A stretch of 64,000 bases of DNA, from the NCBI RefSeq assembly GCF_947305105.1, contig NZ_CAMZCS010000001.1:186001-250000 (forward strand). Direction: 5' to 3'. The translations under genes were made by a program, and so were the position numbers. The first letter of the stretch is position 1. Each line of letters begins with the position of its first letter. This DNA is from an uncultured Fibrobacter sp. (GTDB lineage: Bacteria > Fibrobacterota > Fibrobacteria > Fibrobacterales > Fibrobacteraceae). The notes under the pieces are model-generated. The model searched no databases. It saw nothing but the letters and a program-made list of their open reading frames with translations, and was not told the origin of the DNA. Of this stretch, positions 1-64,000 are shown one piece after another.

Positions 1-1403
1 TCCAGTTTGAAAAGCGTATCGAGGGTCGGGGCCAGCTCGTCCCATTGTTTTTCTTCGGTGAGTGTCGCCGCCTTGTACACATACTGGTCAGAAAGCAGTG
101 GCCTGAATCCGTAGTAGTTCGGGGCTATGCCTTGCAGATGGTTGTCGTCGAATATGAGGTATATGTTGCCGTCGGTGTGGACTGGATCGTAGAGGATGGG
201 CTTTGAAAAATTGAAGTGCCAAAGCGGGCGCAACAACGTGTCGACGACACTCAGGGAACCTTCGTTGGAAAACAGTCCCAGCGTCCCTTGCGAGAGGGGG
301 GCAATCGACGAAGCGTCGCTGCGGACCGTTGCTTTTTGTATTCCGCGATCCTCGTCAACTAGCGATACTTTGCCCGAGGCTTCGAGTACAGCTATGTTGT
401 CTTCAAAGGCGCAAATCTCATCAACGTTGTTGTACGGGAGTTTCCAGAGAGGAGAAAATTGCATTTTGGGCTGGTAGCAGAACAGCGTATTTCCCGACAC
501 GAGGTAAATGTTCTTTTTGATAATGAGCACGTGGGCGATGGCATCGAAAAGCGAAATGCTGTATGTCTCGCTGCCGTCCGTTGGCGAGATGAAATGGAGT
601 GCGTTGTCCGGGCAGTTGAGCACGTAGTGGCCTGTCGTTCCGTAAAAGCCCTCAATCTTGCAGTTGTTGTATTTTTCCGTAACTTCGGCACGGATACCCT
701 TCTTGTTCAATATGGTCAAGGTGCGTGCGCTCATGGCCACCGCTTCGCTGTTGTGCATGAACAGGCTTTTCGTTCCTTCGACCTTGAACGATGTTAGCGG
801 GGTTTTCGGGTGTATCGGCTTGAAAAAAAGGCTGTCTCTTTCGGGTCTTTGGTACCAGATGCCCTGGGAATTGATTGTCAGAATCTCGGCTTGGACGGGG
901 AGGGGAACCTTTATCTCGATAAGGGAATCGTTCTCGATTTTATAGATGCTGTTGTTCTGTAGCAGAATGTGCGTGGTCGGTCCATAATAAATCTTTTTTA
1001 TGGGGAACCGGACTCGCAGGGATTTTTTCAGCAGGGCCTCGGGCGATTCGCTTGTCGATGCAGCTCTTGCCGCTAGCCAGTAAGATTTGCCGGTTTCTTT
1101 TGTTTTGCGCAGGCTTTGCCGGTAGTAGTAATTGGCGCTATTCTTGCTGCTCGACAGTTCGTAGATTTTTCCGAGGAAGAAGTTCGCTTCGCGCTGGTCG
1201 TCTTTATCGCCCTGTCTGGAAACTTTTTCGAGAATGCGGACAGCTTCGTTGACGTTGCCCTTCATTTCGAAATTGTAAATCGCTTCTTGAATGTCGGAAG
1301 CCATCCTATCGGCAAAAACGCTTGCACTGCATAGCGCAAGGAACGCAACCGCGGTAAAAGCGGTATGCACGATTGCCGATAGATTTTGGCTTGTTTTAGG
1401 CAT
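1..1403 (-). CDS. Secreted TPR / propeller-like protein, C-terminus cut by window edge
   Basis: The reading frame is open from the ATG at 1403 to the window edge, so about 467 codons are visible and the C-terminus is missing. The first 32 or so residues form a signal peptide (hydrophobic AFTAVAFLALCSASVFA). Residues about 35-130 contain helical TPR-like repeats (a NEAVRILEKV unit, then a YYYRQSL unit). After that come many short strand-rich stretches of the kind seen in beta-propeller proteins, and a second helical stretch begins at the window edge. The start overlaps the last 8 bases of the response-regulator gene, so the two are probably translationally coupled, which ties the protein to that two-component system. 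I cannot assign a family or a function. A periplasmic or surface partner of the kinase at 2105-4150 is an inference from position and the shared TPR-like content. Confidence 0.85.
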   Translation of the reverse strand, partial: MPKTSQNLSAIVHTAFTAVAFLALCSASVFADRMASDIQEAIYNFEMKGNVNEAVRILEKVSRQGDKDDQREANFFLGKIYELSSSKNSANYYYRQSLRKTKETGKSYWLAARAASTSESPEALLKKSLRVRFPIKKIYYGPTTHILLQNNSIYKIENDSLIEIKVPLPVQAEILTINSQGIWYQRPERDSLFFKPIHPKTPLTSFKVEGTKSLFMHNSEAVAMSARTLTILNKKGIRAEVTEKYNNCKIEGFYGTTGHYVLNCPDNALHFISPTDGSETYSISLFDAIAHVLIIKKNIYLVSGNTLFCYQPKMQFSPLWKLPYNNVDEICAFEDNIAVLEASGKVSLVDEDRGIQKATVRSDASSIAPLSQGTLGLFSNEGSLSVVDTLLRPLWHFNFSKPILYDPVHTDGNIYLIFDDNHLQGIAPNYYGFRPLLSDQYVYKAATLTEEKQWDELAPTLDTLFKL

Positions 1404-2103
1404 CGAACTTGTAACCTGCTCCACGAATGGAAAGGATGATTTTCGGATTGGCTTGGTCGTCTTCCAGTTTTTTGCGCAGGTTGACGATGTGGTTGTCAAT
1501 GGTGCGTGTCGACGGCATGTTGTCGGGGGTGTAGCCCCAGATGTCTTGCAGGAGGTCTTCGCGCAGGACAACTTCTCCGCGGTGTTGCCAGAAGTACTTG
1601 AGAATCTGGAATTCGCGTGCCGACATCTCGAGGGTTTCGCCGTTCTTGGTCGCTTCGTATTTCTTGAAGTCAAGATGAATGCCAGAAAAGTCGATAGAAT
1701 CCTGTGTGGCGGCGGTTTCGGTTGCCTTGGATGCTGTATCGGCACGACGGAGGAACGCCTTGACGCGGGCGAGGAGTTCCAAAATGGAGAACGGCTTGGT
1801 CACATAGTCATCGGCACCCATTTCGAGGCCTGCAACCTTGCTTGTTTCTTCGGTTTTTGCCGTGAGCATGATGATGAAGCATTCCGGGTGCTTCTTGCGG
1901 ATGACTCGGCACACTTCGAAGCCGCTTTTTTTAGGAATCATCAGGTCAAGGATGACCAAGTGCGGCAAGAAAGAGTCCGCCTTGGCGATGGCTTCTTCAC
2001 CGTCAGCAGCCGTTTCCACGATATAGTTTTCGAGCTCGAAGTTGTCTTGGAGACCGAGCCGGATGATTTCTTCGTCTTCGACGATTAGGATTTTGTGCTG
2101 CAT
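1396..2103 (-). CDS. OmpR/PhoB-type response regulator
   Basis: This 235-residue cytoplasmic transcription regulator has a complete receiver domain (about 1-120) and a C-terminal winged-helix DNA-binding domain (about 130-233). The acidic pair D10/E11, phosphoacceptor D53 in VILDLMIPK, T81 and K103 in VTKPF are all present, so it should be phosphorylatable. The winged-helix part shows the usual LEMSAREFQIL and RTIDNHIVNLRKKL stretches. The gene follows the sensor kinase by one base and overlaps the next gene by 8 bases, so kinase, regulator and secreted repeat protein form one unit. It is most likely phosphorylated by the kinase at 2105-4150. The regulon is unknown. The family call is certain; the partner is inferred from position. 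Confidence 0.97.
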   Translation of the reverse strand: MQHKILIVEDEEIIRLGLQDNFELENYIVETAADGEEAIAKADSFLPHLVILDLMIPKKSGFEVCRVIRKKHPECFIIMLTAKTEETSKVAGLEMGADDYVTKPFSILELLARVKAFLRRADTASKATETAATQDSIDFSGIHLDFKKYEATKNGETLEMSAREFQILKYFWQHRGEVVLREDLLQDIWGYTPDNMPSTRTIDNHIVNLRKKLEDDQANPKIILSIRGAGYKFDA

Positions 2104-2104
2104 C

Positions 2105-4150
2105 TTATTCTACCTTTTTGAACCTTACTGTAAATGTGGAACCCTTGCCGAGTTTGCTGGAAAGAGAAATGGTTGCTTTGTGAGTCTCGACGACTCTCTT
2201 GACGATGGCGAGCCCGAGTCCGGAACCCTTCGTGCTGCGAGTCATTTCGTCACCCACTCTATAAAAGTTATTAAATATATTTTTTTGTTCGGAACCGGCG
2301 ATGCCGATACCTGTGTCCGCTACAGAAAATGTAGCGCGCTCGTCGCTGTTGTACACTTCGATGGTGATGTCGCCTGGAGCGTTCGTGTACTTGATTGCGT
2401 TCTCGATGAGGTTTTGCGCTAGGCTGTAAAGAGCCGTATAGTCGCCGATGACATAAGCCTCGGGCTCAAAGCGCGTATGGAATGTAAGCCCCTTCTCGAC
2501 ACCGATATCGTACATGGATTCGTAGACCTTCTTTGCGCAGGCCGAGAAGTCGATTTTTTCCCACTTGAATGCGCCCCTGCCATGTTCCATGCGGGTGTAG
2601 TTCAGAATGGCTCCGATGAGGTTTTCAAGCCTTGTTGCTTCTTTGCCGATAAGCGACGAGTATTCTTGAATTTTCTCCACTTTTTGCACACGCCCTCGTG
2701 CCATGGTTTCTGCAAACATCTTGATGGAGGTCAGCGGGGTCTTGAGTTCGTGCGAAACGCTCGAAAGGAAGTTCGCCTTCATGGCTAGCAGTTTGTGCTC
2801 CTGGATGATGAAGCGGAACATGAATATGGAACCGAGCAGCACCGTGATGAGGGAGAAGGTGAGAAGCCCGTACATCAGGAACATCCTTTGTCTGGATTCC
2901 TTGCGGATTTCTCGCATGTCTTTTTCGTACAGCGTCAAGTCCCATTGGAGGCTTTGCCCGATGTTTGTCTGGGAAAGGACGATTGCCGTGTCGGGAATTG
3001 CGCCCATGATGACGGCGTCGGAGGCATCGGTGATGGAGAAGGGAATGTTTTTCCAACTTTTGACGGTCGCGTTCAATTTGGAGAGAATGCGCGACTTGTA
3101 GGCCTCGGGGTCAATTTTTGCTATCACGATTTGGTCACCGGACAGGAGCGGGTAGCCAATCTTGAACAAGGTAATGTCTCCGTTGCTCTTGTACAGGACG
3201 CCTTCTTTTGACTGTGCCTCGTCGGTGATCGTTTCGTCAAAAAGTTCCTTATGCCGGTACAAGATGTCCATGTCGCTAATCTGGCGATTGAAGTTTTCTC
3301 GCAGGTTCCAGAAGGCTTCGCGCTTGTCGTTGGGCAGGTCTTCGAACGAAAGGATTTGAGTGAATGCGGATTCAAAGAAGAATTTTGCCGAGGGGATGTC
3401 TTCGATACTTTCGCTGTGCAGGAACTGTCCCAGAATGTTGAGGCAGTAGTCCTCGGCTTCCTGGTGTTTTTTCTGTTCGACCAGAATGTCGAAGTGCAAA
3501 AGGTTGATGGAGCGGGTCAGGTCGGCATGCAGGTATCCCTGGGGCCTGGGTTGCCTTTCCAGGAGATCGAGGAGCCGTAGCGCCTCGTCGTAGTTCTTGT
3601 GCCTGTAGCTCAGTCGGATGAGCCCGAGGATATTTTGTACCTGATCGTCTATAGTCTCGAACGGGGATTGCATCAAACGGATGGAACGTGACAGAACGGC
3701 GGCGTTGTAGTCCTTGCCGTTGATTTCATCCTTGAACAGTTGCTTTTCGATGGGGTTCGGGATGCTGGTGGAGTAGTTGGACGCCTTGATGAAGTGGCGA
3801 GACGAAATGTCGGGGTAGACGAGGCTTCCCTTGTTGAACAGGAACATGGCCTCGACGCCGTCTACGGTCTTGTAGGTTGTCGCGTTGCCAAAATCCAGCA
3901 AACTGTGGGGCTGCCCGTATAGGAATAGCGATGCTGCTTTTGTCTCTTGGAGAATCTTGTTCTGCTCTTTTTCAATGGCGTTCTCGACTTCCGTTTGGAA
4001 GGAAGCGCGGTTTTCATCGAACGTCTTTTGGGCGAGGAATATCTCGTTCTGGATGTTCCTGAAACTCAGTATGGACAAAATGGCTGTCGGGAGTACGATT
4101 GCCCCGGCGAATAATGCGAATAACAGTAGATTATTATGTGAAACCCGCAT
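2105..4150 (-). CDS. Membrane sensor histidine kinase with TPR-like periplasmic domain
   Basis: This 681-residue inner-membrane kinase has TM1 at about 8-28, a periplasmic domain of nearly 400 residues, TM2 at about 424-448, and a HisKA plus HATPase_c core. The phosphoacceptor is H467 in SVSHELKTP. The N box (NLIENAIKY, about 580), G1 (DTGIGI, about 612) and G2 (GSGLGL, about 642) are intact, so it should be active. No HAMP or PAS domain is visible. The periplasmic part contains helical pairs that look like TPRs (around YDEALRLLDLLERQ and HQEAEDYCLNIL), unusual for a kinase sensor, where PAS or Cache folds are usual. The start is preceded by GGAG in a good ribosome-binding position. It is followed by its response regulator one base downstream and preceded by a small membrane-peptide gene and a LysM gene. 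Confidence 0.96.
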   Translation of the reverse strand: MRVSHNNLLLFALFAGAIVLPTAILSILSFRNIQNEIFLAQKTFDENRASFQTEVENAIEKEQNKILQETKAASLFLYGQPHSLLDFGNATTYKTVDGVEAMFLFNKGSLVYPDISSRHFIKASNYSTSIPNPIEKQLFKDEINGKDYNAAVLSRSIRLMQSPFETIDDQVQNILGLIRLSYRHKNYDEALRLLDLLERQPRPQGYLHADLTRSINLLHFDILVEQKKHQEAEDYCLNILGQFLHSESIEDIPSAKFFFESAFTQILSFEDLPNDKREAFWNLRENFNRQISDMDILYRHKELFDETITDEAQSKEGVLYKSNGDITLFKIGYPLLSGDQIVIAKIDPEAYKSRILSKLNATVKSWKNIPFSITDASDAVIMGAIPDTAIVLSQTNIGQSLQWDLTLYEKDMREIRKESRQRMFLMYGLLTFSLITVLLGSIFMFRFIIQEHKLLAMKANFLSSVSHELKTPLTSIKMFAETMARGRVQKVEKIQEYSSLIGKEATRLENLIGAILNYTRMEHGRGAFKWEKIDFSACAKKVYESMYDIGVEKGLTFHTRFEPEAYVIGDYTALYSLAQNLIENAIKYTNAPGDITIEVYNSDERATFSVADTGIGIAGSEQKNIFNNFYRVGDEMTRSTKGSGLGLAIVKRVVETHKATISLSSKLGKGSTFTVRFKKVE

Positions 4151-4165
4151 TTGAGCCCGTCTCCG

Positions 4166-4282
4166 TTAAATGGGGATGAGGACCGAAAGTGCGGGGCAAC
4201 GCAAAATAAGAACACTCCCCCCCATGAGGAGGGTGAGGGTGATCAGCAGTAGTGCTGCCGTGATGATTAATGCTCTTGTCAC
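4166..4282 (-). CDS. Small hydrophobic membrane peptide, 38 residues
   Basis: A short frame not picked up at usual length cut-offs. It starts with GTG at 4282, and this GTG shares bases with the TGA stop of the LysM gene (GTGA overlap, typical of translational coupling). It ends with TAA at 4166-4168, 15 bases before the kinase start. The product begins MTRALIITAALLLITLTLL and is one transmembrane segment with a short tail carrying one cysteine. Position and coupling suggest a real microprotein made with the LysM protein and the kinase; a chance open frame cannot be excluded. No family is recognised. Confidence 0.5.
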   Translation of the reverse strand: MTRALIITAALLLITLTLLMGGSVLILRCPALSVLIPI

Positions 4283-5445
4283 TTTGCTAATTGTGCTTTA
4301 TGCGTGATGGACACGCGGTGTCCGATTTCTATACGACGGTTGTTCGAATAAATTTCGTGGATGAGTACAGCAGATTCGTTTTCGCCGGAGCGGGCGACGA
4401 CGCCACGGCCCAGCAGGCGGGGAGGAATAGTTGCGTCAGACTTGTCCAATTCCCAAATGGCGACGGCATCACCTGTATTGTACTGTTGCTTGACGCCCTT
4501 GTCTACCAGGATGTAGGAATACGATCCGATGATGAGCATCGGGTCCATGGAATAGCGGATGACGGCCATGCTGTCTACGTTGGATTCCTTCACGTCTTCG
4601 TAAGAGGATACGTTCAACGTTTTCAGCGGTTCCTTGAGGCGGGCCTTGGACTGGTTAATCTTGATTTCCCTGAAACTTTGTACAATCTGTGCGCGTGAGA
4701 GCGTGTCGCCGATGGCGGTAATCTTTGCGTAACCGGCGAGACGGAGCAGTGCGAACTTTTCAAAGTCGACGCCGCGAACCGTAGGCACGTTGATAGCGCG
4801 AGCGTCAATAATTTCGACGATGTCGCCCTTTTTCAGGTTTTGGTTCGTCTTCTTGCCAATGCCCACGACGACTTCGTTTTCGGGAATATGGATAATCGGT
4901 TCCTTGCGTTCGCCGGAGCGGATGGAGAAGTAGTTCTTCATCTTTTTGAGGGAATCGAGAGAAAGGACTTCCGGTGCCAGTACCTGGTAGTAGCCGTTGA
5001 AAATTTTCGGAGCGGGGCGCTTCTGGTAGTAGTATTCGTCTTTCGATATGACTTTTTTCTTCTTCTTGTCGCGGCTGCGGAGGTCGCCGAGCATGGACTC
5101 GAAGTCCCCGTTGCGTGCGTCGTTCTCGTCGCAACCGACTGCGCTCACGCCCTTCGGGAGGCTAGAGTCTGGTGTGGCTGCTGCGCAGGGGTAGGTATGC
5201 GCCTTTCCTGTGCTTTGACGGTGTTCTGCGTTGATGCTGTCACCGAGATAAATGGAGTCGCCCGGATAAATCCAGTGCGGGTCTTGGATGTGCCTGTTGT
5301 TTTCCCACAGATCGGGCCATGCGAACGGGTCGTTCAGGAATTCGTCACTGAGATCCCAGAGGGTGTCGCCCTTCTTGACGACATAGGCGGACGCTGCGAG
5401 AAATGCGACGCCGAGGCATATGGTGGCACACTTTACAAAATGCAT
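4279..5445 (-). CDS. LysM-domain secreted protein
   Basis: The product has 388 residues, with a short signal peptide (about 1-20) followed directly by one LysM domain (about 21-68; YVVKKGDTLWDLSDEF, then WPDLWENN and WIYPGDSIYL). LysM binds the glycan strands of peptidoglycan, so the protein is expected in the periplasm, held to the cell wall. The remaining 300 or so residues include a basic KKKKK stretch and beta-rich segments with no family I recognise. A small LysM head on a long tail is common in Gram-negative envelope proteins. An AAGGA ribosome-binding site precedes the ATG. The gene lies 45 bases after the TrmA-like gene and overlaps the small peptide gene that leads into the two-component system, so it may be part of what that system senses or controls. 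Confidence 0.9.
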   Translation of the reverse strand: MHFVKCATICLGVAFLAASAYVVKKGDTLWDLSDEFLNDPFAWPDLWENNRHIQDPHWIYPGDSIYLGDSINAEHRQSTGKAHTYPCAAATPDSSLPKGVSAVGCDENDARNGDFESMLGDLRSRDKKKKKVISKDEYYYQKRPAPKIFNGYYQVLAPEVLSLDSLKKMKNYFSIRSGERKEPIIHIPENEVVVGIGKKTNQNLKKGDIVEIIDARAINVPTVRGVDFEKFALLRLAGYAKITAIGDTLSRAQIVQSFREIKINQSKARLKEPLKTLNVSSYEDVKESNVDSMAVIRYSMDPMLIIGSYSYILVDKGVKQQYNTGDAVAIWELDKSDATIPPRLLGRGVVARSGENESAVLIHEIYSNNRRIEIGHRVSITHKAQLAK

Positions 5446-5490
5446 AATAATCCTTGTAACTCTTTGAAAGTAAACAGGTTATGTAATAAT

Positions 5491-6744
5491 TTAATCTTTT
5501 CTGGACCTAAAAGCAGCATCCTTTTGCACAAAATGCGGAATATTGCCTTTTTTTGCCCTTTCGATGCGTTCTTTGGGGCGCTGTACGTTCTTGGAACGGG
5601 CCAAAATGGCCGGATTTCGACCTAAAAGGCCATTCCGGTCGGGTACGAAGATGAACAGCACTTCGAATTTCGCGGAGCCGGGTTCCAGGTACAGCGGGAC
5701 GCTCTTGCGGAGCATGTAGCCCTCGTTACGGAACTTGCGGATTTCCTTGGCGGCCACTTCGAGGTTGGAAGTCTGGAGGAGAATGCGTTCCGGGCGGGAG
5801 GCCGCTGCGGTCTGGACGACTCCTGTTGCGAGCGGTTCGTCGCCGGGCAGGTTGAAGTAGAAAGTCCAGCGGCCTTCGTTCTCGGGCTTGCGGAAGAACT
5901 TTGCAAAAAAGTTGGCGTCGAGCTTTTGCCTGTGGAAACGCATGTTGTTCTCAACAAGCGCTCGTGCGTTGTACTTCGAAGAAAGCATGGCGGTTTCGCG
6001 GCAGTCCAGGCAATCGACGGAATCGAACATGCTGGCCAGCGAAGCACCGACATAGGACGATGCAGAGTAGAACTCGAACAGACGGTCCCCCTTTGTCGGG
6101 TGGATGGCGTCGGCGATGCGCTTGGGGAGGCCAATCCAGGCGTCCTTGACGCGTGGTGCCCAGTCCAGCACGTGCATGGAGAATCCCGTGTCGGCGATAG
6201 GCATGAAGTCCTTGCCGAACACGCATTTTGCCTCTGTGCTAACCGTCTGCGCCGTGGCCGGGTCGAACAGGTGGTCGGGTTTGCACTGGATAAAGTGCAG
6301 GCTCAAGATTTCGGGGATAGAACGTTGTACAAAGTCGGTGAAAGTCTTACTTTCGTGTGCGGAGTTCCTGCCCCGGAGGTTGGCCTGGACGAGCATGGCG
6401 AATCGCCCGTCGCCTGTGGCGCGGAGCCAAATCTGGCGGATGGACTTGCGGAACGCCCTGAGGTGCTCCTTGCGCAACTGCTGGAAAATCATGGGGACGA
6501 TTTCGGGAACGTCCATTTTCCGGACCGGAATCTCGACTTCGAGCAGTTCGTGCTGACCTTTGTAAACGGACTTGATGCGCCAATCGGAATGCATCGGGTC
6601 TGCCGGCGCTGTGTACCAAGCCTGGAATTTCCCAGGAATGTGCTCGGCTTCTATCCAAGCGGTGAGTTGCTTCTTGTGGTCTTCGAGCGTAAAGGCGCTG
6701 GCCTGTATCTTGACAGGTTTCGTTTCTTCTTTCTTTTTGTACAT
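5491..6744 (-). CDS. TrmA/RumA-like RNA m5U methyltransferase homologue lacking the catalytic cysteine
   Basis: The 417-residue protein follows the layout of the uracil-5 RNA methyltransferases TrmA and RlmD/RumA over its C-terminal two thirds. A GFSMHV stretch (about 187) takes the place of the family's FFQVN motif, a SAM-pocket segment lies at about 223-237, an ILLQTSN segment at about 321-327, and a C-terminal SAKFEVLFIF segment matches the family's H-V-E-x-V region. Key residues have changed. The glycine-rich SAM motif (L-D-L-x-C-G-x-G in the family) reads FEFYSASSYVG, and the catalytic SCNP motif reads TSNL, which puts serine where the nucleophilic cysteine belongs. The N-terminus has no TRAM-domain signature. 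I therefore read it as a diverged, probably non-methylating paralogue. A different SAM-dependent activity is possible. It heads the LysM/kinase operon. Confidence 0.7.
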   Translation of the reverse strand: MYKKKEETKPVKIQASAFTLEDHKKQLTAWIEAEHIPGKFQAWYTAPADPMHSDWRIKSVYKGQHELLEVEIPVRKMDVPEIVPMIFQQLRKEHLRAFRKSIRQIWLRATGDGRFAMLVQANLRGRNSAHESKTFTDFVQRSIPEILSLHFIQCKPDHLFDPATAQTVSTEAKCVFGKDFMPIADTGFSMHVLDWAPRVKDAWIGLPKRIADAIHPTKGDRLFEFYSASSYVGASLASMFDSVDCLDCRETAMLSSKYNARALVENNMRFHRQKLDANFFAKFFRKPENEGRWTFYFNLPGDEPLATGVVQTAAASRPERILLQTSNLEVAAKEIRKFRNEGYMLRKSVPLYLEPGSAKFEVLFIFVPDRNGLLGRNPAILARSKNVQRPKERIERAKKGNIPHFVQKDAAFRSRKD

Positions 6745-6774
6745 GGCGTGTAGAAAATCCTGAATAAACTCTTG

Positions 6775-8520
6775 CTACACCAGGAACCTGGGATAAATCC
6801 AGGAGCATTCGCGGGCGAGCATCTTCGGAAACTCGCGGAAGTTTCCATTGATTTGGTACAAGTTAAAGCTACCTTCCACGGGCGTGAGCGACATGAGGCT
6901 GTCGGCGCGGGATTGCAGGTAGGGATATTCATCGATGTTGCACGTGGTGACGACGGCGCAACCAGTCAGGGCGATGATGGTGTCTACCATCTGCATCAGA
7001 ATCTGGTGCGGGGCGCCACTCAGTCGTGTAGACTTGGGGTTGTGGAGAACAGCCGAGATGGGGTCGATGATGACGACCTTGTAGTCGTGGTTCTCAAGCT
7101 TGCGGGCACCTTCGATACGCTTTGCGATGAGCTGGGCGGTCTCGATGGGGGAGAGTGCCGTGCCGCGCAGGTTCAAGAAACCGAACTTGGACGTACTGGC
7201 GTTCAGGTCGCGTTTGGAGCCCAACAGGTGCAGGCGGTTCAGGAACACGGACTTTGTCAACTCGAAGTTGATGAACAGGACGTCGCTGGAGGTGGTCGAG
7301 TTGCCGAACCATTCTTCCCCGTAGCAGATTGACAAACCTAAATCCATGAGGGCCAAAGATTTACCACTCTTCGGAGGCGCGGTGAACAGGAAAAATTCGC
7401 CGGCGCGGAGCACGTTTTCGATGATGCTCGGGTCTTTTTTCGGCGGTTCTTCGCTGTCGCTGGCAAGTTCGATGAGCGGTTTGCCGTCGAGCGAGTATTC
7501 CACCCATTCTTGCCATTCCTTGAAGTTCTTTGCACCTTGTTCCACCCCGATGAGGTACTGCTGCTTGCCGCCGCGGAGCACGCCGGGCATGCGGACCATC
7601 TGGTTCGGGTTGTTATAGGAGCGGTCGACTTTGAAACCTTGGGAGTCGAGCGTGTCGAACAGGAAATTGACTCTTTCGTTGTATTCTTCCTGGTCGGCGG
7701 CACCGATGCGGACCCAGGCCTGCACGGAGTTTGCACCCGTGTTGACCAATGCCACGCAGGGCAAGTTCAATGCCTTGTAGTAGGCGAGCTGCTTGGCAAG
7801 AGAAATCTTGGGGTTGTCCACCACCACGTAGCGGTAATGCCAGCTTTCGTCGCGGGCGTCCTTGCCACTCTTGATGGCGTTGATGCAGAGCAGGGCGCCT
7901 TCGGGGCTGTCCAGGCTCTTCATGATTTTCTTGAGGGCTTCGTCCTGGTCGACGATGTTCGAGACGATTTCCGTCGTGGCGGTGGGGGTCTCGGAAACCT
8001 TGAATTCGATAGTTTCGTCGGGCTGGAAGGCGACGCTGAGGAGCTTGGCCAGGTCTTTGCGCCAGTCGGCGGTGGGCCAGGGAATAGAAAGCGCTTCCGG
8101 GTCGATTTTGTGGTTCTGGAGGAGCTCCAGGGACTGCGTGTCGAGGCCCATGGCGAGCATCTGCTCCATGGAAATCATGCTGGCAGAAAGCGGCGAGATG
8201 ATGTTGGGCGCGACCTTCGGGGGAGGCGGGGCCGCCTGTGTCTGGGCTGCCGGTTCTTCTGCGGGCTCGTCGACGACCCGTTCGGGGACACGTTTGGAAG
8301 AACGCTTCTCGTCGGAGAAGGCTCTGCGGAGGATCTGTTCGGCTTCGGTAACGGAGAGACCGTCGTCCTGGGCTTTCTGGCCTAGCTGGAAGGCCGCATC
8401 CATGTAGGTCCAGCCTTCCTCGCATGCCGCCTCGCCTGCGCGGAAAAGTTCGCTCTTGAGTTCGTTCCCACTATATTTTGTCGTGAGGAACTTATTGATT
8501 ATCTTTCTTGCGCCTTCCAT
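6775..8520 (-). CDS. Primase-like / RepA-type RecA-fold ATPase fusion
   Basis: The 581-residue cytoplasmic protein has three parts. Residues 1-75 are helical. A Pro/Ala/Glu linker follows (about 82-105). Residues about 150-350 resemble the archaeo-eukaryotic primase fold of plasmid RepB-type primases (VNTGANSVQAWVRIG, then NNPNQMVRMPGVLR, which matches the family's final R-x-P-G-x-x-R element). Residues about 365-581 are a RecA-fold ATPase of the RepA/AAA_25 type with Walker A APPKSGKS (381-388) and Walker B VVIIDP (482-487). Such fusions normally replicate plasmids or phages, yet here the gene sits in a housekeeping neighbourhood with no integrase. The histidine expected in the primase S-x-H motif appears as glutamine, so primase activity is doubtful. 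ATPase confidence is high, primase-fold confidence moderate. Confidence 0.75.
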   Translation of the reverse strand: MEGARKIINKFLTTKYSGNELKSELFRAGEAACEEGWTYMDAAFQLGQKAQDDGLSVTEAEQILRRAFSDEKRSSKRVPERVVDEPAEEPAAQTQAAPPPPKVAPNIISPLSASMISMEQMLAMGLDTQSLELLQNHKIDPEALSIPWPTADWRKDLAKLLSVAFQPDETIEFKVSETPTATTEIVSNIVDQDEALKKIMKSLDSPEGALLCINAIKSGKDARDESWHYRYVVVDNPKISLAKQLAYYKALNLPCVALVNTGANSVQAWVRIGAADQEEYNERVNFLFDTLDSQGFKVDRSYNNPNQMVRMPGVLRGGKQQYLIGVEQGAKNFKEWQEWVEYSLDGKPLIELASDSEEPPKKDPSIIENVLRAGEFFLFTAPPKSGKSLALMDLGLSICYGEEWFGNSTTSSDVLFINFELTKSVFLNRLHLLGSKRDLNASTSKFGFLNLRGTALSPIETAQLIAKRIEGARKLENHDYKVVIIDPISAVLHNPKSTRLSGAPHQILMQMVDTIIALTGCAVVTTCNIDEYPYLQSRADSLMSLTPVEGSFNLYQINGNFREFPKMLARECSWIYPRFLV

Positions 8521-8560
8521 AATCGTGTCCTGTTTATGACAAACTCTTTATCAAGATACA

Positions 8561-8908
8561 TTATTTTTCGGCTTTCGGTTCAACCAGTTGGAAAACCTTC
8601 TCGGAATCACGGCTCATCCCGTAACGGGTCCGCAAGATGGACTCCTTGTACAGGGAATCGTTCTGGAGGCGTTCAATTTCCGCATTCCGGGCTTCGATAA
8701 CCCCCTTGAGCGAGTCGATTTCGGCCTGGTAGGCGGCGATTTCTGCCGAGAGTTCCTTTTGTTGGAGCAGGCTGTTCTTGCCTATGAACAGTTCGAAAAG
8801 GGTCAAAAGAATCAAGACCAGCAGAACGGCTACAAAGATGTAGATTTTCTTGTTCAATTCAAAACGCTCCGTCAAAATAGAATTGGAAATTGTCCTGGGT
8901 CGAGACAA
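8561..8908 (-). CDS. FtsB/DivIC-like septum formation initiator
   Basis: The 115-residue bitopic membrane protein has a short cytoplasmic N-terminus, one transmembrane helix (about 22-42, IYIFVAVLLVLILLTLFEL), a coiled coil (about 50-85) and a short C-terminal tail with the LRTRYGM element typical of FtsB/DivIC. The family bridges FtsL and FtsQ in the divisome and activates septal wall synthesis. Length and topology fit. The chosen ATG at 8908 lies inside the end of dprA (50-base overlap); a later TTG near 8875 would remove most of the overlap but also part of the cytoplasmic tail. It is probably co-transcribed with dprA. Confidence 0.85.
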   Translation of the reverse strand: MSRPRTISNSILTERFELNKKIYIFVAVLLVLILLTLFELFIGKNSLLQQKELSAEIAAYQAEIDSLKGVIEARNAEIERLQNDSLYKESILRTRYGMSRDSEKVFQLVEPKAEK

Positions 8909-9764
8909 GGCCTGCGATTTCCAGTTCTGTCAATATAGCTAAAAGTTCGGGGGTCTTGAGGCCGCTGTCGAGTTCCATGTCGTCAATAGTCTTGCGGAAA
9001 CCACGCATTTGTACGAACAGGTCCTTCGCCGGTTCGCTCAGGTTGCAGCCTATGGCGGGGAGGCCTTGCAGGCTCGCTGCGCTGGGTTCCTGGATGCCGA
9101 CTAGTTTGCGCAAGCTTTCGGGGATGAATATGGGCTTTGCCTTGCCGGAATCGAGAAGCATATTCGGGCCTGCGGCGACTTCGTTGTCAAAATCTCCGGG
9201 AATCGCGAGGAGGGGCTTCTTTTCGGCCAAGCAGAACTTGGCGGTAATGAGCGCACCCCCGTTCGATTTGCTCTGCACGACGACTGTTGCCTGGCACAGT
9301 CCGCTGATAATCTTGTTTCGGGCGATGAAGTTCCCCCTGTAGGCGCGTACGTCCGGCTCGTATTCCGTTATCGCGGCGCCTCCTGCGTCAAGGATGCTTT
9401 CGAGGAGTTCCCCGCGGCTCCCTTCCACTTTTTGCGCGAGACCCTGCGCCAGTACGGCGATGGTGGGGAGCCCCGCATCGATGGCGGCTTCGTGGCAAAG
9501 GCTGTCGATTCCCTGGGCGAGCCCCGAGACGATGACCGCGTTTGTCCCCTTCAGCGAAAAGACGAGCCTCCGGCAAAGCTCCCTTGCCGAGTAAGAAGGG
9601 CGCCTTGTGCCGACCATTGCGATGCCGACTAAGGGCGTTCCATCTTTCGTTGCCTCGGGGAGGTTCCCTGCAACATAGAGTTGCTTGGGGCAAAACTTGG
9701 ATTGTGCAAGTGAAAGCGGGAACTGGCTCGCGTCGATTACAGTGTACTTTCTATCTTTGTCCAT
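8859..9764 (-). CDS. dprA: DNA-processing protein DprA
   Basis: A 301-residue DprA/Smf protein, the RecA loader that protects incoming single-stranded DNA during natural transformation. The Rossmann core is clear: VGTRRPSYSARELCRRL, then GLAQGIDSLCHEAAIDAG, then NFIARNKIISGL and GGALITAKFCLAEKK with LLAIPGD. A C-terminal winged-helix-like segment (TPELLAILTELEIAGLVS) is also present. The open frame extends further upstream, but those codons lie antisense to mazG. The ATG at 9762-9764 gives the normal domain start (FPLSLAQSK, then LYVAGNLP), and I chose it. This start abuts the mazG ATG on the other strand, forming CATATG. Confidence 0.95.
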   Translation of the reverse strand: MDKDRKYTVIDASQFPLSLAQSKFCPKQLYVAGNLPEATKDGTPLVGIAMVGTRRPSYSARELCRRLVFSLKGTNAVIVSGLAQGIDSLCHEAAIDAGLPTIAVLAQGLAQKVEGSRGELLESILDAGGAAITEYEPDVRAYRGNFIARNKIISGLCQATVVVQSKSNGGALITAKFCLAEKKPLLAIPGDFDNEVAAGPNMLLDSGKAKPIFIPESLRKLVGIQEPSAASLQGLPAIGCNLSEPAKDLFVQMRGFRKTIDDMELDSGLKTPELLAILTELEIAGLVSTQDNFQFYFDGAF

Positions 9765-10565
9765 ATGAAATATTCCTTTGAAGATTTGGTGAGTATAATG
9801 GCGAAACTCCGTTCGGAGAACGGATGCCCTTGGGATCGGCAGCAGACGACACGTTCGTTGTTGCCTTACCTGATTGAAGAATCCTGCGAGTTCATCGACG
9901 CCGCACAGGATGGCGACAAGGCCCACATGTGCGAGGAACTAGGCGATGTCCTGTTCCAGGTTATTTTCCATTCGCAGGTGGCCAAGGACGAGGGCAGTTT
10001 CACCATCGACGATGTCGTGCAGGGAATTTGCGAAAAAATGGTCCGCCGCCATCCGCATGTGTTCGGGGACGCCAAGGTGGATAGCGCCTCCGGGGTCGTC
10101 CGGCAGTGGGATAAGATCAAGTCCTCCGAGAAGAACAATAAAAAAATGCCTGGCAGCTCTATCATGGATAAAGTAAGCAAGAGCTTGCCGACGTTGGCCC
10201 GTGCCCAGGAACTCCAGCGTAGGGCCGCGAGAGTCGGCTTTGACTGGGTGGATCCCGAGCCCGTATTTAACAAGGCGCAGGAAGAATTTAATGAATTTCG
10301 TGCCGAAATGCAAGCGGCCGGTCCGGAAAATCCCAATATCGAGCGCATGGAAGATGAATTCGGGGACATGCTGTTCTCGCTGGTGAACGTGGCTAGGCAT
10401 AGCGGATTCAATGCCGCGAACGCCCTGCAGAGGGCGAACTCGAAATTCGAGAAACGTTTCCGTATCGTAGAAAACCTCGCCCGTGCAGAAGGCAAGGAAA
10501 TGAGCGAAGAATCTGCGGAACGCCTCCAGGAATTCTGGAGGCAGGCGAAGGCTAAAAAGGATTAG
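9765..10565 (+). CDS. mazG: Nucleoside triphosphate pyrophosphohydrolase MazG
   Basis: The 266-residue two-domain MazG hydrolyses NTPs and dNTPs to monophosphates and lowers (p)ppGpp or removes damaged nucleotides. Both all-alpha domains are visible: GCPWDRQQT, then EESCEFIDAA and CEELGDVLFQVIFHSQVA near the N-terminus, and EEFNEFRAEM with EDEFGDMLFSLVNVARH in the second half, preserving the magnesium-binding E-x-x-E and E-x-x-D patterns. The ATG at 9765 sits next to the dprA start codon on the other strand, so any ribosome-binding site lies inside dprA coding sequence. The stop overlaps the 3' end of the convergent lipoprotein gene by 4 bases. Confidence 0.97.
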   Translation: MKYSFEDLVSIMAKLRSENGCPWDRQQTTRSLLPYLIEESCEFIDAAQDGDKAHMCEELGDVLFQVIFHSQVAKDEGSFTIDDVVQGICEKMVRRHPHVFGDAKVDSASGVVRQWDKIKSSEKNNKKMPGSSIMDKVSKSLPTLARAQELQRRAARVGFDWVDPEPVFNKAQEEFNEFRAEMQAAGPENPNIERMEDEFGDMLFSLVNVARHSGFNAANALQRANSKFEKRFRIVENLARAEGKEMSEESAERLQEFWRQAKAKKD

Positions 10566-11122
10566 TCAACGGGATTCCGCTCGATAACAATTGAATCTTG
10601 CAGGTCTATGCGGATAAGCCCTTGGTTTGCTGCGATGTATGCTTTGTCGTAATCGCAGGCATTGTCTTCTGCCCCAGTGGCGTCGATCTCTAGGACGTCT
10701 TTGAAAGTCTTGCTCCCGACTTTGAGCGAGTCGAGCATTGTGACGGAGTAGCCGTCCTTGTTTGTTTTTTTATTTCCGCTCAGGTTCTTGAAAACGATTT
10801 TAACATCCTCGTCGCTCCCGCAATGGATGGTCAAGTTACCTCCGTCGTCTGTACACTGGATGACGACTTGGATTTCGATATTGTTTATCGAACCCACGAC
10901 TCGGTAATCGTAGTATTCGGGCTTGTGCCTGTAGGTGTAGTCGGTGTAGGTGTCGGTTATCCCGAGATTGTCCTTGACTTCGAATGTTGTCGAGTTTTCC
11001 TGCTCCTTCTGGACAAAGCTGTTGAATTCTCCGCCGACATATTCTTCGCTGTCGTCGAAATATCCGCACGAAGTGAGCAGGAAGGTACCGGTAATGATTG
11101 CGGACAAGGTAAACTTATTCAT
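10562..11122 (-). CDS. Small lipoprotein of unknown function
   Basis: The 186-residue protein has a clear lipoprotein signal (MNKFTLSAIITGTFLLTSC, lipidated cysteine at position 19), so it is exported and membrane-anchored. The rest is acidic and strand-rich with a pair of cysteines (IQCTDDGGNLTIHCG) that could form a disulfide, plus another in NACDYD. I recognise no family. The ATG lies within the last codons of the upstream lipoprotein gene (8-base overlap), so the two are translated together. The 3' end overlaps mazG from the opposite direction. Confidence 0.85.
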   Translation of the reverse strand: MNKFTLSAIITGTFLLTSCGYFDDSEEYVGGEFNSFVQKEQENSTTFEVKDNLGITDTYTDYTYRHKPEYYDYRVVGSINNIEIQVVIQCTDDGGNLTIHCGSDEDVKIVFKNLSGNKKTNKDGYSVTMLDSLKVGSKTFKDVLEIDATGAEDNACDYDKAYIAANQGLIRIDLQDSIVIERNPVD

Positions 11123-11768
11123 GATGGTCCTCGTTTCCGATGAGGGTGAGCGTGTCTCCGTCGCTGGTCAGGATTCTCAGGATGCCCTTTGCCCTGGAAA
11201 TGTAGGCGTATGGGACTTTGCCTGTTTGTTCCGTTTCGAATCGGTTTTGTTCCCAGGTCGTGAACTTGTAGCCGTGAATGACGTAGACGCTGTCGTAGAG
11301 AACGCCGTTGAAACTTGCCGTGTCGAGGATCTCATGGACGTCTTCGATTTTTCCGGTGCTGTCGGTCCAGAAACTGAACCGGTTGTCTGCGAAGTCAATG
11401 TGGACGGAACCAAGGTGACTGTCGGCGCTGAGGTGAATTTCGATATCCATGATGGGGTAGGTGGATGTATATTTCAGCAGGCGGTTTTCTTGCTGGGCCT
11501 CGAAGCAAAAATCGGTGTATAATCCTTTATATGTGGAGTCCGTGGTGCGCTTCATTTCGACTTCAAAACCGGACGAATGGCTGTAACGGGCGCTTTGCGG
11601 CTGTCCGAAAAAATTCTTTTCCTTCTGGTAATCGAACAGGTGCCAATTTTCGTGAGTCACGTCGCTACAGGTGTCCGTCGTGCAGCCGTCGCAGTAGCAG
11701 CCGCTCAGGATTGCCGCCGCTGCGGTGACAAGGGCTATCAGAATAGGTGTGTTAAGCCTTTTAGTCAT
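11115..11768 (-). CDS. Lipoprotein of unknown function
   Basis: The 217-residue lipoprotein starts at the ATG at 11768, chosen because AAGGAG lies at the right distance upstream and because MTKRLNTPILIALVTAAAA followed by ILSGC is a textbook lipoprotein signal. The mature N-terminus is cysteine-rich (CYCDGCTTDTC). The body looks like a beta-sandwich with no known family. It overlaps the next small lipoprotein by 8 bases and probably shares a promoter in 11769-11890 with it. The two proteins resemble each other in size and in ending with a strand-rich domain, but I see no clear sequence similarity. Confidence 0.87.
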   Translation of the reverse strand: MTKRLNTPILIALVTAAAAILSGCYCDGCTTDTCSDVTHENWHLFDYQKEKNFFGQPQSARYSHSSGFEVEMKRTTDSTYKGLYTDFCFEAQQENRLLKYTSTYPIMDIEIHLSADSHLGSVHIDFADNRFSFWTDSTGKIEDVHEILDTASFNGVLYDSVYVIHGYKFTTWEQNRFETEQTGKVPYAYISRAKGILRILTSDGDTLTLIGNEDHHE

Positions 11769-11942
11769 ATAGTGTATCTCCTTACAGACTAGGATATACA
11801 TATCATATAGCGGGGGTGGATAAGGGAAAATGCACTTTTTTTCACTTTTTTTGCCGTATTCCACTTTGGAGTGTTCTCTATAGGAACATGGATTTTGAAA
11901 AAAGTCGTTCCTATGTGGTTAACAAGGCGTTATCTTATAGGA

Positions 11943-12015
11943 GTGATACTCTTCCATCTTGGTCTTGGAGAAGGGAGGCCGGATCGGACCGCGGGGTAAG
12001 ATCGAAGAGTAGCAC
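11943..12015 (+). ncRNA. Candidate structured RNA, strand uncertain
   Basis: A stem of 16 base pairs with two mismatches closes this segment: GTG, TACTCTTC and ATCTT (11943-11960) pair with AAGAT, GAAGAGTA and CAC (11998-12015). Inside it, GGTC (11961-11964) can pair with GACC (11987-11990), leaving an asymmetric bulge, and TTGG can pair with CCGG. On the plus strand the stem is followed by TTTTT and then by a strong terminator at 12042-12069. A long hairpin with an internal bulge recalls 6S RNA, but I see no decisive family signature. A leader element of the minus-strand lipoprotein operon, or a tandem terminator, are alternatives. Confidence 0.3.
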
Positions 12016-12041
12016 TTTTTCTACTTTCTATTCCATATTAG

Positions 12042-12069
12042 AAATCCCGCAGGTACCCTGCGGGATTTT
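12042..12069. terminator. Hairpin terminator
   Basis: A 12-base-pair perfect stem (AAATCCCGCAGG with CCTGCGGGATTT) and a TAC loop, followed by T-rich sequence on the plus strand. It can serve either a plus-strand RNA from 11943 or as a second terminator behind fusA. Confidence 0.75.
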
Positions 12070-12096
12070 CCTTTTGATGAGGGGAGCAAACAAAAG

Positions 12097-12122
12097 AGGC
12101 CTGCGGAAATTTCCGCAGGCCT
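12097..12122. terminator. fusA: fusA terminator
   Basis: A perfect palindrome (GGCCTGCGGAAA with TTTCCGCAGGCC, 12098-12121) just downstream of the fusA stop, followed on the minus strand by TCTTTTGTTT. Confidence 0.85.
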
Positions 12123-12143
12123 TCTTTAATGGTTTGCCAGGAA

Positions 12144-14273
12144 TTAGGCGCGGGCCTTGGCCTTGTCGCCGTACTTCTTGATGAGTTCTTCCTGGATGTT
12201 GCGCGGCACAGGAGCGTACTTTGCAAATTCCATGGTGAACTCGGCCTTGCCCTGAGTCATGGAGCGGAGGTCCGTAGCGTAACCGAACATTTCGGAAAGC
12301 GGGACTTCGGCGGTGATGGTCGTCGTGCCCATTTCTTCGCTCGTACCAGTGATGGTACCGCGACGCTGGGAGACGTTACCAACAACGTTGCCCTGGAACT
12401 CGGTCGGGGTGGCGATTTCGACCTTCATGATCGGTTCGAGAATCTGGGCGCCGGCCTTTTCGAAAGCTTCGCGGAAAGCCATGCGGGCGCAAATCTGGAA
12501 CGCCATGTCAGAGGAGTCAACCGGGTGGAAAGCACCATCCTGGACTTCCATTTCGATACCCACGACCGGGAAGCCGATGAGGGAACCGGCCTGCATGCAG
12601 CTCTGGAAACCCTTGTCGCAAGACGGGATGTATTCCTTAGGAATACGGCCGCCGACGACGGAGTTGATGAAGTTGTAGACCTTTTCGGAGTCGCCTTCGA
12701 CAGGCATCGGGCGCATCACGCCGGACATCTTAGCGAACTGACCCGAACCACCGGTCTGCTTCTTGTGGGTGTATTCGAACTTGGCTTCGCGAGTGATGGT
12801 TTCGCGGTAGGCCACCTGCGGAGCACCGGTCTGCACGTCCACGTGGTATTCGCGGCGCATACGTTCGATGTACACGTCGAGGTGGAGTTCGCCCATACCC
12901 TTGATGATGGTTTCGCCGGATTCCTTGTTGACTTCGACCTGGAACGTCGGGTCTTCCTTGGTGAAGCGGTTGAGGGCCTTCGACATGTTGTCGAGGTCGT
13001 CGCGGTTCTTGGCTTCGATAACAAGTTCGATAACCGGGTTAGGAACGTGCATGGAAGTCATGTTGTAGTGGTTCTTGCCGTCGGTGAAGGTCGTACCGGA
13101 AGCGCAATCGATACCGAACAGAGCGACGATGTCGCCGGCACCGGCTTCGGTGATGTCCACCATTTCGTCGGCGTGCATACGCACGAGACGGCCCACGGAC
13201 ACCTTCTTGCCGGTGGCCATGTTGGTGATCATGTCGCCCTTCCTGAGGGTACCCTGGTACACGCGGACGTAGGTAAGCTGGCCATAGCGGTCGTTCACGA
13301 GCTTGAACGCGTAGCAAACGAGCGGCTTGTCGTCGGCGCTTTCGAGCACGACTTCGGCTTCGTTGTTGTCGAGGTCGAGAGCCTTGTTTTCGACGTCGGT
13401 CGGGCACGGGAGGTAGTCAATAACACCGTCGAGGAGCTTCTGGACGCCAATGTTCTTGTGGGCAGAACCCATGAACACCGGAGTGATGTCGAGACGGATG
13501 GTAGCTTCGCGGATAACCTTCTTGAGGAGGGCCTTGTCGATCTGGTCGACGCCATACTGGCCTTCCATAGCCTTTTCCATGACTTCGTCGCTGTAGTCAG
13601 CGCAGCAGTCAACGAGCTTTTCGCGGTATTCGTTGGCCTGGTCGACGAGTTCGGCAGGGATATCCTTTTCGATCATGTCGTCGCCGTTGGCGCCTTCGAA
13701 GTAGTAAGCCTTCATTTCGATAAGGTCGACCACGCCCTTCAGTTGGTCTTCGAGACCGATAGGAATCTGCATCACGCAGGGCTTGTGGTTGAGCTTTTCC
13801 TTGAGCATGACAGCCACGCGGAGCGGGTTTGCACCAGAGCGGTCGCACTTGTTCACGAACACGACGCGCGGTACATGGTAGCGCTTCATCTGGCGGTCAA
13901 CGGTAATAGACTGGGACTGGACGCCTTCCACACCGGTCAGAACGAGGATAGCACCGTCCAACACGCGGAGAGAACGTTCCACTTCGATCGTGAAGTCCAC
14001 GTGCCCCGGGGTATCGATGATGTTGATGGAGTCCTGTTCACCGCTCTTGGTGTGGGTCCAGTTTGCGAAGGTGGCAGCAGACTGAATCGTGATGCCGCGT
14101 TCGCGTTCAAGTTCCATGGAGTCCATCGTGGCACCGACGCCGTCTTTACCACGAACTTCGTGGATAGCGTGGATACGCTTTGTGAAGTAGAGGATGCGTT
14201 CGGTAAGGGTCGTCTTACCGGAGTCGATGTGGGCAGAAATACCAATATTTCTGTGCTTTTCAATGTTTTTCAT
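12144..14273 (-). CDS. fusA: Elongation factor G, mitochondrial EF-G1-like type
   Basis: The 709-residue translational GTPase catalyses translocation on the ribosome. The G domain carries the P-loop AHIDSGKT, the switch [10 protein letters not shown] and NKCD, followed by the usual domains II to V. The N-terminal region closely follows human mitochondrial EF-G1 rather than E. coli FusA: AHIDSGKT instead of AHIDAGKT, then a [19 protein letters not shown] stretch with [11 protein letters not shown]. In lineages with this type, one EF-G does translocation and a second does ribosome recycling, so a separate EF-G2 gene should exist elsewhere. The gene is isolated, with strong terminators downstream and no str-operon partners (rpsL, rpsG, tuf) next to it. 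Confidence 0.97.
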
Positions 14274-14333
14274 ATTTTATTCCACTAATGGAGTTGATGT
14301 TTGAAGTTTGGGCGCAAAGATAGAAAAAAATAA

Positions 14334-14351
14334 GCCCCCTCTCAAGGGGGC
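14334..14351 (-). terminator. Terminator of the EcsC-like gene
   Basis: Hairpin GCCCCCT / AGGGGGC with loop CTCA. On the minus strand it is followed by a run of T (complement of 14322-14333), so it ends transcripts arriving from 14397-15059. Confidence 0.8.
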
Positions 14352-14396
14352 GGTTTGGCAGAAGTTGGCCGATTTGCGTGTTTTGTGCGGATTTCC

Positions 14397-15059
14397 CTAG
14401 TTTATTGTTTCGGAATCTTCGTTTTTTTCGGTATCCGCGATGGTGTTGTCTCCTCCATCTTGGTCACCTTGGTCAGCGAGGGCCTTGAAATAGGCTGCTG
14501 CGGTCTTGCCGACTTCGTAGGTGTCGTAGTAGGAGTAGGCTCCGTTGCCGATAGCTCCGAGGATGGGGATGGCGCGCAAGGTGGCCCGGCCTAAGAACCG
14601 GGTCGAAATTTTGAGCCCGATTTTTTTCAGCAGGGCTTCCAGTGCGGCCATGGAAAGTTTTTGCACCACGATGCGGCTGCCGGTGCGGACGGCAACATCC
14701 CGCAGGAACTGGGCCGCGCTGTGGCGGAACAGGCACCAGACCATGGCTTCGCGGGAAAGCAGGGCAAATTTGCCGTAGGTCATGGCGATGTCGGAGACGA
14801 GCTGCGCCTGGATGCGCCAGATGGCGGCGATATCCGGGATGGATGTCAAGATTCCTGTAAAACCAGCAGGAACAGAAAGGGTCGTGCTAACTGCGGACGC
14901 CTTTACGGCTGCCTTTTGGGTTAGCCTTTTGACCTTTTCTTCGGGATTGTCCGTTGCGGTATATAAGGATTCGGGAATGTCGGTAATCAAGTCCACGAGG
15001 ATGGATTCGACCCGTTCCTTTATTTTGTCAAACTTTTTTTCGTCTGTGCAGTCGTCCAT
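14397..15059 (-). CDS. EcsC-like protein
   Basis: The 220-residue protein is predicted to be cytoplasmic or membrane-associated. Its central part (about 50-190) has the alternating amphipathic helices and small-residue loops (SVPAGFTGILTSIPDIAAIW, then RAIPILGAIGNG) seen in EcsC-family proteins. The family has no settled biochemical role; B. subtilis EcsC sits with an ABC transporter. The last 30 residues are acidic and disordered. It is a single gene with its own terminator. Assignment to EcsC is by resemblance only. Confidence 0.65.
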   Translation of the reverse strand: MDDCTDEKKFDKIKERVESILVDLITDIPESLYTATDNPEEKVKRLTQKAAVKASAVSTTLSVPAGFTGILTSIPDIAAIWRIQAQLVSDIAMTYGKFALLSREAMVWCLFRHSAAQFLRDVAVRTGSRIVVQKLSMAALEALLKKIGLKISTRFLGRATLRAIPILGAIGNGAYSYYDTYEVGKTAAAYFKALADQGDQDGGDNTIADTEKNEDSETIN

Positions 15060-15116
15060 AAGAAGCTCCTTATGGGGAAATATACATATTTAGGGGCTAG
15101 GGGCAAGAATCTAGGG

Positions 15117-15167
15117 GCTATGAGGTCGCTTCGCTTTGAGGTATGAGGAAAGTAGACAGTAGGAAGT
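15117..15167. repeat. Interspersed repeat, copy 1
   Basis: A 51-base unit of the form GCTATGAGGTCGCTT, CGCTTTGAGGTATGAGG, then AAAGTAGACAGTAGGAAGT. It is repeated at 15277-15334 with a 7-base insertion (GCAAGCT) between the first two blocks, and in reduced form at 15832-15879 and, inverted, 15944-15978. Confidence 0.9.
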
Positions 15168-15194
15168 GGTTAGTGGTTAGGAGGCTGCAGATTT

Positions 15195-15235
15195 GTCATT
15201 GCGAAGGGCGAATAGCCCTGAAGCAATCTCCGTCA
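15195..15235. repeat. Palindromic GTCATTGC-type repeat
   Basis: Nested palindrome with outer ATTGC / GCAAT and inner GGGC / GCCC arms. It resembles the widespread GTCATTGCGA...GAAGCAATC hairpin repeats known from Rickettsia and many other bacteria. One copy was seen in this window. Confidence 0.6.
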
Positions 15236-15276
15236 GTAACTTGAAAGCAATGAAATCGGGGCTGAAGCCCCTTTGA

Positions 15277-15334
15277 GCTATGAGGTCGCTTGCAAGCTCG
15301 CTTTGAGGTATGAGGAAAGTAGACAGTAGGAAGT
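15277..15334. repeat. Interspersed repeat, copy 2
   Basis: Same unit as 15117-15167 with the extra heptamer GCAAGCT, which turns the centre into GCTTGCAAGC, a small palindrome. Everything else matches copy 1 base for base. Confidence 0.9.
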
Positions 15335-15420
15335 GATTAGGGGTTAGAATCTAGGGATTAGGGAAAAATATCACGGCTTCGCCGTCTGTTATTAACGCAC
15401 GAAGTGCGTGATTCTTTTCA

Positions 15421-15462
15421 CTAGCCTCTAGCCTCTAATCTCTAATCTCTAATCTCTAGTCT
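15421..15462. repeat. Heptamer tandem array
   Basis: Six consecutive 7-base units: CTAGCCT twice, CTAATCT three times, CTAGTCT once. The array ends just before the 3' end of the gene at 15468. Confidence 0.9.
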
Positions 15463-15467
15463 CGTGC

Positions 15468-15827
15468 CTAAAAAATAATCTTTGCAATTCCGCCGGCGAT
15501 GCCGGAGAGCCTTTCTCCGCTGTAGTCGGCGATGGAAAAGCGCAGGCTTCTCCCGTTGAGTGCCAGTTTTAGCGCTTCGTTGATCCAGGTGCGCTCGCAG
15601 GTGATTTTCTCAACGACAATCTCTGTGCCCTTTTCTCCCTCGTCGAATCCGTAGTACCCCCTGAACAACGTTGCCTCGGATTCCCCGCGGAGGACAATCC
15701 TGACATCGGCTATTCGAGCGTTGGAATCGATGGAAACCTCCTCGATGTCGCCAAAACGCAGAACGGTCTCGTTCTTGCGGATGAAGGACTCGATGGCCCG
15801 GTCTCGGAGGTTGCTGAGTATAGACAT
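15468..15827 (-). CDS. Hypothetical protein, 119 residues
   Basis: I chose the ATG at 15827 because upstream codons of the open frame run through interspersed repeat sequence. The protein begins MSILSNLRDRAIESFIRK and has a mixed alpha/beta pattern with a conserved-looking FGDIEEVSIDSNARIADVRI stretch and a glycine-rich C-terminus (GIAGGIAKIIF). There is no signal peptide, so it is probably cytoplasmic. No family recognised. It lies between repeat clusters, downstream of map on the same strand. Confidence 0.7.
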   Translation of the reverse strand: MSILSNLRDRAIESFIRKNETVLRFGDIEEVSIDSNARIADVRIVLRGESEATLFRGYYGFDEGEKGTEIVVEKITCERTWINEALKLALNGRSLRFSIADYSGERLSGIAGGIAKIIF

Positions 15828-15831
15828 AAGA

Positions 15832-15879
15832 GGTATGAGGTATGGGGTCGCGTCTCTGACGAGACGCTTTGAGGTATGA
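15832..15879. repeat. Interspersed repeat, copy 3
   Basis: GGTATGAGGTATGGGGTCGC, then a hairpin GCGTCTC-TGAC-GAGACGC, then TTTGAGGTATGA. The flanks match the 15117 unit while the central hairpin differs. It sits directly upstream of the start of the 15468-15827 gene. Confidence 0.8.
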
Positions 15880-15943
15880 AATCTAAAAAATGATTGTGCC
15901 GGAGGCACGATTCTTATCAACTCAAAGGACGATAATCCGTGCT

Positions 15944-15978
15944 CATACCTCAGAGCACCGAAGGTGCGACCTCGAAGC
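15944..15978. repeat. Interspersed repeat, copy 4, inverted
   Basis: Reads on the minus strand as GAGGTCGC, hairpin GCACC-TTC-GGTGC, then TCTGAGGTATG. It is the same frame as copies 1 to 3 with another central stem, ending 5 bases before the map stop codon. Confidence 0.75.
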
Positions 15979-15982
15979 TGTT

Positions 15983-16744
15983 TTACCTCGGCAACGTGAG
16001 AATGTCGATGCCGTCTTTCGTCTTCACGACGGTGTGTTCCCACTGGGCGCTGAGGCTCCCGTCGCGGGTCACTGCGGTCCAGCCGTCGCTGAGCGTCTTG
16101 GTGCCCGGGCGGCCGACGTTGATCATCGGTTCGACGGTAAAGACGTTTCCGACCTCGATGAAGGGGCCGCGTTCGTAGTTGCGGAAGTGGAGCACTGTCG
16201 GTTCTTCGTGGAATCCGCGGCCGATGCCGTGCCCGCAGTAGTCTTCGACCACGCTGAATCCGTGTTCGTCGGCGATATCCTGGATGGCGCAGCCGATGTC
16301 GTACCAGTGAGCTCCCTGCTCGCCTGCGGCACGGATGCCTTCTTCCATGCAGAACTTGGCGGTGTCGACCAGTTCACGGGCTATGTCCGAGACCTTACCC
16401 ACGCAGAACATGGCCGACGTGTCACCGTGGTAGCCCGAAAGGATGGTCGTGATGTCGATGTTCACGATGTCGCCGTCCTTGAGGATTGTCTTTGCGTTGG
16501 GGATGCCGTGGCATACGACTTCGTTGATGCTGATGCAGGCGTAGCGCGGGTAGCCGTGGTAGCCCATGCAGGCCGAAATGCCCTTGTGCTGGCGCGTGTA
16601 GTCACCGATAAATTCGTCGATTTCGAGCGTGGAAACGCCCGGCTTGCACATTTCACCGGCGCGGATGAGAGTCTCGGCAGCGAGTGCGCCCGCATCGCGG
16701 ATGAGTTCGATTTCTTTTGCGGATTTAACTTTGATCTTGGCCAT
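15983..16744 (-). CDS. map: Methionine aminopeptidase type I
   Basis: The 253-residue pita-bread-fold metalloprotease removes the initiator methionine from nascent proteins. The metal ligands are all visible: D in VNIDITTIL, D in GYHGDTSAMF, H in GHGIGRGFHEEPTV, E in FTVEPMINVG and E in AQWEHTVV. The substrate histidine lies in GYHGYPRYACISINEVVCHG. There is no N-terminal zinc-finger extension, so this is the short type Ia form. The gene stands alone, flanked on both sides by repeat arrays rather than by the ribosomal genes often found next to map. Confidence 0.97.
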   Translation of the reverse strand: MAKIKVKSAKEIELIRDAGALAAETLIRAGEMCKPGVSTLEIDEFIGDYTRQHKGISACMGYHGYPRYACISINEVVCHGIPNAKTILKDGDIVNIDITTILSGYHGDTSAMFCVGKVSDIARELVDTAKFCMEEGIRAAGEQGAHWYDIGCAIQDIADEHGFSVVEDYCGHGIGRGFHEEPTVLHFRNYERGPFIEVGNVFTVEPMINVGRPGTKTLSDGWTAVTRDGSLSAQWEHTVVKTKDGIDILTLPR

Positions 16745-16745
16745 A

Positions 16746-16814
16746 ATTAGTGATTAGTGGTTGGTGATTAGTGGTTAGTGATTAGTGGTTAGTGGCTAGT
16801 GGCTAGTGATTAGG
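16746..16814. repeat. Heptamer tandem array (TTAGTGR)
   Basis: About ten 7-base units of TTAGTGA / TTAGTGG with a few substitutions, starting 2 bases upstream of the map start codon. The array faces an array of complementary units at 16838-16899, so the pair can fold into a long imperfect hairpin. Confidence 0.92.
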
Positions 16815-16837
16815 ATCATTTAGTAAATATTCTTCCT

Positions 16838-16899
16838 GTTTACTAACCACTGTTTACTAATCACTGTTTACTAACCACTGTCTACTTCCTACTTCTTCC
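16838..16899. repeat. Heptamer tandem array (ACTNNYY)
   Basis: About nine units such as ACTAACC, ACTGTTT, ACTAATC, ACTGTCT and ACTTCCT. The stop codon of the DEAD-box gene (16889-16891) lies inside the array, so the last codons of that gene are repeat-derived. Confidence 0.92.
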
Positions 16900-18283
16900 A
16901 AGCAAATTTGTCTACCAGGTACGCAAGCAGCATCTGTTCATCAGTGGTGCCGTTTGCGAGTTCTTTCACCAGCGGGAGCATGCGGCTGATGCGTTCGGTC
17001 GCCTTCTGCCCACCAAAGTGCTTGCGGACTTCTTCGAGCTGGAGACGGGTGCGTTCGCTGACCTTCTTCGCGATTTCTTCGCCCGTGAGCGGTTCCATCT
17101 TGATGAAGTTGATGCCGAAGTCGGCGGCGGTCTGCTTGATTTCGATTTCTTCGACCGGGGTAATCAGCGAAATGCAGAGACCACTCTTGCCGGCACGGGC
17201 GGTACGGCCGCTTCTATGCACGTAGACTTCGTGGTCGGCGGGGTGGTCGTAAACAAGAACGTGGGTCACATGGTCCACGTCGATGCCGCGGGCGGCCACG
17301 TCGGTGCAAATGAGAATGCGGATTTTCTTTTCGCGGAAGGCGTTCAGCGTCTTTTCGCGCATGGCCTGGGCCACATCGCCGCTCAAGGCGCCCACCTGGA
17401 ATCCGTAGCCTGCGAGCACCTGTTCCAGGTAGCTCACGTCGCTCTTGCGGTTGCAGAAAATCATGCAGCTGTCCGGATTGTAGTATTCCAGCACCTTGAT
17501 GGCCATGGAATCCTTGTCCATCACGTCGCAGGGGTACCAGCGGTGTTCCAGGTTGTTCGCGATGACCTTGTCGTAGCTGAGCGAAAGGAATTCGGCGCTG
17601 GGGCGCTGGAATTCGCGGGCAAGGCTCTTCACCGTCTGCGGGATGGTTGCGCTGAACATCGTGCAGGCAATCTGCTTGGGCAGGTACTTGCGGATTTTTT
17701 GCATGTCGGGGTAGAATCCCATCGAAAGCATCTCGTCGGCTTCGTCAAGCACGAGGTCGCGGATGTCGAGGAAGTCCACATGGCCACGCTGTACATGGTC
17801 CATCAGGCGGCCCGGAGTGGCGACAATGATATGGACGCCTTCCTTGAGGGCCTTCAACTGGGGTTCGTAGCTCACGCCACCGAAAATGGCGACAGAACGG
17901 ATGCCTGTGCCTGCGGAAAGTTTTTCGATTTCGTCTTCCACCTGGAGGCAGAGTTCACGCGTGGGCACGAGGATGAGTGCCTGCGGATACGGATGGTCAC
18001 GGACAATGACCTGCAAAAGCGGGAGAACGTAGGCCCCGGTTTTTCCCGAACCGGTCTTGGATTGCACCAGCATGTCGCGGGCGGCGAGCATGTAGGGGAT
18101 TGTCTTCCTCTGTACCGGCATCAGGTCGGTCCAGCCGTGCTGCGCGAGGATTGCTTTTTGCTCTTCGGGGAGCATGTCGAACGTATAGTCGGGGAGCTTG
18201 TGCTCGGGTTCGATAATCTTGACGGGTGTTAGGAACGGGTTGACTTTTTCTTCTTTCTTTTCTTCAATAATTTCTTCACTCAT
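16889..18283 (-). CDS. DEAD-box ATP-dependent RNA helicase
   Basis: The 464-residue helicase carries all core motifs: Q-motif region before AILAQHGWTDLMPVQ, motif I SKTGSGKTGAYVLP, motif II VLDEADEML, motif III FSATIP, motif V TDVAARGIDVDHV and motif VI HRSGRTARAG. It would unwind or remodel RNA duplexes, as in ribosome assembly or mRNA turnover. The C-terminal 90 residues are helical, without the basic RGG tail of CsdA. The open frame runs 19 codons further upstream, but the ATG at 18283 gives the natural start (MSEEIIEEKKEEK). The stop lies within a heptamer repeat array. Confidence 0.96.
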   Translation of the reverse strand: MSEEIIEEKKEEKVNPFLTPVKIIEPEHKLPDYTFDMLPEEQKAILAQHGWTDLMPVQRKTIPYMLAARDMLVQSKTGSGKTGAYVLPLLQVIVRDHPYPQALILVPTRELCLQVEDEIEKLSAGTGIRSVAIFGGVSYEPQLKALKEGVHIIVATPGRLMDHVQRGHVDFLDIRDLVLDEADEMLSMGFYPDMQKIRKYLPKQIACTMFSATIPQTVKSLAREFQRPSAEFLSLSYDKVIANNLEHRWYPCDVMDKDSMAIKVLEYYNPDSCMIFCNRKSDVSYLEQVLAGYGFQVGALSGDVAQAMREKTLNAFREKKIRILICTDVAARGIDVDHVTHVLVYDHPADHEVYVHRSGRTARAGKSGLCISLITPVEEIEIKQTAADFGINFIKMEPLTGEEIAKKVSERTRLQLEEVRKHFGGQKATERISRMLPLVKELANGTTDEQMLLAYLVDKFAWKK

Positions 18284-18352
18284 AGTGCGCCCAAATGTAG
18301 CAATTTTTAGGCGGTTCCCATAGCCCCCTGTGTGACGCACTTAACAAAAAAA

Positions 18353-19609
18353 CTACATGCTGAAGTGGTATTCCAGGCCCAAATTGATGAAGCAATCGAT
18401 GGTGGAACTGCCGATTGTCGTGGGTTCCGCAGCGGCGTCGGGGCTTGGGTCTTCTTCGATATTTCGACCACGCGAAGAAATGCCGGTCCTGAGTCCGAGA
18501 CCATAGTGGTTGAAAAAGATGAAGTGGCTGCCTATGCCTACCAAGGCTCCCTTGTAGGAATCTTCGAATTTTATGCGGACGTCGTAGGCTCTGGAATGTT
18601 CCTTTTTATCGTCTTTCAGGCCGATGTCTTCGACAAAGAAACTGTACTGGAATCCGATAAATGCAAATGGGGTTGTCTTGAACCATTTTGTGAGTGTGTA
18701 TGTCCTGGAGAAGACGACGTTGATGCCGATTTCGTGCTGGTGGAATCCCCAATAGTCCAGTTCTTGGTAAACGGTGTCTTGGTCGTCTGTCTTGACTTTG
18801 TGGTAAGCGTAGCGGTACATCAGTTCTGCTCCGATAAACCCGTACCAAGTGCCTCCGGCATAGAGGGCCATTTGTGGGTCGGAGTCGTCAATGAAGTTCC
18901 AGAGGCTTGCCGAATCCTTTGTGATTCGGTAATTTCTCACGCGGCTCTTGGTGTGGCTGCTGTACCAGTTGTCTGGAGTGAGCGGAATTTTTGCCTGCGA
19001 ATAGCCTACGGCGATTCCCGCCCATCCCTGGAACCCAGGAATTTCCTTGTAAGATTCGTCGGGCTCGGTCATTCTCTTGGCGCGTTCTTCCTTGGTCAGC
19101 CTGCGCTTTGTTGAAGCGTCAAAAAAGGCGGCGGCAATGTGGTCGCCCAGGGCGATCTTGTCTCCAGTGTTTGTGAAGACGCCTGCGGCAACGGGCTCTG
19201 CCGAGTTTTCGTCAAAGGTCGCTGCATAGGTTTTCCCGTCGCGGTTCCCGATAAACAGGACGAGTTTGTCTTCGACGGATTGGAGCCTTGCAGCCATGGC
19301 CGGGTGCCTTGCGCGGAGATGCTCCGGTTTGACATTGTCGTCTATATTGGCGAGGAGCCAACCGGCGTACCGTACTGCGATGGAGTCTCTCTCCAATTCA
19401 CCGGCCATTCGGCATTTCGGTTCGCCGATACCTGTGTTGTTGCGCTTGAGCGAAAGGCAAAATTCCTTGGGGTCGAGTGCCGGGGCTTTGTCGGCACTCC
19501 AGATGAGAATCTCGGCGTCTTTCCAGAGAGTCCAATGGTTATGGAAAAAAACGTTGTCGGCAAATGTCGAACAAACAAAAAGCAATATGGCGAGGATGAA
19601 TCGTTTCAT
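18353..19609 (-). CDS. Secreted or outer-membrane protein, unknown family
   Basis: The 418-residue protein has a signal peptide (MKRFILAILLFVCSTFA). The N-terminal half has a conserved-looking WTLWKDAEILIWSAD opening. The second half alternates short aromatic-rich strands (WYGFIGAELMYRY, TPFAFIGFQYSFF, YGLGLRTGISS) and ends in LEYHFSM, as expected for an outer-membrane beta-barrel. I infer a periplasmic domain followed by a barrel. Its start overlaps the stop of the preceding lipoprotein gene in a TAATG arrangement, so the two are translationally coupled and probably work together at the outer membrane. Confidence 0.8.
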   Translation of the reverse strand: MKRFILAILLFVCSTFADNVFFHNHWTLWKDAEILIWSADKAPALDPKEFCLSLKRNNTGIGEPKCRMAGELERDSIAVRYAGWLLANIDDNVKPEHLRARHPAMAARLQSVEDKLVLFIGNRDGKTYAATFDENSAEPVAAGVFTNTGDKIALGDHIAAAFFDASTKRRLTKEERAKRMTEPDESYKEIPGFQGWAGIAVGYSQAKIPLTPDNWYSSHTKSRVRNYRITKDSASLWNFIDDSDPQMALYAGGTWYGFIGAELMYRYAYHKVKTDDQDTVYQELDYWGFHQHEIGINVVFSRTYTLTKWFKTTPFAFIGFQYSFFVEDIGLKDDKKEHSRAYDVRIKFEDSYKGALVGIGSHFIFFNHYGLGLRTGISSRGRNIEEDPSPDAAAEPTTIGSSTIDCFINLGLEYHFSM

Positions 19610-20301
19610 TATTGCACCCCTGCCGTTAAGTTCTGTTTAATCTGTTTCACCGACATGGCCACAATCTGGCTGATGTCGTTGAGGGTCAGTTTCACGTTAG
19701 GTTGGTCAATCTGGTTGACTGCGCTGTAGAGCGGGCGCTGCTTTACATTGTCCCAGAGCGTATAGGATACGATGGCCGAAAGGTTCTTGGATGTCTTCTT
19801 TTCGGGGGCCTCGTTATGGATGAGCGCATAGTCGTAGAAGTTTTCGCGCTGGAGGTCAGTGCCCAGGATGAATTCGTGGATAATCAAAATGTAGGGAGGC
19901 ACATTGCCTGAGGAATCCTTCACGACGATTCCTTGTTCCGGGAGATGCCCCTTTATGAATATGCGGGAATCCAGTTTCTGGCTTTCTTCGGGGAAATGGT
20001 TGATGGCCGTGTCGGGAATGACTGTCACGGAAGCATACGCCTTGCGCAGTTCTTCAAGGAATGCCTTGGAACTGAAATGGCTGGTAAATGTCTGTATGCT
20101 GTCTTTGCTTATTTCCAGTTTTTTGGCAAACCAGCTGGAACGAGTTACCACGAAAGCTTCGTCGAGGCCCGTGACGGCAATGGAGTCCACCGGGGCCTTT
20201 TTGTAGCTTGGGTGTGACTGGTCCCAACGATAAGACTGACTGCATCCGCAAAGGATGCACATCAAAAAGATGCAAATTGCAAAATGCAGCCTCATAACCA
20301 T
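19609..20301 (-). CDS. Lipoprotein of unknown function
   Basis: The 230-residue protein starts at the ATG at 20301 (or the ATG two codons later), which yields a lipoprotein signal, MVMRLHFAICIFLMCILCGC. The mature part is mixed alpha/beta with a segment DSRIFIKGHLPEQG and a repeated VSYTLWDN pattern reminiscent of LPS- or surface-assembly lipoproteins, but no family is certain. It is coupled by a TAATG junction to the barrel-like protein at 18353-19609 and lies 31 bases downstream of pyrE. Confidence 0.83.
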   Translation of the reverse strand: MVMRLHFAICIFLMCILCGCSQSYRWDQSHPSYKKAPVDSIAVTGLDEAFVVTRSSWFAKKLEISKDSIQTFTSHFSSKAFLEELRKAYASVTVIPDTAINHFPEESQKLDSRIFIKGHLPEQGIVVKDSSGNVPPYILIIHEFILGTDLQRENFYDYALIHNEAPEKKTSKNLSAIVSYTLWDNVKQRPLYSAVNQIDQPNVKLTLNDISQIVAMSVKQIKQNLTAGVQ

Positions 20302-20332
20302 AATCCTATACCCCAACTTGTAGAACTTACGT

Positions 20333-21004
20333 CTACTTGACGCCCCATTGTTCGCGGTAAGCGTAGACGCGTTCAAGAATCCCTTCCGGAGCGTTGATTG
20401 CCTTGCGGTTCTCTTCGGCCTCGAGGAACTTGATGATGTCGTCGATGCTCACGATAGAACGGGCTTCCAGGCCGTAGTGGTCCTGGACGTCTTGCAATGC
20501 AGATTTCCCGTTTTCGAGGCGCTCGCGACGGTCTACGGAGATGAGGAGGCCGACCACGTTGGCGTTTTCGATTTGCGAGAGGGCCTGCATGGTTTCGTTG
20601 ACACTTGTGCCTGCGGTAATCACGTCTTCGATGATGACGATGTTCGTCTTTTCGGCATACTTGTAGCCGACGAGCGAACCGCCTTCGCCGTGGTCCTTGA
20701 CTTCTTTGCGGTTGTACGTGAACGTGAGGTTCCTGGCGTAAACATCGCTAAGTTTCATGGCAGTGGCTGCGCAAAGGGGAATGCCCTTGTAGGCCGGCCC
20801 GTAGAGGTTCTCGGCCTTGCCATCGAAATGTTCCATGAAGGCGGCTGCGTAAAATTCCGCGAGGCGCGAAAGGGTTGCCCCGGTACGGAACTCTCCCGTA
20901 TTGATAAAGTAAGGTGTATTACGTCCGCTTTTAGTGACGAAGTCCCCGAATTTCAAGGCTCCGGCTTCAACAAGGAAATGTACAAAGTTGTCTGTCTTAG
21001 TCAT
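20333..21004 (-). CDS. pyrE: Orotate phosphoribosyltransferase
   Basis: The 223-residue enzyme of pyrimidine biosynthesis transfers the ribose-phosphate of PRPP to orotate, giving OMP. The PRPP-binding signature IVIIEDVITAGTSVNETM and the orotate-loop region TYNRKEVKDHGEGGSLVG are intact, and GPAYKGIPLCAATAM is the usual substrate segment. Length is normal. It lies between a membrane-protein gene (23 bases upstream) and two secreted-protein genes, with no other pyr genes in the window. Confidence 0.97.
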   Translation of the reverse strand: MTKTDNFVHFLVEAGALKFGDFVTKSGRNTPYFINTGEFRTGATLSRLAEFYAAAFMEHFDGKAENLYGPAYKGIPLCAATAMKLSDVYARNLTFTYNRKEVKDHGEGGSLVGYKYAEKTNIVIIEDVITAGTSVNETMQALSQIENANVVGLLISVDRRERLENGKSALQDVQDHYGLEARSIVSIDDIIKFLEAEENRKAINAPEGILERVYAYREQWGVK

Positions 21005-21027
21005 AGATAATACCGTTTTTAGTTTGC

Positions 21028-21588
21028 CTAGGTGGCGTCGGCACCACTCAGTAAGGCGATGATTCTAGAGAACACGTTGGCTTCGGTCAGCACTTCGATA
21101 GCGACCAGCAGCGCAAGTACAACGATGCAGAGGCCGATGTAGACGAGGAACGATCTCTTGAACCCGCTAATCTTGATTTTGAAAATCAACCAGGCGATGA
21201 AACTCAGGATGGCGCTGAACGTCCATGCGGCGATAGCTCCCAGTGCAACTCCCGGAATGAGGCTCACGAGGAAGGTGACCGCGATGCCCGGCATAAAGAA
21301 GAAGCATATGCAGAGTACGCTGATGAGGGCGAATCCGACATAGTGCGAGAAACCGCGTTCCCTCTGGATGATAATCTGGGGCTGCTCGTATGCGCCTGTC
21401 GCGTAAGACGTTTCGGCAGGTTCCACCTGCGGTTCCTGTTCGGGTTCGCTGGAAGCGGCTACGGGTTCGGTGGCCGCTTCCGTCGCTGTTTCGGCGGCAG
21501 GCTCAGTGACCGGAGCTGTCGTTTCAGGAGACTCGCTGGGGGTGTTCTCCACGGGTTCGGTAACCTTGTTTTCTAGTTCTTCAGACAT
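21028..21588 (-). CDS. Membrane protein with acidic Pro/Thr/Glu N-terminus
   Basis: The 186-residue protein has a low-complexity first half (about 1-70) rich in Glu, Pro, Thr and Ala, followed by three or four transmembrane helices (HYVGFALISVLCICFFFMPG, TFLVSLIPGVALGAIAAW, then FLVYIGLCIVVLALLVAIEV). There is a short C-terminal tail. The low-complexity part would be a flexible cytoplasmic arm. No family recognised. It sits 8 bases after purU and 23 bases before pyrE, so it is part of a purU-pyrE transcript. Confidence 0.82.
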   Translation of the reverse strand: MSEELENKVTEPVENTPSESPETTAPVTEPAAETATEAATEPVAASSEPEQEPQVEPAETSYATGAYEQPQIIIQRERGFSHYVGFALISVLCICFFFMPGIAVTFLVSLIPGVALGAIAAWTFSAILSFIAWLIFKIKISGFKRSFLVYIGLCIVVLALLVAIEVLTEANVFSRIIALLSGADAT

Positions 21589-21596
21589 GACTGCTC

Positions 21597-22442
21597 CTAG
21601 AGGATGAATGTTCTACCGGCATACACGAACACGCGGTGCTCGAGCCAAAGTTTAAGTGCCTGGGAAAGCGTACGCTTTTCAATATCTTTGCCGAGTTCCA
21701 CCAGTTCGTCGATGCTGGCCGTTTCGGGCACGCGCTGGATGTCCTGGCAGATGATGGGGCCCTGGTCCAAATCTTCGGTGGCGAAGTGGGCCGTGGCGCC
21801 GATAATCTTGACGCCCTTGTGCCATGCCTGGTGGTAAGGCTTTGCACCCTTGAACGCGGGCAGGAACCCGTGGTGGATGTTGATAATCCTGTACTTGAAT
21901 TCCTCGGTGAAGGCTTCGCTCAAAATCTGCATGTAGCGGGCGAGCACGACTGTGTCGGTCCTTGTCTCGGCGATGATTTCCCTGAACCGGTTCTCGGGGA
22001 TGCTCTTGTCGGGGTTGGACGGCACGTAGTAGAACGGCACGCCGAAGGTCCCGCCTACGGGGCCCAGATCGGGATGGTTGCCGACGATGCAGCTGAATTC
22101 GCAGGGGAGGTCGCCGTCGCGGTGCTTGAGGAGGAGGTCGTAAAGGCAATGGTCCGTTTTGGACACGAAAATGGCGACACGTTCGGTTTTGGAGGTGTCG
22201 AAGAGTTTCCAGTTGAGTTCCAGACGCGGGGCCAGGGTTTCCAGGTGCTTGTAGACTTCCTGGATATCGTTCGATTCCATGTTAAAAACGGCGCGTAAAA
22301 AGAAAGTTTCAATGTCTTTTGCCGTATGCTGCTGTAAATCGATAATATTGGCGCCGGCCTTGGCCAGAACCTGGGTCGTGCCCGCAATCAGGCCCTTCTG
22401 GTCGGGACAATGGATTTGAAGTATGTAACGAGTAATTGCCAT
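21597..22442 (-). CDS. purU: Formyltetrahydrofolate deformylase
   Basis: The 281-residue enzyme hydrolyses 10-formyl-THF to THF and formate and balances the one-carbon pool. An N-terminal ACT domain (about 1-80, ILQIHCPDQKGLIAGTTQVL) is followed by a formyltransferase-fold catalytic domain with the conserved HHGFLPAFKGAKPYHQA and GATAHFATEDLDQGPII, including the catalytic N-H-D triad (N in RIINIHHG, H in ATAHFA, D in EDLDQGP). It is first in an operon-like run with the membrane protein and pyrE. Confidence 0.96.
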   Translation of the reverse strand: MAITRYILQIHCPDQKGLIAGTTQVLAKAGANIIDLQQHTAKDIETFFLRAVFNMESNDIQEVYKHLETLAPRLELNWKLFDTSKTERVAIFVSKTDHCLYDLLLKHRDGDLPCEFSCIVGNHPDLGPVGGTFGVPFYYVPSNPDKSIPENRFREIIAETRTDTVVLARYMQILSEAFTEEFKYRIINIHHGFLPAFKGAKPYHQAWHKGVKIIGATAHFATEDLDQGPIICQDIQRVPETASIDELVELGKDIEKRTLSQALKLWLEHRVFVYAGRTFIL

Positions 22443-22531
22443 GCCTACAATTTAATAAAACAAAGGTTTCCAAAAAGAATAAAAAAAACTAACATTGTTC
22501 ATGTTCAACACTATTTACAGGGACATTCACT

Positions 22532-23647
22532 GTGAAAAAAGGGTATTTTTCAAAAATTGCGTTAGCTGGCATTTTTGGCCTTGCTTCGTCACATGTTTTT
22601 GCGGTTCCGCCGAAAACTTGGGATGCTATTTTTAATGCCGAAGGCCAGGGGGAGTATACCGCTGCAAAGGTTGAAGGCAAAATACGCATGGGCAAATACA
22701 CGCACTACAAAGAAGTGCAGCCTGTTTCGTTTGTGGTCAAGGACAGTTTGTTCGAATTTGCCGTGTCGGGCAATCTGACCGTCCCTGCCGATAAAATCGA
22801 AAAAGAAAATTTTTACGAGAAATGCGACGAGAGCAAGGAAGCTTGGATTTCGTATTTTGACAAGCCCCGTCAGTTCGGGGATCAAGAGTTGATTCTGGAT
22901 GTGAAGGGCGTTGACCTTGCTTGCGGCGATGAACTCTATGTTGTGGACAAACTAAAGATTAAGTTCAAGAATGCCGAAGCCCAGGAAAGATGGGATTTGG
23001 ATTTTGAAACCCGTGAAAGGCCCAAGCGTGACAAGCTGATTGCTTTCCGCAAAAACGAACAGGAACACCGACAGCTGATTCGCGACAAGATTGGCATGGT
23101 GAAGGACCCGCGCGACGGCCAGGTTTACAGAACCATCAAGGTGGAAGGTCGCGAATGGTTTGCCCAGAATGTGAATTACAATGTGGAAGGCCACTCCTGG
23201 TGCTACGAAGATAAGGACTCTTATTGTGTGCGTAGCGGCCGTCTCTACGATTTGGAAGGTGCCCGCAAGGCTTGCCCCGAAGGCTGGCACCTGCCGCGTG
23301 ACCGCGAATGGCAGGACATGCTCAAGGGAATCACCGGTTGCTATGATGGTGTGGACAAGTGCGAAAAATTCGCGAACAAGATGAAGGCTACGACCGGTTG
23401 GCAGGGCGGTGGCGGTTCTGACGAATACGGCTTCTCCGTGTTCTCTTCGGGTTACCGCAAGATGATTGGCAAGTCCATTGTGCGCTACGAAGATATGGGT
23501 GAATATGCCGGCTTCTGGTCTGCACAGAACGGCCGCAACGAGACCATCTGGATTTGGGCCATGGGCCGCATGAGCGACCAGATGGTTCGCCAGCTTGTGC
23601 CGAGCAAGAACAATGCTTACTCTGTCCGCTGCATCAACGGAAATTAG
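22532..23647 (+). CDS. FISUMP-domain secreted protein
   Basis: The 371-residue exported protein starts with GTG, preceded by AGGGA at about 9 bases. The signal peptide ends near ASSHVFA. Residues about 25-175 are a charged domain of unknown type. Residues about 185-371 form a Fibrobacter succinogenes major paralogous (FISUMP) domain: YRTIKVEGREWFAQNVNY, a cysteine-bearing GHSWCYEDKD, LYDLEGARKACPEGWHLP and the closing NNAYSVRCIN. This domain occurs in large numbers in Fibrobacter and is thought to act at the cell surface; its function is unproven. The TAG stop is also the first part of a heptamer-type repeat, and a terminator follows. Confidence 0.93.
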   Translation: MKKGYFSKIALAGIFGLASSHVFAVPPKTWDAIFNAEGQGEYTAAKVEGKIRMGKYTHYKEVQPVSFVVKDSLFEFAVSGNLTVPADKIEKENFYEKCDESKEAWISYFDKPRQFGDQELILDVKGVDLACGDELYVVDKLKIKFKNAEAQERWDLDFETRERPKRDKLIAFRKNEQEHRQLIRDKIGMVKDPRDGQVYRTIKVEGREWFAQNVNYNVEGHSWCYEDKDSYCVRSGRLYDLEGARKACPEGWHLPRDREWQDMLKGITGCYDGVDKCEKFANKMKATTGWQGGGGSDEYGFSVFSSGYRKMIGKSIVRYEDMGEYAGFWSAQNGRNETIWIWAMGRMSDQMVRQLVPSKNNAYSVRCINGN

Positions 23648-23662
23648 TAGACAGTAGGAAGT
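23646..23662. repeat. AGTAGACAGTAGGAAGT repeat
   Basis: The same 17-base block as in 15151-15167 and 15318-15334. It overlaps the FISUMP stop codon. Complementary forms occur at 16877-16893 and 24925-24941. Confidence 0.9.
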
Positions 23663-23688
23663 AGTCGGTAGGAAGTTTTCCTAATGCG

Positions 23689-23720
23689 AAAAAACGAGAG
23701 CTTGAAAGCTCTCGTTTTTT
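23689..23720. terminator. Hairpin terminator after the FISUMP gene
   Basis: A 15-base-pair perfect stem, AAAAAACGAGAGCTT with AAGCTCTCGTTTTTT. It is symmetric, so it works on both strands. ACTGTCTACT follows, as after the related terminator at 24895-24924. Confidence 0.9.
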
Positions 23721-23748
23721 ACTGTCTACTGCCGCGAGCCCAAAGGTT

Positions 23749-23841
23749 CGTAGGCCTGAGCTCGCCAAGAAACTCAAGCAGAAAATTCGGACCGAATGGG
23801 CCAATGGCCTCGAACAGGTCGCACGAGAATCCGGCAAGTAA
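23749..23841 (+). pseudogene. Possible orphan 3' fragment of a coding sequence
   Basis: An open stretch reads RRPELAKKLKQKIRTEWAN, then GLEQVARESGK and a TAA stop. It has the codon use of a real helical, basic C-terminus, but there is no plausible start: upstream the frame runs through the terminator hairpin. It may be what is left of a displaced gene. I do not recognise the family. Confidence 0.35.
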
Positions 23842-23861
23842 TTTTTCGCTCTATTCTTTTG

Positions 23862-23867
23862 TATATA
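23862..23867 (+). promoter_or_regulatory. Probable -10 box of the TonB-C-like gene
   Basis: TATATA preceded by TTTTG, ending 6 bases before the ATG at 23874. A start point at the usual distance would coincide with the ATG, implying a leaderless mRNA. No clear -35 box is visible. Confidence 0.4.
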
Positions 23868-23873
23868 TAGGCT

Positions 23874-24896
23874 ATGGTGCGCCTAGTTTTTACGATTCTT
23901 TTATTGAATGTTGCGCTGTTTGCACAGGTGTCGCGTCCTTCGGAAACGGCTCGTTTTCCTAACGGCTTAGGGGAAGGTCTTGAAGATATCTTTGGTTCTA
24001 TTGCCATTGATGAATTTCGTGACAACAAGAATTTTTGTGAAGCCAGTACATACGGCATGAATGTCCTTGTCCTAGACGGCTATTTTGTCGTGAAGTACAA
24101 CCAACCCTTTTCTGTAACGACCGTTGACGCTTTAACCACTCGAATCTTTACGAGTGACACTACTCGCGAGCGCCCTGTCTGGGCGAGGGTCTATAAGGTC
24201 GTTCAAGCATCGCCTGATTCCGTTGCTCATTTTTTGAAGGATGTGCGCAAGAATAACGCAGGGAAGGTAGACCAGAACGAACTGAATTTCTCGTTCCCTT
24301 ATCAGGACGAAAGCATCTATAAATACAAGAAGTTTCTCGGTAAGCTAAAGGCGGCCGGTTTTACCAAGATTCGTCTCCTGGCAAGACATGAAGAATTTGG
24401 TGACGAGGTGTATAGAAAATTGCAACTCAAAAAATACAGTAAAAATGAAATCGAGTCGCGTGAAAGTATAAAGCATCACTGCAATACAAGTTGGCTGCGT
24501 ATTACGGATTCGCACCTTTCTTTTTCTGCGTATAAGCCTATTTCTCAGATAGAAATGGTTGTGGGGAAGGGAACTCGCTCTATTAAAGGAGTACTCGATG
24601 TCGTTTCAAAGAATCGACCGCTGATGGATAAGATTCACAAAAAGTTTGCAAACTTTTTACCCCGCCTAAAGGATGTCAAGAATCTAGAGCATCCCGATGC
24701 GCCTGTTCAGATTGAGGTCTTTGTGAAATTCACCATAGACCCGGATGGCAAGGTTACAAAGGTGGAAAAGCAATCCTCGAATTCCGAAAATGAGGAATTT
24801 GACAAGGCTATTTGCGATGAAGTTGCTACCTGGACATTTGAAAAGGCTGATTTTGAATCTAAAGTAACGGTTCCTTTCAAATTCAAGAAAAAATAA
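23874..24896 (+). CDS. Secreted protein with TonB/AgmX-type C-terminal domain
   Basis: The 340-residue protein has a signal peptide (MVRLVFTILLLNVALFAQ). Residues about 250-340 follow the TonB C-terminal or AgmX/PglI pattern (IEVFVKFTIDPDGKVTKVE, then FDKAICDEVATWTF and VTVPFKF). Those domains bind partners in the periplasm; here there is no N-terminal transmembrane anchor or proline-rich spacer, so it is not a classical TonB. The middle part is charged, with no known family. The stop codon runs into the following terminator. Confidence 0.82.
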   Translation: MVRLVFTILLLNVALFAQVSRPSETARFPNGLGEGLEDIFGSIAIDEFRDNKNFCEASTYGMNVLVLDGYFVVKYNQPFSVTTVDALTTRIFTSDTTRERPVWARVYKVVQASPDSVAHFLKDVRKNNAGKVDQNELNFSFPYQDESIYKYKKFLGKLKAAGFTKIRLLARHEEFGDEVYRKLQLKKYSKNEIESRESIKHHCNTSWLRITDSHLSFSAYKPISQIEMVVGKGTRSIKGVLDVVSKNRPLMDKIHKKFANFLPRLKDVKNLEHPDAPVQIEVFVKFTIDPDGKVTKVEKQSSNSENEEFDKAICDEVATWTFEKADFESKVTVPFKFKKK

Positions 24897-24924
24897 AAAA
24901 CGAGAGTTTATACTCTCGTTTTTT
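24895..24924. terminator. Bidirectional terminator between the TonB-C-like gene and argS
   Basis: AAAAAACGAGAGT, loop TTAT, ACTCTCGTTTTTT. It overlaps the TAA of the upstream gene and serves both converging genes. Stem and flank nearly repeat the terminator at 23689-23720. Confidence 0.92.
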
Positions 24925-24949
24925 ACTGTCTACTTCCTACTTCCTACTG
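24925..24949. repeat. Heptamer repeat ACTTCCT
   Basis: ACTGTCT, ACTTCCT, ACTTCCT, ACT. It is followed by the small hairpin GCGC-GAA-GCGC just before the argS stop. Confidence 0.85.
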
Positions 24950-24963
24950 CGCGAAGCGCGCTG

Positions 24964-26676
24964 CTACATCTGCCTGATGGGGAAGAGGCCGAGCAAATCG
25001 AGCACGTTTTCAAGCACGATCTGTGTGGCCTGAACCAGGAACAGGCGGGACTTTTCTTCGGCGCTGCCGAGCACACGGTCTTCGTGGATGAACTTGTGCG
25101 CGGCTTCGGCGATTTCCAAGGCATACTGGGCGAGTACGCTCGGTTCGTCACCGGCGACGGCACCCAGAATTTTTTCGCCCTTCTTCGCGAGCAGGTTGAT
25201 GAGGCTATAGGCAGCATCGTCGGTGAGCTGCGCCATGTCAATTTCGGAGATGTTCACGGTGTAGCCGGCCTTGCGCATGATGCTGCACAGGCGCACGTGG
25301 GCGTTCTGGACATACGGACCTGTATCGCCTTCGAAGCTCATCACGGCATCCCAATCGAAACGCACGTCCTTCAAGCGGCTGTTCTTGAGGTCGTTGAAGG
25401 TGAGGGCGGAAATGCCGATCTGGCGGGCGATAAGTTCCTTGTTCTCGAGTCCCGGATTCTTCTGGTCGATGAATTCGAGAATCTTCTTCTGGGCGGCTTC
25501 GATTACATCGCGGAGGAGGCTTGCCGTACCGGTACGCGTCTTTCCTTTTTCCCACTTGCCATCGACCATCTGGAGAATCACGCCGAACGGGATGTGGTAC
25601 ATGTCCTTGTACCATTCGCGGCCCATCTTCTTGAGCACGTGGAACACCTGCTTGAAGTGGAGTGCCTGTCCGAGGTCCACCACGTAAAGGCACTTGTCGA
25701 AGTTGTATTCCTTCTTGCGGTAGCATGCGGCGGCGAGGTCGCGGGTGGCGTACAGGGTGGAGCCATCGCTCTTGCGGATAAGGCAGGGGTTCAGGTCGAA
25801 CTCGTCGAGCATCACCACGTCCAGATCCTGGCTTTTGACCATCAGGTTCTTTTCGCGGAGTTCGTCGAGAATGGCTGGAATTTTGTCTTCGAAGAAGGAT
25901 TCGCCGGTGTAGTGGTCAAAGCCCACGCCCATCATGTCGTAGATGCGCATGAGTTCCTTCAGCGTTGCTGCGCGGAAGGCGGTCCAAAGCTTGCGGTAGA
26001 ATTCGTCACCCTGTTCCAGCTTTGTGAATGCGGCGCGCGCTTCGTCTTCGAGGCCGGGTTCTTCTTTGCTGGCCTTGGAGAAGGCGGCGTAAAGAATATT
26101 CAATTCCTTCACGGTGAGGCTATCGAGCGTGGCGTCGTCCGTGGGGCGCTTTTCGCGCAGGTACATCACGATGAGCTTGCCGAAAGCGGTTCCCCAGTCG
26201 CCCAAGTGGTTGATGCGTTCCACCTTGTAACCGGCGGCCTTGTAGATGCGGGAAAGCGAGTTTCCGATCATCGTGGAGCGCAGGTGGTGGAAGGCGAGTT
26301 CCTTGCCGATGTTCGGGGAGCTGAAGTCGATGCACACGACCTTGCCATTCGGGGCGGCGTGTCCGTATTCAAGTCCCTTCGCAGCGATTTCTTCGAGCGT
26401 CGACTTCGCGAGGAATCCGCGGTCGATGAAGAAGTTCAGGTAGCCGTTCACGGCTTCGACCTTCGAAAGTCCTGCGGGGAGTTTTACCTGGGCGGCGAGG
26501 TCTTCCGCAATCATCTTCGGGGCCTTGCGCATCACCTTCGCGAGTGAAAAGCAGGGGATGGTGAAGTTTCCGTGGCTGGTGTCAGGCGGCACGGAGATAA
26601 GTTTTAATGCGGCTTCTTTTTCGAAGGAGCCGGTGGCGGCGAGCGCCTCTGCGATTTCTTGCTCAAACGAGTTCAT
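24964..26676 (-). CDS. argS: Arginyl-tRNA synthetase
   Basis: The 570-residue class I synthetase charges tRNA-Arg. The N-terminal additional domain (about 1-105), Rossmann core with FSSPNIGKE, NHLGDWGTAFGKLIV and the C-terminal anticodon-binding helical domain ending in GLFPIRQM are all clear. The ATP-binding HIGH motif is unusual: it reads AFHH immediately before LRST. The KMSKS region is replaced by KGKTRTGTA, which is normal for many ArgRS. The gene overlaps rsfS by 14 bases and is last in a five-gene operon that begins with flotillin. Confidence 0.96.
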   Translation of the reverse strand: MNSFEQEIAEALAATGSFEKEAALKLISVPPDTSHGNFTIPCFSLAKVMRKAPKMIAEDLAAQVKLPAGLSKVEAVNGYLNFFIDRGFLAKSTLEEIAAKGLEYGHAAPNGKVVCIDFSSPNIGKELAFHHLRSTMIGNSLSRIYKAAGYKVERINHLGDWGTAFGKLIVMYLREKRPTDDATLDSLTVKELNILYAAFSKASKEEPGLEDEARAAFTKLEQGDEFYRKLWTAFRAATLKELMRIYDMMGVGFDHYTGESFFEDKIPAILDELREKNLMVKSQDLDVVMLDEFDLNPCLIRKSDGSTLYATRDLAAACYRKKEYNFDKCLYVVDLGQALHFKQVFHVLKKMGREWYKDMYHIPFGVILQMVDGKWEKGKTRTGTASLLRDVIEAAQKKILEFIDQKNPGLENKELIARQIGISALTFNDLKNSRLKDVRFDWDAVMSFEGDTGPYVQNAHVRLCSIMRKAGYTVNISEIDMAQLTDDAAYSLINLLAKKGEKILGAVAGDEPSVLAQYALEIAEAAHKFIHEDRVLGSAEEKSRLFLVQATQIVLENVLDLLGLFPIRQM

Positions 26677-27076
26677 TGTCGTCGGCCTTCTTGTCGGTTG
26701 TCTTTACAAAGTCGTTTTCGTCGAGTTTCACGATCTTGCCGTCGGCGTACAGGCGGTCAAGCGAAATTTCGTTACGCTTTTCTTCTTCGAACAGGTGGAC
26801 CATCAGGTCGAGGCCGGCATCGAATACGGCCCAGCGTACGCCTTCCTTGTATTCCACACCCACGGACGGGAGCTTGTTCGCCTTGAATTCCTTGCGCAGT
26901 TCGTTCAGAATGGCCTGCATCTGGGCTTCGCTCTCGCAGGTGGCCACGAGGAAGTAGTCGGTCACGTCCTTGATGCCGCGCAGGTCAATCAACTGCACGT
27001 TCTGGGCGCGGAGTTCAAACAGGATGCTCGCTCCGATGGTTACGGACTCTGGCAAATCTTGCTTATTCTTTGTCAT
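26663..27076 (-). CDS. rsfS: Ribosomal silencing factor RsfS
   Basis: The 137-residue Iojap/RsfS protein binds uL14 on the large subunit and blocks subunit joining when nutrients are scarce. The core runs from VQLIDLRGIKDVTDYFLVAT through VGVEYKEGVRWAVFDAGLDL to VHLFEEEKRNEISLDRLYAD, matching the family's usual DLR, D-Y-F and W-x-x-x-D blocks. There is a charged C-terminal extension of about 25 residues. It overlaps the genes on both sides by 14 bases, so translation is coupled. Pairing with a LytR_C protein is a common arrangement. Confidence 0.95.
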   Translation of the reverse strand: MTKNKQDLPESVTIGASILFELRAQNVQLIDLRGIKDVTDYFLVATCESEAQMQAILNELRKEFKANKLPSVGVEYKEGVRWAVFDAGLDLMVHLFEEEKRNEISLDRLYADGKIVKLDENDFVKTTDKKADDNELV

Positions 27077-27479
27077 TTGTTTCTCCCTGCTCGGGTTCTA
27101 TGATTTGTTTAAAATCTTTCCCTATATAAATAGTCGCGTCTATGTCGTTCGCTCTCTTGCTTGCGACCTTCATGATGTTTTTCGTCTGGAGCGTCTGGGC
27201 GAGTGCCTGGGCTCCTTCCCATTCAGGATTTCTCAGGACGAGTATGGTCTCGTCGTAGTTCTGGAGAAGGTCGTTGCGGTAGCTGACCACGTCAAACCCG
27301 TTCCGGCGTAGGAACGAGGTCATCTTTGCGGCCGATCCCACTTCTCCACAGCTGTTTAGGACTTCTAGCGAGCCCGCATACTTCCGTTTTTCCTGAACTT
27401 TGGGCGGTTCCTTTTCCTTGCACCCAGTAGCAAGCGCAAGTAGAGCAACGAACACCAACATGATAAAAAAACGCATCAC
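27063..27479 (-). CDS. Lipoprotein with LytR C-terminal domain
   Basis: The 138-residue lipoprotein begins MMRFFIMLVFVALLALATGC, with the lipidated cysteine at position 20. The mature part (about 38-120) fits the LytR_C domain: SLEVLNSCGEVGSAAKMTSF, then LRRNGFDVV and TIYIGKDF. That domain accompanies cell-wall ligases in Gram-positives; stand-alone lipoprotein versions next to rsfS are found in several Gram-negative groups, where the role is unknown. The start shares ATGA with the stop of the upstream gene. Confidence 0.85.
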   Translation of the reverse strand: MMRFFIMLVFVALLALATGCKEKEPPKVQEKRKYAGSLEVLNSCGEVGSAAKMTSFLRRNGFDVVSYRNDLLQNYDETILVLRNPEWEGAQALAQTLQTKNIMKVASKRANDIDATIYIGKDFKQIIEPEQGETNDKE

Positions 27480-28063
27480 GGGTAAAAGTTAGAATTTCTC
27501 CAGGGACCGTAGTAGCGATGCATAGGTCCATAGGCTCTTAAAGCGTCATCTTCTTTGGTTACGCCGATGCGGAGGTAGGCATTGTTGTTAAAACGGTACT
27601 CCAACCCGACGTTCGGGATGATGGGACGGACTGTTCCTTGTTGCACGTCTTCCCTGGGAATGTTGTAGTTCAAATTGCTGTATAGCGGCATCCAGAGGCC
27701 GACTGCGCCAAAAAGGTGCAAATCCGGCGAAAATTCGTAGTTCCAGTGGGCGAGGTAGCTCTGTTGCGCGAATGTTCCGAATGAGCCTCCGATGATGCTT
27801 GCCGAATAAGTATAGGCGACGGTCAGGGCCGGGTCGAAAGTGGGGTGGCGCAACAGGCGCTCTCTTGGGAAGTTTTCATGGTTCCACGGAATACCGTCGT
27901 CGGTGGCGACATAGACCGTGTCGTAAATGGTGTCAATTACGGTAACTGCCGGTGAAAGTGTATCCCGGATTGCTTTTGGGGCCATGACCGAATCCGCCTT
28001 TGCCGGTGATTCGGCAAGGGCGAAGGTTATGGCAAGCAATATCATGAACAGCGTCAACCGCAT
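27476..28063 (-). CDS. Small secreted, barrel-like protein
   Basis: The 195-residue protein starts at the ATG at 28063, which gives a signal peptide MRLTLFMILLAITFALA. The body alternates short strands ending in aromatic residues (LHLFGAVGLWMPLYSNLNY, then PNVGLEYRFNNNAYLRIGV), as in small outer-membrane barrels. The C-terminus is WRNSNFYP, less typical. It lies 22 bases after the flotillin gene and shares ATGA with the LytR_C gene. No family recognised. Confidence 0.78.
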   Translation of the reverse strand: MRLTLFMILLAITFALAESPAKADSVMAPKAIRDTLSPAVTVIDTIYDTVYVATDDGIPWNHENFPRERLLRHPTFDPALTVAYTYSASIIGGSFGTFAQQSYLAHWNYEFSPDLHLFGAVGLWMPLYSNLNYNIPREDVQQGTVRPIIPNVGLEYRFNNNAYLRIGVTKEDDALRAYGPMHRYYGPWRNSNFYP

Positions 28064-28085
28064 GCCATGAATATAGAAAGTTCGT

Positions 28086-29600
28086 CTATTTCTGGGCGGA
28101 ATCCTGCGGAGTATCGGGCTTGGAAACACCCGCGAGTTTTGCGCCGAACATGGATCCGAGAACCGTTCTTAGGTCGATTCCGAGGGAATCCGTGAGCCCG
28201 TTCGTGACTTGCGTGAGCGTCTTGGTGATATCTCCGGTGAGTTTGGCCGTATTGCCTTCGCCGTACATGGTGATGTTGCCGATTTTTTCCATCGGTTTTG
28301 CAACAGCGGCGGCAATTTGTGGCATTTGTTCAAAGTACTTTTCAATGGTTTTCAGCTGCATTTCTTGGCGAGCTGCATCACCATAGAGTTTCATTGCCTC
28401 GGCTTTCTTGTTAAGTGCTTCGGCTTCGGCGAGGCCTTGTGCCTTGATGGCTTCTGCTTCTGCCAAGCCCTTCGCTCTAGTGGCTTCGGCTTCGGCCATG
28501 GCTTTTGCCTTGGTGGCTTCGGCTTCGGCAAATGCTTTTTCCTTTTCGGCGTCAGCAATTTGCTTGATGGCCTTGGCGCGCTGTTCTTCCTTGTAACGGT
28601 CGGCTTCGGCGTCTTTCTGTTGCTGGAAGAGTTCCGCCTCGGAGCGCTGGATTTGTGCCTGGCGTTCGGCTTCGGCCTTCTTCTCGATTTGAGCCTGGAG
28701 TTCCTTCTCGGTTACGGCGACCATGCGTTCGCGAATTTCGATTTCTTTTTCCTGCTTGGCAACTTCGGCTTCGGCCTGGGCCACGTTGATTGCCTTTTGC
28801 TGTGTTTGCTTCTGGATTTCGTAGGCTGCGTCGGCAATAGCTTTTTCGGTATCCGAAATCTTTTGCAGGTTCGCCTTTTTCACGGCGAGGTCGTTCTGCT
28901 TCTGGGCAATTTCAAGTTCGGCGGCCACGGCTGCGTCGTTTGCATCCTTCTTGGCCTGGGACTGAGCCACGCTGATATCCCTTTCGGCATTTGCCTTGGA
29001 GATTGCGGCAGCCTTACGGATGGCGGATGTCTTGTCGACACCCAGGTTCTCGATGACGCCGTTCGCATCTTCGAAGTTCTGGATGTTGAATGTCTGCACC
29101 ACGATACCGAGCTTTTCCAAGTCCGGAATGGCGTTTTCGAGAACGAGTTCAGAAACTTGCTTGCGGTCGCCAACGAGGTCCACGAGCTGCATGCGCCCGA
29201 CGATTTCACGCATGTTACCTTCGAGAATATCGACAATCATCGCGCGGATGTCTTCGGGCTTCTTGTTCAAGAAGTTCTGTGCCGATGACTTAAGCCTTTC
29301 CGGGTTATCCGAAATCTTGGCTGTCACGACGGCATCGACAGAAACGTTGATGTAGTCCTTCGTGGGGACCGGGCTACCCGTCTTGACGTCAATCTGAATG
29401 AGTTGTAGCGAAAGGTGGTCTGCACGTTCAAAGAAAGGGATTCTAAGGCCGGCGCGCCCGATAATCACTTTAGGCAATTTGCGCAAACCGGAAACGATGA
29501 TGGCCTCGTCCGGAGCGGCCTTGATGTAGGACATGACAAAAACGATAACGAGAAAGGCTACCGCGAAAAATGCGACTGTAAAAATGATACTGGTTTGCAT
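28086..29600 (-). CDS. Flotillin-family membrane scaffold protein
   Basis: The 504-residue protein has an N-terminal membrane helix (about 5-27), an SPFH/PHB domain (about 30-210; YINVSVDAVVTAKI, then RAMIVDILEGNMREIVGRM) and a long coiled coil rich in Glu, Ala and Lys (about 215-430). Within the coiled coil, an 11-residue unit of the form AEAEATKAKAM is repeated about three and a half times. Flotillins organise ordered membrane domains and gather signalling and wall-synthesis proteins. It is first in the operon leading to argS. GGAG precedes the start at a good distance. Confidence 0.95.
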   Translation of the reverse strand: MQTSIIFTVAFFAVAFLVIVFVMSYIKAAPDEAIIVSGLRKLPKVIIGRAGLRIPFFERADHLSLQLIQIDVKTGSPVPTKDYINVSVDAVVTAKISDNPERLKSSAQNFLNKKPEDIRAMIVDILEGNMREIVGRMQLVDLVGDRKQVSELVLENAIPDLEKLGIVVQTFNIQNFEDANGVIENLGVDKTSAIRKAAAISKANAERDISVAQSQAKKDANDAAVAAELEIAQKQNDLAVKKANLQKISDTEKAIADAAYEIQKQTQQKAINVAQAEAEVAKQEKEIEIRERMVAVTEKELQAQIEKKAEAERQAQIQRSEAELFQQQKDAEADRYKEEQRAKAIKQIADAEKEKAFAEAEATKAKAMAEAEATRAKGLAEAEAIKAQGLAEAEALNKKAEAMKLYGDAARQEMQLKTIEKYFEQMPQIAAAVAKPMEKIGNITMYGEGNTAKLTGDITKTLTQVTNGLTDSLGIDLRTVLGSMFGAKLAGVSKPDTPQDSAQK

Positions 29601-29656
29601 AGGATAATCTCCATTTTTTGCTACTATGAATATATATCAAAAGGAATGTCAAGAAA

Positions 29657-29679
29657 TGACGTTTTAACAAAAAACGTCA
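29657..29679. terminator. Terminator-like hairpin behind panD
   Basis: TGACGTTTT / AAAACGTCA stem with a 5-base loop. The T-run is on the plus strand, so its use by the minus-strand panD transcript is uncertain. Confidence 0.5.
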
Positions 29680-29713
29680 ATTTTTTTATGAATCTGAGAA
29701 TGACCGAATTGGC

Positions 29714-30061
29714 TTAAACGATTTCGTTCTTTTCGTTTACGTGGACAACGGTGGGTTTCCACGTTTTCGCTTCTTCCGGGGTCATGGACGCGTAGGCAAC
29801 GATAATCACCAGGTCGCCTGGCTGAACCAGACGGGCCGCTGCGCCGTTCAGGCAAATCATGCCGGATTTGGCGGGGCCTTCGATGACGTATGTTTCAAAA
29901 CGCTCCCCATTGTTCACGTCGAGAATGCCGACCTTTTCGTAGGGGAGTATGTTCGCTGCGTCCATCAAGTCACGGGCAATAGTGATAGAGCCCTGATAAT
30001 TCAGGTTCGCATCGGTGACTGTGGCTCTGTGAATTTTGCTTTTTAACAGCTCAAGCTGCAT
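29714..30061 (-). CDS. panD: Aspartate 1-decarboxylase
   Basis: The 115-residue pyruvoyl enzyme makes beta-alanine for pantothenate and CoA. The self-cleavage site is G24-S25 in [10 protein letters not shown]25 becomes the pyruvoyl group. The double-psi barrel segments ([33 protein letters not shown]) are conserved. There are no panB or panC genes in the window. It lies 4 bases behind the membrane-protein gene at 30066-30872 and probably shares its transcript. Confidence 0.97.
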
Positions 30062-30065
30062 GGCT

Positions 30066-30872
30066 TTAGAACTTCACTTGCAGCATGCTGGCGACGCCCT
30101 TGTCCGGAGTCGGGAGAATGCCGAAACTGAAACGGTTTGCATCGGGGTTGTTGGCCCACTGCGTGCTGAAGAAAGCGTCCGCGAAGGACCAGATATGGGC
30201 TCCGACAACGGGAATCAAGAAATAGAACCAGTTGTCTTGCTTGTCCACGAGCATGTATGCTGTCGCACCCACACCAGCAACCCAGAGGGCGTCAATCCAG
30301 ATGGCTTTGGATGTATGCCCGACTTTCCACTGGTAGAGTGACGGAATGAGCAGCGACATGTACGCATAGCCCTGGTCGCCAGAACGGTTCCTGTAAGAAC
30401 GGTCGATGTCTGCATCTTCGAGACCTTCGGAACGCTGGCTTAACCATTGTTCTTCGGTCACGCCGAGACGCATCCACGGCTTTTGCAAATATTCAGAAGG
30501 ACGGATTCCCAGTTCAACAAGATGTGTCAACTTTTCGCGTGTGACACCTTCTTCTTTCGCTTGCTGGAATTCCCACTGAGTCAGGCCCATTTCTTCGTAA
30601 CGGAAACCTTCCCATTCGTCCCCACTCGCCTTGGCTGTGCCTACTTTCTTTTCTTCTGCGGTCGGAATGGGCTGGTCGGCTTCTTCTTTGGCCTTCTTTT
30701 CAGCATCGGCTGCATCCATCTTGTCGAAGTCATCGTCTTCGTTGGATTCGCCGTAAGAATAAGACTGCTCGGTATCGGAAGTAGTTGATTCGTCATAGTC
30801 ATAGTCGTACTGAGCTAGGGCCATAGAGCCAGCTACAAGCACCATTGTCAAAACGTTACGCCATTTAGCCAT
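30066..30872 (-). CDS. Exported membrane protein, DUF5683-like
   Basis: The 268-residue protein has a signal peptide ([20 protein letters not shown]), an acidic, tyrosine-rich stretch (about 21-75), a helical segment and a C-terminal part (about 160-268) with two hydrophobic helices around [18 protein letters not shown] and [12 protein letters not shown]. It ends [21 protein letters not shown]-like with an outer-membrane type terminal Phe. The C-terminal part resembles DUF5683, a family of small membrane proteins of unknown role. It is upstream of panD with a 4-base gap, but I see no functional link. Confidence 0.75.
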
Positions 30873-30897
30873 CTTAACCTCAATTTCCGAGCCTTAA

Positions 30898-30981
30898 TGC
30901 CGGGGGAGGGAATCGAACCCTCACACTCTCGCGAGTACCGGATTTTGAGTCCGGCGCGTCTACCAATTTCACCACCCCGGC
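30898..30981 (-). tRNA. tRNA-Leu, anticodon CAA
   Basis: An 84-base cloverleaf on the minus strand. The acceptor stem GCCGGGG pairs with CCCCGGC, the anticodon stem CCGGA / TCCGG encloses loop CTCAAAA (anticodon CAA, reads UUG), the variable arm is long (class II, as for leucine) and the T-arm has GGTTCGATTCC. The 3' CCA is not encoded. It lies in the 208 bases between the 30066 gene and the SPOR gene; nothing else is seen there. Confidence 0.97.
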
Positions 30982-31080
30982 TAGGGTGTGTCTCAAATAT
31001 AGTACATTTTCGTTACTTTGAAAGGTTAAAAAAAGGAAATAATTGCCTGTTTTGGTACAAAATCGGCAATTTTTAGGTAA

Positions 31081-31989
31081 TTATTTCTTTAAGGTTGCTC
31101 GGAAATCCACATTTAGAGGGGATAGCTCTCTTGCTCCGTAATCAATGGCCTTTTCTTTTGAAACAAAATCACCGGATTGAACTACATATAAAGTCCTAGA
31201 TTCTTGGGGCTGTTCCACGATGTTGCACGGAATTTTGCGCTTTTTTAAGTTCTCCACAAGGGCTTCGGCGTTGCTTTTCATGCTGAATGCACCCAGTTGG
31301 AGCGTCCAAGATTCTCCCTGTTGGGGTTGAACTGCGGCTGCCGGTGCGGATTTTTTTGCGGTTTCGTCCGAGTCAAAATCGGGGAGGTCGATAATTGCCG
31401 GTGCGGCCGGAGCTGCCGTATTTGCTGCGTTTGCGGCTTGTTTCGGAGTTTGTTCCTGTGCTGTGGGTTGGGCTGTGGCTGCCTTTGTGGGTTGTTCTTT
31501 GCCAAGGTTAGAACAAGCTTCGTTCAATGCTTCTTGCTTGATTTTTGCTTGGACTGCAGTGCAGACTTTCTGGAGTACGGGGGCCTGTTCCGGTTTTGAA
31601 GTTTCGATGGCGTGTACGAGCGCATTGGCCGCATTTTCGAATTTGCCAAGGTACAATTGGAACTGGGCGCGGGTCATCATGAGATCGGCGTAGACTTTTT
31701 TTTGCGGATTCGTTTTTTCGATGAGGCTGTCAAGGCGCTTCCCGGCTTTGGCGAAGTCGTTCGCGTTGCCAGTCTGCGAAAGCGCGAGGACGTTCCACAG
31801 ATAACATTCCGTGCGGCTGTCGGCGGGCTGCTTGGGACAAGCTTGTTCAAAGGATGTGGCCGCCTGTTTCCAGTTCCCTGCGACATAAGCCTTCTGCGCA
31901 TCCGCCATCGACTGCGCAAAAGCGCTTGTGCCGCAAATCAAGAACAAAATAGCGGCAATTCCGCGAACATTCCAAAACTTCATTTTCAT
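31081..31989 (-). CDS. Secreted TPR/SPOR-domain protein
   Basis: The 302-residue protein starts at the ATG at 31989, giving a signal peptide that ends in GTSAFAQ. Residues about 25-160 contain TPR-like helices (AYVAGNWKQAATSFEQA, FQLYLGKFENAANALVHAI). An Ala/Pro/Gln/Thr linker follows (about 170-220). The C-terminal 75 residues are a SPOR domain (WTLQLGAFSMKSNAEALVEN, then LYVVQSGDFVSKEKAIDYG). SPOR binds peptidoglycan lacking stem peptides at division sites, so the protein is expected at the septum. It is downstream of miaB with a 22-base gap. Confidence 0.9.
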   Translation of the reverse strand: MKMKFWNVRGIAAILFLICGTSAFAQSMADAQKAYVAGNWKQAATSFEQACPKQPADSRTECYLWNVLALSQTGNANDFAKAGKRLDSLIEKTNPQKKVYADLMMTRAQFQLYLGKFENAANALVHAIETSKPEQAPVLQKVCTAVQAKIKQEALNEACSNLGKEQPTKAATAQPTAQEQTPKQAANAANTAAPAAPAIIDLPDFDSDETAKKSAPAAAVQPQQGESWTLQLGAFSMKSNAEALVENLKKRKIPCNIVEQPQESRTLYVVQSGDFVSKEKAIDYGARELSPLNVDFRATLKK

Positions 31990-32003
31990 TACCTCACACC
32001 ACA

Positions 32004-32043
32004 ATCATCCATTATCCATTATCAATTATCAATTTCCCTCTAA
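32004..32043. repeat. Heptamer-type repeat at the miaB 3' end
   Basis: ATCATCC, ATTATCC, ATTATCA, ATTATCA, ATTTCCC: 7-base units that include the miaB stop codon and encode its last few residues (IIDNG). Confidence 0.75.
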
Positions 32044-33346
32044 TCGTCCATCCTCTAATATCATCCAATTTCACTTTCACGTAGTCGCCAGGCTTCACGA
32101 TTTGGCCAACTTCGGGCTTGAACACCACTTTCTTGAAGTTGTCGGTGCGGCCGCGCAGTTCCGTCTCGTCGCGCACGGAGTTCTTTTCAACTAGCAGTTC
32201 CTCGGTGCGGCCGAGCATCATCTGGTTACGCTTGAGCGTGATGGCGTTCTGCAGTTCCACGAGGCGCGTGTGGCGTTCGTTCTTTTCCTGTTCGGTGAGC
32301 GTTTCCGCTTCCTTGTACGATTCCGTGCCCTTGCGCGGGCTGTAGATGAACATGAACGCAGAGTCGAACTGGCAGGTCTCAAATGCTTTGAGAGTCGCTT
32401 CAAAGTCTTCTTCCGTTTCGCCCACAAAACCGCAAATCACGTCCGTCGAAATCCCGTAGAATGGGTCCTTGCTGCGCAACTGCTCGATAATCGAGAGGTA
32501 CTGCTCCATGTTGTGCTGGCGGCGCATCTTCTTGAGCATCGCGTCGGAACCGCTCTGGATAGGAATGTGCGCGTAGTGGCAGACTTTCGGGTTGTTCAGC
32601 AATACGTCGATGAGTTCGTTCGTGTAATGCCTCGGGTGCGGGCTCGTAAAGCGGATGCGGCGGATGCCGCCGATTTCGGAAACCTTCGTGAGGAGGTCGG
32701 CAAAGTTGCCGCCTTCCGTCTTGTAGGCGTTCACCGTCTGGCCGAGGAGCGTCACCTCGGTAATGCCCTTGTCGGCGGCCTTGCGGACTTCGGCGAGCAC
32801 GTCTTCCATGTCGCGGTATTTTTCCGGCCCGCGAAGATACGGCACAATACAGTAACTGCAACGCTTGTTGCACCCGCGCTGGATGGCGACGAACGTGCTG
32901 AAGTCGTTCTGGAGCTTCGCGTATTCGCCCAGGTAGTTCTCGCTCAGGTCTTCGTCGATGAACATCTTGTGGTGCGTCTGGTGCAGCGGGCTCTGGGCGT
33001 CGCCGAGCAGCAGTTCCGGGATTTTCTTGTACTGGTCCGGACCCACGATGTAGCTCACGTTCGGGAGGCGCTTCAAAAGTTCCGACCCGCGATTCTTGGC
33101 CATGCAGCCGCACACGACTACTTTCACGTTGGGGTTCTTCTTGTTCAGGTACTTGAGCTTGCTGATGTTCGCGATGGCGGTTTCCTCGGCCTTTTCACGC
33201 ACGCTGCAGGTGTTCACGATGATGAAGTCGGCATCTTCCTGGTTGCTCGTCTCGACGCAACCGCTCATGTCGAGTTCCTGGGCGATCATCGCCGAGTCAT
33301 ACTCGTTCATCTGGCAGCCGTATGTGGCCAAGTGGTATTTTTTCAT
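32012..33346 (-). CDS. miaB: tRNA-2-methylthio-N6-dimethylallyladenosine synthase
   Basis: The 444-residue radical-SAM methylthiotransferase modifies A37 of tRNAs reading UNN codons. The N-terminal UPF0004 domain has its three cluster cysteines (ATYGCQMNEYDS, VNTCSVREKAEE, CGCMAKNRG). The radical-SAM motif is CNKRCSYCIVP, and a TRAM domain ends the protein. I chose the ATG at 33346 (MKKYHLATYGCQMN), since upstream codons fall in a palindromic intergenic element. The last codons are made of heptamer repeat. Confidence 0.97.
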   Translation of the reverse strand: MKKYHLATYGCQMNEYDSAMIAQELDMSGCVETSNQEDADFIIVNTCSVREKAEETAIANISKLKYLNKKNPNVKVVVCGCMAKNRGSELLKRLPNVSYIVGPDQYKKIPELLLGDAQSPLHQTHHKMFIDEDLSENYLGEYAKLQNDFSTFVAIQRGCNKRCSYCIVPYLRGPEKYRDMEDVLAEVRKAADKGITEVTLLGQTVNAYKTEGGNFADLLTKVSEIGGIRRIRFTSPHPRHYTNELIDVLLNNPKVCHYAHIPIQSGSDAMLKKMRRQHNMEQYLSIIEQLRSKDPFYGISTDVICGFVGETEEDFEATLKAFETCQFDSAFMFIYSPRKGTESYKEAETLTEQEKNERHTRLVELQNAITLKRNQMMLGRTEELLVEKNSVRDETELRGRTDNFKKVVFKPEVGQIVKPGDYVKVKLDDIRGWTIRGKLIIDNG

Positions 33347-33370
33347 GTATGTAAATTTAGTAAAAAAAGA

Positions 33371-33512
33371 GGGGGAGGAGTCCCCCTCGCTGTAGCCACG
33401 GCTCAGTCTGCACCGCACGCGAACAAGGGCTCGGCCTTCGGCCTCGATTGTTCGCTTAGCGGTCAGGCTATCGCCGTGTCTGCCGCTACCCCTACTGCGG
33501 GGACACCCCGCA
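33371..33512. repeat. Nested palindromic intergenic element
   Basis: The element holds GGGGG-AGGAGT-CCCCC at 33371-33387; then nested arms GTAGC (33392-33396) with GCTAC (33485-33489), CACGGC (33397-33402) with GCCGTG (33473-33478), and GCGAACAA (33419-33426) with TTGTTCGC (33448-33455) around a GGCC-TTC-GGCC tip; and a last hairpin TGCGGGG-ACA-CCCCGCA (33496-33512) followed by CCCTTTTTT. It fills the gap between miaB and the AT-rich gene. It could be a non-autonomous mobile palindrome or a structured RNA. Confidence 0.7.
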
Positions 33513-33562
33513 ACGCCCTTTTTTGAAAAAAATATATTTAATTGTGAAAAAGGAATAACTCT

Positions 33563-34222
33563 ATGATTGATGTTCAAAAGTACAATAGACTCAAGGAAAT
33601 AAACAAGAAATATGGCTATGGAAGCTGGGCTCTTTGGCCCCCAAAGGATAATTCTGAGGAAGGGGATGCAAAGAATAAAGATGTTTCTTTCTTTGATGAG
33701 AGAGAAAAAAGTGGTGAATTGTTTAATCAATTGACGGACAAGGTTATAATGCTTGCCTTAAATCCATCTGGAAAAAATAATGGGATGAAACCACGTCTTT
33801 GGGAAAATTTCCGTGGTGGAAGGTATGATCAGCGTATTTTTATGCTTGTGAAAAAATTTGAAAAACTTAAATTGGAAGGGTGCTATATTACTGATCTTTT
33901 TAAGGAAAAAATTGGATCTTCTTCAAAGGACGCAGAAGAAAAAATTTATAAATGGAAAAAAGAAGGAATATTGAAAGAAAAAGTAGAACCATTCATTAAT
34001 GAATTGAACACGATTGGCTTAGATAGCTTGGATTGGATAATTGTGTTTGGGAAGGGAACGACATATAGGTTGTTGATGAATCTTGTTGATGACGGTTTTT
34101 TTTCAAAAGAAATTGAAGATAAAGTTAAATCAGTGACTCATTACTCATTTCGGTATATGAATGATGATAAATATTTGAAATGCGTTGAGGAACAATTGAA
34201 AGAGCAAAGAGTGCTTGTGTGA
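33563..34222 (+). CDS. UDG-like superfamily protein, AT-rich, probably acquired
   Basis: The 219-residue cytoplasmic protein is much richer in A and T than its neighbours. Its motifs fit the uracil-DNA-glycosylase-like superfamily: VIMLALNPSG (motif A region), LWENFRGGRYDQRIF, GCYITDLFKEK and a DWIIVFGKG strand near the C-terminus. Members of this broad group in accessory loci are often uncharacterised and may act on DNA or nucleotides. I cannot place it in a UDG subfamily, and no uracil-pocket catalytic residue is certain. AAAAAGGAATAAC precedes the ATG. It is flanked by a palindromic element on the left and 206 non-coding bases on the right, as expected of an inserted gene. Confidence 0.65.
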   Translation: MIDVQKYNRLKEINKKYGYGSWALWPPKDNSEEGDAKNKDVSFFDEREKSGELFNQLTDKVIMLALNPSGKNNGMKPRLWENFRGGRYDQRIFMLVKKFEKLKLEGCYITDLFKEKIGSSSKDAEEKIYKWKKEGILKEKVEPFINELNTIGLDSLDWIIVFGKGTTYRLLMNLVDDGFFSKEIEDKVKSVTHYSFRYMNDDKYLKCVEEQLKEQRVLV

Positions 34223-34376
34223 ATTAGGCGAAGTTGTAATCTGATATTTGCTTCATTGGTCCTTTTTCATAGTTTTCATCTCTACTGGCGGGCGCCCATC
34301 AGCAAAATGGCTTTTTTGTCGCTTTCTAGCCGATTTTTAAACCAAAAAACGGTCTTGCTGTATAGCATTTGTTACC

Positions 34377-34401
34377 TTTTCCAATAAAAATTATTGGAAA
34401 A
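34377..34401. promoter_or_regulatory. 25-base palindrome, candidate operator
   Basis: TTTTCCAATAA and TTATTGGAAAA form an 11-base-pair perfect inverted repeat with an AAA spacer. The right arm contains TTGGAA, which lies 17 bases before TAGATT and could be the -35 box of the gene at 34429. A bound regulator would block that promoter. The remainder of 34223-34428 shows no gene. Confidence 0.5.
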
Positions 34402-34422
34402 TTTGACTTTTTCTGATAGATT
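34394..34422 (+). promoter_or_regulatory. Probable promoter of the DUF4832-like lipoprotein gene
   Basis: TTGGAA (34394-34399), 17 bases, TAGATT (34417-34422), then 6 bases to the ATG at 34429. The start point would lie at or next to the ATG. Confidence 0.4.
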
Positions 34423-34428
34423 TAAATT

Positions 34429-36105
34429 ATGATGGAACTCTTTAGCAGATCTCTTGGGAAGATTCTTCTGATGACCGCAGCGGTGCTGTTTGTCGCTTGT
34501 GGCGATGATGCGAGTAGTTCCGGCCCCGAGGGCGGCGAAAGCAGTGCGGTCGAAGAATCGAGTTCTTCGGATGTTGCGCAGTCGAGCTCGTCGACAAAAA
34601 AAATGTCCAGCAGTTCTTCAAAAACCGAGGCCACTTCGTCGAGCTCGTTGCAGGCTTGCTCTTCGAGCTCCCGCAATGGCGAAAAAGACACTTCTGCGGT
34701 TCATGCTGCCGACACAACTAAAATTACCTATGCCCTCAAGCGTTTTGACGGCCCGCTTTCTAACCCGCACAAGGGTTTCACGGTCCCGACCGAAGGCCTG
34801 TGGACTTTCGTCCCAGAATTCGAATATGGGCCTTACGGTTCCTTGAACAACAAGGCGTGGGACCTTATCACGTACGGCTCCGGTTACCAGAAGTGGAACA
34901 AGTTGAACCCGGCAAAAGGCGTTTACGACTGGACAGAACTGGAAAAACTGCTGAATGGTTTGGCCGAGCACAACATGGGCTACGCCTTGCGTGTGCTGCC
35001 GTATTCCCCGTCATTTGTCAAGGGTGATGATACTCCTGAAGAAGAGTATGACTGGACGCCGTCTTTTGTTTACGAATCGGGAGCAAAGAAGGTCACTGCT
35101 ACCGTACAGTGGAACGGTTTCCATGCCACTGTTCCTGTCTGGGATGACTCGGTCTACCTGTACTATGCAAAGGAGTTTGCGAAGGCGCTGGCCGAAAAAT
35201 ATGATGGTGACCCGCGTATTGAATACATCGATATCCGCACCTTTGGTGAATGGGGCGAGTGGCATGCCTCACACCTAGACGGCAGCGAAATGCCATCTGA
35301 TTCGATAGAGATGGATTTGCTGGATTACTACGCCTCCGTTTTCAAGAAGACTCAGCTGGTGTTGCCATCCAGCGGCATGGGCGATGTGTATACGCATGCG
35401 CTTAAACTCGGCATTACCAAACGTGACGACGGATTCATCGGTATTCCCGGCAGGCCGGATTCACTGGTGCGTGCCTACGAGGCCAACTTGCCGACTATCG
35501 CCGAGAATATCGCCGGCTATACCACGATGTTGAATTACACCGACGTGATTCCTGGAGGCTATTTGAAGTGGACTCCGCAACGTTGGGTAGACGCGATTAC
35601 TACGGCCCACTTGACTTACTACGTGCTGGACCAGGACAGCGATTGCGGTTACAATTTTTACAAGGACAATAAGGCCCTTGCCGATTCCATGAGCAAGGTC
35701 ATCGGATACAATTTCACCGTTGCAAAAGCGGAACTGGTTACTGTCGCAAGTGCCAAGGATACTACAAGCACGCTGAACATTACCGTCGAGAACACCGGCG
35801 TGGCACCCTGCTTCTTCGATGTCTACATGGTGGCGGAATTCGTGGATAGTACTGGCAAGGCTCTCGCCCCAATTGGCGAGACCGTCCGCATTCCGAAGGC
35901 TACCTTCAAGGACGGCAGTTCGCAGGATTTCTCCTTTACGTATAAAACCGCTGCGGGGAAGGCGAATATCGCGACCCAGCCGGGTGTTTCCGTGGCCCTT
36001 TCGCTCTACGAAAGCGAAGATTCCTTCAAAAAAGGCCAAAATCCGACTGTCCGCTTCGATAACGACGGCCTCTTGGAAAACAAGAAACTATTGTTGAATC
36101 CGTAA
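34429..36105 (+). CDS. Surface lipoprotein, poly-Ser stalk plus DUF4832/DUF4874-like domain
   Basis: The 558-residue lipoprotein has a lipobox VAC (lipidated cysteine about 24) followed by GDDASSSGPEGGESS and a serine-rich stalk to about residue 85. The main domain (about 95-420) is a TIM-barrel-like fold of the DUF4874/DUF4832 type, similar to glycoside-hydrolase barrels: LSNPHKGFTVP, then NPAKGVYDWTELEKLL, YALRVLPYSP, IDIRTFGEWGEWH, and a C-terminal beta-sandwich (about 430-550). Family members are linked to polysaccharide handling but are uncharacterised. The FGEWGEWH acidic residues may be catalytic. Its N-terminus is paralogous to that of the next gene. Confidence 0.82.
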   Translation: MMELFSRSLGKILLMTAAVLFVACGDDASSSGPEGGESSAVEESSSSDVAQSSSSTKKMSSSSSKTEATSSSSLQACSSSSRNGEKDTSAVHAADTTKITYALKRFDGPLSNPHKGFTVPTEGLWTFVPEFEYGPYGSLNNKAWDLITYGSGYQKWNKLNPAKGVYDWTELEKLLNGLAEHNMGYALRVLPYSPSFVKGDDTPEEEYDWTPSFVYESGAKKVTATVQWNGFHATVPVWDDSVYLYYAKEFAKALAEKYDGDPRIEYIDIRTFGEWGEWHASHLDGSEMPSDSIEMDLLDYYASVFKKTQLVLPSSGMGDVYTHALKLGITKRDDGFIGIPGRPDSLVRAYEANLPTIAENIAGYTTMLNYTDVIPGGYLKWTPQRWVDAITTAHLTYYVLDQDSDCGYNFYKDNKALADSMSKVIGYNFTVAKAELVTVASAKDTTSTLNITVENTGVAPCFFDVYMVAEFVDSTGKALAPIGETVRIPKATFKDGSSQDFSFTYKTAAGKANIATQPGVSVALSLYESEDSFKKGQNPTVRFDNDGLLENKKLLLNP

Positions 36106-36120
36106 ACGCACATAAAAAAG

Positions 36121-36126
36121 TATATT
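36121..36126 (+). promoter_or_regulatory. Probable -10 box of the phosphatase-like lipoprotein gene
   Basis: TATATT, 8 bases before the ATG at 36135, after a run of A. No clear -35 box is seen. A near-leaderless start is implied. Confidence 0.35.
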
Positions 36127-36134
36127 CAAGCATT

Positions 36135-37436
36135 ATGCACTGCGTCGTAAAAATTTTCCTGTGGACGGTCGCCTTTGCCTGTATGGGCATTGTCGCTTGT
36201 GGCGACGATGATAGTAGCAGTTCCGCTCCTATGGGTGGTGAAAGCAGTTCTGTCATCGTTGAAGAATCAAGTTCTTCGATAGAGCTTTCTTCTAGTAGTT
36301 CTGTTCTTGAAAATCTGTCCAGTTCTACAATTGATTCGTCGGAATCTACGGAAAAAGTTGCCGCAAAAGAAATTACCGAGATTTCGACGACGGTCATAGA
36401 AGACACTTTGGATTTGTTCTATTACGGTTGCATGAATCTCAATTTCAAAGCGGATTCGTTCTTGACCATATTTGAACGCGGCGACCTCGTTACGTTGATG
36501 GTGGACGGCTACGACACGCTCGATGTACCGGTGGTTGGGTACAGAGGCGATGTTTCTGTAGGAGAATATCTTTTAAGTGTCGGTGATGCTACAGGTTTTG
36601 TTACGCTGGAGGTCCTTAATGGAGACCCGGCAGAAGCCATTGGTATTGGTCGCGATGTCAAATTCCCGATAAATGTTACTGTGAAAATGAAGGAAAAGGG
36701 TGGTTATGTCAAATATTTGGAGATGCGTCAACATCTGACGATGTCGTATTATTTGGAATCGTATCCGACTCTTTCCATTGAGGAATTTGCGAATTTCAGG
36801 ATGGTGAATACGACGGGAATGGGCGAGGGGGTGTTGTATCGTTCGTCAAGCCCGATCGATGCGTCGCTGGGCCGCAATCTATATGCGGATTCCTTGGCTA
36901 AGGTTGCGGGGGTCGCGACTTTCGTGGATTTTGCCGAAGTCATGGAAACGGCCATGACATACAGGGACTTTGCCGATTCCTATTATGCGACGCAGAATGC
37001 GATTTTCCTTGGCGTTCCTCCGGCATTTGTGAACAAGGTGTTCAAGGATGCGCTTGTCAGGGGGTACCGCTTTATGATTGAACATGAGGGCCCCTACCTG
37101 TTGCATTGCACTTATGGCATGGACCGGACAGGCTTCTCGATTGCGGTGCTCGAAGCGCTGATGGGGGCGACGGCCGCCGAAATCAAGGCCGATTATGCAA
37201 AGACCTTCATTAACTATTGTAGCGTGGTTGATAACGTGCAGGTTGCCTTGACTCAGGACCAGGTGGATTTGCTTAAGGATATTATCGCCATGAATCTGCG
37301 GAACTCGTACCATACGGTGGGTGTCGATATCTCGGATTTCGATAATGTCGACTTGGCGGCTGCAACAGAGAAATACCTAGTTGCACTTGGTATGGACCAG
37401 GCCGAAGTGGATGCACTTAAGAATCGCTTGAAGTAA
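36135..37436 (+). CDS. Surface lipoprotein with tyrosine-phosphatase-like domain
   Basis: The 433-residue lipoprotein has a signal peptide ending in GIVAC, then GDDDSSSSAPMGGESSS and more serine stretches to about residue 70. This stalk closely copies that of the upstream gene. Residues about 75-200 are strand-rich. Residues about 210-433 follow bacterial Y_phosphatase3 proteins: GEGVLYRSSSP, a helical part, then the P-loop LLHCTYGMDRTGFS with the C-x5-R signature intact, and ATAAEIKADYAKT. A secreted cysteine phosphatase of this family dephosphorylates tyrosine, lipids or inositol phosphates; an extracellular inositol-phosphate substrate is possible but unproven. Confidence 0.85.
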   Translation: MHCVVKIFLWTVAFACMGIVACGDDDSSSSAPMGGESSSVIVEESSSSIELSSSSSVLENLSSSTIDSSESTEKVAAKEITEISTTVIEDTLDLFYYGCMNLNFKADSFLTIFERGDLVTLMVDGYDTLDVPVVGYRGDVSVGEYLLSVGDATGFVTLEVLNGDPAEAIGIGRDVKFPINVTVKMKEKGGYVKYLEMRQHLTMSYYLESYPTLSIEEFANFRMVNTTGMGEGVLYRSSSPIDASLGRNLYADSLAKVAGVATFVDFAEVMETAMTYRDFADSYYATQNAIFLGVPPAFVNKVFKDALVRGYRFMIEHEGPYLLHCTYGMDRTGFSIAVLEALMGATAAEIKADYAKTFINYCSVVDNVQVALTQDQVDLLKDIIAMNLRNSYHTVGVDISDFDNVDLAAATEKYLVALGMDQAEVDALKNRLK

Positions 37437-37454
37437 ACCCGCTTGCCCTTGAAT

Positions 37455-37484
37455 TTGAACTTGTAATAATTTTTTTTGTATATT
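37455..37484 (+). promoter_or_regulatory. Promoter of the DUF1573-like gene
   Basis: TTGAAC (37455-37460), 18 bases, TATATT (37479-37484), then TAGCGC and the ATG at 37491. The predicted start point coincides with the ATG and no ribosome-binding site is present, so the mRNA should be leaderless. Confidence 0.55.
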
Positions 37485-37490
37485 TAGCGC

Positions 37491-38222
37491 ATGAATTTCA
37501 ATTTTTTTAAACCGTTTGTTTTTGCTGCTCTTGCTTGCGCATCGGCGTCTTTTGCGGATGATGCAATTCGTTTTGTCCCCGAAACTTACCCCATCGGTTA
37601 TGTGAACCAGGGCGATGTCAAGCACATTGTTCTCAAGGGTGCGAATGTGTCGGGCAAGGACATCAATCTCGAGAATGCCTTCGGACAAGGTATCGGGATG
37701 ACGAATTTCAAGTATCCCACCAAAATTGCCAAGAATTCCCCGGTCACTATCGAATTCGATATTGACTTTTCCGAAATGGAAGGCCAGGTCAACCCGGTCG
37801 TCGTTATGGTCGGTACGGATGGCAAACCCTATACCGCCAAGATGGACGGTTTTGTCGTGGCTCCGTTCTTCTTTAGCGAAAAGCTCTTTGATGCAGGTTA
37901 CTATGCCAAGGGCGAAAAGCGCGAGTGGACGTTCTACGTGTGGCAGACCGACAAGAAGGACAGGCCGGACTTGGTTCTGGATTCGGCAAGTCTCCGTGAG
38001 TTCTCGATGAAATCGAAAAATGTCATGCTGAATGTGGACAAGATTGACCAGATTAAGGAAGGCGGAAAGGTCCCCGGCGTAAAGATTACGCTTACGACGA
38101 AGGGTTTCTTGCGTGAGGGTTGGGAACTCAAACAGCAGAGTATTCGCAAAATTGTGGCGTTCAAGAGCAAAAAGTTCCCGAGGGCGACTCCCGAGGTGCT
38201 GATTGTGGGTTATTGGAAGTAA
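37491..38222 (+). CDS. Secreted Ig-like protein, DUF1573-like
   Basis: The 243-residue protein has a signal peptide (FKPFVFAALACASASFA). Residues about 25-125 resemble DUF1573 or a related Ig-like domain (IRFVPETYPIGYVNQGDVKH, then VTIEFDIDFSEMEGQ). The second half is strand-rich with GYYAKGEKREWTFYV and KVPGVKITLTTKGFLREGW. Such proteins usually sit in the periplasm or at the surface. The role is unknown. The gene has its own promoter and lies upstream of tRNA-Pro. Confidence 0.75.
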   Translation: MNFNFFKPFVFAALACASASFADDAIRFVPETYPIGYVNQGDVKHIVLKGANVSGKDINLENAFGQGIGMTNFKYPTKIAKNSPVTIEFDIDFSEMEGQVNPVVVMVGTDGKPYTAKMDGFVVAPFFFSEKLFDAGYYAKGEKREWTFYVWQTDKKDRPDLVLDSASLREFSMKSKNVMLNVDKIDQIKEGGKVPGVKITLTTKGFLREGWELKQQSIRKIVAFKSKKFPRATPEVLIVGYWK

Positions 38223-38290
38223 AATTTCGTTTTTTTCGGGGCTTCACCTTGAAAAATTGCGAAATTTAACCTAAATTTGACGCCGACCCA

Positions 38291-38364
38291 CGGGATGTAG
38301 CTCAGCCTGGTAGAGCGCTTGAATGGGGTTCAAGAGGTCGCTGATTCGAATTCAGTCATCCCGA
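38291..38364 (+). tRNA. tRNA-Pro, anticodon GGG
   Basis: A 74-base cloverleaf: acceptor CGGGATG / CATCCCG with discriminator A, D-arm GCTC / GAGC, anticodon stem CTTGA / TCAAG around loop ATGGGGT (anticodon GGG), T-arm with GATTCGAATTC. The 3' CCA is not encoded. C at position 1 paired with G72 is typical of bacterial tRNA-Pro. Confidence 0.97.
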
Positions 38365-38369
38365 TAAAA

Positions 38370-38397
38370 GACACCGCTTAACGAAGCGGTGTCTTTT
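38370..38397. terminator. Bidirectional terminator between tRNA-Pro and the diguanylate cyclase gene
   Basis: GACACCGCTT / AAGCGGTGTC with loop AACG, followed by TTTTT on the plus strand and preceded by AAAA, so it serves both converging units. Confidence 0.9.
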
Positions 38398-38399
38398 TG

Positions 38400-40166
38400 T
38401 TATGGGTTGAACCCCTTTTTTGTCCGTTTGTTCGCTTTTTGCTCTTCGGCGAGTTCTATGGCGGCAGCCCTGTAATCTTCTTCGGTTGTACGGCTGGGGT
38501 CCCAGATGATGACTCTGTTCCTGCCAGAATCTTTACCTTCGTAAAGGGCCTTGTCGGCGGTCTGGATGCTCCGGCTCGCTCCGAGTTTCGGGTCGAAGCG
38601 GGTTACGCCAAGCGTAATCGTCACCTTGATTTTGTAGTCGGCGTACATGAATTCCATGTTTTCAACCTGCTTGCGGAAGCGCTCCGCCACCACGGCGGCA
38701 CCGTCTAGGTCGGTTTCGGGGAGGAGGGTCAGGAACTCTTCCCCGCCATAGCGAGCCAGCACGTCGTAACGGCGCAGGAGCCCGCGGATAGTATGCGCCA
38801 CTTCCTGGAGCACCTTGTCGCCACAGCTGTGGCCGTAAGTATCGTTGATATGCTTGAAGTGGTCTATGTCGATGAATATGAAACAGAACGGTTTCTTGGA
38901 ACGCTCGCTGCGGCCAATTTCGTTATTGATGGTCCTGTTCATGTCGCGGCGGTTCGGGAGCCCCGTCAGTTCGTCCGTTCTCGAAATGATGTCCAGCTTG
39001 GCGTTCGCGATTTCAAGTTCGCGGGTGCGTTCCTTGACTTCTTGTTCCAGCATGTTGCGGTGGGCGTTCAGTTCGCAGATTTGCCGTTTGATGGTGGCGT
39101 GCATGGTGTTGAATGCTTTTGAAAGCTGCCCGATTTCGTCGTCGCGCCGCCCGACGTTGATTTCGTCGATATCCAAGTCGCCGTTGTTGATTTGCTTGAT
39201 GTGCGAAATGAGCTTGTTCATTGGCCGGCCGAGGATGAAGAACAGCCAGATAGCCGTGAACAGCAGTGCGATGATGGATGCTACGAGAATGATGATGCTT
39301 GACGTGATGACCGCCGTGACGAGGTTGTTGATTTCGGCTTGTGGCTGGAAGGCGAACAGGCCGAGGTCGTAGTTCGGGTCGTACACGTAGTTGGCAAGGT
39401 AGGTGTTCCCGTCGTTCAACGTGATGAACGTTGCCGTCTCGATTTCGTAGGTCTTGGGGTCGATGTCGTTGATGCCAATTTCAGAAATTTTGTGAATCCC
39501 GTTGAGCCATTTTTTCAGGTTGGGGTGGTAGATGATTTCCCCGTTGGCGTTGATGGCGACTAGGAACCCGTTTTGCCCGATATGGTGCTCCGAGAAAATT
39601 TTCCAAAGGCGCTTGGACGAAAAGTTGCCGACTAGGCTTCCGTCACCGGAGGTAAGGTCTGTGACAGCCGTGCCGAACGCTCTTGTGGGCGTGTTGTTCT
39701 CGTCGCGGTACCACGGCGATATGAGGGGGCGGTGCGGAGTTATCCTGCTGAAGTCGATGGGGTAGGTGACTTGGGCCGAGGTCAGCATCGAGTTGTCGCA
39801 AATCATCTTCTTTTCGCGGTCGAAAAGCGATACGGTTTCGCCGGAAATGAACAAGGAAGAAATGTTGTAACTCTTGAGATAGCTGGCCGCCGTGTCGTGA
39901 ATCATGCTCTGGATGGCGGATGTCTTGGCGAGTAACTCGAGGGTGCTGCCGAATCGCTGCATCTCGCTGTGGGCAGACATCGATGCCTGTTGCAGCAGGC
40001 TAGAATTGTTGTTGTGGCTCCATTCGAATATCAGGCTGAGCTGGCGCTGCGTGAAGAACGCCGTGCCCGCAACGACAATCAGCGACATGGAGACAATCAA
40101 GAGGACGATGCTCTTGAAGATGATGCTCTTGGAAATCCGGATTGTCTTGAATTCGTTGGCAGCCAT
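38400..40166 (-). CDS. Membrane diguanylate cyclase, Cache-like / HAMP / GGDEF
   Basis: The 588-residue inner-membrane enzyme makes c-di-GMP. Layout: TM1 (about 14-37), a periplasmic Cache-like sensor (about 40-295; LISPWYRDENNTPTRAFG is typical), TM2 (about 298-325), HAMP with IKQINNGDLDIDEI, a coiled coil, then GGDEF (about 400-540). The active-site motif is GGEEF (474-478), preceded exactly 5 residues earlier by the inhibitory I-site RRYD, so product inhibition is expected. It lies 5 bases behind a membrane-anchored binding-protein gene, probably its signal-input partner. Confidence 0.95.
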   Translation of the reverse strand: MAANEFKTIRISKSIIFKSIVLLIVSMSLIVVAGTAFFTQRQLSLIFEWSHNNNSSLLQQASMSAHSEMQRFGSTLELLAKTSAIQSMIHDTAASYLKSYNISSLFISGETVSLFDREKKMICDNSMLTSAQVTYPIDFSRITPHRPLISPWYRDENNTPTRAFGTAVTDLTSGDGSLVGNFSSKRLWKIFSEHHIGQNGFLVAINANGEIIYHPNLKKWLNGIHKISEIGINDIDPKTYEIETATFITLNDGNTYLANYVYDPNYDLGLFAFQPQAEINNLVTAVITSSIIILVASIIALLFTAIWLFFILGRPMNKLISHIKQINNGDLDIDEINVGRRDDEIGQLSKAFNTMHATIKRQICELNAHRNMLEQEVKERTRELEIANAKLDIISRTDELTGLPNRRDMNRTINNEIGRSERSKKPFCFIFIDIDHFKHINDTYGHSCGDKVLQEVAHTIRGLLRRYDVLARYGGEEFLTLLPETDLDGAAVVAERFRKQVENMEFMYADYKIKVTITLGVTRFDPKLGASRSIQTADKALYEGKDSGRNRVIIWDPSRTTEEDYRAAAIELAEEQKANKRTKKGFNP

Positions 40167-40171
40167 AGTTC

Positions 40172-41683
40172 TTATTTCTTCCTTTTGCGTTTATAGGCGG
40201 ATGCAAATCCGAATATGAACAGGATGGCGAACAGCCATGGCGCTATGCGCAGGTTGTTCCGGATGTGATCTGTGTTCGTCGCCTCTTTCGGTTGTTCGGG
40301 CTCTTCGGTCGAGTCGAGGATTTTCTTCCAGAGGGTCTGGAATTCGGCGAGCGTCATGACCGAGGTCCCCTTGTAGCCGAGCCTCTTGTTTATTTGTTCG
40401 GTGTACTCCATGAAAATGTTGTAGAGTTTTTCGTCGGAGTAGAGGGCGGGAATTTCAAGCTGGTCCCATACCGCACTGAACATGACCACGAGAATTTGCT
40501 CGATATCGCCCCATTCCGGGATGGTCGTGTAGGTGCGCCCTGTTTCGAGAGCCTTGACCATTTCTGTGTAGGCGGAATCTTCGGACCAGGTTTCCAGAAC
40601 TTTCACCGATGTGGGGAGGAATCCGATTTGCCGTGTGTAGGCATCCAGGTTTTCGTCCTGTGTCAGGTACAGGAGCAGGTCTTCGGCTTCGGGGCGGTTG
40701 TTCTTTGCTGGGATGGCGAGGTTGCTCCCGCCGACAAAACTGACGCTGCCTTCTGTGCCTAGCGGGATGGGGAAGGCTTCTACGCCGTCGGCCCCGATGC
40801 GCGCGTTCGAAAGGCCGCCCTGGTCGCCGAGGAAGCGCGTCTGCGTGATGATTTCGGCGGTGCTGATAATGAATGCCAGTTCGCCGTTGTTGAACAGCTG
40901 GGCAATCTGGGCCGAGTTCATCTGCAACATTTCGGGCGAGACGAGTGTGTCGAGGATGAATTTCAGGTAGCGGCCAATACCGAGCAATGTCTGCTCGTCT
41001 AGGATGTTTGCCTGCCATTTGCCGCTGGAATCTTTCTTGAGGAAGTCGCCGCCGTTGCTCCAAACCCAGGGGGCGAAGTTATGGGTGATATTCCAGTCGC
41101 TTTTGCCCGGGAGAGCGTAGGCTTTCACCCTGACTCCGTCGTCGAGCGTTTCTTTGGAATCGTTTATCTTGCGCACGGCTTTCAGGAACCCTTGGTATGT
41201 CGCGATGGATTCCTTGGTGATGCCGTTTTTCTTGAGGATGCGCTTGTTCCCGAGGACGGGGCGGATATCGATGAACCACGGGATGGAATAGATTGTCGTG
41301 TCGGAATCGATATGCGTCGTGCTCCAGCTAATCGGTACGAACCGTTCGGGCTGGATCTGGGGCAATAGCTTGTTGAGTGGCTTGATTTCGCCACGCGAAG
41401 CGAAATAGGGGACCCATGTGGTGCCGAGTTGCAAAATGTCGGGGGCCTTTTCTCCAGATTCGAGCGCCGTGGAAATCTTGTTCCATGCATCGCCCCAGTC
41501 GAGAACTTGGATTTGGGTGGGGATTCCTGTTTGCTGTGTGAACTGGGAGAGGGTCTGTTCGAGTTTTTCTTTCGGGGAGGCTCCGTTCGGCATGATCCAA
41601 ACCGTGAGTGGCTGTACAGATGCAAAAGCCGTCGGTATGGCGAATGCCATGAAAGCAATAAATCTCCCAAAAAATTTTGTCAT
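40172..41683 (-). CDS. Family 1 solute-binding protein with C-terminal membrane anchor
   Basis: The 503-residue protein has a signal peptide (about 1-21) and a full sugar-type extracellular binding-protein fold (LTVWIMPNGASPKEKLEQ, then KAPDILQLGTTWVPYFASRG, IPWFIDIRPVL, VSFVGGSNLAIPAKN and LLLYLTQDENLDAYT). It ends in a transmembrane helix at about 480-497 (APWLFAILFIFGFASA) with a basic tail, so the binding domain is tethered facing the periplasm. No ABC permease or ATPase gene is nearby. The following gene, 5 bases away, is a diguanylate cyclase. I infer a sensing rather than a transport role. Confidence 0.9.
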   Translation of the reverse strand: MTKFFGRFIAFMAFAIPTAFASVQPLTVWIMPNGASPKEKLEQTLSQFTQQTGIPTQIQVLDWGDAWNKISTALESGEKAPDILQLGTTWVPYFASRGEIKPLNKLLPQIQPERFVPISWSTTHIDSDTTIYSIPWFIDIRPVLGNKRILKKNGITKESIATYQGFLKAVRKINDSKETLDDGVRVKAYALPGKSDWNITHNFAPWVWSNGGDFLKKDSSGKWQANILDEQTLLGIGRYLKFILDTLVSPEMLQMNSAQIAQLFNNGELAFIISTAEIITQTRFLGDQGGLSNARIGADGVEAFPIPLGTEGSVSFVGGSNLAIPAKNNRPEAEDLLLYLTQDENLDAYTRQIGFLPTSVKVLETWSEDSAYTEMVKALETGRTYTTIPEWGDIEQILVVMFSAVWDQLEIPALYSDEKLYNIFMEYTEQINKRLGYKGTSVMTLAEFQTLWKKILDSTEEPEQPKEATNTDHIRNNLRIAPWLFAILFIFGFASAYKRKRKK

Positions 41684-41796
41684 AGGGTTTTACCTTTTGT
41701 GCGTGCGCGTTTGCCTGCGGGATTCCTAAATTGTAAATTAGTATAAAAAACCGGAGAATGAACTAAAAAAAAAGTTTAGGTTTCCGTGGAGGTGGA

Positions 41797-42207
41797 ATGC
41801 TCGTTGCTGTTGGAATTGTAGAATATGGTGACCGAGTCCTTGTGCGTAGGCGGTTGCCGGGGTCGCCATATGGCGGTACATGGGAATTTCCGATGACTCC
41901 TATCGATTTTGGCGACACAGTGGAGCATTCTATAGAGTCGTGGGTGTTTGAATCGGCGGGTTTACGGGCCCATTCGGGGCTTCCTGGGCCTGCTTTTGAC
42001 TGTAAATCGTTGCCTGGGTGCCGTTTTTTCCCGGTGAAGATGCTTCCTGAATCTCCCAAACTCGCCACAACAGGTCCGAACGTTTGTAAGTGGTTGAAAA
42101 TAAAGGACTTACGTAGAATAAAGATGTCACTGCCGAGTGTGATGTATGTCAAACAAAATGAAAAAATAAGCTTTTTATTCAAAAAAGTATGCTTAAAAAC
42201 CCCATAA
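41797..42207 (+). CDS. Degenerate Nudix-like protein
   Basis: The 136-residue protein begins like a MutT-type Nudix hydrolase (VAVGIVEYGDRVLVRRR, then GGTWEFP). At the Nudix box, however, the R-E-x-x-E-E-x-G core reads SWVFESAG, leaving only one of the catalytic glutamates. The C-terminal part is basic and short (family usual 130-160). A good GGAGG site lies just before the ATG. Either it is a binding pseudoenzyme or a decayed gene. The frame on the opposite strand over the same region shows no recognisable domain and I rejected it. Confidence 0.6.
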   Translation: MLVAVGIVEYGDRVLVRRRLPGSPYGGTWEFPMTPIDFGDTVEHSIESWVFESAGLRAHSGLPGPAFDCKSLPGCRFFPVKMLPESPKLATTGPNVCKWLKIKDLRRIKMSLPSVMYVKQNEKISFLFKKVCLKTP

Positions 42208-42265
42208 AAAAATTTTTTAGTTATATTTTGGAACATTCAAACAACATATCTTCAAGGAGCAAAAA

Positions 42266-42706
42266 ATGAAAAAAAGTATCTGCACTCTTCTCTGCGCCGG
42301 TGTTATCATGCTCACTGGTTGCTATGGTTCTAACGCTTGCTTCAACAAGCTTCACAAGTGGAATGGATCGCTTGGCAACAAGTGGCTGAACTCCATCGTC
42401 TACTTCCTCGGCTTCTGGATCTTCCCGGTGTACGGGATCTGCCTGTGGCTGGTCGATGGTCTCGTTCTCAACACGGTCGAATTCTGGACGGGCTCCAATC
42501 CGCTCGCTTCCGGCGATTCCTACTATGAGAAGGATGCCCAGGGCAACTCCGTTGCTGCTGTGAAGAACGCCGACGGTTCTATGTCTGTGGAACTCACCAC
42601 TGCAGAAGGCCAGAAGGCAAACCTCACTCTCCAGCGCGATGAAAACGTTGTCCGCGCTTTGGACGAAGAAGGCAATCTCGTTGCCCAGTACGAAATCGAA
42701 AAGTAA
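42266..42706 (+). CDS. DUF3332-type lipoprotein
   Basis: The 146-residue protein has a lipoprotein signal (SICTLLCAGVIMLTGC). The mature part opens GSNACFNKLHKWNGSLGNKW and carries two hydrophobic stretches (SIVYFLGFWIFPVYGICLW), as in the DUF3332 family of small envelope proteins, then a soluble tail with EGQKANLTLQRDENVVRALD. Family function is unknown. AAGGAG precedes the ATG, and TATATTTTGGAA upstream may be its -10 region. A terminator follows. Confidence 0.85.
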   Translation: MKKSICTLLCAGVIMLTGCYGSNACFNKLHKWNGSLGNKWLNSIVYFLGFWIFPVYGICLWLVDGLVLNTVEFWTGSNPLASGDSYYEKDAQGNSVAAVKNADGSMSVELTTAEGQKANLTLQRDENVVRALDEEGNLVAQYEIEK

Positions 42707-42728
42707 TTTCGATTAGGAAATATGAAAA

Positions 42729-42760
42729 AGGACGGATTCTTCAATCCGCCCTTTATTTTT
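42729..42760. terminator. Bidirectional terminator between the DUF3332 gene and murA
   Basis: Stem AGGACGGATT / AATCCGCCCT with one mismatch and loop CTTC, flanked by A-run and T-run, serving both converging genes. Confidence 0.88.
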
Positions 42761-42775
42761 TTGTTTAATCTGTTT

Positions 42776-44053
42776 TTATTCGTCGGCAGCGTCCGGATTG
42801 ACGCGCTTGACGGTTACGCCAATCTTAGCCATCTTGGCTTCGAAATCCTCGTAGCCACGGTCCAGGTGGTAGATACGGCTGATGGTTGTTTCGCCCTCGG
42901 CCATCATGGCGGCGAGCACGAGGGCCGCACTGGCGCGCAGGTCGGAGCCCATGATGTCGGCGCCTTCGAGTGGGAGCCCGCCCTTGATAGTTGCCGTGTT
43001 GCCGTTGAGCTGGATGCTCGCGCCGAGGCGTTCGAGCTCGGCGACGTGCTTGAAGCGGTCGTTGTAGACGGTGTCTTGAATGAGGCTGTTGCCCGGGACT
43101 GCAAGGAGGGTCGCCATGAGCGGCGCCTGCATGTCGGTGGGGAACCCGGGGAAGGGCAGCGTGGAAATGCTGATGGGCTTGAGTTGCACGTCGCGGGCGT
43201 CCACCTCGGCCCAGTCAGTACCGGTGGTGACTTTGCAGCCGATTTCGCGGAAAGCGTCGAGTGTCGACGCAATGTGTTCCGGGATGACTTTAGTGACTTT
43301 CACGCGGCCGTGGGTGATGGGGGCGGCGCACAGGAACGTGCCTGCCTCGATGCGGTCGGGGATGGTGTTGCCATTACCGGGGCGGAGACTCTCGACGCCT
43401 TGCACGGTGAGCGTGCGCGTGCCGCGGCCCTGGATCTTGGCTCCCATGTTGGTGAGGTAGTCAATCAGGTTGTCGATTTCGGGTTCGAGGGCTGCGTTCT
43501 GGAGCACACTCACGCCCTTGGCGAGGGTCGCGGCCATGAGGACGTTCACCGTCGCGCCCACGCTTGAAATCGGGAAGTTGAAGTTGCCGCCGGGCAGGCG
43601 ACCTTCGCAAGTGGCTTCGACATAACCGTGTGTCACGGTGATTTTTGCGCCGAGCGCCTCGAGGCCCTTGAGGTGCAGGTCCACAGGGCGCGGGCCCCAG
43701 GCGCATCCGCCGGGGAGCGAGACGCGGCAGCGTCCGAAGCGGGCTACGAGCGGACCGAGCACGTAGAAACTTGCGCGCATGGTCTTCACGAGTTCGTAAG
43801 GGGCTTCGAGGTGGTCGGCACCACGGGTGTCAATCTTGAGAACGTGGCTCCCTCCGCTGATGCGGCAGCCAATGACGCGCAGCACGTCGGACATGGTCTT
43901 CATGTCTTTGAGGTGCGGGACGTTCGTGATTTCGGATATACCGTCGGCAAGGAGAGTCGCCGCCATGACAGCGAGAACGGCATTCTTTGCACCAGAGATT
44001 TCTACTTCGCCGTCAACGGGCCCTTTGACTTGGGGGACGACAAACTGATCCAT
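42776..44053 (-). CDS. murA: UDP-N-acetylglucosamine 1-carboxyvinyltransferase
   Basis: The 425-residue enzyme adds enolpyruvate from PEP to UDP-GlcNAc, the first committed step of peptidoglycan synthesis, in the cytoplasm. The catalytic cysteine loop LPGGCAWGPRPVDLHL is intact, so it should be sensitive to fosfomycin-type inhibitors. Other family stretches (VSGAKNAVLAVMAATLLADG, EAGTFLCAAPITHG, FPGFPTDMQAPLMA, VYNDRFKHVAELERLGA) are all present. It lies 2 bases behind the GYF/RDD membrane-protein gene on the same strand. Confidence 0.97.
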   Translation of the reverse strand: MDQFVVPQVKGPVDGEVEISGAKNAVLAVMAATLLADGISEITNVPHLKDMKTMSDVLRVIGCRISGGSHVLKIDTRGADHLEAPYELVKTMRASFYVLGPLVARFGRCRVSLPGGCAWGPRPVDLHLKGLEALGAKITVTHGYVEATCEGRLPGGNFNFPISSVGATVNVLMAATLAKGVSVLQNAALEPEIDNLIDYLTNMGAKIQGRGTRTLTVQGVESLRPGNGNTIPDRIEAGTFLCAAPITHGRVKVTKVIPEHIASTLDAFREIGCKVTTGTDWAEVDARDVQLKPISISTLPFPGFPTDMQAPLMATLLAVPGNSLIQDTVYNDRFKHVAELERLGASIQLNGNTATIKGGLPLEGADIMGSDLRASAALVLAAMMAEGETTISRIYHLDRGYEDFEAKMAKIGVTVKRVNPDAADE

Positions 44054-44055
44054 AG

Positions 44056-44808
44056 TTATTTCTCCGTGATTTGTATAGTCTTGGGTGTGTTATAGACAAC
44101 GCATGTACTTGCGATAAAGTCGTGGAGGCCCCTGCGCTTGGGGTCGATGAGGACGGTCAGGTAACCGAGGCAGTAGAGCATCATGCTCATGAGGCTTGCG
44201 ATGTAACGGATGATGGATGCGAGCCACGTTATCTTGTCGCCTTTCGCAGTTTCGACATGAATCCGGAAAAGCATCTTGCCGATAGTCGCTCCGTAAAGGG
44301 CGTGCAGTACGACGAAGTAGACCGTTTGCAATAAAAGCGATATCGTAAAGAACAGGTCCATTCCGGGCGCGTTAAAAATCGCATTCATGGTCTCGATGGA
44401 GGGGCTGCTCGAGAAGGCATCGGTGGCCTGCGTCAGTTCTTGGAGGTTTATGGTCCCTGCGCTGCACAAGACGACAAAGGCGATAATCCCGGCGAAGCCG
44501 AGAAGGATTGTGTCTACGGAGAAGGCGAGACCGCGGACGAAAAAGCCAGCGTAGTGCTTGGTCAATACTTGCTGTTTGAGAATCTCGTTGATGGTCTCTT
44601 GAAGGATCTTGTCCTGGTTCGCTTCGTTCTGCTCTATTTCGGCCTTGGCTTCTTTCCAGGTTGTCCAAGATTCTTCGCCGCTGTGCCAGACCAAAGTAGA
44701 ATTCGTTATCTTGCCTTCCTTGACAAAATTCTGGATTTCCTCGATGGAAAAAGGGCCTTGCCTTCGTTCGCCGTCAGTTATGCTTTCGTCTATGTAAAAC
44801 CATTTCAT
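44056..44808 (-). CDS. GYF_2-RDD membrane protein
   Basis: The 250-residue protein starts at the ATG at 44808 (MKWFYIDES). Residues 1-55 are a GYF_2 domain (RQGPFSIEEIQNFVKEGKIT, then STLVWHSGEESWTTWKEA), usually a cytoplasmic protein-interaction module. Residues about 85-245 are an RDD domain with three or four membrane helices (GFFVRGLAFSVDTILLGFAG, then YGATIGKMLFRIHV, DPKRRGLHDFIASTCVV) and the family's R and D residues. RDD proteins are proposed exporters or ion antiporters. It precedes murA by 2 bases. Confidence 0.9.
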   Translation of the reverse strand: MKWFYIDESITDGERRQGPFSIEEIQNFVKEGKITNSTLVWHSGEESWTTWKEAKAEIEQNEANQDKILQETINEILKQQVLTKHYAGFFVRGLAFSVDTILLGFAGIIAFVVLCSAGTINLQELTQATDAFSSSPSIETMNAIFNAPGMDLFFTISLLLQTVYFVVLHALYGATIGKMLFRIHVETAKGDKITWLASIIRYIASLMSMMLYCLGYLTVLIDPKRRGLHDFIASTCVVYNTPKTIQITEK

Positions 44809-44882
44809 ATTCTGCGTATAATTTAGCATTTCCAACGTCGGGGGTATGCCGAAATTACCAAAAAAAACTAAATTGGGGCAAT

Positions 44883-47813
44883 ATGATAGTATTTGTGCCC
44901 GGCCAGCGTTTTATTAGCCAACTGGAACCCGATTTAGGATTAGGAATTGTCACCGAAATTCAGGGAAGGACCGTCAAGTTTAATTTCCCCGCAGTAAATC
45001 AATGCCGTATGTACAGGACGGATAGCGCTCCTGTCGACAGGTACGTGTTGCAACCGGGAGAGACCGCCAAGAGTGAAAAAGGCGTGTCGTTCGCGGTGGA
45101 GTCTGTTCGCGAAGCGGGCGGACTGATTGTCTACGTGGGCCGTGCCGGTCGCGAGATGAAGGAATCCGAACTGAATCCCAAGGTCACGACTAGGCCAGCA
45201 GACTTTTTCAGGGCACTCGCCAACAGCGAAACCTATTCTTGCAAGGAATTTGCCCGCCGCGAAAGTGCTATGAAGCTTTCGTGCAAGTGGCAGTCTTCCA
45301 TAGTGCGCGGAATGATTGGCCCGCGTGTGGACATGATCCCGCACCAGTATTACTTGTGCTACCGAGCCTGTTCAAGTTCCAGCCTGCCGAGGCTCATGCT
45401 CTCCGACGAAGTCGGCTTGGGCAAGACTATCGAGGCCGGTATGATTTGGCATGCGCTCCGGGCCCGCAATAGGGTTTCCCGCACGCTGATTATTGTTCCC
45501 GAAACCCTGAAGCACCAGTGGATGATCGAAATGAAGCGCCGCTTCAACCAGTTGTTCACCCTGGTCGACGAAGGTTACGTCCGTGGCCTGTTTATTTCTG
45601 TGGACAAGGAAGACGAGAAGCCGAACCCGTTCCTGCAGAGCAACGACATTATCTGCTCTATTGACTTCTTGATGGAACAGCCCGCCCTTATCGAGGATTT
45701 GCTCAAAACCAATTGGGACATGACTATCATCGACGAGGCGCACCACCTGGTTTGCGAAGACGGCTTTACCAGCCGCGAGTACATGCTCGCCAACGCGATT
45801 CTTGCAAAGTCCAAGGGAATCCTTTTGCTGACGGGTACTCCGCTCCAGCTGCATCCGGAATCCCAGTTTAACCGACTGCGCATGCTGGACCCGGCCCGCT
45901 TCTCGGATTACAACGAATTTATCAAGTCCCAGGAATCTTACCGCAAGCTCGTGAACGACTTGAGCAAGTTGCCGACGGACCCGAATCACCACATGAGCTG
46001 GGACGACCTTTACGAATCTGTCCCGAAAAATTCTCCGATCCGTCCTTGGCTCGAACAAGAAAATTCGAAGAGCATGCCTGCCGGGGAATGGATGCGCCGC
46101 ATTGTCGACGCCATGGGCACAGGCTCGGTCGTGTTCCGCAATACCCGCAAGGGCGTAGGCGGCTTCCCGAGCCGCGTCCTCGACGAAATCCGCCTGGAAC
46201 CGGATCCCCGCTACCGCGAGATGGTGAATATCGCTGCCGAGAAAAACCTGGACGCTTCGACCGATATCCAGGAAAACGGCCTCCTCTGTACTCAGTATTC
46301 CGATGCCTGGAGCATGGACGAGCGCTTTGTGTGGCTGAAGGATTTCTTGAAAGAATACAAGAACGAAAAGATTCTCCTGATTTGCGAATCAATCGATGTC
46401 GTGCTCGCTTTGGGCCAGTTGTTGACGGATTATCTAGGCGAAGGGACGTTCTCCATGTTCCATGAAGAAATGACCATCATGGCGCGTGACAAGGCTGCTG
46501 CGTGGTTTAGCCGCCCGGATGGAGCGAACCTCCTCATTGCATCTGAAATCGGTTCCGAAGGGCGCAACTTCCAGTTCTCGCATCATTTGGTGCTTTTTGA
46601 CTTGCCTTTGGATGCCGCTTTGGTGGAACAGCGCATTGGCCGTCTCGACCGAATCGGGCAGACGAAGGATATCGTGGTCCATGTGCCCTATGTCGCTGGT
46701 TCTGGCCAAGAAGTCATGTTCCGCTGGTATAACGATGGCCTGAATGCCTTCGGTGCTCCGCTCATGAGCGGGGGTGAACTGTTCCTCAAGTACACGGACA
46801 GCCTTATCGAGGCATTGGCCGACCCGCAGGGTTGCCTCAAGAAATTTGTCGCGAACGTCATTCCTCAGGTGAAAAAAGATTGCGAACAGATGCGCAAGAA
46901 TATCGAGAAGGGCCGCGACAAGTTGCTGGAATTCAATTCCCGCAATCCCGAAAAGGCTAAAGAAATTACGGATGAAATCAGGCAAATTGACGAAAATCCG
47001 GAACTCCAGAATTTGATGGTGGAATCCCTCCGCGACAGGGGCCTTTACGTGGAACCGAGCGCAATCCCGAATTGCTGCGTCGTGACCATGGGGCCGCAGG
47101 TGGAGGCGGGAACCGTCCCGGGCATGCCTACGCAGGGAATGGTCGCTGTTGCCGATGCCGAAGAAGAACAAGGCTCGGAAAATATTTCGCTTACGGTGAC
47201 GTTTGACCGTGCGACGGCAATGATTCACGACGAAATTGATTTTGTCAGCCTGGAACACCCTCTTGCCCAAGGCGTCATTGACTTTGAAACCGGACTTTCC
47301 CATGGTGCCATAGCCAGCTGTATTTGGCAGAACTCGGGTATGCGCGGGCTCTTGATGCAGTACAACTTCTTGGTGGAATTGCCTGTTCTCGAGGAATGGG
47401 GCGTTGCCGATATTGCCGGGCCCAAATACGTGAGCGTGGTGATTGATTCCAAGGGAACGGACCTTTCTAACTTGGTGGAACAGCTGCAAGGCGCCCAGTT
47501 CAAGGATGTCGGTGTGCCGCAAGGGAATTCCGCCGTGGACATGACGCTCAAGTTCTTTGCAAAGGAAGGCTTTGCTGCCGCTCGCCGTATAGCGATGGTT
47601 TCGGCCAAGGAATATGCGGAAAGTGCTTCGGCTGCTGTCGAAGCAAGGTGCGAACAGGAATACCAGCGCATGAACCACTTGCTGACTATGCGTGGCAAGG
47701 GAGGTAACAGCGCTCAGCTCCAGCAACTGCGCAAGAACGTGCAGGAATGGAAGAAGACGGTTTCGAACCCGCAAATTCGCTTGGATGCAATCCGACTGCT
47801 TGTTTGCAGGTAG
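44883..47813 (+). CDS. rapA: RapA-like SNF2-family ATPase
   Basis: The 976-residue Swi2/Snf2 ATPase is like E. coli RapA, which recycles RNA polymerase from stalled post-termination complexes. N-terminal Tudor-like SH3 barrels (about 1-105; VPGQRFISQLEPDLGLGIV) precede the ATPase core with Walker A DEVGLGKTIEA (about 175-185), Walker B IIDEAHHL (about 281), LLLTGTPLQLHPESQ, and the second lobe with IASEIGSEGRNFQFSHHLV and EQRIGRLDRIGQTKD. The C-terminal 350 residues form the RapA-specific spacer and tail. Length matches RapA (968). It is divergent from the GYF/RDD gene. Confidence 0.94.
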   Translation: MIVFVPGQRFISQLEPDLGLGIVTEIQGRTVKFNFPAVNQCRMYRTDSAPVDRYVLQPGETAKSEKGVSFAVESVREAGGLIVYVGRAGREMKESELNPKVTTRPADFFRALANSETYSCKEFARRESAMKLSCKWQSSIVRGMIGPRVDMIPHQYYLCYRACSSSSLPRLMLSDEVGLGKTIEAGMIWHALRARNRVSRTLIIVPETLKHQWMIEMKRRFNQLFTLVDEGYVRGLFISVDKEDEKPNPFLQSNDIICSIDFLMEQPALIEDLLKTNWDMTIIDEAHHLVCEDGFTSREYMLANAILAKSKGILLLTGTPLQLHPESQFNRLRMLDPARFSDYNEFIKSQESYRKLVNDLSKLPTDPNHHMSWDDLYESVPKNSPIRPWLEQENSKSMPAGEWMRRIVDAMGTGSVVFRNTRKGVGGFPSRVLDEIRLEPDPRYREMVNIAAEKNLDASTDIQENGLLCTQYSDAWSMDERFVWLKDFLKEYKNEKILLICESIDVVLALGQLLTDYLGEGTFSMFHEEMTIMARDKAAAWFSRPDGANLLIASEIGSEGRNFQFSHHLVLFDLPLDAALVEQRIGRLDRIGQTKDIVVHVPYVAGSGQEVMFRWYNDGLNAFGAPLMSGGELFLKYTDSLIEALADPQGCLKKFVANVIPQVKKDCEQMRKNIEKGRDKLLEFNSRNPEKAKEITDEIRQIDENPELQNLMVESLRDRGLYVEPSAIPNCCVVTMGPQVEAGTVPGMPTQGMVAVADAEEEQGSENISLTVTFDRATAMIHDEIDFVSLEHPLAQGVIDFETGLSHGAIASCIWQNSGMRGLLMQYNFLVELPVLEEWGVADIAGPKYVSVVIDSKGTDLSNLVEQLQGAQFKDVGVPQGNSAVDMTLKFFAKEGFAAARRIAMVSAKEYAESASAAVEARCEQEYQRMNHLLTMRGKGGNSAQLQQLRKNVQEWKKTVSNPQIRLDAIRLLVCR

Positions 47814-47914
47814 TACAACGCTTTTTTATTTGTATATATAAAATTTCTCCTTTTTCTACAAAATAAGGCTATATTTTGCGTGGCCTTTTTTGGACTTTAT
47901 TGGAGGAATTGTTT

Positions 47915-50900
47915 ATGAATAAATGGCTTTGCCTTTTCGTACTTTTTTTGTCGGTACTTTCTTTTGGACAAATCACTGTCGAAGTGAACGATGAGCAGGT
48001 CTACAATGCGTCAATGCTTGGCTTGCGCATGCGCGTTGTCAATAATTCGGGGCAAAGCTACGATAACGTAACGGTCGATTTTTACTTGAAAAAGAATCCT
48101 TCCGAGACGTTTGCCTTGGATTCCTACTACACGGAAGATTGGACGATTTGGATTGCGGAACAGTCTGGCGAAAATGTCATCATCCGTGCAACGATCCCGC
48201 ATTTGGGGGCAGGGACTTCTCCGAATTCCAGTGGAGTGAGCGTTGGAATCCACCGCACCGACTGGCAGCCCATTTCTAAAACGAGTGCCAATGGATTCCC
48301 GTTGGGTTCAACCTTTACGACCGCCCTCAACTATAATGTATTCCAAGGGAATAACTTGATTGGCGGAAGTTCTTATATCGATCCGAGTTTGATTGTCCCG
48401 AGTCTTCGTTTTGTGGGGTTGCAGCCGACGCCTTATGGAAATATTCCTTCTTGGATAGAAATAGAAAACTATGGAACGACTCCGGCTAATTTAAGCAACA
48501 TATCACTAAAATGGGCCACAAGTACGGGGACTAGCTCGAGCTCGGTATCGAGTGCTGTGTTGGAACCTGGTAAAAGGTTGCGAATCTGCCCTACTCAGTT
48601 AAATTGTCCGGATGACGATCTTGTTGCTGCTGTGCCTATGTTGCAGGACGTGCAAGGGGAAATTCTTCTCCGCTACAATACAACAATCATGGACTATTTG
48701 TCTTGGGGCTATAATGATGGAGTTCTAGCTTCAGATGCGCGGTTGGCGAATATTCAATATTCAAGGATTCGGTATGATTTTGGGTTCTACGATGAATATT
48801 GGCATAAGGTTGAACCTGGTATATTTTACAAAAAAATTGATGGAAAATGGTACAGCTATACGCCGGACTATGATGTGAATACGACGGATGTCCCAGATCC
48901 GATTGCGTACCATAATGAAGAAACGATATGCTTGGACTCCCCTGAAAATCCAAAATCGAAAAGAAACGTCCGTTTTGCTTGGCATCCGGTAGAAGGGGCG
49001 ATTGGTTACAAATTGACGATAATAGAATCCGTGAGTGGGGATACTGTCTACAATGGAATGAAACATCGCGCTTATTATGATAAAGAATTGGAAGCGGGAA
49101 CCTACGAATGGAGTGTCCGTGTTGTTTTTTGGAGTGATAAATACTCTGTGAGCAATCCATGGATAGATCACTATACCATTTGGAAGAGAAAAACTGTAAA
49201 GATATGCAATGATTTTAGCGATGAACACTATTTGCGAGTTCCTCAGTATGCAGTTCATAAAGATACGAGGATGCTTGTCCCTAACTGGGGGGAATTAGCG
49301 GAATTCCCAGAAATTTCATGGGACCATCCAGATGTATTTGTCTATAATCAAATCCCTTATGATAGTTACTTGTTCTTGCCTCGTCCTAATGATCTTTTCC
49401 TTGAGGTGTCTTGGCGTTGTTGGGTTGCAGGAGCTCAAATGCTTAATCATTTCTATAAAGGCAATTTGACTCAGGATGAGATAAAGTTCCATGGTAAGAC
49501 GTCCGCTTTTGAAGATATTGAAATTAATGGGAATCACTACTCAAAACTTGAAAAAGACAAGATTGCGGGCGCATTTGGCTTAGGTGGGGCTGGATCGGGG
49601 GCTACTGCTGAATTGTTTGCCGTATTGATGTGGGCTTTGAATATAGAAGACCAATCCCAAATGGATTATTGGAGTACAGAAAAATGGGACTCGGAAGGAA
49701 ATATTTACGATGAAATGGCTAGATCACTGACTGCAGATGATGTAGTGCCCTATATAAATGCTGGGCGCCCCATGTATGTTGGCCAAAATTTTCCGCGACA
49801 TATAATGATTTTGGATGGTTACAGGTATTCAGGGAACGAATTCCAAATACATTTGGTGAATATATCCAATGGTGGAGAAGCGGAATGGGTTCCTAGCAGC
49901 AGTTACTCCATGTGCCTTTATATTGTTCCTCCAATTGTTTCTAATCCGAAAATGAGTGATCACCGTGTTCACATTGATTCTGATGGCGACGGTATTGTTG
50001 ATTTTGACGAAGTGGAACGTTTTAAAACAAATCCCTTCAAGAAAGATTCCGATGGGGATGATATTGATGACAAGGTAGAAATATTCTCTTATACGATTAA
50101 GGAAGAATTTGTATCAAAAGAGACGTGCTTCAATCCTAAATCGGGATATGATGAATCTGTTGATGCCCATATAGGGGATTATATGAATCCATATGATGCA
50201 TTGTTATGTCGTGTCGAAAAATATGCCGATATTGATGGTGATAGTGCTCGTGCCGAATTGGATGTGGATTCGGACCATCCGAATAATGACGGACTTCCAG
50301 ATGGAGCCGAAGATTTGAATCATAATGGTTACGTGGATAACGGTGAAACGGATCCATATAATATTTCGGATGATTATTCTGCGAATTTCAACCCGGTGGA
50401 AACGGTTGAGTGGGATGCCCCGAGTCTCGTGGGTATATATGCCTTTAATGAAATCAATGTCGGAAATAATGTGACTTGCAATTCCGGAATGCATGGATAT
50501 TGCCAGATTGCCTCTGAATATGCCTTGCCGTATGCAGTTTCTGTAGGCGTAAATTCCACGGTTGGGGATATTTTCTCGAAGGGAAATATCCAATTGCAAA
50601 ACAATGCCCATGCCGTTGGTGATGTGCACATTTACTCTTTGCCGACAGCTTCGGTTTCTCCGGTTTTGTCTCAGGGAGCCTCTGTGACTGGAACAACGAG
50701 CGAGCATTATTTGGGTGAATGGCCCTATCTTGTTTCTGATGATGCTCACCATTCCTTGGATGGCAAGGAATTTTGGAATAATCTGATTGTCAATATGGGA
50801 GAAACGTTCGTTTTAAGTGGTGGTGAGTCGTATGGAAGCATCGTTGTGCATTCTGGTGGCACTCTCAAATTGGGAACCGGCACGATAAGGGTCGGAAACA

Positions 50901-51235
50901 TTACCTTGAATGCCGGAAGCCGTCTGGAATTTATGAATCCGGGGCGCGAGACGGTGATTATTGCCGATGGAAACGTCATTTGGAATCCTCAAATTGTGAA
51001 TTCGGACTTGCAAACCGTTGCGAAAGGATTTAAATTGATTGAGTACGCTCCTGGCTCTATCCATATTGAAGGGGATTGGGCCGGTACGATTCATGCTAGG
51101 TGGTGTGAATTGACTTTGGGTCAGGGCAAAAAGACCGCGTATGGTTCGTTTGTTGCTAAAAAGGTTAATCTGGGAGAAGGACTGACTATCTATCGGGTAC
51201 ATTTCAGTCCAATCCCATTGACGGACATGGTTTAA
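47915..51235 (+). CDS. Large secreted multidomain cysteine peptidase-like protein
   Basis: The 1106-residue protein starts at the ATG at 47915 (TGGAGGAATT ahead). A signal peptide is followed by: a beta-sandwich (about 20-150) resembling a carbohydrate-binding module; an LTD-like Ig fold (about 165-260); a Fn3-like domain (about 330-420); a papain-like/C39-like peptidase (about 495-665) with C502 in WRCWVAGAQML, H629 in RHIMILDGY and an N in LVNISNGG; thrombospondin type-3-like calcium repeats (about 680-830; DSDGDGIVDFDEVE); and a beta-helix-like end (about 850-1090). Much of 48400-50400 is richer in A/T than the surrounding genes. The target is unknown. It is probably coupled to the next gene. 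Confidence 0.85.
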   Translation: MNKWLCLFVLFLSVLSFGQITVEVNDEQVYNASMLGLRMRVVNNSGQSYDNVTVDFYLKKNPSETFALDSYYTEDWTIWIAEQSGENVIIRATIPHLGAGTSPNSSGVSVGIHRTDWQPISKTSANGFPLGSTFTTALNYNVFQGNNLIGGSSYIDPSLIVPSLRFVGLQPTPYGNIPSWIEIENYGTTPANLSNISLKWATSTGTSSSSVSSAVLEPGKRLRICPTQLNCPDDDLVAAVPMLQDVQGEILLRYNTTIMDYLSWGYNDGVLASDARLANIQYSRIRYDFGFYDEYWHKVEPGIFYKKIDGKWYSYTPDYDVNTTDVPDPIAYHNEETICLDSPENPKSKRNVRFAWHPVEGAIGYKLTIIESVSGDTVYNGMKHRAYYDKELEAGTYEWSVRVVFWSDKYSVSNPWIDHYTIWKRKTVKICNDFSDEHYLRVPQYAVHKDTRMLVPNWGELAEFPEISWDHPDVFVYNQIPYDSYLFLPRPNDLFLEVSWRCWVAGAQMLNHFYKGNLTQDEIKFHGKTSAFEDIEINGNHYSKLEKDKIAGAFGLGGAGSGATAELFAVLMWALNIEDQSQMDYWSTEKWDSEGNIYDEMARSLTADDVVPYINAGRPMYVGQNFPRHIMILDGYRYSGNEFQIHLVNISNGGEAEWVPSSSYSMCLYIVPPIVSNPKMSDHRVHIDSDGDGIVDFDEVERFKTNPFKKDSDGDDIDDKVEIFSYTIKEEFVSKETCFNPKSGYDESVDAHIGDYMNPYDALLCRVEKYADIDGDSARAELDVDSDHPNNDGLPDGAEDLNHNGYVDNGETDPYNISDDYSANFNPVETVEWDAPSLVGIYAFNEINVGNNVTCNSGMHGYCQIASEYALPYAVSVGVNSTVGDIFSKGNIQLQNNAHAVGDVHIYSLPTASVSPVLSQGASVTGTTSEHYLGEWPYLVSDDAHHSLDGKEFWNNLIVNMGETFVLSGGESYGSIVVHSGGTLKLGTGTIRVGNITLNAGSRLEFMNPGRETVIIADGNVIWNPQIVNSDLQTVAKGFKLIEYAPGSIHIEGDWAGTIHARWCELTLGQGKKTAYGSFVAKKVNLGEGLTIYRVHFSPIPLTDMV

Positions 51236-51250
51236 CAAAGAAGGCGCAGC

Positions 51251-52141
51251 ATGAAACCAATATTGATGTGCATCGTTTTCCTCGCCGCCTCGGCGTGGTC
51301 CAGCGTAAACCTTATTTGGACGGAGTTCCAGTTCGAAAAAGGGTATTTGGAAGTAGACACTGCAAAGATTTGCAATGTGGATACGACCTATATCAACTGC
51401 TCGCAGGACAGAGGTCTTGCGTACTATTCTACGATGGACACCACTTTCGCTGTGCTTTTCAATCCGTTAATCACAAAGGCGCAGCTTTTTAAATCCTTGA
51501 ATGTGGACGAACAAAGACAAGCCGCCGCGGGATATGATTTCAAGATGACGGCAGTTCTGCGTTATGAGTTTATGAAGTGGCAGGAGTGGGGTATTATCAA
51601 GATGACAAAGGATAGTGCCCAACGTTTGCTGGATCGTATCCTACCGGAAGCGAGAGATATTCAGGGACGTAAGATTATCCATAAAAAGGTTTGTGACGAG
51701 GAAATGCTATCGGCATGCCAGGGAGAGGTTCTTTGGGGTGGGAGTGGTTCACCTGGGCTTACCGAAGAGGATATTTCGCGCCTCCCTCAAAAAAAAATTC
51801 TAGCAGAAATAGCGGAACCCGCTCCGGCAGACACGTCGGCAAAAGATCCGGTAGGTGAGCAGCCGAAGGACACTTCTGCCTCGGTGGGTGAACAACCGGC
51901 AGACACGTCTGCTTCGGTGAGTGATTCTTCGGGGGCTGCCGCGGATACTTCCGAGAAACCTTTGCGGATTTTTGAGCCGGCGGAATTTCTTGTGGAATCC
52001 GTTATGCCGGGAATGCGGTATCGCGTATTTGACTTGAACGGAGTCTATCTCTACGATGGTAGATGGCAGGGAATTTTCAAGGCGCAGGGTAAACCGGTTC
52101 TCGTCCGGTTTGAGAATGGCCAAACGGCTGTTTTCCGCTAG
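51251..52141 (+). CDS. Secreted protein with repeat linker and T9SS-like C-terminal segment
   Basis: The 296-residue protein has a signal peptide (MKPILMCIVFLAASAWSS). Residues about 20-175 form a folded domain of unknown type with four cysteines. Residues about 190-240 hold a repeated linker, units of ADTSA and GEQP (PVGEQPKDTSASVGEQPAD). The last 50 residues (MPGMRYRVFDLNGVYLYDG, then KPVLVRFENGQTAVFR) look like the sorting domains of type IX secretion cargo (vDltG, then G-x-Y-L-V-R). It lies 15 bases after the large peptidase gene with GAAGGCG ahead of the ATG, so the two are probably made together. Confidence 0.7.
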   Translation: MKPILMCIVFLAASAWSSVNLIWTEFQFEKGYLEVDTAKICNVDTTYINCSQDRGLAYYSTMDTTFAVLFNPLITKAQLFKSLNVDEQRQAAAGYDFKMTAVLRYEFMKWQEWGIIKMTKDSAQRLLDRILPEARDIQGRKIIHKKVCDEEMLSACQGEVLWGGSGSPGLTEEDISRLPQKKILAEIAEPAPADTSAKDPVGEQPKDTSASVGEQPADTSASVSDSSGAAADTSEKPLRIFEPAEFLVESVMPGMRYRVFDLNGVYLYDGRWQGIFKAQGKPVLVRFENGQTAVFR

Positions 52142-52194
52142 TTTTTCTGCGTCAACTTTTTTTGTCGCGCTGATACATTCTATTTTTTATTTGT

Positions 52195-53334
<1,140 letters not shown>

Positions 53335-53356
53335 TCATTATAACTGAAAGGGAATC

Positions 53357-54061
53357 ATGGAAGAAAACCAGAACTTAGACGATTTGGCCGAGGAATCTGC
53401 GGAACTCCCGAAAGTGGAGAGCCGTGAGGACTTGGCGAGAATTATCCAGGCGCTAGTCTTTGCTTCGCCCGATATTGTGACCCTGAAAAAATTGCGCGAG
53501 ATTCTCGGCGATTTCTTGGACGCGCGTACCGTCGCGGATGCGCTGATTCTGGCGAACGATTCCCTGAACAAGATTAATGCCCCGTTCGAGATTGTGGAAC
53601 AGGCCGGAGGCTACCGCTTCCGCACCCGTGCCAAGTATTATCCGTGGGTCCGCAAGCTTTTCCCCGAGGCCAATGCCAGGCGACTTTCCCAGGCGGCGCT
53701 CGAGACGCTTGCCGTCATTGCTTACCAGCAGCCGATTACCAAGGCGGCCATCGAACAGGTGCGCGGCGTGTCGTCGGCGGACGGCCCGATCCGCAACTTG
53801 CTGGACAAGGGTTTTATTGCGCTGGGCGCACGAGCCGAGACTGTCGGCAACCCCTATACCTACGTGACCACGCAGGAATTCATGAAGTATTTCGGAATCA
53901 ACCGCATTCCCGAAGATTTGCCGCGCCTGCGCGAGTTCAGCGAACTTCTGGAAGCGGGCGCTCTGGTTCCGCAGTACGCGAAGCAGGAGTCCGAACCCGA
54001 AGTGATGGCTCCGCCCGAAGAGAATCCTGAACAGGTGGAACTGTCCATGGGGGATGCGTAA
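53357..54061 (+). CDS. scpB: Segregation and condensation protein B
   Basis: The 234-residue kleisin-associated protein of the SMC-ScpAB condensin complex acts in chromosome segregation. Two winged-helix domains are visible (ALVFASPDIVTLKKLREIL, then LSQAALETLAVIAYQQPITK and GVSSADGPIRNLLDKGFI). The last 40 residues are acidic and flexible (PEVMAPPEENPEQVE). scpA is not in the window. Its stop and the mutS start overlap as TAATG. Confidence 0.96.
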   Translation: MEENQNLDDLAEESAELPKVESREDLARIIQALVFASPDIVTLKKLREILGDFLDARTVADALILANDSLNKINAPFEIVEQAGGYRFRTRAKYYPWVRKLFPEANARRLSQAALETLAVIAYQQPITKAAIEQVRGVSSADGPIRNLLDKGFIALGARAETVGNPYTYVTTQEFMKYFGINRIPEDLPRLREFSELLEAGALVPQYAKQESEPEVMAPPEENPEQVELSMGDA

Positions 54062-56673
54062 TGGCCGCAACCCCGTTGATGCAGCAATATTACGAGATAA
54101 AGAAACAGAATCCCGGCTGCATATTGTTTTTCCGCATGGGCGACTTCTTCGAACTTTTCGAGGACGACGCCGTCATCGCCTCCAAGATTTTGGGGCTTAC
54201 GCTCACGAGCCGTAACAACGGCGCCGCCGGGGCCACGCCCTTGTGCGGGTTCCCGCACCATGCTGCCGAGCGCTACGTGCCCAAGATGGTGGCCGCTGGC
54301 TACCGCATCGCTATCTGCGAGCAGGTCGAAGATCCGAAGCTCGCGAAGGGGATTGTCAAGCGTGATATCGTCGAGATTATCAGCGCGGGCACCGCGATGA
54401 GCGAATCGAACTTGAACGCGAAGGAGGCCAATTTCCTTTGCTCGTTCATCCCCGAAAAAGACGGCATCTCGTTTGCGATTGCCGACGTGACGACTGGCTA
54501 CCTGGCGGCTTGCAAGAGTTCGCAGCAGGCGTTCGAATGCGAGTTCTGTCGCCGTATGCCCAAGGAAGTCGTGGTGCCCGAAGGGACCGTGATTCCCTCT
54601 GGCGTGATGGACTTGATCCGCTCCGAGAATATTCTGGTGACGGAACTGCCGGCTTTTTTGTTCGGCGAAGATGCCGCGAAGGACGTTCTGTTCTCGCATT
54701 TCAAGGTGGAGGCCCTTGACGGGCTCGGCCTTGACGGGCGCATTGCCGAAACGCAGGTGACGGGGGCCTTGCTCCAGTACCTGATGGACCAGAAGAAGTC
54801 CGAACTTTCGCATTTTACGAACCTCGAGATTCTGAATCTCGACGACTACATGACGCTCGACCCGAGTACGCTCAGGAACCTGGAACTGGTGCGCCCGCTG
54901 AATGCCGATGACATCAGCAGCACGCTCTGTTACGTGCTCGACTTCACGGTGACGGCGATGGGCGGGCGAAACCTGAAAGACTGGGTGAGCCATCCGCTGA
55001 TTTCGGTGGACCGCATCCGCGAACGCGAGGAAGCTGTCGAGGAACTGGTGAACAATCCGGTCGCACTCGACGAACTCAAGGAATCGCTGACGTCCATCCT
55101 CGACATGGAACGCCTGATGGGCCGTGTGGGGGCCGGACGCGCGAATGCCCGCGACTTGGCGGGCATGGGCCGTTCGCTTTCGCAGGCGTCCAAGGTGGCC
55201 GATGTGCTCGAGGGTTTGCGTTCCCCGATTTTTGAACCGATGAGAACGGCCCTCATTGCCGCCCGAGGCCGCGGCGAAGAACTTTTGAGCCAATTCAACG
55301 ACGACCTGCCGCTGACCGTACGCGAGGGCGGCATGATTCGCGCGGGTGCCAATGCGGAACTCGACGCGATGAACGCCGATATCAAGGACCGCCGTGAATG
55401 GATTGCTTCGCTCGAAGTCCGCGAACGCGAACGCCTTGGAATCTCGAGCCTGAAGGTCGGTTACAACCGCGTGTTCGGCTACTACATCGAAGTGACCCGT
55501 GCCGCGATGGCGAAGGCCACGAGCCCGATTCCCGACGAGTACATCCGCAAGCAGACGACGGTGAACGCCGAACGCTACATCACTCCCGAGATGAAGGAAT
55601 GCGAATCAGTCATCAGCAACGCGGAAGTGAACATCCATGCGCTTGAATACAAGATTTTCTGCGAACTGCGCGAGCGCGTGAATAGCTGGCGTGCCGAACT
55701 GCAGGAAATCGCGAACGCGATAGCCCGTGTCGATACGCTTTACAGTTTTGCCCGTGCCGCGCGCAAGTACAACTACGTGCGTCCCGAAGTCTTTGAAGGT
55801 TCGGGGATTGAAATCAAGGGCGGGTTCCATCCGGTGATTGTCGCTGTGAATCCGGACCTGGACTTTATACCGAACGATGTCTCGCTTTCGCCCGAGGCGA
55901 CGCGACTCATGCTCATCACGGGCCCGAACATGGCTGGTAAATCGACTTACCTGCGTCAGACCGGCTTGATTGTGCTGATGGCGCAAATCGGATGCTTCGT
56001 GCCTGCCGAAAGCGCCCGCATCGGCGTGGTGGACCGCATCTTTACGCGTGTAGGCGCGAGCGACCGCCTGAGCCGTGGCCTCTCGACGTTCATGGTCGAG
56101 ATGATCGAGACGGCGAACATCTTGCGCAATGCGACATCGCACAGCCTCGTGCTGCTCGACGAAATCGGTCGCGGGACGAGCACCTTCGACGGACTTTCTA
56201 TTGCCTGGGCGATTGTCGAAACCTTGCACGACGAACCGGCCCGCGCTGCGATCACGCTGTTCGCGACGCACTACCATGAACTGACCGGACTCGTCGACAG
56301 CCTGGAACATGCCGGGAACTACCAGGTGGCTGTCCAGGAAAAGGGCGACAAGCTCGTCTTTTTGCACAAGATCTTGGCGGGTGCCTGCGATTCGAGCTAC
56401 GGCATTCACGTGGCCGAGATGGCTGGGCTCCCGAACAATGTGCTGCGCCGAGCCCGCAAAATTTTGCTGCGCCTCGAAAAGCAGAAGATTGACCCGAGCG
56501 ACGGAGCGACGCACAAGAAACTCATGGAAAAACCGCAGGTCGACTTGTTCGCACCTCCCGACGAATCCACGCAGTTGCTCAAGGAAGAAATCCGCCGCCT
56601 GAAACCCGAAGAAATGACCCCGCTCCAGGCACTGCAATGCCTGACCGAACTGAAGGAGAACTATGGAAAATAG
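54061..56673 (+). CDS. mutS: DNA mismatch repair protein MutS
   Basis: The 870-residue mismatch sensor carries the mismatch-wedging F-x-E motif in MGDFFELFEDD. Connector, lever and clamp domains follow. The C-terminal ABC-type ATPase has Walker A GPNMAGKSTYLRQT, signature SRGLSTFMVEM, Walker B LVLLDEIGRGTSTFDG and the ATHYHELTGL switch. The first start sits within the scpB stop (TAATG), so translation is coupled. No mutL is next to it. The stop is followed at once by heptamer repeats. Confidence 0.98.
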   Translation: MAATPLMQQYYEIKKQNPGCILFFRMGDFFELFEDDAVIASKILGLTLTSRNNGAAGATPLCGFPHHAAERYVPKMVAAGYRIAICEQVEDPKLAKGIVKRDIVEIISAGTAMSESNLNAKEANFLCSFIPEKDGISFAIADVTTGYLAACKSSQQAFECEFCRRMPKEVVVPEGTVIPSGVMDLIRSENILVTELPAFLFGEDAAKDVLFSHFKVEALDGLGLDGRIAETQVTGALLQYLMDQKKSELSHFTNLEILNLDDYMTLDPSTLRNLELVRPLNADDISSTLCYVLDFTVTAMGGRNLKDWVSHPLISVDRIREREEAVEELVNNPVALDELKESLTSILDMERLMGRVGAGRANARDLAGMGRSLSQASKVADVLEGLRSPIFEPMRTALIAARGRGEELLSQFNDDLPLTVREGGMIRAGANAELDAMNADIKDRREWIASLEVRERERLGISSLKVGYNRVFGYYIEVTRAAMAKATSPIPDEYIRKQTTVNAERYITPEMKECESVISNAEVNIHALEYKIFCELRERVNSWRAELQEIANAIARVDTLYSFARAARKYNYVRPEVFEGSGIEIKGGFHPVIVAVNPDLDFIPNDVSLSPEATRLMLITGPNMAGKSTYLRQTGLIVLMAQIGCFVPAESARIGVVDRIFTRVGASDRLSRGLSTFMVEMIETANILRNATSHSLVLLDEIGRGTSTFDGLSIAWAIVETLHDEPARAAITLFATHYHELTGLVDSLEHAGNYQVAVQEKGDKLVFLHKILAGACDSSYGIHVAEMAGLPNNVLRRARKILLRLEKQKIDPSDGATHKKLMEKPQVDLFAPPDESTQLLKEEIRRLKPEEMTPLQALQCLTELKENYGK

Positions 56674-56865
56674 TGTGAAGTGTGTAGTGTGGAATGTGTA
56701 ATGTGTAATGAAAATCACCTCACACCCCACACCTCACATTACCCCTAACCACTAATCACTAACCATTTCTCTCAAAACTCATAACTCAAAACTCATAACT
56801 CAAAACTCACATTACCCCTAACCACTAACCACTGTTTACTAACCACTGTTTACTAACCACTTCCC
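56674..56865. repeat. Heptamer-repeat intergenic region
   Basis: The whole 192-base gap between mutS and the HD gene is degenerate 7-base units: GTGTGAA, GTGTGTA, ATGTGTA (from 56674), then complementary CCTCACA and CCCCACA units, CTCATAA / CTCAAAA alternating (56771-56812), and ACTAACC / ACTGTTT units (56818-56860). The opposite-strand units at its left end can pair into a long hairpin. Confidence 0.9.
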
Positions 56866-57369
56866 ATGATCGACTTCGCCGCCTTACAAGATTTCGTCTT
56901 CAGCAACCGGGTGTTCGACTCGAACATCCACGGTCTTGCGCATTGGCGGCAGGTAGAGTTCAACGGGGTAAGCCTTGCGAAGGTTACGCATGCGGACATT
57001 ACGGTGGTGCGCCTATTCGCGCTCTTTCACGACAGCAAGCGCGAAGATGACGGCTACGACGGCGAACATGGCGAGCGCGGGGCGGAATTTGCCAAGCAGT
57101 GCTTCGAGGAAAAGCTCCTCGACATTACGCAGGAACAATTTGAAAAACTCTACCATGCCTGCAAGTTCCATACAAAGGAACGTTCTACGGGCGATGCGAC
57201 CATAGACACTTGCTACGATGCCGACCGTCTGGACTTGGGCCGCGTCGGTTTTGAACTCAATCCGCACAAGATGGCGACCGCTGCAGGCGCAAAAATTGCC
57301 CGCAAGTCGTTGACTGCGGGCGTTGATGTTTACGAAATGCGTGAATGGCTTAAGACCGTCATGCCGTAA
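56866..57369 (+). CDS. HD-domain phosphohydrolase
   Basis: The 167-residue cytoplasmic protein is a compact HD-superfamily metal hydrolase. Ligand positions are visible: H in IHGLAHWRQV, the H-D pair in LFALFHDSKRED, H in YHACKFHTK and D in CYDADRLDLGRVG. The substrate is probably a nucleotide or similar phosphate; the subfamily is unclear. The coding region begins right after a heptamer array, with no obvious ribosome-binding site (ACTTCCC precedes the ATG), which leaves the start uncertain. Confidence 0.85.
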   Translation: MIDFAALQDFVFSNRVFDSNIHGLAHWRQVEFNGVSLAKVTHADITVVRLFALFHDSKREDDGYDGEHGERGAEFAKQCFEEKLLDITQEQFEKLYHACKFHTKERSTGDATIDTCYDADRLDLGRVGFELNPHKMATAAGAKIARKSLTAGVDVYEMREWLKTVMP

Positions 57370-57382
57370 GGCTTAGAGAGCC

Positions 57383-57883
57383 TTAGAGCAGCCAGTCGTT
57401 ACGTCCCGTGAATTTGGATTCGTCTGCGATGACCTGGAATATGCAGCTCAATTCGACGACTGCGTTTTTCGGGAGGCTCGAAACGCCAACGGCCGTACGC
57501 GCATGATATCCGTTCCTTTCGAAAATTTTCACGGCGAGGTTGCTCGCTCCGTTCAGGATGGCAGCCTGTTCGTGGAAGTCGGGGTCGGATTGGATGAATC
57601 CCTGCATCTGCACTAGCTTGAGCGTTTCACCGGGTTGCAGCACGGACATCGCCGCTGCGATGCTATTGAGCAGGCAGAGACCCGCTGCCCTAGCCGCCAC
57701 TTCGGGAGACATGCTGGACGGAACGGACCCGACATACGATCCGAGGTCGCCCTTGATGGAGGGAAGCTGCCCTGAAACATAGATGAGGTTGTCGATACGG
57801 TTCGCGGGAACGTACGACGCTAGTGGTTTCGGGCATGCCGGTAAAAACAAGCCCAGTTCTTCGATTTTCTTTTGGATGTCCAT
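57383..57883 (-). CDS. RidA-family protein
   Basis: The 166-residue RidA/YjgF/UK114 protein starts at the ATG at 57883 (MDIQKKIEELG). Family features: NLIYVSGQLPSIKG, then FIQSDPDFHEQAAILNGASN, and YHARTAVGVSSLPKNAVVEL with the key R and E. With its longer N-terminus it belongs to the larger RidA-like group (YjgH/TdcF-like). Members deaminate reactive enamine intermediates; without a biochemical test the substrate is open. It lies 10 bases downstream of the NSS small-subunit gene. Confidence 0.92.
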   Translation of the reverse strand: MDIQKKIEELGLFLPACPKPLASYVPANRIDNLIYVSGQLPSIKGDLGSYVGSVPSSMSPEVAARAAGLCLLNSIAAAMSVLQPGETLKLVQMQGFIQSDPDFHEQAAILNGASNLAVKIFERNGYHARTAVGVSSLPKNAVVELSCIFQVIADESKFTGRNDWLL

Positions 57884-57893
57884 AAACGTTCCT

Positions 57894-58001
57894 TTATTTT
57901 TTCTTGAATACCTTTGCAAAGCAGAAGGCGCATAGCCCGATAATTGCTGCCCACGAGGTGAGCATAAAGACGAGCCCGCCGGTTGTGAATTCTGCGTCCA
58001 T
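57894..58001 (-). CDS. NSS transporter small subunit, MetS-like, 35 residues
   Basis: A short gene below usual length cut-offs. It begins at the ATG at 58001, one base after the TAA of the NSS transporter gene, with a strong Shine-Dalgarno (AGGAGG, complement of 58008-58013) at 6 bases. The peptide MDAEFTTGGLVFMLTSWAA continues IIGLCAFCFAKVFKKK: a short head, one membrane helix and a lysine tail. This is the layout of the MetS-type small subunits (family of methionine/alanine importers), which in Corynebacterium are needed for transport. Confidence 0.85.
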   Translation of the reverse strand: MDAEFTTGGLVFMLTSWAAIIGLCAFCFAKVFKKK

Positions 58002-58002
58002 G

Positions 58003-59661
58003 TTATGCCTCCTTAGTCGTGGTTTCGTCGGAATTGCCGATAGGCATCTTCTGGATGCCCGAGCTTCGCCCGCGTTCTGCGGTACCGCCTTTGCGCCAGG
58101 CGTAGGCGATGGCGACGTTCAGCAAGACCACCAGCAAAAGCAGGAATCCGCGGAAGCCCCAGGTGAAATACAGTTGCGAGAATTCCGAGCCGAGGAAGGT
58201 GACCTTCGCGTCGGCGGGAATGTTGCTCAGCGTGATGAGCGGGAGCCCGTCGGTCAGCGTGAACGACACGAGCAGTATAATCAGGTAGGCCGGGCAGACA
58301 TATTGGATGATGGGCCTGAAGAAGCGGGGGAGCTTGAGCTGCGAACCTTCGTTCATCAAGGCGAATGCTTCGTTATCTTCGGAGCCGTCGTCGGTCTTCA
58401 CTTTTTTGCGACCGAGGATGAACGAGAACAAGAGCGCCTGGATAGCGCCGAACACCACGAGCAGGAACGTGCCGCCCCAGAAGTCGAGTTCGTCGACCGT
58501 GCCGGCTGCAAGCCCGAAGATGGCGGTGAGGCCGCCGATAAAGGTGATGGTGCTAATCGTCGTGACGGACTTTCTGCGGCTGAACTTGAGGTCGTCTTCG
58601 CAGAAGCTGATGAGCGGCTGGATGATAGAAATGGCGCTGGTGATGCCCGCAAAGAAGAGCAGGGCGAACCATACTGTTTGCAGGACTCCGCCAAGCGGGA
58701 GTGTGCCGAACACGTAAGGCATGGTCTGGAAGCCGAGCCCGAAGGTACCGAGCTTCGCGCATTCCTCGATGTTCGCGCCCGCGATGATGACTGCGATGGG
58801 GATGACGACCGTGCCGCCGATGATGATTTCGGCAAAGCCATTCGTGGCGCTGGCCGTAAGTGAAGAAAGCACGAGGTCTTCCTTGGGCTTGAGGTAGCTT
58901 GCGTAGCACCAGATGATGCCCATGCCGAGGCTCATGGTGAAGAACACCTGGCCTGCGGCCGCCATCCATACCTTGGGATTGGCGAGCTCGCTAAAGTTCG
59001 GGTTCCACATGAAGGCAAGCCCCTTGCCGATATCCGGGAGCGTAAGCACGCGCACCACGAGGATGATGCCGAGGATAAGCAGGATGGGCATGCAAATCTT
59101 GTTCACGCGCTCGATGCCCTTGCGCACGCCGAAGGCGAGGACGACCATATTGCAGGCGAACGTGATGAGGAAGAAGAGAATTGCGACGGGGATGGGGCCT
59201 ACGCATGTCTTGAGCATGATGAAGTCGCCGAAGAACTGCGTCACCGCGGCGCTGCCCTGGGCCGTGACTTCCATGAGCTTGCCCGTGAGCGAGTAGTAGG
59301 CGAATGCGAGGATCCACGACTGGATGAACACGTAGTAGAAAACGATGAAGATGGGTGGCAAGAGGCCGATGGACCCCAGGTGCTTTGCCCAGGGCTTCTT
59401 CTTGCCGAAGATGATGTGGAGCGTGCTCGGGGCAGTGCCGTAGCCTTGCCTGCCCGCATAGCGGCCGAGTGTCCATTCCATCCATGCGAGCGGGATGCCC
59501 AGCAAGAGGAAGGCGATGAGGTAGGGAATGATGAATGCGCCACCGCCGTTAGTGGCTGCCTGTACAGGGAATCTAAGGAAGTTGCCGAGCCCGACTGCCG
59601 AACCGGCGACAGCGAGGATGACTCCTATTTTGGAGCCCCAGTTTTCACGATTGTTTTGCAT
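58003..59661 (-). CDS. NSS-family sodium-dependent amino-acid symporter
   Basis: The 552-residue inner-membrane transporter follows the LeuT fold with about 12 helices. The first helix holds the family signature WGSKIGVILAVAGSAVGLGNFLRFP, here with GSAVGLGN lining the sodium and substrate sites; GGGAFIIPYLIAFLLLGIP and the later MSLGMGIIWCYASY are also typical. Prokaryotic members import amino acids such as methionine, alanine, leucine or tyrosine. Followed by a one-helix subunit gene, it most resembles the MetP type. A 30-residue cytoplasmic tail ends the protein. Confidence 0.95.
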   Translation of the reverse strand: MQNNRENWGSKIGVILAVAGSAVGLGNFLRFPVQAATNGGGAFIIPYLIAFLLLGIPLAWMEWTLGRYAGRQGYGTAPSTLHIIFGKKKPWAKHLGSIGLLPPIFIVFYYVFIQSWILAFAYYSLTGKLMEVTAQGSAAVTQFFGDFIMLKTCVGPIPVAILFFLITFACNMVVLAFGVRKGIERVNKICMPILLILGIILVVRVLTLPDIGKGLAFMWNPNFSELANPKVWMAAAGQVFFTMSLGMGIIWCYASYLKPKEDLVLSSLTASATNGFAEIIIGGTVVIPIAVIIAGANIEECAKLGTFGLGFQTMPYVFGTLPLGGVLQTVWFALLFFAGITSAISIIQPLISFCEDDLKFSRRKSVTTISTITFIGGLTAIFGLAAGTVDELDFWGGTFLLVVFGAIQALLFSFILGRKKVKTDDGSEDNEAFALMNEGSQLKLPRFFRPIIQYVCPAYLIILLVSFTLTDGLPLITLSNIPADAKVTFLGSEFSQLYFTWGFRGFLLLLVVLLNVAIAYAWRKGGTAERGRSSGIQKMPIGNSDETTTKEA

Positions 59662-59759
59662 GCTTTAAAAATAAGACAATCTCAGCGGCATGGCAACTGC
59701 GGAGTGCCTATCACTGCTAATAAAAACCACCTTGAGGGCTCGTAAATGGTCTTTGTAAT

Positions 59760-61112
59760 CTAGCGCAGACGCAATTTCTTTTGTGCGTAGATTGACTTGC
59801 CACCGTTACAGGCGTAGGCAATCGTGCATACGATGAAGAATGCGGGGAGCGTGTCGAATCCGAAAATTTCTGCGCCAACAAGGATGGGGGCGAACAGCGT
59901 GTTCGTAGCGCCGCCGAAGACGGCTGCATAACCGAGGGCCGCTGCAAGCGGGAAGGGGACGCCTACGATTGCAGCGACGACAGCGCCGAAGGTCGCGCCG
60001 ATGGTGAACAGCGGGGTGACCTCGCCGCCTTGGAACCCGACCGAAAGCGTGACGACAGTAAACAGCAGTTTTAAAATCCAGTCGTAAGCGTAGATGCCGG
60101 CATCGTTTGCCGAAAGGGCCGCTGCGTTGCCAAAGCACAAGTCGGTGAGGTTCGTGCCGAGGCCGGAATAACGCCCTTGCCAGAACAGAAGCAGCAAGGC
60201 GCTCAGGGCAATGCCCATGATGGCGACGCGCTTGACCGGGTTCGGAAACTTGAGCGCGAAGAACTTCTTGGATAGCGGGAGGAGCCTTGCGAAACCGCCA
60301 CCGACAATCCCGAAGAGGATGCCGAGTACCACGAGTTTGAGGATAAAGTAAATATCAAGGCCGGCTTCGCCGTAGAACAGGCTTGCGATATTCCAGTCGG
60401 GCGAGAAAGCGTTCAAATCTATTGAGAATTTTTCATAGCCGAGCATCTCGGATACTTTGTATGCGGCCACGGCCGCGACTGTTGCGGGGAGCAAAGCAGC
60501 CATTTCGAGGTGGGCGGCAAGAAGGATTTCGAGCGAGAGCGCAATGGCTGCCATCGGAGTCTGGAAAAGCCCGGCAAAACCGGCGGCCATGCCTGCCACG
60601 AGTAAAACTCGGGGGGCGTTCTCCACATGGATTTTTGAACTCATGTTGTGCCCGAGGGTCGCACCAATCTGCATAGCCACGCCCTCGCGGCCTGAACTGC
60701 CGCCAAAGAGGTGCGTGACCCATGTGGTCACCATGATGAGCGGAATGAGGCGGAGCGGGATTTCTCTTTCCTTGCCGTGTGCAACATCGAAAATGATTCC
60801 CATGCCACGTTCCGAACCGTTGCCGAACTTGCGGTAGGTGAGCACGATGGCGATGCCGCCCAGAGCGAGCGCCGGAATCCAGTATAGTGGGTTTGCATCG
60901 CGGATAGCGGTGACATTTTGCAGGATAGAACCGAAAAATGCGGTGAGCGCACCGACAATGGCTCCGAGGACCAGCGCAACCGCAATTAGGATTGGCTGGG
61001 AAAGCCAATGCATCACTTTTTCCTTGAGTTTGGCCTTCGCCATGTTCATGGCCTGTTCCTTCATCTCGGGGCTCATGTTCCGGAACATCTCTTGCCAATT
61101 ATTAAAATTCAT
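59760..61112 (-). CDS. CLC-family chloride channel or proton/chloride antiporter
   Basis: The 450-residue membrane protein has about 10-12 helices. Conserved loops: GSSGREGVAMQIG, which includes the gating glutamate (GREGP in the family, here GREGV), and GGEVTPLFTIGATFGA, matching the third chloride-binding stretch. The first chloride-binding loop GSGIP appears as GGSSG. The proton glutamate of antiporters cannot be placed with certainty, so channel versus antiporter stays open. No CBS domains. An N-terminal helix (about 1-35) is cytoplasmic. Confidence 0.9.
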   Translation of the reverse strand: MNFNNWQEMFRNMSPEMKEQAMNMAKAKLKEKVMHWLSQPILIAVALVLGAIVGALTAFFGSILQNVTAIRDANPLYWIPALALGGIAIVLTYRKFGNGSERGMGIIFDVAHGKEREIPLRLIPLIMVTTWVTHLFGGSSGREGVAMQIGATLGHNMSSKIHVENAPRVLLVAGMAAGFAGLFQTPMAAIALSLEILLAAHLEMAALLPATVAAVAAYKVSEMLGYEKFSIDLNAFSPDWNIASLFYGEAGLDIYFILKLVVLGILFGIVGGGFARLLPLSKKFFALKFPNPVKRVAIMGIALSALLLLFWQGRYSGLGTNLTDLCFGNAAALSANDAGIYAYDWILKLLFTVVTLSVGFQGGEVTPLFTIGATFGAVVAAIVGVPFPLAAALGYAAVFGGATNTLFAPILVGAEIFGFDTLPAFFIVCTIAYACNGGKSIYAQKKLRLR

Positions 61113-61149
61113 CGCATACCCTTTTTTTCGCCGCCAAATTTAGAAAAAT

Positions 61150-61169
61150 ACCCTCGCTTTCGCGAGGGT
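61150..61169 (-). terminator. Terminator of the aconitase gene
   Basis: ACCCTCGC-TTTC-GCGAGGGT stem. On the minus strand it is followed by ATTTTTC, ending the transcript from 61217-63490. Confidence 0.85.
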
Positions 61170-61216
61170 CATTTTACCGTTAAGTTCTGGCAACAAGAAA
61201 CTTGCCGAAGGCTCGA

Positions 61217-63490
61217 TTACTTGTTGTTCGCGCGGATGAGGTTGAGGGCGGAACCTGCCTTGAACCATGCCCACTGCTGTTCGTTGTAGGTGTGGCTGAG
61301 GGCGATGTTATCGACCGAGCCGTCCTTGTGGTGGGCGACGAGCGTGAACTCGGAACCCGGGGCGAACTTGGTGAGGCCAACGATGTCGAACACGTCCTGT
61401 TCCTGGACCTTGTCGTAGTCGGCGGCGTTCTTGAAGGTGAGGGCGAGCATGCCCTGCTTCTTGAGGTTCGTTTCGTGGATGCGGGCGAAGCTCTTCACGA
61501 TCACGGCCTTCACGCCGAGGAAGCGCGGTTCCATGGCAGCGTGTTCGCGGCTGGAGCCTTCACCGTAGTTTTCGTCACCGATCACGATGGAGCCCGTGCC
61601 CTTGGCCTTGTAAATCTTGGCAAGTTCGGGGACTTCCTTGTATTCACCGCACTGGCAGAGGACCTTGTTCGTTTCGCCGTTGAAGGCGTTCACGGCGCCG
61701 ATGAGCATGTTGTTCGAAATGTTTTCCAAGTGACCGCGGTAGTTGAGCCACGGACCGGCCATGGAGATATGGTCGGTGGTGCACTTGCCCTTGGCCTTGA
61801 TGAGGATCGGGGCTCCGGCGATGTCCTTGCCGTCCCAGGCCGCGAACGGAGCGAGAGCCTGCAGGCGCTTGCTTTCGGGGTTGATGGAAACGGTAATCTT
61901 GGAGCCGTCTTCTGCCGGAGCTTGGTAGCCGGCATCCTTGACTTCAAAACCCTTCGGCGGGAGTTCGCACTGCTCCGGCGGGTCGAGCTTCACGGCCTTG
62001 CCTTCGTTATTCACGAGGGTGTCGGTCATCGGGTTGAAGCGGATGTCGCCGGAGAGGGCGGCGATCACGGCCATGAGCGGGCTAGCCACAAAGGCGTGCG
62101 TGTTCGGGTTGCCGTCGGCGCGCTTGGCGAAGTTGCGGTTAAAGCTGTGGACGATGGTGTTGAGTTCCTTCTTGTCGGCACCGGCGCGGTCCCAACGGCC
62201 AATGCAAGGGCCGCAGGCGTTCGTCATGATGGTGGCACCGAACTGCTTGAACAAGTCGATGAGGCCGTCGCGTTCGGCGGTGTAGCGCACCTGTTCAGAA
62301 CCCGGGTTGATGAGGAGCGGGCATTTCGGGCTGAGACCCTTGGCGAGGGCCTGCTTGATCATGTTCGCGGCCATGAAGAGGTCTTCGTAGCTGGAGTTCG
62401 TGCAGCTGCCGATGAGGGCGGCGCTTACGACCGGAGTAGATTCCGGCTTCGTTTCGGTAGCCTTGAGGGATTCTGCCATGTCGGTCACGGCGAATGCACG
62501 GTCCGGGCTGAACGGGCCGTTGAAGTGCGGCACGAGTTCGCTCAGGTTGATTTCCACGACGCGGTCAAAGAACTTTTCCGGATTTGCTTCGACTTCGGGG
62601 TCGGCCTTGAGGTCGGCGGCAATCTTGTCGGCGGCGTCAGCGACGTCGGCACGGCCTGTGGCGCGGAGGTAACGGCTCATGGAATCGTCGTAGCTGAAGG
62701 TGGAGCAGGTGGCGCCCACTTCGGCACCCATGTTCGCAATCGTTGCCTTGCCGGTAGCGGAGAGGCTGCGTGCGCCTTCGCCGAAGTATTCGATAATGGC
62801 GTTCGTGCCACCCTTAACGGTGAGGATGCCGGCGAGCTTGAGGATGATGTCCTTGGCGGTAGCAAAGCCCTGGAGTTTGCCGGTGAGCTTCACGCCGATC
62901 ATCTTCGGGTACTTGAGTTCCCACGGGAGACCGACCATGGCGTCCACGGCGTCTGCACCGCCCACGCCAATCGCGAGCATGCCGAGGCCGCCAGCGTTCA
63001 CGGTGTGGGAGTCGGTACCGATCATCATTCCGCCCGGGAAGGCGTAGTTTTCAAGCACCACCTGGTGGATGATGCCTGCACCCGGGAGCCAGCAGTCAAT
63101 GCCGTATTTGGCAGAGACGGACTGCAAGAAGTCATAGACTTCCTTGCTTTCTTCCTTGGCGCGGGGGAGGTCCTTTTCGACACCTTCGCGGGCGATAATC
63201 AGGTGGTCGCAGTGCACGGAGCTGGGCACTGCCACGCGGGCCTTACCGGCGGTAGTGAACTGGAAAAGGGCCATCTGGGCGGTAGCGTCCTGCATGGCCA
63301 CGCGGTCGGGGTGGAATTCGGCAAAATCCTTGCCGCGTTCATAGGTCCTGTTCTCGGCGCCATCGATCAGGTGGCTGTAGATAATCTTTTCGGCGAGGGT
63401 GAGCGGACGGCCCAGCTGCTTGCGGGCAGCTTCAACGCGGGCGGGAATGCGGGCATACACGCCCTGGATCATGTCGAAATTGAAAAGCAT
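61217..63490 (-). CDS. acn: Aconitate hydratase, mitochondrial type
   Basis: The 757-residue TCA-cycle enzyme interconverts citrate and isocitrate via an Fe-S cluster. The three cluster cysteines are in [12 protein letters not shown] and [12 protein letters not shown]. Active-site stretches include [36 protein letters not shown] and [19 protein letters not shown]. Length and order match mitochondrial ACO2, not AcnA (about 890) or AcnB (about 865). The gene stands alone with a terminator downstream and a heptamer-type repeat upstream at 63494-63530. Confidence 0.96.
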
Positions 63491-63493
63491 AGT

Positions 63494-63530
63494 TTAGAGC
63501 CTAGGGGTTAGGGGTTAGAATCTAGGGGTT
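63494..63530. repeat. Heptamer-type repeat upstream of aconitase
   Basis: TAGAGCC, TAGGGGT, TAGGGGT, TAGAATC, TAGGGGT: 7-base units as in the 15060-15467 region. It lies between the aconitase start codon and any promoter further upstream. Confidence 0.85.
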
Positions 63531-63573
63531 TTGGCGCCGGGGGCGCGTTTTTCGGGGGCAAAGATAGAAAAAT

Positions 63574-63592
63574 GGCTCCGTTTAGTCGAGCC
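63574..63592 (-). terminator. Terminator of the partial barrel gene
   Basis: GGCTC / GAGCC stem with a short bulge, followed on the minus strand by ATTTTTC. Confidence 0.6.
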
Positions 63593-63611
63593 CTAGAGGG
63601 TTGATTTTGCG

Positions 63612-64000
63612 CTACCACGGCAAATTATACTGGAAATTGAGCCCCCAGCCGCCCATGAGAAAATTATCATCTCTGACATATGGATGTTCATTGTGATGGA
63701 ATCCGTATGCGACATAGTGGTAGTTTGCCGTTAATCCAAGGAGGAATCTTTCGTTAATATTGTAGCCTAGACGGTATTCGTAGCCCATGGTAATGGGCTC
63801 GCCATCGTCATAGGATGTGTGAAGAAGAAGCTGATTGTCGTTATCGGTTAATCCGCTTGCGCCAAGCAACCTTCCCAAGTAGGGGGCTATTTCGAACATT
63901 ACATTGTTTTTGGTTATGGAAAAGATAACCGGTTTGAGGTAGACTTCCCAAAGAGAGACGCTTTTGTCTCCATTGGAATGGGAATAGCCGAACCGGTCGA
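63612..64000 (-). CDS. Outer-membrane beta-barrel protein, N-terminus cut by window edge
   Basis: The frame remains open from the stop at 63612 to the window edge (129 codons visible), so the ATG at 63899 is internal. The visible part is a series of amphipathic strands with glycine and aromatic residues (MGYEYRLGYNINERFLLGL, then TANYHYVAYGFH, DDNFLMGGWGLNFQYNLPW), ending in a terminal aromatic residue as required for outer-membrane insertion by BAM. Family and function cannot be told from this fragment. Confidence 0.85.
   Translation of the reverse strand, partial: DRFGYSHSNGDKSVSLWEVYLKPVIFSITKNNVMFEIAPYLGRLLGASGLTDNDNQLLLHTSYDDGEPITMGYEYRLGYNINERFLLGLTANYHYVAYGFHHNEHPYVRDDNFLMGGWGLNFQYNLPW

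Follow-up and report, generated by a model that had tools for sequence, protein, structure and literature searches.

Fibrobacter is a major degrader of cellulose in the rumen. In the window, a stretch of 64,000 nucleotides from the genome of an uncultured Fibrobacter sp., the gene for a solute-binding protein (SBP) of the type associated with sugars lies directly upstream of the gene for a membrane diguanylate cyclase, and neither a permease nor an ATPase is found beside the pair. The locus raises the question of what such a binding protein does next to a c-di-GMP-producing enzyme. We favor the view, at a probability of about 75%, that the two proteins, here termed SBP1 and DGC1, work together as a single transmembrane receptor through which the digestion products of plant cell walls set the level of c-di-GMP; within it, we infer the contact between the proteins, the ligand and the sign of the response.

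The features of the pair are the following:

40172..41683, minus strand: SBP1, a family 1 solute-binding protein of 503 aa tethered to the membrane at its C-terminus (SBP_bac_8 and SBP_bac_1 matches, PDB relatives, orthologues)
41618..41683, minus strand: SBP1 signal peptide, residues 1-22, of the Sec type without a lipobox (from the sequence)
40196..40246, minus strand: SBP1 C-terminal transmembrane helix, residues 480-496, ahead of the basic tail YKRKRKK (hydropathy 2.11)
38400..40166, minus strand: DGC1, a membrane diguanylate cyclase of 588 aa (GGDEF and HAMP domains, adjacency)
40053..40127, minus strand: DGC1 TM1, about residues 14-38 (from the sequence; predicted helix)
39318..40052, minus strand: DGC1 periplasmic dCache-like sensor domain, about residues 39-283 (weak dCache_1 match, homologous sensor in genome G004, Foldseek)
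39237..39317, minus strand: DGC1 TM2, about residues 284-310 (from the sequence; predicted helix)
39090..39227, minus strand: DGC1 HAMP domain, residues 314-359 (Pfam PF00672, E 2e-10)
38514..38978, minus strand: DGC1 GGDEF domain, residues 397-551 (Pfam PF00990, E 5e-48)
38763..38774, minus strand: DGC1 I-site RRYD, residues 465-468 (RxxD in 89/89 homologues)
38733..38747, minus strand: DGC1 active-site motif GGEEF, residues 474-478 (GGEEF in 89/89 homologues)

The original prediction had described a family 1 binding protein ending in a membrane helix of its own, followed 5 bases later by a Cache-HAMP-GGDEF enzyme with an intact active site and I-site, and our analysis bore out all of this except for part of the Cache assignment. 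SBP1 matches both SBP_bac_8 (E 5e-28) and SBP_bac_1 (E 1e-25); it begins with the signal peptide MTKFFGRFIAFMAFAIPTAFA-S, which has no lipobox cysteine, and ends with the helix IAPWLFAILFIFGFASA and its basic tail. Only five bases (40167-40171) separate its stop codon from the start of DGC1 on the same strand, with the SBP1 gene upstream. In DGC1, a periplasmic domain is placed between the two transmembrane helices and is followed by the HAMP and GGDEF domains. Both GGEEF and the RxxD I-site are kept in all 89 DGC1 homologues with a GGDEF match, and these intact motifs predict that DGC1 is an active diguanylate cyclase. A convergent tRNA-Pro gene (38291-38364) lies directly downstream of the pair, while scans for promoters and terminators at the locus gave signal at chance level only.

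The HAMP and GGDEF domains of DGC1 pass the Pfam cut-offs, but its periplasmic domain scores 19 bits for dCache_1 against a gathering cut-off of 45 bits; it is the homologous sensor in genome G004, from another family of the phylum, that passes, with 56.5 bits. Single-chain AlphaFold2 models were of low confidence (mean pLDDT 60 for the sensor and 57 for SBP1). The SBP1 model was set aside and the sensor model was used only for a loose fold match, in which Foldseek retrieved dCache domains such as those of PctA and Mlp24. A profile search with the DGC1 sensor against PDB sequences recovered the HAMP and linker regions only. Together, the profile and fold matches suggest that the periplasmic domain is Cache-like.

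We searched 168 genomes of the phylum, using SBP1 and, separately, the sensor region of DGC1 as queries. Counted from the two search tables, 66 of the 80 Fibrobacter genomes have both genes, 14 have neither, and none has one alone; the 14 double absences may represent one or two losses. The two genes are side by side in all 66 genomes that have them, and the same adjacent pair was found in 15 genomes from other genera of the family. Thus, the pairing expected by the original prediction is conserved across several genera, which argues that the arrangement is not due to chance. Beyond the family, genome G165 codes for an SBP1 (48% identity) at the end of one contig and for a histidine kinase whose sensor is homologous (31%) at the end of another, so placed that linkage of the two is not demonstrable.

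The original prediction had also supposed that no dedicated permease accompanies the binding protein, and this held across the genus. A search with a MalF-type sugar permease taken from related genomes (query P0003, E 1e-6) gave no match across the 80 Fibrobacter genomes. The genome containing the window has eight permease domains, all of non-sugar types (four Opp/Dpp, two CysT/CysW and two SsuC/NtrB), and its other SBPs of these families are one sulfate-binding and one PotD-like protein. A MalF-type permease is present in addition to the SBP1-DGC1 pair in four other genera (g3, g6, g8 and g10). Six loci from three of them (G044, G139, G140, G143, G144 and G148; g3, g6 and g10) show a complete operon comprising an ATPase, a lipoprotein-like SBP, MalF and MalG; in the fourth (G146, g8), the contig begins with the permease. 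Each complete permease operon that we read has its own lipoprotein-like SBP, and SBP1 is therefore not needed for transport where a transporter exists. Conversely, as no related permease is found in the Fibrobacter genomes with SBP1, SBP1 persists where the transporter is gone. Neither of the outcomes that the original prediction had named as refuting it, a lack of conserved pairing or a dedicated permease lost together with the binding protein, was thus obtained.

The closest PDB relatives of SBP1 are betaGlyBP (7c63, E 8e-64) and CbpB (7x0i, E 7e-52; about 31% identity), with which residues 25-433 align over both lobes. Three PDB entries of betaGlyBP each differ from the wild type at one pocket position, namely the W in 'VLDW', the W in 'GTTW' and the E in 'PWFSE'; the equivalent residues of SBP1 are W63, W90 and D139, the last with D for E. 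These three, together with W136, W197, H201, N202 and W208, are the same in every SBP1 aligned there. CbpB binds the cellodextrins G2-G5 with KD values of 0.56-1.9 uM and laminaribiose at 10.7 uM (PMC9601137). Since both the nearest relatives and the pocket residues point to CbpB and betaGlyBP, we predict a beta-linked gluco-oligosaccharide of the cellodextrin type as the ligand, with a laminaribiose-type sugar also possible. An NCBIfam search of SBP1, with the PotD model included, yielded no match.

In a tree of these SBPs, those of family 1 that are encoded in complete sugar operons group with betaGlyBP, apart from all the tethered SBPs, i.e., SBP1, its paralogue SBP2 and the G004 protein (SH-aLRT values of 85 and 82 for the split, with long branches). 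The C-terminal helix follows this split, being present in 77/77 SBP1, 21/21 SBP2 and the single G004 sequence, and in 0/19 of the transporter-side group, which includes two divergent family 1 SBPs (L146 and L147) from outside the operons read. The tree thus suggests that the SBP1 family descends from transporter SBPs, and the simplest reading is that the tether arose once and was followed by recruitment to the receptor. SBP2 is encoded in a different cluster, between aroA and a peptidase_S13/AmiA-like gene, and has altered several pocket residues (H201, N202 and N321) that are kept in SBP1.

A protein of F. succinogenes S85, FSU_1047 (Fisuc_0617), connects this family with cellulose. Its published properties (57.575 kDa, pI 7.77, GRAVY -0.218, 31.3% to CbpB; PMC4619616, PMC6851124) can be set against those of SBP1 from related genomes, which, with a few rows with over-long upstream starts left out, span about 57.5-58.3 kDa, GRAVY -0.19 to -0.30 and 31-33% to CbpB; its pI likewise falls within the SBP1 range. 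SBP2 is distinct at about 59 kDa, GRAVY -0.15 to 0.0 and 24-26% to CbpB, and we accordingly rejected the identification of FSU_1047 with SBP2. As mass, hydropathy and CbpB identity all match SBP1, FSU_1047 is very probably the SBP1 orthologue, a judgement made from the published properties rather than from the S85 genome. In 2015, cellulose treatments were the only ones in which FSU_1047 was seen (PMC4619616); in 2019, it was listed at 1.25 (p < 0.0001) for cellulose versus glucose and was annotated as an SBP for cellobiose/cellodextrin import (PMC6851124). The same study found c-di-GMP to be about 2.5 times higher on cellulose, a rise that its authors ascribed to other GGDEF proteins; the partner cyclase is not apparent among the proteins that they tabulate as changed, and they note that what the GGDEF proteins respond to is not known (PMC6851124). 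The genome containing the window has 15 GGDEF, 3 EAL and 1 PilZ matches, and c-di-GMP can therefore be made, degraded and read there.

Three further observations concern the coupling of the binding protein to the sensor domain. First, in G004, the gene for the tethered SBP is divergent from one that codes for 871 aa with dCache_1, HAMP, Hpt and HATPase domains; the sensor of this protein and that of DGC1 are homologous (E 3e-15). Thus, the combination of SBP and sensor recurs as an input with a histidine kinase as the output. Second, across 58 distinct SBP1-DGC1 pairs, the SBP distance correlates with the periplasmic-domain distance once the GGDEF distance is removed (partial r 0.71), compared to 0.17 for the periplasmic domain and its own GGDEF, these being values without phylogeny correction, from related sequences with few independent events, and for an SBP and sensor that are both periplasmic. 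The two parts thus appear to evolve jointly. Third, DGC2, a copy of the cyclase with no SBP neighbor and an intact GGDEF domain, is encoded in roughly a dozen Fibrobacter genomes, of which ten have neither SBP1 nor DGC1. The DGC2 clade nests inside the genus in the tree, which makes the paired state the older one. In closeness to the window protein, DGC2 equals the paired orthologues in the GGDEF domain (0.72 versus 0.70) and falls behind them in the membrane-distal periplasmic part (0.33 versus 0.55). At sites conserved in paired sensors, DGC2 has changed 9/36 periplasmic versus 2/68 cytoplasmic positions (Fisher p 0.001, again among related sequences with few independent events), and none of seven paired clades treated alike showed this contrast (0/7; p 0.14 to 1). 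In the membrane-distal lobe, positions 76, 98, 109, 125, 127, 139 and 144 are altered in the SBP-less copies. As DGC2 is a single clade, its sensor drift counts as one event.

These results bear on three other explanations of the locus. Descent from transporter SBPs and the import annotation of FSU_1047 (PMC6851124) would both suit SBP1 acting as binding protein for a sugar ABC transporter with genes at another locus, the cyclase being an incidental neighbor. This is highly improbable given the lack of related MalF-type permeases in 80 Fibrobacter genomes, the Opp/Dpp, CysT/CysW and SsuC/NtrB affinities of the permease domains that the window genome does have, the separate lipoprotein SBP given to the permease in genera with one, and a pair that is never broken; for the genus, service to a remote permease was rejected on account of the first three. 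There is likewise little chance that SBP1 acts locally as the adaptor of some other envelope protein and reports the state of that protein, rather than free sugar, to DGC1. SBP2, which is tethered in the same way beside a peptidase_S13/amidase that it may serve, offers a possible precedent; however, it is SBP2 that changed H201, N202 and N321, whereas the SBP1 orthologues all keep the oligosaccharide pocket residues.

It is also unlikely, in our estimate, that DGC1 senses a small ligand of its own through the dCache domain, with SBP1 merely co-transcribed, for instance for the scavenging or buffering of oligosaccharides. Domains of this type do often bind ligands directly, as in SpdE, which senses proline (PMC8846402), and the SBP-less DGC2, having kept its GGDEF intact, presumably works alone. 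Such independence would nevertheless fit poorly with the perfect co-occurrence of SBP1 and DGC1, the covariation of SBP and sensor beyond that of the GGDEF, the drift of the DGC2 sensor when its GGDEF did not drift, and the occurrence of a tethered SBP beside the G004 histidine kinase with its homologous sensor.

We return to the single receptor: the constant pairing, with no sugar importer left, makes SBP1 very probably a sensor of fiber digestion. SBP1 would be exported via Sec and stay anchored in the inner membrane through its C-terminal helix. It would catch a beta-linked gluco-oligosaccharide in the periplasm and close, and the closed form would dock on the Cache-like domain of DGC1. The resulting change would travel along TM2 and the HAMP domain and so control how active the GGDEF dimer is, such that plant cell-wall digestion products set c-di-GMP, most likely upward. 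The physical contact, the identity of the ligand, the sign of the response and the outputs are our proposals within this scheme. A wider scenario, to which we give even odds, is that Fibrobacterota evolved a receptor class of their own, in which an SBP that once served a beta-glucan-oligosaccharide transporter became the tethered input subunit of a Cache-domain receptor, and histidine kinase and diguanylate cyclase replaced one another as its output. The Fibrobacter version would be the cellulose sensor behind the c-di-GMP rise on cellulose, retained after the loss of the matching transporter.

Receptors controlled by an SBP are an already known kind, represented by NspS-MbaA, ArtI-STM1987 and CuaD-CuaSR. 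In NspS-MbaA of Vibrio cholerae, with homologues in Sinorhizobium meliloti, the SBP gene also lies directly upstream of that for a membrane c-di-GMP enzyme, and ligand-loaded NspS acts on the periplasmic domain of MbaA to change c-di-GMP (PMC8079147). However, NspS is a detector of polyamines, described as a periplasmic binding protein, and MbaA combines GGDEF with EAL and acts as a phosphodiesterase (PMC8079147), whereas SBP1 is a membrane-tethered protein of the cellodextrin/beta-glucoside type and DGC1 is a GGDEF-only cyclase, with HAMP and GGDEF as its sole domains above cut-off. Judged by the lack of an EAL domain and an SBP that is not PotD-like, SBP1-DGC1 is not a member of the NspS-MbaA type. 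In ArtI-STM1987 of Salmonella, the response of a dCache_1 diguanylate cyclase to arginine depends on a periplasmic binding protein (PMC8846402). This system differs in that its ligand is an amino acid and ArtI an amino-acid-binding protein, in contrast to the tethered SBP1 with its predicted oligosaccharide specificity. To our knowledge, ArtI is not anchored in the membrane by a C-terminal helix of its own. In CuaD-CuaSR of Ruminiclostridium cellulolyticum, an SBP encoded beside the sensor is dedicated to sensing a cellulose breakdown product, and the CuaSR sensor itself does not bind this sugar (PMC10384115); there, CuaD is a lipoprotein, and the output is a histidine kinase and an AraC-type regulator, with no involvement of c-di-GMP. 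CbpB (Clostridium thermocellum) and betaGlyBP (Thermus thermophilus HB8), the closest solved relatives, share the pocket residues of SBP1 but are transporter SBPs working with an ABC permease, and their solved chains are without a C-terminal membrane helix. FSU_1047 matches the SBP1 orthologues but was published as a cellodextrin importer component and not as a signaling protein; the pair suggests that it might be a receptor subunit instead.

For sugars, a 2022 census of c-di-GMP sensing has a single entry, the PTS protein EIIA-Glc, which acts on a phosphodiesterase (PMC8846402), and we found no oligosaccharide-binding SBP described in the literature as controlling a diguanylate cyclase. The new elements are a predicted ligand of the oligosaccharide type, the tether to the membrane, a pairing kept throughout the lineage while the transporter was lost, and the swap of kinase and cyclase outputs. 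The pair is a concrete candidate sensor, with a candidate ligand, for the c-di-GMP rise on cellulose in Fibrobacter. By analogy, SBP1-DGC1 would work like the SBP-controlled c-di-GMP receptors NspS-MbaA and ArtI-STM1987 while having the sensing role of CuaD.

The pair formed by the tethered family 1 solute-binding protein (SBP) SBP1 and the Cache-like-HAMP-GGDEF cyclase DGC1 adjoins a DUF3332 gene in the window's clade (window 42266-42706; L148:5307-5744), a place occupied in other Fibrobacter by DGC2, a cyclase copy lacking a neighboring SBP. At a further locus (L176:7265-12090), UbiX-like and UbiA-like genes flank the pair. These differing positions of the pair and DGC2 might reflect replacement or relocation. 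The G062 copy of SBP1 is broken up, either by a frameshift or by an assembly error, so that it reads as two overlapping ORFs, with the cyclase alongside intact (L077:5427-6990).

A second family of tethered SBPs, the SBP1 paralogue SBP2 (loci L058-L076), is missing from the window genome. Its pocket is altered at H201, N202 and N321 (SBP1 numbering), and its genes lie in a conserved cluster, aroA-SBP2-peptidase_S13/AmiA-like, linking a cell-wall enzyme with a sugar-binding-like protein. Elsewhere in the window (34429-37436), two consecutive genes code for predicted lipoproteins with serine-rich linkers, one a DUF4832 protein with a weak GH42-like match and the other tyrosine-phosphatase-like (PF13350).

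Among transport-related genes, the MalG permeases of the related sugar operons are 640-740 aa long; ~350-400 additional residues separate their first helix from the permease domain. The window genome codes for a PotD-like SBP, with no PotB/PotC-type permease found among its eight permease domains.

L136:7785-9794, long MalG permease
L179:6978-9161, long MalG permease
L129:2276-4201, long MalG permease
L174:2814-3872, PotD-like SBP (window genome, contig 28)

Another SBP-receptor pair is found in two more distant members of the phylum, where an ABC_sub_bind (PF04392) SBP gene lies directly 5' of a dCache-HAMP-PAS histidine kinase.

L163:1080-4444, SBP and kinase (G021)
L164:4862-8114, SBP and kinase (G022)
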